This document shows, piece by piece, positions 1 through 20,964 of a stretch of 20,964 nucleotides of DNA. The notes beneath the pieces are model-generated. The model made no database searches. It was not told where the DNA came from and saw only the letters and a program-made list of their open reading frames with translations. How positions within the stretch are numbered: position 1 is the first letter of the stretch; each line of letters opens with the position of its first letter. This DNA is from a virus, in the IMG/VR virus record IMGVR_UViG_3300021197_001608, positions 1 through 20,964 of that record; one strand, written 5' to 3'. The position numbers and the translations under genes were made by a program.

Positions 1-1200
1 CATAGAAACAACACCCGCAGCAGTATAATCGACATTGATTTCCTGTAGTACACATCTTGCAATTTTGTTCAACCAGACATTCTCATATGCGGTTCCATTG
101 ATAATAGAATAGAATTGCAAATCAAATTCTGCTGGCATATTAAAGTAATATCCCGCACCAGCAAGGGATGGATATGCGTGATGTTTAAATGTTCGAATAA
201 TATCGTGTAGCAACTTTGACTCTTCTAAGTTTCTTGGAGCAAACTCGAATGAGAATTCAAATTTTCTAAGTTCTGGTGATTGGTAAACAGTTTCTTTTCT
301 TGGATTCTCCACTCTTCCGGTTGCGGCATCAATTGCTGACTTTGCATTTAAATCTGCACCGAGAACAGATGCAACTCCATCTGCCGCTGTGGCGACTTTT
401 CTTAATGCTAATGGTAGACCTGCTTGGATTGGACTGGATATCAATCCTTTCATTTCATTTAAAAGTTTAAAGTCTGGAGTTTCATATGTGTTGAAGTTTG
501 CAACATTTAATTTATGTGGCATATAGAGTGCAATTGTTTGCTTCATTCGAATGTTTGCTTTTCGAAGCCTCTTGCTGTTGAACTGCGATAAGGTGGTTGC
601 ATCTTTTTTGGTGGTGAGAGCATAAGTTCGTTCATCACTTCGAAGTTCAGAGAGTTCTCTTTGTTTAGATTCAAGAGCGTCATCAATCGGTGCTGGTGGT
701 CCCATCCCATCGGGTGGTAAAACACCCAATTGAATTTCACCATTCGGACCACTGCTCATCTGTTGAATCTTTGAACCATCTGACATCAAGATTCCTTCAT
801 TGAGAATTTTACTAGCATCAGCGTCACCATTCCATTCTTCTTGAAACAAACCACCTTCTGCTTCGTTAGCAAGTCCTTGCGCCATTTCCATTTCCTGAAC
901 TGCTCGTTCTGCACTAAAATACGCCTCGCTGTGTCCATTGTATATTTTAAAGAGCATGAAGTTTTGTGCTTCTTCTGTTCCCAGTTGAATCGGGAATTGG
1001 TAATTCTCTCCATCACCATCCGGTTCGTTTAGGGTTTGAAATACATCAGCAGATGGATATCGTACCGGTCTCCCCAAAAGGTTATTTGTGTCATCTAAAA
1101 CGAGTGCCTTAGACCTACCACCCACTCTTGTGAGTCCTTCCGCACCAGTGATAAGGGGATTTAAATCTGGCGCACCTAAATTATTTGTTGGACTTGTCAT
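1..1200 (-). CDS. 48: Baseplate tail-tube cap protein, gp48-like (C-terminus cut by window edge)
   Basis: An open frame runs without a stop from ATG at 1200 to the left edge, giving 400 residues; the C-terminus lies outside. The start follows GGAG with a 7-base gap. The N-terminus (MTSPTNNLGAPDLNPLIT) is followed by a segment naming ring-like GRPVRYPS, a Gln/Glu-rich middle, and near residues 300-345 the block YQSPELRKFEFSFEFAPRN, then EESKLLHDIIRTFKHH and a Tyr/Phe-rich beta segment. This block is typical of the T4 gp48 family, which caps the tail tube on the baseplate and starts tube polymerisation with gp54. Assignment is from recalled family motifs. The gene diverges from the gp4 gene across only 35 bases. 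T4 gp48 is about 364 residues, so this one is longer. Confidence 0.78.
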   Translation of the reverse strand, partial: MTSPTNNLGAPDLNPLITGAEGLTRVGGRSKALVLDDTNNLLGRPVRYPSADVFQTLNEPDGDGENYQFPIQLGTEEAQNFMLFKIYNGHSEAYFSAERAVQEMEMAQGLANEAEGGLFQEEWNGDADASKILNEGILMSDGSKIQQMSSGPNGEIQLGVLPPDGMGPPAPIDDALESKQRELSELRSDERTYALTTKKDATTLSQFNSKRLRKANIRMKQTIALYMPHKLNVANFNTYETPDFKLLNEMKGLISSPIQAGLPLALRKVATAADGVASVLGADLNAKSAIDAATGRVENPRKETVYQSPELRKFEFSFEFAPRNLEESKLLHDIIRTFKHHAYPSLAGAGYYFNMPAEFDLQFYSIINGTAYENVWLNKIARCVLQEINVDYTAAGVVSM

Positions 1201-1235
1201 GCGTTTCTCCGTATTAGTATACTACATATGTATGT
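1201..1235. promoter_or_regulatory. Short divergent intergenic spacer with a 10-base palindrome
   Basis: The 35 bases between gp48 (minus) and gp4 (plus) must supply expression signals for both. The centre is the perfect palindrome TAGTATACTA (1215-1224), which places TATACT, a fair sigma70 -10-like hexamer, in each direction. A Shine-Dalgarno GGAG is present for gp48 but none is visible for gp4. Whether it is a true bidirectional promoter is inference; no T4-type late box TATAAATA is present. Confidence 0.35.
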
Positions 1236-1670
1236 ATGGCATACAAAGGTAAATATAAACCGCAAAACCCACAAAAATATGATGGGAATCCCACAAACAT
1301 TGTCTATCGAAGTTTATGGGAGAGGAAGTTTATGGTCTTCTGTGATATGCAAGAGTCCATTATAAAATGGTCTTCAGAAGAAGTAGTTGTTCCGTATCGT
1401 TCTCCGTTTGACGGAAAGGTCCACAGGTATTATGTAGACTTCTTGGTTACAACAAGAAACAAAAAGGGACTCAAAGAAACATTGTTGATAGAGGTGAAAC
1501 CAAAAAAACAATGTGTCCCACCCAAGAAGGGAAAACGAGTAACTAAATCATATCTTTGTGATGTAAAGAACTGGGGAATTAATTCTGCAAAGTGGCAAGC
1601 GGCAGAAGAATTTGCAGAGAACAGAGGATGGAAATTTAAGATACTAACAGAGGATACTTTATTAAGGTAA
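1236..1670 (+). CDS. 4: Head completion nuclease, gp4-like (TnsA-type fold)
   Basis: The 144-residue product matches T4 gp4, the head-completion protein thought to trim or protect DNA ends during packaging and to prepare the head for tail joining. The typical N-terminus (KYKPQNPQKYDGNPTNIVYR) leads into SLWERKFMVFCD, WSSEEVVVPYRSP and HRYYVDFLV. A PD-(D/E)xK-like nuclease core is visible as E29, D68 and E86-V-K88, the arrangement of TnsA-like endonucleases. The start ATG at 1236 is fixed by family similarity, because no Shine-Dalgarno precedes it; translation may be leaderless or weak. The next gene begins 3 bases after the stop, indicating an operon. Confidence 0.88.
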   Translation: MAYKGKYKPQNPQKYDGNPTNIVYRSLWERKFMVFCDMQESIIKWSSEEVVVPYRSPFDGKVHRYYVDFLVTTRNKKGLKETLLIEVKPKKQCVPPKKGKRVTKSYLCDVKNWGINSAKWQAAEEFAENRGWKFKILTEDTLLR

Positions 1671-1673
1671 TCT

Positions 1674-2570
1674 ATGGCAAATCCTAAAAATCTAATTGAA
1701 GATATATTGATGTCACTTTCCTCAAAGGGAAGGTCGGATATCGGAAGTCCAGATTCTTCTGCAAGCAGTTATAAAGCAAAAGGAACCTTTACGAGAGTGG
1801 ATACTTCGGATGGACCGGAAGAAGAAATCGAAACTCTTGAAGAGATGAGAAAAGAAACAACCTCTGCGATTGATAAGATTCGAGAAGACTTTGGAGGAAT
1901 GAGCGCCAAAGAAGACTTCACAGAACTGACATCAAATGTATTTGATTATCTAAAGGGAATTCGTGATGACTTGGGAATTCCAAAGATGGGACCGGCAGCA
2001 ATTCGATGGATGCGTGATACAATTAAACAACTGAATTCCGTAGAGGATATTTCTGTGGAGGAAAAATTCCTTCGGGACGAAAAAAGAATTCGGTCGAGGA
2101 CAACATTTAAGCGACCAGGTCAAATGTTCATGTTTAATTATCAACCACTTACCCGAGCAACTCTTGATTACTATGATACATTTCCTCTTGTTTATATTTT
2201 AGAAATGCACAACGATGGTTTCCTTGGAATCAATCTTCATTATCTACCACCAGCACTTCGAGAAAGACTTCTTTTAAGTTTAATTAAATTTTCAAGTGGC
2301 TCTTTTGAAAATGAAGACACAAGATTGATTCTTCGTTATAAATATATGATGACACAACCACTCATTAGAAGGTTAGTAAAACCTTGCATAAAGAAATATT
2401 TTTACAGGAGAATGGACTCGTATATTTTAAAGATCCCACCATCAGATTGGTATATTGCAACATTTCTTCCCCTATCCAGATTCAAGAAGAAACACTTCGG
2501 GGCAGTATGGAGAGATACCAGATTGAAAGTGTATAGAGAAGGTCTAAATAAAAGAATAGACGAGGAATAA
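1674..2570 (+). CDS. Conserved myovirus protein of unknown function (298 aa)
   Basis: The start ATG follows AAGG inside the end of the gp4 gene. The N-terminal 130 residues are polar and probably extended or helical (acidic stretch near 48-60, then a predicted helical region to 125). The C-terminal half is compact and aromatic: MFMFNYQPLT (151-160), DTFPLVYILEMHNDGFLGI (168-186), NLHYLPPALRERLL (187-200), and DWYIATFLPLSRF (258-270) followed by VWRD. I recognise the FPLV...GFLGINLHYLPP pattern as recurring in unannotated T4-like and marine phage proteins, but cannot attach a function. Its place between gp4 and tail genes suggests a virion or assembly role. It is not gp53, whose sequence is different. 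Confidence 0.8.
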   Translation: MANPKNLIEDILMSLSSKGRSDIGSPDSSASSYKAKGTFTRVDTSDGPEEEIETLEEMRKETTSAIDKIREDFGGMSAKEDFTELTSNVFDYLKGIRDDLGIPKMGPAAIRWMRDTIKQLNSVEDISVEEKFLRDEKRIRSRTTFKRPGQMFMFNYQPLTRATLDYYDTFPLVYILEMHNDGFLGINLHYLPPALRERLLLSLIKFSSGSFENEDTRLILRYKYMMTQPLIRRLVKPCIKKYFYRRMDSYILKIPPSDWYIATFLPLSRFKKKHFGAVWRDTRLKVYREGLNKRIDEE

Positions 2571-2573
2571 ACC

Positions 2574-3386
2574 ATGATACGATCATCAGAAAGAGCATTA
2601 ACAAAAAGCGGAATTGATACTGTTTTGGAACAATTTGTTTCCAAGGACGGTGTGGGTGTTCTTTCACCTGCTAAGTATGATATTGTCATGTCACCTGCCG
2701 TTGTGGCGGGTGGTGGTATGATTACTGGTAGTGCAACCAGAGGTTCAAGTAACATAGAAGCAATGAGAAGACTCAGCAAGTCTTGTGAAGCGGCAGCATT
2801 TCCAGGCAGAAGTGTTTCAACTCAACCAAATAGAATCATGGGACCGGTGCGAGAAATGCCATATGAACCTCTATACAGTGGTGATTTGGATTTGACATTT
2901 AGAGTCGGACAAGATATGTTTGAACGAAAGTTTTTTGAATTTTGGATGGATACAATTGTCAATCACTCCACTAATAAAATGGGATACTATGACGACTATA
3001 CAAGAGACATTTACATTGCACAATTGGGACCAGATGATGGTATTGTTTATAAAATCAAATTAACAGAATGTTATCCGAAAGCAATCAATGCAATTGACCT
3101 TGGTTTCGACAAGACAGATGAGTACACAAGACAAAGCGTTTCAATTGCATTCCGTGAATATGAGGTTCTTACTTCAAATATAGTCTCAGACTTAGCCGTA
3201 ACGAGTATTGGTGGACAAAATCGCTCTGCTGTACTAGAAGAAAGAAGACAACTTGAACAGGAAGCGGCAGAAGCAAGAGCGGCAGCAACGAAAGAACTTG
3301 TTGGTTCTATACTCAACCCAAGAAGCGAAGAAGCAGATAATCGCACTGACATGGAAAAGTACCTCGATTCCTTAACGGGAAATTGA
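2574..3386 (+). CDS. Tail-tube-fold protein (gp54 tube initiator or gp19 tube paralogue)
   Basis: The 270-residue protein starts at an ATG preceded by GAGGAAT, 3 bases after the previous stop. Residues 66-200 follow the T4 gp19/gp54 tail-tube pattern: LSKSCEAAAFPG (67-78), a loop, SGDLDLTFRVGQD (102-114), FFEFWMDTI (120-128), DDYTRDIYIAQL (140-151), IKLTECYPKAIN (161-172) and a final strand SIAFREYEV (190-198). Extra N-terminal (1-65) and C-terminal (215-270, Glu/Ala-rich, probably helical) segments make it larger than gp19 (163 residues) and closer to a tube-initiator such as gp54 (320). Position just before the chaperone and tape-measure genes fits either. Function: forms or nucleates the hexameric rings of the tail tube. 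Confidence 0.75.
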   Translation: MIRSSERALTKSGIDTVLEQFVSKDGVGVLSPAKYDIVMSPAVVAGGGMITGSATRGSSNIEAMRRLSKSCEAAAFPGRSVSTQPNRIMGPVREMPYEPLYSGDLDLTFRVGQDMFERKFFEFWMDTIVNHSTNKMGYYDDYTRDIYIAQLGPDDGIVYKIKLTECYPKAINAIDLGFDKTDEYTRQSVSIAFREYEVLTSNIVSDLAVTSIGGQNRSAVLEERRQLEQEAAEARAAATKELVGSILNPRSEEADNRTDMEKYLDSLTGN

Positions 3387-3415
3387 TATTAATATGAACA
3401 AAGGAGAATTATATA

Positions 3416-4129
3416 ATGCCATTACCAACAATTGAAGTCCCCAAGTATAAAGTAAAAATCCCCTCCACGGGAAAGATGATTACATATCGTCCCTTTCTAG
3501 TGAAAGAAGAAAAAGTTCTTCTACAAGCACTTGAAACAGGAGAAGGAGAAGAACAATTACTTGAGGCAATTTTTCAACTTCTCGATAATTGCATCGAGAC
3601 AAAAAATGTAAATCCCCGTGAATTGACAAACTTCGATATGGAATATTTGTTTCTTCAACTAAGAGCAAAGTCTGTAGGAGAAACAGCAGAATTACAATTC
3701 ACATGTTCAAACAAAGAATGCAGAAAACCAATTCAATATGAATGCAACCTATCTGATTTGAAAGTTAAAAGGCACAAGGAACATACGAATAAAATTGAAT
3801 TCACAGAAAACTTGGGCGTGATTATGAAGTATCCGAGTTTACATTCGGCGGTAAAAATTTCATCAAGGAATAACACCGATGAATTGTTTTCATTAATCGC
3901 TGGTTGCATCGAATCGATTTATACAGAAGAGGAAGTTTTTTCAGACAAAGATCATGAACTTGAAGAGTTTGAAGACTTTATTGAACAACTTTCACCAGAA
4001 TACTTTAAGAAGATAATGAATTTTTTTGAAACGATGCCGAGTATGGAAAACGAAATAAAATTAACCTGTCCTTTTTGCAAAGGGGAGGATTCGGTGACAA
4101 TACGAGGAATCGAGGATTTTTTCGGTTAA
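3416..4129 (+). CDS. 26: Tail assembly chaperone / baseplate hub protein, gp26-like
   Basis: The 237-residue product has a strong Shine-Dalgarno (AAAGGAGAA). It looks like the T4 gp26 family (baseplate hub assembly): N-terminal PLPTIEVPKYKVKIPSTGK, helical middle, then a zinc-ribbon-like set of cysteines C97/C102 (CSNKEC) and C218/C221 (CPFC) and the end VTIRGIEDFFG. In the genome order tube-fold protein, this gene, short overlapping frame, tape measure, it sits exactly where tail-assembly chaperone G lies in other long-tailed phages. Such chaperones coat the tape measure until tube polymerisation. The last codons contain the slippery heptamer T TTT TTC at 4117-4123, so a fraction of ribosomes could make a longer -1 fusion. 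Confidence 0.78.
   Translation: MPLPTIEVPKYKVKIPSTGKMITYRPFLVKEEKVLLQALETGEGEEQLLEAIFQLLDNCIETKNVNPRELTNFDMEYLFLQLRAKSVGETAELQFTCSNKECRKPIQYECNLSDLKVKRHKEHTNKIEFTENLGVIMKYPSLHSAVKISSRNNTDELFSLIAGCIESIYTEEEVFSDKDHELEEFEDFIEQLSPEYFKKIMNFFETMPSMENEIKLTCPFCKGEDSVTIRGIEDFFG
4117..4123 (+). promoter_or_regulatory. Candidate programmed -1 ribosomal frameshift site (T TTT TTC)
   Basis: In the gp26 frame the codons are GAT TTT TTC GGT TAA, so bases 4117-4123 read T TTT TTC, a canonical X XXY YYZ slippery heptamer, one sense codon before the stop. Slipping back one base continues with CGG TTA AGT into the downstream frame, which is open to 4317. The fusion would be 236 + 64 = 300 residues. A small imperfect hairpin (GGTTA at 4124-4128 with TAACC at 4143-4147, extendable around a bulged A) follows at once. 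The arrangement is that of the lambda G/GT chaperones. Confidence 0.65.
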
Positions 4130-4149
4130 GTCTCTGCCACACTAACCTG

Positions 4150-4317
4150 ATGTCATATTATCAAATGAACTTTCAAATGATGCAACACCATAAATACAGT
4201 TTGACAGAGATTGAGAATATGATTCCGTGGGAGAGACAGATTTATATTTCACTTCTTCATGATTATATTGAGAAGGAAAACAAAAGAATAGAAGATATGA
4301 AAAACAACAAAGGGTAA
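4150..4317 (+). CDS. Short second chaperone frame (gp51/T-like), probably expressed as a frameshift extension
   Basis: The 55-residue frame from ATG 4150 reads MSYYQMNFQMMQHHKYS followed by LTEIENMIPWERQIYISLLHDYIEKENKRI (residues 18-47). The pattern of a few residues, P-W-E-R, then Y-I-x-L-L and a charged helix is characteristic of the second reading frame of tail chaperone pairs. No convincing Shine-Dalgarno precedes ATG 4150, and the frame is open without interruption back through the end of gp26 in the -1 phase, so I infer it is made mainly as the C-terminal part of the gp26 fusion. In T4 the neighbouring hub-assembly gene is 51, much longer; equivalence in role is inference. The stop lies 3 bases before the tape-measure gene. 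Confidence 0.7.
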   Translation: MSYYQMNFQMMQHHKYSLTEIENMIPWERQIYISLLHDYIEKENKRIEDMKNNKG

Positions 4318-4320
4318 AAA

Positions 4321-6327
4321 ATGGCAACACTTCAACAATCAATGCAATCCATGAAAGGTGTAGGAGAAGCACAGAAATATAAACTCGCCTCCTTTCTAGA
4401 GAGAAACCAAATCCGTGGTGCAGTACACATGGATAAGATTTTATATGGAGAAGAAGGATTTGTCACAAGAGCAAAGGCGCTTGACGATAATCTCGATGAT
4501 CACGGCCGAGAGATGATTACAAAAATCACTGATTTGTTTAAGGATTCTATTGGAAAATCTGCTTCTGAAACAAGAGATATTCTCACCAAGATGAAAGTTA
4601 TTCAAAAGACCCTTAAAGGTGCAACAGACGAACAGTCCTCAATAATCCAAGAATTAACAAAAGCGGGAGTTGCGGCACTCCAGTCGCAAGGAAGTCTTTT
4701 CAATGTTGCAAAAGATGTTATCGGGGGGAGACTTAGGGGTTTTGCCGGAAAACAACTTATGAAGATTCCCGGTGCAGGTATTACTAGTGCTATTTTTTCC
4801 GAAAGAAAGAGAAGAAAAGGAATCGCCGCCGATGCCGCTGCCGAGTTTTCGGGAGGTGATACAGGAGAAGAGATTGTAGATAAACTTGACGAAATCGACG
4901 AGAACACCGAACCCAAGAAAGAAGACAAACTCGGAAAACGAGAGTCGATGCTTGAAAGTTTAAGAGGTAAAGTCGGAGGTTTCATGGGTAAACTGTCTGG
5001 TAAGAATAAAGAAGGAGGCGGCCTAGGTGGTATGCTTAGTTCCTTCCTACCAAAACTAATGTTAATCGGACCTGCTCTTCTTGCCTTCGGTGGAATGCTC
5101 GCTGCCGGTGCCTCAGCAACCATAGGATTTTTGATGCCAATTATCGGGGGATTGATGGCGGCAGCACCATTCATTGCAATCGCTGCCGGGGCCGCAGGTT
5201 TAATTATGCTTGCAATGAACTGGGACGAAGTTACTGGTTTCTTAAAAGATTCTCTTGGAATTTCGTCTGATCAAGACGAAGCACTAGAAAAAGCAGATGA
5301 ATCTGCAAACAAAGTGTTGGCCAGAAATGCCGATCAAGGTCCAATGAGAACAAAAGAAGGAAAAGGATTATACCGAAATAGAGATACTGATGAAATTGAA
5401 CAATTTTCTGACGAAGAAATGGCAGCAATGGACTCCACGGGAGACTCTGTTAACTTTACTCCAATTAAAGATGTACAACGAGGAGGAGCATCCTTAAGAT
5501 TCAGACAGGGTGAAGATGCAGATGCACTTCGAGCAGGAACACTTTCGTTCGACGAAGCAAAGGGTGCTGTTGGACGATCAGAACTCAACCGGAAAGAAAA
5601 AGATTACATTGAATTGTTGAGTCAAGTAGTCAGTGCAGACAAAGAATTTAGAAGCGGATATAAAAGAGATATCCTAAACAGTGATAATTGGGAATCTCAA
5701 TTCAACACTTGGGGTGATAGATGGGCAGGAGTATTCAAAAATATTGTGTTTGATATTGAAATGAGAGAACGCATGGGAATGATAACACAAACAGAAGCAG
5801 ACAAACTTTATACAATGAGTCCGTTTTTTGAAAGAGGATGGTCTGCCGATGATTATACTTTTGATCAACCTTGGATGTTATTCGAGACGGTAGGTGAATT
5901 GAACACTCCCGCAGGAACCTTTGAAGGTAAAAACTGGGACAAGGAGGAATTAGACGGTTTGGGATCACCTTGGAAGAGTGATCCTCAAGCAAAATCATTA
6001 TTCCTCCATACTGGTGGTCTTATTAAGAAAAGAAATGTTCCTGCTGTTTTAGATAGAAACGAAGTTGTCGTTCCACTTTCAAATGCTATGGTTCCCCAAG
6101 CAGGAACATTGAGTGAGGGTGCAAAACTTCTCATTCAAACTCTGATGGGGAATGCATTATTCAAAGGAACCGAACCAATGGGCGGTGGAGCAGGAGGAGC
6201 ATCGAATGTAATTGCTCCAATAAACAACTCGGTTGTTTCTCAAACAGATAACATCTTCGCAGGAGCGCCTTTCACGCGAAATACAGAACCATCAATCAGA
6301 GATATGCAGAGACTTTTATATGCATAA
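4321..6327 (+). CDS. Tape measure protein (gp29 role)
   Basis: The 668-residue product starts after AAAGGG. Residues 1-130 are mostly helical. A low-complexity Gly/Lys/Glu region (140-240) leads to a hydrophobic block at 243-300 (for example LIGPALLAFGGMLAAGASA and PFIAIAAGAAGLIMLA) with two or three membrane-like segments, as in tape measures that insert in the host inner membrane. The C-terminus has HTGGLIKKRNVPAVLDRNE then VVVPLS, a motif typical of tape-measure ends. Position directly after the chaperone pair is the classic location. Residue count predicts a tail of roughly 100 nm by the usual 0.15 nm per residue rule. T4 gp29 is 590 residues; direct sequence homology to it was not established. 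Confidence 0.78.
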   Translation: MATLQQSMQSMKGVGEAQKYKLASFLERNQIRGAVHMDKILYGEEGFVTRAKALDDNLDDHGREMITKITDLFKDSIGKSASETRDILTKMKVIQKTLKGATDEQSSIIQELTKAGVAALQSQGSLFNVAKDVIGGRLRGFAGKQLMKIPGAGITSAIFSERKRRKGIAADAAAEFSGGDTGEEIVDKLDEIDENTEPKKEDKLGKRESMLESLRGKVGGFMGKLSGKNKEGGGLGGMLSSFLPKLMLIGPALLAFGGMLAAGASATIGFLMPIIGGLMAAAPFIAIAAGAAGLIMLAMNWDEVTGFLKDSLGISSDQDEALEKADESANKVLARNADQGPMRTKEGKGLYRNRDTDEIEQFSDEEMAAMDSTGDSVNFTPIKDVQRGGASLRFRQGEDADALRAGTLSFDEAKGAVGRSELNRKEKDYIELLSQVVSADKEFRSGYKRDILNSDNWESQFNTWGDRWAGVFKNIVFDIEMRERMGMITQTEADKLYTMSPFFERGWSADDYTFDQPWMLFETVGELNTPAGTFEGKNWDKEELDGLGSPWKSDPQAKSLFLHTGGLIKKRNVPAVLDRNEVVVPLSNAMVPQAGTLSEGAKLLIQTLMGNALFKGTEPMGGGAGGASNVIAPINNSVVSQTDNIFAGAPFTRNTEPSIRDMQRLLYA

Positions 6328-6330
6328 AAA

Positions 6331-6358
6331 AACAGGAGAGGAATTAACCTCTCCTGTT
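6331..6358. terminator. Hairpin terminator between convergent genes
   Basis: An 11-base perfect stem (6331-6341 with 6348-6358) encloses AATTAA. On the minus strand it is followed by six or seven T (complement of the A run at 6326-6331), a classic intrinsic terminator for gp32. On the plus strand the following TTCTCGTT is only weakly U-rich, so it may also end the tape-measure transcript, less efficiently. Confidence 0.85.
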
Positions 6359-6382
6359 CTCGTTAGCATGATGATTAATTAA

Positions 6383-7270
6383 TCACTCATTCGCCAACTT
6401 TTCAAAGTACGACAGTGCATCATCACCACTTTCGTCATCGTTAGACTCCGACGAATCACTACTACTGTCTGCCTTTGAAGCGGAATTGTCGAAGGGGGTT
6501 TCGACTTCCTCTGCGGACTTCATCAGTCCACCACCACCAGAAAGAACATCATCAAGTCGCTTCTTCAACTGCTCATATGACTTGAAGTTGGTTGCATCAG
6601 TAAACTCCTTGAGAGGATACTGAGTCTTCCAAAGTTCTTCCAACTTTTCATCGTCACCATCAAGAAGAGCGGAGGGGGACTCAAACTCACTCTTGTCATA
6701 GTTGACGAATCCTGCAACCTTACGAACCTTCAGACGAAAGTTCGCACCCGCCCAAAAATCAAACGGATTGATTGCTTCTTCATCTGCAAACTCTGGTTGC
6801 ATTGATTCATTAATCTTGTCGAAAATCTTCTTACCGAACTTGTAAAGGAAAATCTTACCTTCGTTCTGAGGATTTGCAGGATCTGAAACAACCATAATGT
6901 TTGAGATGTAATTCAGACGACGCTTGCGGGCGCGAGCGGTTTCCTTGTCTGATTCAAGACCACTGTTCCAGAGTTGAGTATTCGATTCTGAAACAGGATC
7001 CTTGTCACCGAGAGTTGTACGAGAGTTCTCGATATACCAACCACCCGGTCCCTTGAAACCGTGTGAGAAGAGTCGTGCCCAAGGAACATCCTCTCCCTCA
7101 ACGGTTGGAAGGAAACGAATTACTGCGTAACCATTTCCTGCCTTGTCTTGTTCTGGACGCCAGAAGCGGTCGTCCTTGTAAGATTCCTTGCTCTTGGTAA
7201 TCTTAGTTACTTCTTGTGTGAGTTTCTCAATGCTTGACTGAGAGTTTCTCTTCATGTTACTGAATGACAT
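6383..7270 (-). CDS. 32: ssDNA-binding protein, gp32
   Basis: The 295-residue product matches T4 gp32, which coats single-stranded DNA in replication, recombination and repair. The basic N-terminal LAST-like segment (NMKRNSQSS) is followed by NGYAVIRFLPTVEG, LFSHGFKGPGGWYIEN, NIMVVSDPANPQNEGKIFLY, KFGKKIFDKINESMQPEF and FDFWAGANFRLKVRKVAGF. The tail is very acidic (DSSSDSSESNDDESGDD), as required for binding other replication proteins. I chose ATG 7270 because AAGGAGA lies 6 bases upstream; an in-frame codon at 7336 would add 22 unrelated residues. The protein has no cysteine at all, so the T4 zinc site (C77, C87, C90) is absent, as in cyanophage-type gp32. Likely autoregulated through its leader hairpin. 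Confidence 0.95.
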   Translation of the reverse strand: MSFSNMKRNSQSSIEKLTQEVTKITKSKESYKDDRFWRPEQDKAGNGYAVIRFLPTVEGEDVPWARLFSHGFKGPGGWYIENSRTTLGDKDPVSESNTQLWNSGLESDKETARARKRRLNYISNIMVVSDPANPQNEGKIFLYKFGKKIFDKINESMQPEFADEEAINPFDFWAGANFRLKVRKVAGFVNYDKSEFESPSALLDGDDEKLEELWKTQYPLKEFTDATNFKSYEQLKKRLDDVLSGGGGLMKSAEEVETPFDNSASKADSSSDSSESNDDESGDDALSYFEKLANE

Positions 7271-7318
7271 AAGCATTCTCCTTGTTCGTTGTGTACGGCG
7301 TGTACGATGTATGAATAT

Positions 7319-7336
7319 GTGAACCGTGTTGTTCAC
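7319..7336 (-). promoter_or_regulatory. Hairpin at the predicted 5' end of gp32 mRNA
   Basis: A perfect 6-base stem GTGAAC/GTTCAC with loop AACACG (minus-strand sense) lies immediately downstream of the TATAAT box, so it would form the very 5' end of the transcript. T4 gene 32 mRNA carries a 5' pseudoknot that nucleates gp32 binding for autogenous repression. A similar role here is inference; I found no clear pseudoknot partner for the loop. Confidence 0.5.
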
Positions 7337-7343
7337 TAGAGTA

Positions 7344-7371
7344 ATTATACTATATCATCGGAACAATACAA
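7344..7371 (-). promoter_or_regulatory. Sigma70-type promoter for gp32
   Basis: On the minus strand TTGTAT (7371-7366), a 16-base spacer and a perfect TATAAT (7349-7344) lie about 75 bases upstream of the gp32 start. Predicted transcription start is near 7337. It separates gp32 expression from that of gp33 upstream. Confidence 0.7.
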
Positions 7372-7397
7372 GTATAATCTTTAATTTTTTTCTGATT

Positions 7398-7613
7398 TTA
7401 TACCGGAAGACTTGGTACTTGCGGAAGAATGTTTGTTGACATTCCTTCTCGTTCAATCTTCTCGATGATAGGCTTTGAAAGCATCTTCGCTGCCACTTGT
7501 GGTTCAATGTTATACTTCTCGCATAGTTCAAGAACTGCCTCAATGTATGAACCTGATTTTTCTGCTATCTCTACCACTTCTTCAGTGAAGCCTTCTATTT
7601 CTTTGAATAACAT
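7398..7613 (-). CDS. 33: Late promoter transcription coactivator, gp33
   Basis: The 71-residue product aligns by eye with the C-terminal part of T4 gp33, the RNA polymerase-binding coactivator that links late promoters to the sliding clamp. Matching features are YIEAVLELCEKYNIEPQVAA and KMLSKPIIEKIEREGM, then NILPQVPSLPV, against T4 YLEATTAFLEENSIPETQFA, SGIIEKIQSEAI and NLLRPSV. It lacks the long T4 N-terminus and the last clamp-binding LDFLL residues are not evident; it ends in SLPV. ATG 7613 has AAGGAGA 6 bases upstream. The gene lies just upstream of gp32, as in T4, but the loader gene 59 that separates them in T4 is missing here. Confidence 0.85.
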   Translation of the reverse strand: MLFKEIEGFTEEVVEIAEKSGSYIEAVLELCEKYNIEPQVAAKMLSKPIIEKIEREGMSTNILPQVPSLPV

Positions 7614-7645
7614 TTGAATCTCCTTTTCTAAATGTTTATAGAAGG

Positions 7646-7673
7646 ATTATAACACACAAATGGGGAGTGTCAA
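7646..7673 (-). promoter_or_regulatory. Consensus sigma70 promoter for gp33-gp32
   Basis: Minus strand: perfect TTGACA (7673-7668), 16-base spacer, perfect TATAAT (7651-7646). Transcription should begin near 7639, about 25 bases before gp33. Such a match to the host housekeeping consensus indicates early expression by unmodified host polymerase. Confidence 0.88.
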
Positions 7674-7742
7674 TAAAGAACATTATATATAGTTAAGTAA
7701 TTACAGGAATTCTTAAAGAATGCACTCAGGAGAGTACCAAAA

Positions 7743-10625
7743 ATGCCACAAGACAATACTAATACAAATGATGGAATCGGTTTAGGTGTCACAGGAGCAG
7801 TAGTAGCAACAGACCTCGTATCAATCGACGGGAATACAACTACTCATGTTCAATATGTGAAACTGGGATGGGGAGCAACAGGCGACCAGTTCTATGCTGT
7901 AGGAACCGACACCGGAACAATCGCTACATCCAAACCACTTCCGATTATGATTCGGCACACAGACGGTACTGCTGTCAATGCTGGAAACAACAAATTAGAT
8001 ATCAATCTTGCTGGACATGGTATAACTCTTCATGCTGATATTAGTCATAGGTCCGATGCAGGGGCACTTTATGTACAAGGAACCGCAGGAGCGACTCCTA
8101 TCCATGTAATGGGTGCAAGTGCAAGTGAACCAGTTATAATTCAGGCGACTGGTGGTACTTACAGTTCAACAAATCCACAATACACACTCCCAACAATGCT
8201 CTTTGGTCTTTCTGGTGGTAACTCTGCCGCTCCTGTCGGTGTTACTAAAGATAGACTACTCGTAAATCACCCAGATAATGTAACCATCATTTCAGATGGT
8301 AGTCAGACATATGTTCAAGCAACTGGTGGATTTACTTTATCCAGATTGAATCCATTAAACACCCTACCTGCCGTATTGTTCGGTGTAACACATGGGGGTG
8401 GTATTGCACCACTTGGTGTAACGGGACGAGGAGCATCAGGAGGTAGATTGCTTGTTGATTTAGACGGCGAAACAATTCCTGTTTCTCTGGTTCTTGGTGG
8501 TAGTGCTGGTATCGATGGTACAGATACTATGCCTACATATCTCTACGGTGAATCTGGACCTTCAGCGGCACCAATCGGAATTTCAGGACCACATAATAAA
8601 CACAGACTACTTGTTGACCTTGCAGGCGAAAGAGTCGCACTAGACGCGGATGCCGCTTCTACTCATTCTGGAATCTTTGTTCGGGGAACAGGTGGATTCA
8701 CTGGTTCTACCGCAGAAGCATCATCAATTCTAAGAACCCAACCCACAATACTCTTTGGTGTTACTGCCGCAGGTGGTATCGAACCAATCCAGTCATCCAA
8801 TGGACATCTTAAGGTTGAAGTCGGTGCTGCCACTTGTATCACTTTCGATGTGAGTGTCAACCCGAATGTTGGTGTCTGGGCAGCAACAGCAGATGGAGGA
8901 CTACACAACCGATATGTACAGATGTCCGGTGTTACTAGTACCGCATTCAAACACGAAGAACTACACCCAGTATTCGTTACTGGTAAAGCAGATGGTTCGA
9001 CATACTCATACCCAGTCGGTATTACCACATCAATGGTTGGTGCATCTGGTGGTGCATGGCAACTACATGTAACTGCCGACAATATAGCAGTTACTAAATT
9101 CACTCCAACCGTAACCGTTCAAGCAACAGCCCTTAATATTCGACGCCTTACTGGAACCGGCGCACTCGGTGCGAAAGACTTGGTTGAAGTAGTCGGTGGT
9201 AGTGGAGACGGTCCAGTATTCATTCGAGCAACTGGAGGTCTTGGACATAAGAACATCCCAGTACACAACACGATACCTTCAATAATTTATGGTGTCACTG
9301 GTGCAGCAGGTGCATCAGGTGGAGAATCCGCAGGTGCAGTAGGTATTACTGGTGCGGACATGCTTCATGTTGGTATCGGACACCCAGTTGCAATTGATGC
9401 ATCTAAGACAAATCCATTGCGTACACAAGCAACGGGTGGATTGAGTGCAGGTTCTGGAAACAATGCAAGACTTCCTCTCACTGTAACAGTTCCATCTCTT
9501 GTCTTGGGACTCTCTGCCGGTTCTGATACGCGAGGCGCGCCTGTTGGTATGTCTGCCGACGCAATTAAAGTCTATGACATACACGGAAGAAGTGCAGGGC
9601 GAGATACAGTTTCCGTGTTCGGTGGAGTTGATGCTTCACATGGTGCAGGTGACGCAGGTGGAACATACAACATTCCTTGGGTTCCAACACTATTGATGGG
9701 TTGCTCTGGTGCATCCGCCGCAGGTGTAGGAATGTCAGGAGATGCAATTAATGTCAACATGGTAAACGCAGGTATTACTGTGGATGTTACTATAGGAACA
9801 AGCATCGAAGTCAGTAATGACAGCGGTGGACCACTTTACATTGGAGGTGCATCTGGTGCATCTGGTGCCGAAGGATTGCTTCCAGTCACAGTCGCAGGAG
9901 ACTTCTTAGGAAACGCATTAAACTGCGGTGGTTCTGCGGGAATGATTCCTTTTGAAGTTAGAGGATTCTCTGGTGCTGCCCGAGACATTGGTATAATTCC
10001 AGTTGGTGTTTCGAGTGGAAACAACTGGAGAATGGCATCAGATGCAAACTTAGATTCTCTTGGACTTACACTTGATAAGACATTCAAGATGTTTATCGCC
10101 GCTCTCGGTGGTGATGTGAATGACGATGATATCGGAGCAAATCAATTTGCATCTAAAGCACAGATGGATGCAATGTCACCAAACGCAGATGCTTCCACAA
10201 ACAGAATTGCAAACGCAGCAGACATGTCTGCTGCCAAGGGATTCCTTGAAACAATTGCAGGTTCAGTTACTTCTGAACCGGGACAAGATGTTGAAAATGG
10301 AAAACAATTGCAGGTTGATATCATTGATGTTCTTCAACCAAGTGGATTTACTAGTGGACAACAAGCACTTGTTAATGGATCTGCAACACGAATTCAAACC
10401 ATAGCAAACGCCGCACAAGGATTCACTCTAGAAAGTGGTATAAAACTTAAAGGACACCAAGATAACACTAACTTTGTTTATGTCGGTGGCGCTGATGTGA
10501 ACTCAGAACGGGGGTTCCCTCTTGGACCATCAGAGGAAATATTCCTTGAAATTGACAACCTGAGTAAACTATATGCAATTAGTTCTACTTCGTCTGGTCA
10601 GTTAATATGTTACATTGGTTCCTAA
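7743..10625 (+). CDS. Large repetitive virion protein (960 aa), probable fibre or decoration protein
   Basis: Starts at ATG after AGGAGAG. Residues about 130-760 consist of eight or nine imperfect units of 50-65 residues with the pattern V-x-A-T-G-G, spacer, P-x-x-L-F-G-V-T/S-G-G, A-A-P-V-G-V-T, then a hydrophobic strand such as LLVDL; examples start near residues 134, 190, 250, 312, 494, 560 and 624. They are rich in Gly, Ala, Thr and Ser and should be beta-structured. Residues 885-960 form a distinct C-terminal domain (NTNFVYVGGADVNSERGFPL, then EEIFLEIDNLSKLYAISS) seen in many phage structural proteins. A virion surface or tail fibre role is inferred from composition and operon with the next gene. 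I do not recognise a named family. Confidence 0.75.
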   Translation: MPQDNTNTNDGIGLGVTGAVVATDLVSIDGNTTTHVQYVKLGWGATGDQFYAVGTDTGTIATSKPLPIMIRHTDGTAVNAGNNKLDINLAGHGITLHADISHRSDAGALYVQGTAGATPIHVMGASASEPVIIQATGGTYSSTNPQYTLPTMLFGLSGGNSAAPVGVTKDRLLVNHPDNVTIISDGSQTYVQATGGFTLSRLNPLNTLPAVLFGVTHGGGIAPLGVTGRGASGGRLLVDLDGETIPVSLVLGGSAGIDGTDTMPTYLYGESGPSAAPIGISGPHNKHRLLVDLAGERVALDADAASTHSGIFVRGTGGFTGSTAEASSILRTQPTILFGVTAAGGIEPIQSSNGHLKVEVGAATCITFDVSVNPNVGVWAATADGGLHNRYVQMSGVTSTAFKHEELHPVFVTGKADGSTYSYPVGITTSMVGASGGAWQLHVTADNIAVTKFTPTVTVQATALNIRRLTGTGALGAKDLVEVVGGSGDGPVFIRATGGLGHKNIPVHNTIPSIIYGVTGAAGASGGESAGAVGITGADMLHVGIGHPVAIDASKTNPLRTQATGGLSAGSGNNARLPLTVTVPSLVLGLSAGSDTRGAPVGMSADAIKVYDIHGRSAGRDTVSVFGGVDASHGAGDAGGTYNIPWVPTLLMGCSGASAAGVGMSGDAINVNMVNAGITVDVTIGTSIEVSNDSGGPLYIGGASGASGAEGLLPVTVAGDFLGNALNCGGSAGMIPFEVRGFSGAARDIGIIPVGVSSGNNWRMASDANLDSLGLTLDKTFKMFIAALGGDVNDDDIGANQFASKAQMDAMSPNADASTNRIANAADMSAAKGFLETIAGSVTSEPGQDVENGKQLQVDIIDVLQPSGFTSGQQALVNGSATRIQTIANAAQGFTLESGIKLKGHQDNTNFVYVGGADVNSERGFPLGPSEEIFLEIDNLSKLYAISSTSSGQLICYIGS

Positions 10626-10647
10626 AACTTAGTAGAGGTTTACAGTA

Positions 10648-13551
10648 ATGGCAAGAAACGATATCTCCAATCGAGTTAGGGATTCTATACATAAGAACTA
10701 TGAGTTCAAAGATGTCCCCAGTCTCATAACCGGCGCATTTAATGATTTAAAAGATACATTCATATTCAACCAAAGTTGGTGGTTGAGGGATAGAGTTCAT
10801 GAATACAGCATGTCGAATAGTGGCAATAATCGATATGATGATGTTGGTTTATGGTTTAAATATTTAGATCCTGCTAGAAATGATGGTGTAACATCAGGTC
10901 ATAGTCACACAATTCCAGAGAAAAGAGCAGAACTTGTTCTTGGATTGTTAAATGCGATAGGAAGATTGCCCGATAGAGATGTGAATACGGATGAAGGTTG
11001 TTCTAATCAAAACCCCACAGACCAATCAAAAATACCAAACACATGTATACCCGACGATCTTTCTTTACAGAAACATATTTGGGATCCAACGAACTGGAAT
11101 GCTGGTAATGATACTCCCGGTCATCCTAACATGAATACATCTTCCTGGCCGGATGATTTAAGAAAACCAAACTGGATGCACAATCAACCACCTGCATTCG
11201 AGAGAACTCCATTTAGACCGGTATTTAATATTGATTTTAGGGACGATGCAAAATCTGCTGTTCCTGCTGGTGGATTTCTTAAACAAGCACACTTAACATT
11301 GACTGTAAGTCAACAATCTATCGCATGGCCAAGAGAAGGTTATAAAGCAGAGTTTTGGAAACTCATTGATGATTGTGACGAAACATGTGATTGGTTTTAT
11401 AAAAAACGACCAAAACTAGGAGGTGGTCTTATGACCACCAGTTCACTGAGACTCAAAACGGATCTAGATGGAAATACCCTTGGAAGTTGGTTGAATGTGT
11501 TGACAAGTCAACCAGACGGTTTTGGTAGTGGACCTATAACGGGTATCACCACTTCGGCACATTGGTTACCCTCACCCCATCATCCATCACTCGCACCAAA
11601 CAGCAAATGGTTATTTACATCGGACTATGACTCAGATAGGGATGGTTTCTGGAAACGATTGAACGGCGACGAGTTAGGTGGGTGGGTGTATGATCCTATT
11701 GATGATTCGAAACTCCGATGCGGTTCTCGTATATGGATAGAACATAATAGTATTATATGGCCAACAATAGATACAAGATATCCATTCGCAGGAAAGGTGA
11801 GCGTTCCAAAATGTAGAACGGTTGCTATTCCAACAGAATATACCGCAACTAGTTCAAATCAACCAATTCACCAATGGCTCAACCAATGGAACGGTCAATC
11901 AATCAAGATAATGGACTCTTGGAATTTCCTCAAAAGGGCACCAGAAACGGGAGGACTTACAGGATGTGGGGGTGCTGTTGACATCGAAGAAGCAGGATTT
12001 GTTGGTTCTGATCAAGTATATAATAACAATCTTAATGAAGAGGAATGGTATGACTATGATGGTACTTTGAAAGTAAATCCTATTGGGTCAATACAACCAT
12101 TAACAGAATTTAGACCGATGAGAAAAGAAAACTGTAGAGAAATTCACATTCCTAAATTTACGAATGCAGGATACACCGGAAGTTATTACGATTTAACTAC
12201 TCCCTCTTCATCGTATGGGTATGCTACTGGTCCAAGTGGACCAGCAGATGGTAGAGGAATTACATTCTCGGTAGACTTAGGTTGGTGGGGAAGAAACGCA
12301 ATTGCATTTAGTGATCAAAAATTAAATCTTATTCTGAAAGGTGAATACAACAATCTAGGCGACAAAGATCCCAATTCGAAGTTTGAATCAGCAAAAGCAT
12401 TTGTAGAAATACCAACACCAAATCAACACCTTGGTACACAACCTCTTAGTCCCTTTTCTAGTCCATTCTCTGGAAACCCCGGAAACTCCAATTCCACTGA
12501 TACTGTTGTAAATCAAGATCCTGCTCTCCCTCTAACCGGAACCGGGGCATATCCTCAAACATGGGCAGTAAACGCAGGACAAATTGCAACCAACTTTTAT
12601 TCAGTGGAAAGTCCTGCACCTTTCACAAATGACTCATTATGGTTCAGATCAAAAGGAAGCATTCTGGATATAGAATTTGGAAATATGCCAATGCAGGTAA
12701 GTTGTTTCAATAGTGTTACATCTCCACAAATACCTTATGATCAAGTAAAAATAGATTGGAATACATCAGGACCTGGATTCGAAGGAGAAGATTTACGCAG
12801 AAGAGCATTGAACTTTGTTAATACTCTAAGTGAAACTGATACTTTTGAATTTACACAGGGTGCAGAGATCAGTGCAGGTCTTGGTGATCACACAACCACT
12901 GGGTATGTTTATAAAATTTCCCCCGGATCAGTGACAGTAATAGATAATCCTGGTCAGGGTAGTGTTACATTTGGAGTAACAGGTGATCAAAGATTGTTCC
13001 CAACTCTTAATAATAACATAGGACCACATGATATTTCTGAGAGAATGACAGGAAGACATAGTATTATCACCGACGATGAACATTGGATTGTGTCGAGTTC
13101 TGCATGGACAAGTTCATTCCCTACCTACACACAAAAACAGGAACCAGCACCAAAAGAAATTTATCCAAGTCTGGAAGAACTTACAGAAGATGATGACATC
13201 CTGAAAGACATATTCTCTCCACACCCGTCTGGTGGTTATTATCCTACTGGTCCTGATTTTGTGCCTATCGTGGGAATGAACGGAGGAATCACTGGTGGTG
13301 GAGGTTCGTTTATTAAACTGAAACGACTTTTTGAAGATTCCCCCAATAATGGTTCCTATACTGTATTGGATGTGTGGAAAAAGGATGAAGTTAATTCAAT
13401 TACTAGAGAATATGTCAGAGTAAAGGAACCTCTATCTGTTGAGCAACATCCAGACACAGGTCAGGGATTACCATTCTCTATCGAAAGAGTTGATCATCAC
13501 CCAAGAATAGAACTAGTGTATCGAACCAAAGAGCAATACGATACTCCTTAG
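10648..13551 (+). CDS. Large virion-type protein of unknown function (967 aa)
   Basis: Starts 22 bases after the repeat protein's stop, at an ATG with AGAGG upstream, so the two are co-transcribed. The sequence is rich in Trp, Asn, Pro, Gly and Asp with few charged helices (for example NQSWWLRDRVHEYSM near 41-55 and EKHIW/DPTNWNAGND-like segments near 145-160), no signal peptide and no membrane segment, as expected for an extracellular beta-rich particle protein. I recognise no catalytic motif. The equal size and pairing with the preceding repeat protein suggest both belong to one appendage or to the head surface. It is the last plus-strand gene; a hairpin follows it. Confidence 0.7.
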   Translation: MARNDISNRVRDSIHKNYEFKDVPSLITGAFNDLKDTFIFNQSWWLRDRVHEYSMSNSGNNRYDDVGLWFKYLDPARNDGVTSGHSHTIPEKRAELVLGLLNAIGRLPDRDVNTDEGCSNQNPTDQSKIPNTCIPDDLSLQKHIWDPTNWNAGNDTPGHPNMNTSSWPDDLRKPNWMHNQPPAFERTPFRPVFNIDFRDDAKSAVPAGGFLKQAHLTLTVSQQSIAWPREGYKAEFWKLIDDCDETCDWFYKKRPKLGGGLMTTSSLRLKTDLDGNTLGSWLNVLTSQPDGFGSGPITGITTSAHWLPSPHHPSLAPNSKWLFTSDYDSDRDGFWKRLNGDELGGWVYDPIDDSKLRCGSRIWIEHNSIIWPTIDTRYPFAGKVSVPKCRTVAIPTEYTATSSNQPIHQWLNQWNGQSIKIMDSWNFLKRAPETGGLTGCGGAVDIEEAGFVGSDQVYNNNLNEEEWYDYDGTLKVNPIGSIQPLTEFRPMRKENCREIHIPKFTNAGYTGSYYDLTTPSSSYGYATGPSGPADGRGITFSVDLGWWGRNAIAFSDQKLNLILKGEYNNLGDKDPNSKFESAKAFVEIPTPNQHLGTQPLSPFSSPFSGNPGNSNSTDTVVNQDPALPLTGTGAYPQTWAVNAGQIATNFYSVESPAPFTNDSLWFRSKGSILDIEFGNMPMQVSCFNSVTSPQIPYDQVKIDWNTSGPGFEGEDLRRRALNFVNTLSETDTFEFTQGAEISAGLGDHTTTGYVYKISPGSVTVIDNPGQGSVTFGVTGDQRLFPTLNNNIGPHDISERMTGRHSIITDDEHWIVSSSAWTSSFPTYTQKQEPAPKEIYPSLEELTEDDDILKDIFSPHPSGGYYPTGPDFVPIVGMNGGITGGGGSFIKLKRLFEDSPNNGSYTVLDVWKKDEVNSITREYVRVKEPLSVEQHPDTGQGLPFSIERVDHHPRIELVYRTKEQYDTP

Positions 13552-13583
13552 TGAATATTGTTGATAGCGAACTCAAAGAATAA

Positions 13584-13608
13584 GGGAGGTGGCAAAATAC
13601 CACCTCCC
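13584..13608 (+). terminator. Hairpin after the 967-residue gene
   Basis: A perfect 9-base stem GGGAGGTGG/CCACCTCCC with loop CAAAATA begins 32 bases after the stop codon. No T run follows (CTATATAAG), so it is either a factor-dependent or weak terminator or a 3' end stabiliser. The remaining bases to 13749 hold a second small stem (TTGCTT at 13649 with AAGCAA at 13663) and no gene that I can see. Confidence 0.65.
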
Positions 13609-13749
13609 CTATATAAGTTTACTTGCTGAACTTTCACCCCTCCTTTTGTTGCTTAGTTTAGCAAGCAAAACTTGGTAATAGAATAATTGTCCTTACATCA
13701 TATATATGCTGTTTATTCTTAAATGGTCGATGATTTTGTAAATTTTTAA

Positions 13750-13822
13750 TACGACCGGTGGGATTCGAACCCACACTGTATGGATTTTAAGTCCACTGCC
13801 TCTGCCGTTGGGCTACGGTCGC
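13750..13822 (-). tRNA. tRNA with Leu anticodon UAA, short variable loop
   Basis: Cloverleaf on the minus strand: acceptor GCGACCG/CGGTCGT, D-stem GCC/GGC, anticodon stem GTGGA/TCCAT with loop CTTAAAA (anticodon UAA), variable loop of only five bases ACAGT, T-arm GTGGG-TTCGAAT-CCCAC, discriminator A73, no encoded CCA. The anticodon reads UUA (Leu). Bacterial tRNA-Leu is normally class II with a long variable arm, so this class I form is unusual. Its first ten bases overlap the end of the deaminase-like gene. Confidence 0.88.
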
Positions 13823-14187
13823 TCAAGAAGTTTTATTCCTTCGTTTGTAGTATACCATATATCATCGAACAATGCAACACACCAAGGTAAACAAACACAA
13901 CATGGTTTGCTCATTCGCATATCACTGAAACGATTGAACCGATAATTAATCAATTTCAGATTATCTTTTGGTCCTCTATAACGAAGAAGTGCATCCAATT
14001 CTGAATGCACTTCGTCAAATCTATATCCATACTTCTTTGCCAGCGGGTGCGTGCGAAAGTTGTTCGTACCCACCGAAACAATTTCGTTCTTACGAACGAT
14101 AATAGACACATGCTTCTTCGGACGAGGAATGTCCAATGAAACTGGAAGAGCAACATCAGTAAGTTTGTGAATCTTCGTTGGAGTCAT
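13813..14187 (-). CDS. Small cytidine/deoxycytidylate deaminase-fold protein
   Basis: The 124-residue product shows the zinc-dependent deaminase pattern: an N-terminal sheet (HVSIIVRKNEIVSVGTN, 26-42), H61-S-E63 in VHSELDAL, and P95-C96-C97-V98-C99 in MSKPCCVCLPWC. H61, C96 and C99 would bind zinc and E63 act as proton shuttle. This fold includes dCMP deaminase (T4 cd, 193 residues), so a role in pyrimidine nucleotide supply is likely, but the protein is short and the substrate cannot be read from the sequence. I chose ATG 14187 because an upstream in-frame start would lie inside tRNA-Gly. No strong Shine-Dalgarno is visible. The stop codon TAG lies inside the tRNA-Leu gene, at its bases 8-10. 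Confidence 0.7.
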   Translation of the reverse strand: MTPTKIHKLTDVALPVSLDIPRPKKHVSIIVRKNEIVSVGTNNFRTHPLAKKYGYRFDEVHSELDALLRYRGPKDNLKLINYRFNRFSDMRMSKPCCVCLPWCVALFDDIWYTTNEGIKLLERP

Positions 14188-14193
14188 AACAAA

Positions 14194-14265
14194 AGCGCCT
14201 GAACGGACTCGAACCGTCAACATTTTGCTTGGAAGGCAAACACTCTACCATTGAGTTACAGGCGC
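14194..14265 (-). tRNA. tRNA-Gly (anticodon UCC)
   Basis: Acceptor GCGCCTG/CAGGCGC, D-arm ACTC-GAGT, anticodon stem TTTGC/GCAAA with loop CTTCCAA (anticodon UCC, reads GGA), T-arm GACGG-TTCGAGT-CCGTT, discriminator T, no encoded CCA. It lies 6 bases upstream of the deaminase start and shares its acceptor arm with the tRNA-Arg gene at 14517. Confidence 0.95.
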
Positions 14266-14271
14266 AGAAAC

Positions 14272-14424
14272 CTACACCTTTTCAACGGTAAATTTCGAAC
14301 CACCTCTTCGAGCAATCAATCTGGGTGCAGAATAAATAGCACCCCACTTCTCTGCTTCCTCTCTAGAATCAAAGACTAACCTTACCGGATAACCTTTTTG
14401 ATTTGTGTATGTGAGTTTGTACAT
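14272..14424 (-). CDS. Small protein, 50 aa, unknown function
   Basis: ATG 14424 has AAAGGAAA 6-8 bases upstream and the frame closes with TAG just 6 bases before tRNA-Gly. The protein begins MYKLTYTNQKGYPVRLVFDS, continues REEAEKWGAIYSAPRLIARR and ends GGSKFTVEKV: a beta-helix-beta layout with an aromatic-charged helix, like many small phage host-interaction proteins. I do not recognise a family. It fits exactly between two tRNA genes, which supports it being real. Confidence 0.65.
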   Translation of the reverse strand: MYKLTYTNQKGYPVRLVFDSREEAEKWGAIYSAPRLIARRGGSKFTVEKV

Positions 14425-14439
14425 AACAATTTCCTTTCA

Positions 14440-14513
14440 TCAGAGTGACAGGATTTGAACCTGCGACCTTTGCGTCCCAAACGCAACGCACTACCAAACT
14501 GTGCTACACTCTG
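14440..14513 (-). tRNA. tRNA-Pro (anticodon UGG)
   Basis: Acceptor CAGAGTG/CACTCTG with the C1-G72 pair typical of tRNA-Pro, D-arm GCAC-GTGC, anticodon stem TTGCG/CGCAA with loop TTTGGGA (anticodon UGG, reads CCA), variable loop AGGTC, T-arm GCAGG-TTCAAAT-CCTGT, discriminator A, no encoded CCA. Confidence 0.95.
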
Positions 14514-14516
14514 CAA

Positions 14517-14590
14517 CACGCCTGGATGGACTCGAACCATCAACTTGCGGCTTAGAAGGCCGCTACTCTATCCAATTGAGTTACAGGCGC
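14517..14590 (-). tRNA. tRNA-Arg (anticodon UCU)
   Basis: Acceptor GCGCCTG/CAGGCGT, D-arm ACTC-GAGT, anticodon stem GCGGC/GCCGC with loop CTTCTAA (anticodon UCU, reads AGA), T-arm GATGG-TTCGAGT-CCATC, discriminator G. Its 5' and 3' ends are nearly identical to the tRNA-Gly gene about 250 bases away, suggesting the two arose by duplication or recombination. Confidence 0.95.
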
Positions 14591-14596
14591 TGAGTA

Positions 14597-14728
14597 TCAC
14601 CTGATTTTTCTACCACTACCACTTTTTGCTGTTCGAGCAGGAGTGTTCCCCTTCTTCTTTTTAGAAGAGCGGGGAGAACCTACTTTAATTCGATTCGTAA
14701 TTGATGGGTCGTGTCCACTTTTTGCCAT
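14597..14728 (-). CDS. Small basic protein, 43 aa, unknown function
   Basis: ATG 14728 with AGGAA upstream opens a frame reading MAKSGHDPSITNRIKVGSPR, a lysine run KKKK near residue 23-26, and ARTAKSGSGRKIR at the end. It is strongly positively charged and Ser/Gly-rich, so probably disordered and nucleic-acid-binding. It closes 7 bases before tRNA-Arg and follows the 120-residue gene in the same direction. No known family recognised; being short and low-complexity, it is less certain than its neighbours. Confidence 0.55.
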   Translation of the reverse strand: MAKSGHDPSITNRIKVGSPRSSKKKKGNTPARTAKSGSGRKIR

Positions 14729-14742
14729 AATTTAAATTCCTA

Positions 14743-15105
14743 TCATTTCTTGAGTGTAAGTTTTGGTTTCTTTCCACCGATGTCTGTAGCGCCACCTCCC
14801 ATTGGACCACCCCCTGCAAGTGCAGGACCTGGTTTAGCAGGAACGAATAGTCCACTACCGAAAGCGGTGCTATATTCATTGAGCAAATCATTCTGTGCAT
14901 CAACAGTGAATACAATGAACTTCTTGTCAATCTTAATAGACTTATCCGCAAGGTCTGCGTATGCTAACCAAGGCATAAGTCCAAGTTGTCCCTGTCCGGT
15001 TGGAATGATAATTGCAGGTTTTCTCAACTCGCAAATATCACCCTCTTCGCTATATGAACAAATGATTTCTTCACCACTTGTAAGTCGAACAATCTTTGTA
15101 CTCAT
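14743..15105 (-). CDS. Sm-like phage protein (120 aa)
   Basis: ATG 15105 has AGAGG 7 bases upstream. The first 60 residues, IVRLTSGEEIICSYSEEGDI followed by ELRKPAIIIPTGQGQLGLMP and WLAYADL, have the small beta-barrel look of Sm-like proteins conserved in T4-like marine phages. Residues 61-88 add KKFIVFTVDAQNDLLNEY; the tail is Gly/Pro-rich (PAKPGPALAGGGPMGGG) and probably flexible. Function is not established; the Sm-like fold suggests RNA or protein-ring binding. The gene upstream (15107-15439) appears to be a diverged paralogue, with one base between its stop codon and this start. Confidence 0.72.
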   Translation of the reverse strand: MSTKIVRLTSGEEIICSYSEEGDICELRKPAIIIPTGQGQLGLMPWLAYADLADKSIKIDKKFIVFTVDAQNDLLNEYSTAFGSGLFVPAKPGPALAGGGPMGGGATDIGGKKPKLTLKK

Positions 15106-15106
15106 A

Positions 15107-15439
15107 TCAAACCTCTACTGTTTCTGGAGTCTCTTCATTCGAAGTGACAGTTGCTTCCTTTGTCTCTTCGACGAACACACCGATGTACTCTTCGATGAGA
15201 CCATCAGTTGGAGTGTAAATCAAATCAACATTTGCAATAGGAACCTGAACTTCGGTATCTCTTGCTCCCATGCGAAGCATTGGGTTCATGTTAATTCTCT
15301 CGTTCTCTGTATCGTTCTCAAGCATAACAGGGTTACTAATGGAGAGAAAATCATTATCAATGCCGTTGTATTGACAAACAGCACTCACCCCATTATTAAA
15401 CGCAATCATTCTCACATCATTATTCTTCTTCTTAGCCAT
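15107..15439 (-). CDS. Sm-like phage protein, likely paralogue of the next gene (110 aa)
   Basis: ATG 15439 is preceded by AAGGAGA with a 7-base gap and is preferred over an upstream in-frame start at 15577. Residues 9-45 (VRMIAFNNGVSAVCQYNGID then FLSISNPVMLE) parallel the start of the 120-residue neighbour (IVRLTSGEEIICSYSEEG...LRKPAIII), including the short strand-turn-strand and the hydrophobic-Pro step, so I infer common ancestry. The C-terminal third is acidic (VEETKEATVTSNEETPETVEV spans the end). Such paired Sm-like proteins could form a hetero-ring; no function is shown. Confidence 0.68.
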   Translation of the reverse strand: MAKKKNNDVRMIAFNNGVSAVCQYNGIDNDFLSISNPVMLENDTENERINMNPMLRMGARDTEVQVPIANVDLIYTPTDGLIEEYIGVFVEETKEATVTSNEETPETVEV

Positions 15440-15581
15440 TTTTAGTCTCCTTGTTGTTTTTAGACTTTGAATTTTGTTTTGGTTTCTTTTTTCCGAAGGC
15501 CTTTTCCCAACCTTCTTCCCATTTTTTATGGTCGATGGGACGGTATCTGTCACCCTTCCCCGCACCATGTTTATCACTCAT
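15432..15581 (-). CDS. Small conserved phage protein, 49 aa
   Basis: First gene after the promoter at 15602. ATG 15581 has GGAGA 7 bases upstream and the frame ends 8 bases inside the next gene, showing coupling. The N-terminus MSDKHGAGKGDRYRPIDHKK followed by WEEGWEKAFG matches a small family common in T4-like phages, recognisable by G-K-G-D-x-x-R-P-x-D and a following W...W helix; the C-terminus is lysine-rich. The role is unknown. Confidence 0.75.
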   Translation of the reverse strand: MSDKHGAGKGDRYRPIDHKKWEEGWEKAFGKKKPKQNSKSKNNKETKNG

Positions 15582-15601
15582 CTTCATTCTCCATTTCACT
15601 A

Positions 15602-15629
15602 ATTATACAATATGTATACACGATGTCAA
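15602..15629 (-). promoter_or_regulatory. Consensus sigma70 promoter for the small-gene/tRNA operon
   Basis: Minus strand: perfect TTGACA (15629-15624), 16-base spacer, perfect TATAAT (15607-15602). It lies just after the tmRNA terminator and about 15 bases before the start of the 49-residue gene, so it should drive the run down to tRNA-Leu at 13750. Confidence 0.88.
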
Positions 15630-15646
15630 GAGGTTTATTTTCAGAT

Positions 15647-15681
15647 AAAAAGAAAACCCCCACATCTCTGCAAGGGTTTTC
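15647..15681 (-). terminator. Intrinsic terminator of the tmRNA gene
   Basis: Minus strand: GAAAACCC (15681-15674) pairs with GGGTTTTC (15659-15652) around a 14-base loop and is followed by TTTTT (15651-15647). It ends the tmRNA transcript and insulates it from the next promoter. Confidence 0.85.
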
Positions 15682-15734
15682 ATTAGGAACCCGTTCTGTT
15701 GACAAGTGGGTTAGTCTCCGCTTTGTGATTTACA

Positions 15735-15761
15735 TCACGCTGCAAGGGCAAAGTTGTTTGC
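15735..15761 (-). other. tmRNA tag reading frame: ANNFALAA
   Basis: Codons GCA AAC AAC TTT GCC CTT GCA GCG TGA give A-N-N-F-A-L-A-A-stop, with the ALAA end recognised by ClpXP-type proteases. If the resume codon is the preceding GGC, as the A four bases before it would suit, the tag is GANNFALAA. The start codon choice cannot be decided from sequence alone. Confidence 0.9.
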
Positions 15762-15858
15762 GCCGTTTGAAATTTACAACCATGATTGTCAAGTAGGTTG
15801 TCTCCTTGGGTATCTTCTTCTTTGTTACTCATTACCAAATCGATTCCGTTTCGCCCCC

Positions 15859-15933
15859 ATCAGAGACACCCTCGTAGCGTATAAAGTTTCTAATTAATCG
15901 TATCTGTTCTTAAATTTTAAACGAGGGTGCCTC
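15859..15933 (-). other. Intervening segment of the permuted tmRNA precursor
   Basis: These 75 bases lie between the CCA end (15934) and the mature 5' end (15858). Their ends form a 13-base stem with one G-U (15921-15933 with 15863-15875) stacked, across an ACCA/TGAT internal loop, on the tmRNA acceptor stem. The result is one long helix that processing enzymes would cut to release two RNA pieces, as in known permuted tmRNAs. The loop (15876-15920) is A/T-rich. Confidence 0.8.
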
Positions 15934-16131
15934 TGGTGGAGGCGGGGAGATTCGAACTCCCGTGTTCAGCAATTTTTACTCCGATATCAACAATACCAGT
16001 TTATTTATAAACAGTGTATGCTCCGCGTGTATCCCTTGCACACCTAGCAGAATCCCTACCCTTTCTGCTCCTGATATAATTATCCAGTAGGGAGGTAGCG
16101 TTAATTTAATAACTGCTTGCCCCCCTACTGG

Positions 16132-16408
16132 GTTGTTCGTGGACGGGAAGGATTAACATTTACCTTCAACTTTCAGGGTCATCTAGTTTGATTATTCCCT
16201 ACTCGCACTACGCTTGAGTCAGTTAAACTCTGCTACACTCATTTGAGCATTCACACCCCACTACAGGGAACCGCATACATTATTCTCAATAACAAAAAAC
16301 ATTCTGTCACCGTCCTATGCGGGAGTAATTAATTCCCACATATGTTATTCACTTGTCATAGAAAACGCTCGAATGGGGTTTCCCCCATCCAAGCAGAGAG
16401 AAACGGAA
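16132..16408 (-). other. Structured non-coding stretch upstream of the tmRNA
   Basis: No convincing gene is present. Several stems can be drawn: TTCCCT/AGGGAA (16195-16200 with 16265-16270) enclosing 64 bases with small inner stems, CCGCATA/TATGCGG (minus sense) over about 40 bases, and ATGGGG-GAAA-CCCCAT (16373-16388), a GNRA-capped hairpin just after the helix-turn-helix gene that may be its terminator. The remainder may be tmRNA leader, promoter or another small RNA. I could not identify a clear promoter. Confidence 0.45.
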
Positions 16409-16666
16409 TCAGCAGATTCCAGCACGGATGGCGTGTGGGTTATCCATATAACCGTGGAACTCCATTCCGTAAGAGGTCTTACCACTGGGGGTCTCATCGG
16501 TGTAGACGCTCCAGTTACCGTATGCTTCAACCTGCGACTTGATGTTGCTGATGGTTGCTCGCATGTTACCGACACCGAAACGACTTCGTGCCTGACTTGG
16601 GGTAAGCGTTCCACCCTTTGCAAGAAAATCCATGACTCGACGCTTCTTTGAAACTGTGTTGTTCAT
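16409..16666 (-). CDS. Small helix-turn-helix DNA-binding protein (85 aa)
   Basis: ATG 16666 follows GGAG with 8 bases. Residues 8-45 (KRRVMDFLAKGGTLTPSQAR then SRFGVGNMRATISNIKSQV) give a winged-helix/HTH pattern in which TPSQARSRFGVG is the first helix and turn and NMRATISNIK the recognition helix. Residues 48-70 look like a wing (YGNWSVYTDETPSGKTSYGM). This type of small HTH protein is common in T4-like phages and is thought to regulate transcription. The promoter in front contains a perfect operator-like palindrome, so autoregulation is plausible. It is followed by a GNRA hairpin. Confidence 0.78.
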   Translation of the reverse strand: MNNTVSKKRRVMDFLAKGGTLTPSQARSRFGVGNMRATISNIKSQVEAYGNWSVYTDETPSGKTSYGMEFHGYMDNPHAIRAGIC

Positions 16667-16687
16667 ATTATGAACTCCTAAACTAAT

Positions 16688-16732
16688 GCGACTCTAAGTA
16701 AGAAAGGGTTAGATACTCGTCGCAGTCGTATC
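16688..16732 (-). promoter_or_regulatory. Leader with two competing hairpins ahead of the HTH gene
   Basis: Plus coordinates: GCGACTCTAA (16688-16697) can pair with TTAGA (16709-16713) and GTCGC (16719-16723) with a bulge, while GATAC (16712-16716) can pair with GTATC (16728-16732). The two folds share bases 16712-16713 and 16716 region, so they exclude each other. An attenuator role is speculation. Confidence 0.3.
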
Positions 16733-16755
16733 CGTTCCCTGATTGTTATACAAGT

Positions 16756-16784
16756 ATTGTACTACACCATTTGGTGTTTGTCAA
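16756..16784 (-). promoter_or_regulatory. Sigma70 promoter with an operator-like palindrome in the spacer
   Basis: Minus strand: perfect TTGACA (16784-16779), 17-base spacer and TACAAT (16761-16756). Inside the spacer lies the perfect inverted repeat ACACCA-AA-TGGTGT (16764-16777), positioned where a bound repressor would block polymerase. The -35 box overlaps the stop codon of the upstream 82-residue gene. It drives the HTH gene, the obvious candidate ligand. Confidence 0.75.
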
Positions 16785-17029
16785 CCCTTTTGCTGAACAA
16801 AATCGTAAATCTTTTCTGCCTGTTCGAGAATTTGTTCGTGTGTTGGAAACTGTGGTCGAACTTTGACCGAACAGGTGGCAGTTACACTTGCACCTTCCGC
16901 CTCTTGTTCTCGTTTCCATTCATTAAAACTTTGCCATTCACTGGTGTCTTGATAGAACTTATCCATCAATCGGTCCTTGGCTGTGTTGTAAATATCGTAA
17001 CGCAATTCATATGGGTTTTTGTTTGACAT
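16781..17029 (-). CDS. Conserved small phage protein (82 aa), unknown function
   Basis: ATG 17029 follows AAAGGAGA with a 6-base gap. The N-terminus MSNKNPYELRYDIYNTAKDR leads into a helical segment (LMDKFYQDTSEWQSFNEWKR), a short beta stretch and a final helix FPTHEQILEQAEKIYDFVQQ. The NPYELR...N.AKD and YPT/FPT-x-E-x-I-L-x-x-A-E elements recur in a small hypothetical family of T4-like cyanophages and relatives. No function is known to me. The gene ends at the promoter of the HTH gene and begins 37 bases downstream of tRNA-Lys. Confidence 0.75.
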   Translation of the reverse strand: MSNKNPYELRYDIYNTAKDRLMDKFYQDTSEWQSFNEWKREQEAEGASVTATCSVKVRPQFPTHEQILEQAEKIYDFVQQKG

Positions 17030-17065
17030 GTGTGTCTCCTTTTGTGTGTTGTCAAAAATCCAAAA

Positions 17066-17138
17066 TGGGTCAGGCGGGACTCGAACCCGCGACGAACGGT
17101 TTAAAAGACCGCTACTCTACCAACTGAGTTACTGACCC
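17066..17138 (-). tRNA. tRNA-Lys (anticodon UUU)
   Basis: Acceptor GGGTCAG/CTGACCC, D-arm ACTC-GAGT, anticodon stem GCGGT/ACCGT with loop CTTTTAA (anticodon UUU, reads AAA), T-arm GCGGG-TTCGAGT-CCCGC, discriminator A, no encoded CCA. An inverted copy of its first eight bases lies 3 bases upstream of its 5' end. Confidence 0.95.
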
Positions 17139-17149
17139 TGTGGGTCAGT
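17131..17149. repeat. Inverted repeat at the tRNA-Lys 5' end
   Basis: ACTGACCC (17131-17138) and GGGTCAGT (17142-17149) are exact inverted copies separated by TGT. One arm is the first eight bases of tRNA-Lys, the other includes the stop codon of the DUF4406 gene. The precursor could form a hairpin competing with the tRNA acceptor stem; it may be a processing signal or a trace of tRNA insertion. Confidence 0.6.
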
Positions 17150-17537
17150 GTTTGTCTTTGTCTGGTAACGGTGCTTCGTAGTAGATATCCAAACCTACTG
17201 CTTTTGCTGTATGCCATTCTGCTCTTGCACCTCGACTGTTTTCCCAACCGGACATCATGTACATTGCAGTACAAACATCACAGATGGCAACCAAGTCTCT
17301 CTTAAGTGCTTCTCGCATAAATTCACGGTCTTCATAATCAGTGGCGGGATCAAACTCCAAGTGACCGTTTGGTGGTTCACCTTCTTGTCTGTCCATCTCC
17401 GCAGGATTGATTACTGACCAACCTTGAGTTTCAAGAACCTTTGCTTGGCGGTCAAAGGCAGGAAAGTTTCCATCCTCATAACCTCGCATCGGTCCTGCGA
17501 TATAAATTGTTGGTTGTCTATCTACACTCATTTTCAT
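17145..17537 (-). CDS. DUF4406 protein (nucleoside deoxyribosyltransferase-like fold)
   Basis: The 130-residue product has the DUF4406 signature: TIYIAGPMRGYEDGNFPAFD (10-29), then AKVLETQGWSVINPAEMDRQ (32-51), REFMREALKRDLVAICDVCT (71-90), AMYMMSGWENSRGARAEWHT (91-110) and AKAVGLDIYYE. This family resembles nucleoside 2-deoxyribosyltransferases and is frequent in phages; a nucleotide-related function is inferred only from the fold, and no product is known. Start is either ATG 17537 (MKMSVDRQ) or ATG 17531; no strong Shine-Dalgarno distinguishes them. It overlaps the end of the membrane protein gene upstream by 14-20 bases, so translation is probably coupled. Confidence 0.85.
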   Translation of the reverse strand: MKMSVDRQPTIYIAGPMRGYEDGNFPAFDRQAKVLETQGWSVINPAEMDRQEGEPPNGHLEFDPATDYEDREFMREALKRDLVAICDVCTAMYMMSGWENSRGARAEWHTAKAVGLDIYYEAPLPDKDKH

Positions 17538-17715
17538 GCCTGATTAGTCTGTCCAAATCTCTCTGAATAATTCCAGAAAGATTGGCGTTTGCTTGTCGAA
17601 GACTCTCGTTATCCTTTGAAAGTCTCTTAATTGATTCTCTATATTCTACACCACGGAATATGGAATACAAGCAAAAAGTCAAAAGAATAGTAAAAACTAC
17701 TAAAATTACTTCCAT
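17518..17715 (-). CDS. Small single-pass membrane protein with coiled coil (65 aa)
   Basis: ATG 17715 overlaps the guaC stop codon (TGATG) and has GGAG 8 bases upstream, so I prefer it to a longer frame reaching 17772. Residues 1-20 ([20 protein letters not shown]) form one membrane helix; residues 24-62 are a charged heptad-like helix (RESIKRLSKDNESLRQANAN then LSGIIQRDLDRLI). Topology resembles an inner-membrane spanin or other small anchor, but no lysis genes are adjacent and I do not assign it. Co-transcribed with guaC and DUF4406. Confidence 0.68.
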   Translation of the reverse strand: MEVILVVFTILLTFCLYSIFRGVEYRESIKRLSKDNESLRQANANLSGIIQRDLDRLIRHENECR

Positions 17716-18752
17716 CAAGAATCTCCAAACACAGTATTCAACTGGCGATTTACTCGAACAAAGGTCGTACACTTTGGAAGTTGCTTGAGTTTCCTTGCAC
17801 CTGTGTATGTACAGGCACTTCGGACACCACCCATGATGTCCTGTAGAGTATTCTCAACAGGTCCTCGATATGGCACCTGCACTGTCTTACCCTCAGACGC
17901 TTTGTAAGTCGCTACACCACCACTGTGTTTGTCCATTGCGGTGGTACTAGACATACCGTAGAACACCTTGTGAGACGCTCCAGAATCGTCTGTGACGAGT
18001 TCTCCTGCACACTCTTCGTGTCCAGCGAGCATTCCCCCTAGCATAACGAAGTCCGCACCTGCACCGAAGGCCTTTGCGACATCACCGGAGGATTGACACC
18101 CTCCATCCGCCATGATGAACCCGTCCAGTCCGTGTGCGGCGTCGGCGCATTCGATTACTGCGGACAGTTGAGGATACCCAACCCCCGCTACTTTCCTCGT
18201 TGTACATACACTGCCGGGTCCGATGCCAATCTTTACAATATCCGCTCCTGCAAGAATCAGTGCTTCCGTCATCTCCGCTGTCACTACATTCCCGGCGATT
18301 AGAACTTTGCTTGGCCATGCTTCTCGAACCTCCTCGACAAAATCAATAAACTTCTGTGAATATCCATTTGCAACATCTAGACAGAAGAAATCAAAGTTAA
18401 TACTAAATTCTGGTGCGAACGCATCAGTCAGTAACATCTCTTTGTCTTGTAGACCGAAAGAAAGAGCCATACTGTTTTTTTCTTTAGCAGTAAGTTCTGA
18501 GTATTTATATGGTTCGTCTTGATGTTTACTTAAACAAGTCAGCATATCATGGGAAGCAAGAACTCTGCCCATGTCAATTGTTCCTGTTGTGTCCATATTT
18601 GCGGCGACAATTGGAACACCAGTCCAAACTCTACCACATGGAAACTGAAATTTCCTTGTAAGGTCTACTTCTTTTCTTGAAGCGAGAGTAGAACGCTTCG
18701 GTCGAATCAATACATCACTATAATCAAGTTTCGTATCTTCAGCAATCTTCAT
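17715..18752 (-). CDS. guaC: GMP reductase
   Basis: The 345-residue product is close in length to E. coli GuaC (347) and keeps the whole IMPDH/GMPR barrel pattern: [13 protein letters not shown] (9-21), [13 protein letters not shown] (46-58), the active-site loop [20 protein letters not shown] with Cys183 and Thr185, [34 protein letters not shown] and [17 protein letters not shown]. No CBS domains are inserted, which together with FYGMSS separates it from IMP dehydrogenase. It reduces GMP to IMP with NADPH, returning guanine nucleotides to the purine pool. ATG 18752 has AGGAGA 6 bases upstream. It lies directly after tRNA-Ile and overlaps the membrane protein gene. A GMP reductase in a phage is uncommon and likely an acquired metabolic gene. 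Confidence 0.95.
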
Positions 18753-18766
18753 AATAAATCTCCTAA

Positions 18767-18839
18767 TGAGCCGAGGGGGACTCGAACCCCCGAATATACC
18801 GTTATAAGCGGTACTGCTAATGCCATCCGCGTCCGGCCC
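18767..18839 (-). tRNA. tRNA-Ile (anticodon UAU)
   Basis: Acceptor GGGCCGG/TCGGCTC (two G-U pairs), a weak D-arm GCGG...TAGC, anticodon stem TACCG/CGGTA with loop CTTATAA (anticodon UAU, reads AUA), T-arm GGGGG-TTCGAGT-CCCCC, discriminator A, no encoded CCA. Most bacteria read AUA with a CAU anticodon modified to lysidine, so UAU is unusual. Confidence 0.85.
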
Positions 18840-18845
18840 GCGTGT

Positions 18846-19103
18846 TCAGCCGGATATGTCTATGCGAGTTTTCTTGTTGCTCACATGACCGTTTTCATTT
18901 TGAATTAAATAATTAGACTTCTGTCTATCTTCATCGTGTCCAAGTCTATAATTAACTTGTTCGATTTGATTGTTTGTAATCCGAAGAAGTTTTTCCTTAC
19001 AATCTTTATCAGCGAATGTCCACTGCATTAATTGATTTGCCGTTTTAATGGCATCTACTTCATCTTCACCTAGAGGAATATCAATGTGTAGTCTGTACTG
19101 CAT
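18846..19103 (-). CDS. Hypothetical small protein (85 aa)
   Basis: I prefer ATG 19103 because a start farther upstream would run deep into the lipoprotein gene; the upstream stop TGA lies 2 bases away, so coupling is likely. The protein begins MQYRLHIDIPLGEDEVDAIK and continues TANQLMQWTFADKDCKEKLL, a beta-alpha layout, then IEQVNYRLGHDEDRQKSNYL and NGHVSNKKTRIDISG. The C-terminal charged NYRLGHDEDR block stands out and may be recognisable in relatives, but I cannot name a family. Its stop codon is 6 bases from the tRNA-Ile 5' end. Confidence 0.65.
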   Translation of the reverse strand: MQYRLHIDIPLGEDEVDAIKTANQLMQWTFADKDCKEKLLRITNNQIEQVNYRLGHDEDRQKSNYLIQNENGHVSNKKTRIDISG

Positions 19104-19104
19104 A

Positions 19105-19362
19105 TCAATCAATACTCTTCGGCCAGTTGTATGGAACTCCTGCTTTTTCAGCAGTCTTGTAGTCATACCAACTAAATCCTGATTTACTAATCATGACTTT
19201 ACCGTCCATAATAATCACATCATTTACTCTGACTTCTTCAGGAGTCACGATAATTGTTCTTGGAGACCAGATGTACCGGTCTTTGCATTGGTTCGAACAA
19301 CCAACTGAAACAACAGATAGACTCATCACAAAAACAGAAGTTAATACATTACGAATATTCAT
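19105..19362 (-). CDS. Small phage lipoprotein (85 aa)
   Basis: ATG 19362 gives MNIRNVLTSVFVMSLSVVSV then GC: a lysine/arginine-containing n-region, hydrophobic core and a lipobox VSVGC, so the mature protein would start at the Cys and be lipid-anchored. A second Cys follows (CSNQC). The rest reads RYIWSPRTIIVTPEEVRVND, VIIMDGKVMISKSGFSWYDY and KTAEKAGVPYNW, mostly beta strands. Weak GGAAA upstream. A TTG five codons earlier is possible. Functions for such proteins include superinfection exclusion or o-spanin activity; nothing here decides between them. Confidence 0.7.
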   Translation of the reverse strand: MNIRNVLTSVFVMSLSVVSVGCSNQCKDRYIWSPRTIIVTPEEVRVNDVIIMDGKVMISKSGFSWYDYKTAEKAGVPYNWPKSID

Positions 19363-19377
19363 TACAAAAATTTCCAA

Positions 19378-19569
19378 TCACTTTTTCGTGTCTTTTTTCT
19401 TATCCAGAAAAGTTTGAAGTTCTTTCATTATAGAAGCAAGTTCGAGGTAATTCAACCTATCCATTAGATATTCTTCATACCCTTCTACAGCGTTTCTTGC
19501 TTTCTTAATTAGTTCTTCGTTCCACTTGTCCTTTACGGTTCTATTTGGTTTTCTCCGCTTTGGTTCCAT
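19378..19569 (-). CDS. Small charged helical protein (63 aa)
   Basis: ATG 19569 has GGGAG 7 bases upstream, better than a TTG at 19614. The N-terminus MEPKRRKPNRTVKDKWNEEL is very basic; residues 20-60 (IKKARNAVEGYEEYLMDRLN then YLELASIMKELQTFLDKKK) are predicted as two helices. It starts 37 bases inside the preceding gene. I recognise no family; nucleic-acid or protein binding is possible. Confidence 0.55.
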   Translation of the reverse strand: MEPKRRKPNRTVKDKWNEELIKKARNAVEGYEEYLMDRLNYLELASIMKELQTFLDKKKDTKK

Positions 19570-19775
19570 CTCTCTTCTCCCTCTTTCCAAGGAAAAACAC
19601 CTTGGGTTCGACAATCGCTCGACATAGACTTTCTTCCTTCTTGCAGAATATTGATAATGTCATCGACACCCTTGGTAGAGAAAGAAGTTAAAATGTCCTG
19701 AGCAACGACTTCGGGTGGGCATATACTAATGGGACTTGTTCGAGTGTATAGTCTTTCGTCATGCGGAACCTTCAT
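19533..19775 (-). CDS. Hypothetical small protein (80 aa)
   Basis: ATG 19775 follows GAGGAGAG with a 7-base gap. The protein begins MKVPHDERLYTRTSPISICP, then PEVVAQDILTSFSTKGVDDI and INILQEGRKSMSSDCRTQGV, a helical centre with two separate cysteines, and a polar end. It overlaps the end of the 56-residue gene upstream and the start of the 63-residue gene downstream. No family recognised. Confidence 0.6.
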   Translation of the reverse strand: MKVPHDERLYTRTSPISICPPEVVAQDILTSFSTKGVDDIINILQEGRKSMSSDCRTQGVFPWKEGEERWNQSGENQIEP

Positions 19776-19929
19776 CGTTACTCTCCTCTTTATTTATGAT
19801 TTCTTCGAGGGTTTTCACCAAAGAATCTAGGTTATCTAGTTTATCATTTAAATTCGAAACATCGCTTCGAATTCGAACCAAGAGAGTTTTCAAATAAAGA
19901 TTAATTTGTTCAATTGTTTCTTTATTCAT
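19759..19929 (-). CDS. Small coiled-coil protein (56 aa)
   Basis: ATG 19929 lies 1 base after the stop of the upstream gene (TGAAATG), indicating coupling. The sequence MNKETIEQINLYLKTLLVRI then RSDVSNLNDKLDNLDSLVKT has Leu/Ile/Val at heptad positions across most of its length, so it should form a coiled coil. The last residues are acidic. It ends 17 bases inside the next gene. Function unknown. Confidence 0.6.
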   Translation of the reverse strand: MNKETIEQINLYLKTLLVRIRSDVSNLNDKLDNLDSLVKTLEEIINKEESNDEGSA

Positions 19930-19930
19930 T

Positions 19931-20209
19931 TCAACCCGCCAAGAAGTTAGATGTGTTAAATTCTTTCACCGAGTCTACACGAAAAGATCGCCATGCATTT
20001 GCTTCCATATCCCATACAGGAATTGTATCAGTATTTACATTCTGACTCTGTTGTGTTTCTTCGGTGATGAATTCTGTTCCGATTTCTTCTGCAAGAATTC
20101 TAGCACTGAGAGTACAGTTCATTGTACGCAAAGTCCCGTCCTTCTTTTCAAATACGACGGAACACATACCCATGTTCAGTTGTTCTACCATTTGTTCTCT
20201 TGTAATCAT
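19931..20209 (-). CDS. WYL_2 / DUF2693 Sm-like SH3-barrel protein (92 aa)
   Basis: ATG 20209 has GGAGA 9 bases upstream. The pattern VVFEKKDGTLRTMNCTLSAR (18-37), then LPVWD-like TIPVWDMEANAWRSFRVDSV (62-81) and KEF matches the phage family called WYL_2 or DUF2693, an Sm-like SH3 beta-barrel found widely in T4-like phages. The NAWRSFR-V/I-DS-V-K end is diagnostic. Its role is not established; the fold suggests nucleic-acid or ligand binding. Confidence 0.85.
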   Translation of the reverse strand: MITREQMVEQLNMGMCSVVFEKKDGTLRTMNCTLSARILAEEIGTEFITEETQQSQNVNTDTIPVWDMEANAWRSFRVDSVKEFNTSNFLAG

Positions 20210-20236
20210 AATGTTGTTCTCCGTTTTATATATTAG

Positions 20237-20440
20237 TCAACTAGTTGCAATAGAAATACCACCCTTGCGTCCTCGCATGTACCGAATTGAAGTTTTATAC
20301 TTCTCATCAAGTGCATTTCGAATCACAAGAGGTGATACCCCATACTTCTGTGCAAGTGCTTTCACGGTAATACGCTCACCGCTATGTACTGCATTTTCAA
20401 TTTCACTGTAATCGATATTCATTTGAATTCGTTTTCGCAT
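20237..20440 (-). CDS. Helix-turn-helix protein (67 aa)
   Basis: ATG 20440 (MRKRIQMNIDYSEIENAVHS) has a GGAGA about 11 bases upstream and starts 1 base after the upstream stop; an ATG at 20422 is an alternative. Residues 25-45 (ITVKALAQKYGVSPLVIRNA) form a clear HTH with Ala, Gly and Val at the usual positions, followed by a basic end (MRGRKGGI). A small DNA-binding regulator is inferred. Confidence 0.72.
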   Translation of the reverse strand: MRKRIQMNIDYSEIENAVHSGERITVKALAQKYGVSPLVIRNALDEKYKTSIRYMRGRKGGISIATS

Positions 20441-20441
20441 T

Positions 20442-20711
20442 TTAAATAATCTCCAAATTAGAGTTCCAATGTAGTTTGCTGTCATCGTCGTTGTGAATGT
20501 GAGCGAATCCATCATACTCACCGCTATCGGCAAGTTCTCTCCACTCTTCCCACTCTACCTGTTTCCACTCACCACCAAGATCACCTCGCTCTGCGTAGTA
20601 AGTGGGAATACCCGTCACTTTTTTGAAGAGACTTTGAATTTCATCCTTGGTTCCTTCGACATTCCACAACCAATACCTAAATCCGTATTCTTCTTCTACA
20701 ATTAGTTTCAT
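20442..20711 (-). CDS. Hypothetical acidic protein (89 aa)
   Basis: ATG 20711 overlaps the previous stop (ATGA), so translation is coupled. The sequence MKLIVEEEYGFRYWLWNVEG, TKDEIQSLFKKVTGIPTYYA and WKQVEWEEWRELADSGEYDG is rich in Trp and acidic residues, with a beta-alpha-beta start. It resembles small acidic proteins that mimic DNA or bind host enzymes, but that is only composition. No family recognised. Confidence 0.68.
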   Translation of the reverse strand: MKLIVEEEYGFRYWLWNVEGTKDEIQSLFKKVTGIPTYYAERGDLGGEWKQVEWEEWRELADSGEYDGFAHIHNDDDSKLHWNSNLEII

Positions 20712-20917
20712 CGTGATCTTGCGTACTCTCTGTTCAAACGGCGAATGTTTTCCTTACCTCTTGCGAAGATAACTTCACCCGCAGTCTTGTGATTGTAAAT
20801 CATTCTACCGACAATTCGTTCGGTGTGTTTGTCTGCACAGTTCACACAATACTCAGTATCGGGAACTGCTTCGAGTCGTGCTTTTGGAATCTCGTTACCA
20901 CAATCAAAACAATTCAC
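20708..20917 (-). CDS. DksA/TraR-type zinc-finger protein (69 aa)
   Basis: Start is GTG 20917, with GGGAG 7 bases upstream, overlapping the stop of the gene before it (GTGA). The N-terminus MNCFDCGNEIPKARLEAVPD then TEYCVNCADKH shows CxxCG-x-I-P-x-x-R-L...CxxC, the C4 zinc finger of DksA/TraR proteins, which act on RNA polymerase secondary channels. Here the finger is at the N-terminus and the long coiled coil of DksA is missing, so polymerase action is uncertain. The C-terminal half is basic and helical (ARGKENIRRLNREYARS). Confidence 0.78.
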   Translation of the reverse strand: MNCFDCGNEIPKARLEAVPDTEYCVNCADKHTERIVGRMIYNHKTAGEVIFARGKENIRRLNREYARSR

Positions 20918-20964
20918 TTGAATACTCCCAATCGTTTTACAACACGGTTCGTTTGAATCTCATC
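20914..20964 (-). CDS. C-terminal end of a gene cut by the right edge
   Basis: The frame ends DEIQTNRVVKRLGVFK-stop, its TGA overlapping the GTG start of the zinc-finger gene. Only 16 residues are visible; the overlap with a coupled start and the shared strand suggest a real gene, but nothing about function can be said. Confidence 0.5.
   Translation of the reverse strand, partial: DEIQTNRVVKRLGVFK

Follow-up and report, generated by a model that had tools for sequence, protein, structure and literature searches.

The window studied here, i.e., the whole stretch of DNA that was analyzed, is a 20,964-base virus record of a T4-like myophage. Genes for head closure, a DNA end protector and the tail tube (the last matching PHROG 45, E = 2.8e-31) are followed by a gp26-like gene on the plus strand (positions 3416-4129; 237 aa) and then by a 668-aa ORF at the place of the tape measure gene (plus strand, 4321-6327). 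The gp26-like ORF matched the Pfam family T4_baseplate above the cut-off (E = 1.7e-64) and PHROG 150, the gp26 family (E = 1.1e-68), and it has a Shine-Dalgarno (SD) sequence with an anti-SD duplex of -8.7 kcal/mol; from these features and its predicted fold, we assign the gene to the short form of a tail assembly chaperone (TAC-N). The 668-aa ORF has its own SD sequence (-4.5 kcal/mol) and adjoins, on its upstream side, the -1 reading frame described below. It matched the tape measure family PHROG 58 with an E value of only 0.62; therefore, its assignment as a putative tape measure gene rests on synteny. The gp26-like pair of the window lies between the genes of the tail tube and (by position and length) the tape measure protein, and in Caulobacter phage Cr30 the annotated tape measure gene is also found shortly downstream of the gp26/gp51 pair. 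The best gp26 identity to any relative found was about 46%, and by sequence comparison the source phage is a deep-branching environmental member of the T4-like chaperone group. A scan of viral_contigs with the single gp26 protein of the window gave no matches; therefore, alignments were used instead.

The AlphaFold model of the gp26-like protein has a pLDDT of 93.9. Its residues 1-96 matched the HK97 tail assembly chaperone 2ob9 with a Z score of 7.7; further matches were 3fgx and 3klu (both 7.4) and 5ir0 (5.6), compared to 2.6 and below for unrelated chains. Since the highest Z score is just under 8, the model supports, without proving it, a tail-assembly-chaperone-like fold for residues 1-96 of TAC-N. 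A sequence search of the same protein against solved structures found no relative.

The gp26-like ORF ends with GAG GAT TTT TTC GGT TAA. The slippery heptamer T TTT TTC (4117-4123, plus strand) has the phase of a canonical X XXY YYZ site, which two tRNAs require for slipping one base backward, and only one codon (GGT) separates it from the zero-frame stop codon TAA (4127-4129). The -1 frame is free of stop codons from the slip site to the TAA at 4315-4317 (plus strand, 4117-4317). Its product, FFRLSLCHTNLMSYYQMNFQMMQHHKYSLTEIENMIPWERQIY..., comprises 66 codons counted from the slip site and corresponds to a gp51-like C-terminal domain (TAC-C) of a putative long form, with EDFFRLSL as the fused junction peptide. 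The original prediction had named the heptamer one codon before the gp26 stop, the -1 frame open through the following gene, the interval 4100-4317 and the junction peptide, and all of these proved correct. The second frame (4147-4314) matched PHROG 634, the baseplate hub assembly catalyst (E = 1e-23). It also matched the C end of PHROG 150 (E = 1.5e-6), so that the model of this family already spans the gp51-like domain. Alignments obtained with tblastn for the second frame begin at the stop codon, upstream of the first ATG (4150).

We scanned all ORFs of at least 60 aa on both strands of the window for X XXY YYZ sites. Among the 57 sites found inside ORFs, 4117-4123 alone combines a nearby stop codon (within 40 nt) with a long -1 extension (at least 40 codons past the stop). 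An SD sequence is missing at every tested start codon of the second frame (anti-SD duplexes from -0.7 to +1.0 kcal/mol), which agrees with the earlier claim that the second gene lacks a good one, whereas most genes neighboring this frame do have an SD sequence.

The comparison with relatives provides the main evidence. In the pooled set, an in-frame T TTT TTN was found within the last few codons of 277 of the 282 unique gp26 ends, the last base being C in 237, T in 34 and A in 6 ends. It should be noted that the first 80 loci were found by a query that included the two Phe residues and could have favored T-runs; therefore, the search was redone with gp26-only queries. With such a query, from which the junction was excluded, T TTT TT[CT] was found at the same place in 78 of 78 contigs containing the gp26 stop. 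The carriers of the heptamer include Kyanoviridae, Caulobacter phage Cr30, Sinorhizobium phage phiM7, Aeromonas phage Ah1, Cronobacter phage LPCS28, Vibrio phage QD01, Stenotrophomonas phage YB07 and Agrobacterium phage OLIVR5. The -1 frame stays open in each of the 270 complete cases (55-82 codons, none under 55). The original prediction had named as refutations that relatives would lack the heptamer or carry stops in the -1 frame; the comparison tested both, and neither refutation came about. The comparison of gp26 ends that it had proposed is thus strongly positive.

Conservation of the protein alone does not explain the conservation of the heptamer. Elsewhere in gp26, FF dipeptides are coded by T-TTT-TT[CT] in just 17 of 291 cases. 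The codon preceding the junction FF ends with T in 277 of 277 ends, compared to an expected 64%; site finding itself required T at this position, though only 5 of the 282 ends failed. The preceding codon, the Phe codons and an SD-like GGAGGG upstream of them are all conserved at the synonymous level, and by this codon comparison the heptamer is conserved beyond the protein constraint.

The canonical heptamer is absent from five of the 282 gp26 ends, which belong to the T4 group, a Kuttervirus and three Vibrio phages. Kuttervirus STML-13-1 and the three Vibrio phages (L095, L096, L097 and L008) have a run of CTTTT or ATTTT immediately upstream of the gp26 stop, and their -1 frame is open after this stop; with both the T-run and the open frame kept, these phages may slip elsewhere. 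Phage JS09, which represents the T4 group, has no heptamer; its gp51 is encoded by a single ORF of its own that comprises an N domain and a C domain. The C profile matched residues 200-245 of JS09 gp51 (E = 1e-8, two sequences searched), and the N profile gave a weaker match in two short stretches (E = 1.7e-9). Since N and C are joined in one ORF in JS09, two routes, frameshifting in the phage studied here and a second, fused gene in the T4 group, seem from these profile matches to give the same pair of products. The 2022 abstract by Vladimirov et al. is said to describe frameshifting as conserved in several T4-like groups, with the T4 group using genes 26 and 51.

If the -1 frame were instead a separate gp51 gene, translated from an ATG past the gp26 stop through re-initiation or translational coupling, the T-run would simply reflect two Phe codons. 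This is how many cyanophage relatives are annotated, their ATG following the stop by two bases, and the window has an ATG at 4150; however, this ATG is located 20 nt beyond the stop and has no SD sequence. Moreover, codons 3-13 of the -1 frame contain no ATG in 113 of 273 relatives and none of ATG, GTG and TTG in 71 of 273. The residues that precede the start codons are conserved (R3 in 205, H8 in 224 and L11 in 265 of 273), and the fixation of the FF codons and of the preceding third base at the synonymous level also argues against this explanation, which we regard as very improbable. We infer that the -1 frame is read from the slip site rather than from an internal start. A combined scheme, in which frameshifting yields the long form (TAC-NC) and an internal start adds some free C-terminal domain, is somewhat less improbable, although still unlikely for this phage: none of the tested internal starts in the window has an SD sequence. 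In its favor are Cr30 and phiM7, which carry a T-run slip site together with a TGATG stop-start overlap (L006, 1890-1905, and L007, 1890-1908, respectively) and in which both routes may operate. The two frames could also be a product of chance or of sequencing errors, given that the assembly of T-runs is error-prone; however, the same run and the same frame relation recur in hundreds of contigs and in isolate genomes, and this conservation refutes an artefact, the chance of which is negligible.

Taken together, the comparative evidence makes it highly probable that the tail assembly chaperone encoded at this locus is produced in a short and a long form by -1 frameshifting; from this evidence we infer the slippage itself, its rate and the chaperone role. 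Most ribosomes would terminate at TAA 4127 and produce TAC-N (the gp26-like protein of 237 aa). In a minority, the tRNA-Phe pair on T TTT TTC would slip back one base into the -1 frame, and the predicted TAC-NC would consist of gp26 up to FF followed by about 64 residues of the gp51-like domain, with its end at 4315. An SD-like element upstream and an RNA structure downstream probably increase the frameshift rate. By analogy with gpG/gpGT of phage lambda, TAC-N would coat the tape measure protein and TAC-NC would recruit tail tube subunits. Both the joining of the two frames by a frameshift and the lambda analogy, which were the core of the original prediction, are supported by the comparative evidence.

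The candidate upstream stimulator in the window is the SD-like CGAGGAA (4103-4109, plus strand), located about 8 nt before the heptamer. It is a weaker match than the GGAGGG of the relatives, which is found at nearly the same place, about 10 nt upstream of the heptamer. Most relatives have GAGG/GGAG at -15/-14, and the Glu codon in the SD-like stretch is GAG in 180 of 228 cases, compared to 24 of 121 for other Glu-Gly pairs of gp26. A generic SD score for the 23 nt before the heptamer was not separable from that of synonymous shuffles (0.957 versus 0.928), whereas the more specific comparison of Glu codons did show a separation. Downstream, most relatives have an RNA hairpin that begins about 6 nt past the heptamer and is far more stable than in synonymous shuffles (mean z = -3.22, n = 149; control stretches, -0.10 and -0.79). 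The hairpin is built from differing sequences, for example, in S-PM2 (L002), L021 and L067, and the shuffling test indicates that it is under selection in the relatives.

The window has no counterpart of the strong hairpin that most relatives form locally (z = -0.23), and this phage may use a long-range stem. RNA folding suggested a candidate stem with a 5' arm at 4129-4139 and a 3' arm at 4202-4212 (plus strand), in which bases immediately past the stop pair with SLTEIE-coding bases about 65-75 nt downstream. The duplex has a z score of -3.58 compared to synonymous shuffles (0 of 150 shuffles), and in a whole-fold test the value was 7 of 300 shuffles. Similar pairing in the same register was found in L104, L109, L249, L308 and L356. 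It should be noted that good pair counts were obtained for 15 sequences picked for strong pairing, a choice that biases the count. For all 87 hairpin-less sequences, mean long-range pairing did not exceed that of shuffles (p = 0.20); in the tail of this set, 8 sequences have at least 9 of 10 pairs compared to 2.6 expected (p = 0.002, kinship ignored). On the tree, long-range pairing has 7 changes, and independent pairs give no test power. Thus, the long-range stem as a general class is weakly supported by these comparisons. That it is the stimulator in this phage and in several scattered hairpin-less relatives, i.e., a second stimulator design combined with one conserved slippery site, is a tentative proposal that we consider less probable than its opposite.

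Several other features of the window were recorded. A permuted (two-piece) tmRNA gene with the tag GANNFALAA was predicted by ARAGORN on the minus strand (15644-16026) and matched Rfam RF04321 with 65.9 bits (gathering score 47); two-piece tmRNAs have been described in marine phages, e.g., Melnitz (PMC9004378). On the minus strand, 13750-18839 contains six phage tRNA genes (Leu, Gly, Pro, Arg, Lys and Ile) and a 345-aa ORF (17715-18752) that by eye resembles IMP dehydrogenase/GMP reductase. On the plus strand, a very long ORF (7743-10625; 960 aa) looks repetitive by eye, and a 967-aa ORF (10648-13551) has no significant match in Pfam or PHROG.

The original prediction doubted that such a mechanism had been described for gp26/gp51, and here it was wrong. 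Vladimirov, Gautam and Davidson (2022, Virology 566:9-15, doi 10.1016/j.virol.2021.11.003) identified T4-like gp26 and gp51 as a tail assembly chaperone pair. PMC10885494 cites this study for T4-like phages in which the short form and the fused long form have separate genes, and PMC12846349 credits it with poly-T slippery sequences in T4-like TAC-N genes. The mechanism is already published for this pair, and the locus is a well-supported further example. Going by PMC12846349, it shares with the T4-like TAC-N/TAC-NC system the pair itself, the place before the tape measure gene and the poly-T -1 site near the end of TAC-N; the differences are that this phage is deep-branching and lacks the local hairpin that most of them have. 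The few hundred, mostly environmental sequences confirm that frameshifting is probably how the chaperone is made in many T4-like groups other than the T4 group itself; therefore, genes listed in many records as "gp26" and "gp51" ought to be annotated as a single joined product. One heptamer with varying stimulators also makes this large natural set useful for working out what determines the frameshift rate.

As in lambda gpG/gpGT, a short form and a minor frameshifted long form, with slippage here predicted, are encoded directly before the tape measure gene. The lambda slippery site is G GGA AAG, compared to T TTT TTC here. Xu, Hendrix and Duda reportedly found in 2004 that the frameshift is conserved in dsDNA phage tail genes. 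The predicted N-domain fold resembles the HK97 chaperone 2ob9; a difference from the lambda system (for the gpG/gpGT-type frameshift of dsDNA phage tail genes, see PMC10885494) is that this protein has no sequence relative among solved structures. A poly-T site at the TAC-N end also serves for -1 frameshifting in the TAC of Vandenendeviridae/Andersonviridae, although with the motif GTTTTT and in another phage group (PMC12846349). T4 gp26/gp51, as represented by JS09, has homologous N and C parts but no heptamer, and its gp51 is a separate full gene with both N and C. The relatives of this phage also resemble E. coli dnaX, in which the -1 site is flanked by an internal SD-like element (about 10 nt 5') and a hairpin (3'); the dnaX heptamer is A AAA AAG, and the shift there shortens the product, whereas here it would lengthen it.

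Follow-up and report, generated by a model that had tools for sequence, protein, structure and literature searches.

A circularly permuted two-piece tmRNA gene encoded by a marine T4-like phage and its manA RNA neighbour

Results

The tmRNA gene and its parts

The window, that is, the whole stretch of 20,964 nucleotides analysed here, carries a circularly permuted (two-piece) tmRNA gene on its minus strand at 15997–15683. The features of the locus are given below in the direction of the gene. Loci other than that of the window are designated by L numbers.

16756..16784, minus: sigma70-like promoter TTGACA-17-TACAAT (11/12 matches), candidate for the ORF-manA-tmRNA transcript
16409..16666, minus: 85-aa ORF preceding manA; by eye it resembles the one in the same place in L349
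16137..16340, minus: manA RNA (RF01745), directly upstream of the tmRNA, from a low-threshold local Rfam search
16084..16131, minus: 12-bp hairpin between manA and the tmRNA, lacking a T run; a hairpin stands here in L349 too
16002..16009, minus: TATAAATA, tentative T4 late promoter-like motif immediately before the acceptor piece
15934..15997, minus: acceptor piece (ARAGORN, Rfam RF04321, helices paired in relatives; 5' end inferred from pairing)
15997-15992, minus: P2a strand GGTATT of the acceptor piece
15973-15965, minus: P2b strand of the acceptor piece
15961-15945, minus: T-arm
15944-15938, minus: acceptor 3' strand CGCCTCC, followed by the discriminator A
15936-15934, minus: encoded CCA
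15859..15933, minus: intervening segment (IVS) of 75 nt, expected to be removed
15934-15922 and 15874-15862, minus: arms of the 13-bp IVS stem, which joins the two pieces
15683..15858, minus: coding piece (ARAGORN, Rfam, helix check; 3' end approximate)
15858-15852, minus: acceptor 5' strand GGGGGCG
15839-15831, minus: P2b strand of the coding piece
15814-15809, minus: P2a strand GATACC of the coding piece
15801-15776, minus: P3 hairpin
15735..15764, minus: tag frame GGC GCA AAC AAC TTT GCC CTT GCA GCG TGA, GANNFALAA* (ARAGORN)
15738-15725, minus: stop-codon hairpin
15712-15688, minus: 3' hairpin
15647..15681, minus: intrinsic terminator of the tmRNA transcript (13-pair stem 15681-15652 plus T run)
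15602..15629, minus: sigma70-like promoter TTGACA-16-TATAAT of the next transcript (12/12 matches)

ARAGORN called a permuted tmRNA (tmRNA*), with the tag GANNFALAA, at 15644–16026 of the minus strand. The permuted family of Rfam (RF04321, tmRNA_permuted) matched 15735–15997, scoring 65.9 bits where the cut-off is 47 bits (E 5.8e-11 over the window). Both place the acceptor piece first, then the intervening segment and the coding piece, which is the order that a first-pass annotation had read from the letters. The RNA ends that it had proposed, 15934 after the CCA and 15858 at the start of the coding piece, agree with the sequence as predicted ends. Its upper limit for the gene, 16131, is the first base of the separate 12-bp hairpin after manA, and the tmRNA probably starts near 15997. 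All features of the tRNA-like domain are present, namely a 7-bp acceptor stem, the T-arm and the CCA. The acceptor strands had been described as pairing perfectly; all seven positions are indeed paired, but one pair is a G3-U70 wobble and not strictly Watson-Crick. This G3-U70 pair is the identity element for alanyl-tRNA synthetase. The tag frame ends in a conserved degradation signal (ALAA).

The predicted fold of 15997–15640 is 5.1 SD below dinucleotide shuffles (z-score –5.1). This value and the recurrence of the arrangement in other viral contigs with compensatory changes indicate that the tmRNA signal is more than chance. A chance resemblance or a tRNA-like fragment, for which a weak match of the plant microRNA model MIR477 to the IVS hairpin could be cited, has practically no probability left: it is refuted by the agreement of two independent programs (ARAGORN and Rfam), by covariation and by the syntenic relative L349. 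The locus is confirmed as a phage-encoded permuted tmRNA.

Conservation in related phages

Two pattern scans for permuted tmRNAs were run on viral contigs, and their counts are lower bounds for the matches listed. ARAGORN found tmRNA genes in at least 172 of 344 sequences, a set that includes the window, overlapping loci and some bacterial loci. The closest relatives among the matches listed, which have the acceptor piece in common, are L371, L353 (with L376), L377, L378 and L379. In a helix check, P1, the T-stem, P2b, the IVS stem and P3 were paired in all six aligned sequences, and P2a in all five that include it. Pairs changed on both sides were seen in P2b (two, with 9/9 pairs kept in the six sequences), the IVS stem (one) and P3 (one). 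In L349, the IVS stem is a 14-bp version with further changes and kept pairing; P2b pairing is less clear there. The stop-codon hairpin remains paired in three of these loci (L349, L371 and L353), as does the 3' hairpin in two (L349 and L371). The window, L349 and L040 encode one and the same tag peptide, GANNFALAA, and their codon differences are synonymous only, which argues that the tag frame is translated. The window and its relatives add a subgroup of marine T4-like phage tmRNAs whose structure the compensatory changes support.

These data also bear on the idea that the gene is a non-functional, decaying passenger which came from a host or by shuffling of the RNA island. The position of the tmRNA varies within the RNA island of related phages, the Rfam score is low, and L003, the closest gp32 relative with manA, has no tmRNA match. 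However, the helix changes are compensatory, the tag changes are synonymous only, and a promoter and a terminator are present. A decaying passenger is therefore considered highly improbable.

Transcription signals

The layout of the window is sigma70-like promoter, ORF, manA, tmRNA and terminator, and the claim of the first-pass annotation that the tmRNA has its own terminator holds. At 16395–16366, after the ORF and before manA, there is a hairpin with a short T run, at which some transcripts may end. In this region promoter-like sites do not outnumber those in shuffles, and therefore the promoter assignments are tentative. The motif TATAAATA occurs three times in the window, with 0.38 expected per strand. 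Its exact form was not found in L349, L353, L371 or L379, nor upstream of the window's structural genes. It might be a late promoter, but for these reasons that reading was set aside. Use of the tmRNA late in infection had also been proposed; the sequence does not show it, since the clear nearby promoters are sigma70-like and the exact TATAAATA motif does not precede the window's structural genes.

The manA RNA next to the tmRNA

The manA element at 16340–16137 matches the full-length model with 51.1 bits (E 7.5e-12), slightly under the cut-off of 55.2 bits. In another scan, of seven phage manA copies, five scored 49-55 bits and two reached the cut-off. A pattern scan followed by a profile search, with a profile built from four copies including the window's own, recovered 20 distinct manA copies from phage contigs. 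A tmRNA is present as well in eight of the 20: the window, L349, L353, L371, L354, L375, L373 and L368, the last two being counted through the same-contig loci L377 and L378. What directly follows manA differs. The window and L349 have the tmRNA in this place, about 12 contigs have an unnamed RNA beginning CGTTCY, L003 has a terminator and L354 a terminator-like hairpin. On the other hand, the tmRNA lies just upstream of manA in L354 and L374.

The order in L349 equals that of the window: a similar ORF, a hairpin, manA, a hairpin, a permuted tmRNA and a terminator-like hairpin. The L349 tmRNA carries the same tag, and an ORF further downstream resembles the next ORF of the window. The 85-aa ORF of the window has a weak match to PHROG 4973 (unknown function). 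The window's manA is not in the 5' UTR of a protein gene, the next gene being the tmRNA. A blastn search of the manA region against GenBank phages gave no match, and no description of the manA–tmRNA pair was found in the literature searched. What is added here is this manA–tmRNA tandem, in the window and L349; phage two-piece tmRNAs as a kind were already known.

Separately, an RNA-like element stands right after manA in several phages. It is conserved, among others, in L368:1392-1497, L371:5045-5155 and L348:5768-5868, and it was also seen in L361:8629-8729, L365:4104-4212 and L357:5119-5222. The predicted structure has an outer stem CGTTCC/GGAACG and a GATGANGTAAGATTCATTA hairpin, and three of 17 predicted pairs are changed on both sides. 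No Rfam family matched this element in the loci scanned; its identification as wcaG was rejected on that ground.

The tmRNAs of L354:5176-5696 (+) and L374:2728-3248 (+) are permuted and have an ORF of ~67 codons inside the intervening segment. They lack an encoded CCA, and manA follows within ~10 bases (by ARAGORN's end). The manA copies of L354 and L374 are identical, and the two probably represent one virus type. Another manA-bearing phage island (L375:6560-6893, +) holds a standard, non-permuted tmRNA with the tag GNNSYSRAA.

The phage and its host

PHROGs matches in the window comprise T4-type structural proteins and a single-strand DNA binding protein, in support of the earlier reading that a T4-like phage carries the permuted tmRNA. 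The single-strand DNA binding protein shows 62.6% identity with the HTVC008M protein across 82% of its length, and its marine cyanophage counterparts are similarly close. ARAGORN finds six tRNA genes in the island that holds the tmRNA.

The tmRNA had been expected to point to the host lineage. This expectation was not supported. When 398 genomes sampled from Pseudomonadota were searched at the DNA level, no extended match appeared beyond a T-arm/CCA segment of ~30 bases, and no lineage-specific tmRNA model stood at the top of the matches in a low-threshold Rfam scan. The exact T-arm pattern occurred in only 10 loci of genome contigs, which are unrelated. Because the match is limited to ~30 bases in this sample, which is drawn from Pseudomonadota alone, the host lineage is not readable from the tmRNA, and the host inference was dropped. 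Cellular permuted tmRNAs above the cut-off in the 398 sampled genomes fall into a main group of ~97-162 bits and a lower group of 50-65 bits; the phage tmRNA, with its 65.9 bits, is below the main group and near the lower one.

Two other genes on the minus strand of the window were noted. A complete gene of the IMP dehydrogenase/GMP reductase family (PF00478) occupies 17715-18752, and its protein shares ~59% identity with a GMP reductase from a phage-collection record that bears a Salmonella name. A DUF4406 / nucleoside 2-deoxyribosyltransferase-like protein is encoded at 17145-17537, in the tRNA island.

Discussion

tmRNA rescues ribosomes that have become stuck and marks the incomplete proteins with a tag. 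The form of the present gene, its helices, its conserved tag, its flanking signals and its recurrence were established by computation. The locus is very probably best explained as a phage two-piece tmRNA that would form the 3'-most part of a promoter-ORF-manA transcript and that would be processed, charged and active in tagging. We infer its transcription, processing, charging and tagging, and a benefit to the phage, as follows. The transcript would most likely begin from the sigma70-like promoter at 16784, run through the 85-aa ORF and manA, and include the tmRNA as its last part; judging from the sequence, it would end at the terminator 15681-15647. The tRNA-processing enzymes of the host would excise the 75-nt intervening segment at 15934/15858. 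The products would be an acceptor RNA and a coding RNA, joined through P1 and P2. Host AlaRS would charge the former with alanine via the G3-U70 pair. With host SmpB, the complex would move into ribosomes that have stalled on broken or decaying mRNA, append a tag composed of the charged Ala and GANNFALAA, and then release the ribosomes. The ALAA end would direct the tagged product to ClpXP-type proteases. Tagging of phage or host proteins by the phage tmRNA, as the first-pass annotation suggested, is possible.

No SmpB match came from 12 related phage contigs (fragments for the most part), so the tmRNA would depend on host SmpB. The same result would suit a decoy or inhibitor, that is, an RNA that is charged, binds SmpB and ribosomes, and mainly interferes with host tmRNA. 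A precedent is the tag-less tmRNA-like RNA of phage DS6A: its expression in E. coli inhibits the endogenous tmRNA (PMC11915505). However, the tag frame of the window is intact and ends in ALAA, and the encoded peptide is conserved, all codon changes in it being synonymous. A pure decoy would have no need of such a tag, and thus the conserved tag counts against it and makes this explanation improbable.

Two-piece tmRNAs have been described in phages by Buchholz et al. (2022; PMC9004378), who reported that of the Methylophilales phage Melnitz and 53 distinct ones in phage genomes. Melnitz and related marine myophages resemble the window in that a T4-like marine myophage carries a permuted two-piece tmRNA. 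The Melnitz tmRNA gene is reported to have an attached structured RNA, a predicted glutamine riboswitch (PMC9004378). This RNA is in the 3' domain, whereas the neighbour RNA of the window is manA and lies upstream. In the GenBank phage collection, no match covered 80% of the tmRNA region, and the matches listed cover 8% of the query. The cellular permuted tmRNAs of Alphaproteobacteria, Betaproteobacteria and Cyanobacteria (RF04321; RF01849-RF01851) have the same acceptor-IVS-coding order as the window, and also an alanine-type acceptor stem, an encoded CCA and an ALAA-type tag in common with it. In contrast, the bit score of the window is lower than that of their main group, its tag begins with Gly, and DNA similarity to the sampled Pseudomonadota is limited to ~30 bases. 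The result is a confirmation that complete ribosome-rescue RNAs occur in marine T4-like phages.

The manA motif (RF01745) was described by Weinberg (2010; PMC2864571) and in S-CREM1 (PMC9964418), and the element of the window matches its whole model, at a score slightly under the cut-off, in a T4-like marine phage. Earlier descriptions put manA in possible 5' UTRs of metabolic protein genes (PMC2864571, PMC9964418). Here and in related phages, however, it lies among tRNA and other RNA genes and is followed by the tmRNA, the unnamed RNA or a terminator. It might be speculated that manA and the tmRNA form a working unit, in which manA belongs to a non-coding transcript and controls or helps to process the tmRNA, although we regard this as rather doubtful. 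If it is true, manA would not be solely a metabolite switch before protein genes. The recurrent manA link offers a concrete genomic setting for asking what the uncharacterised manA does.

Tags of 29 residues were also predicted by ARAGORN for permuted tmRNAs of viral contigs. Their sequence is ANDNALSNVTFVDFSAPVTAVNEDFALAA in L237, L241, L261, L269 and L333, and AKKSTTFASILPVKVERVSLVQEALAASA in L246 and L250.
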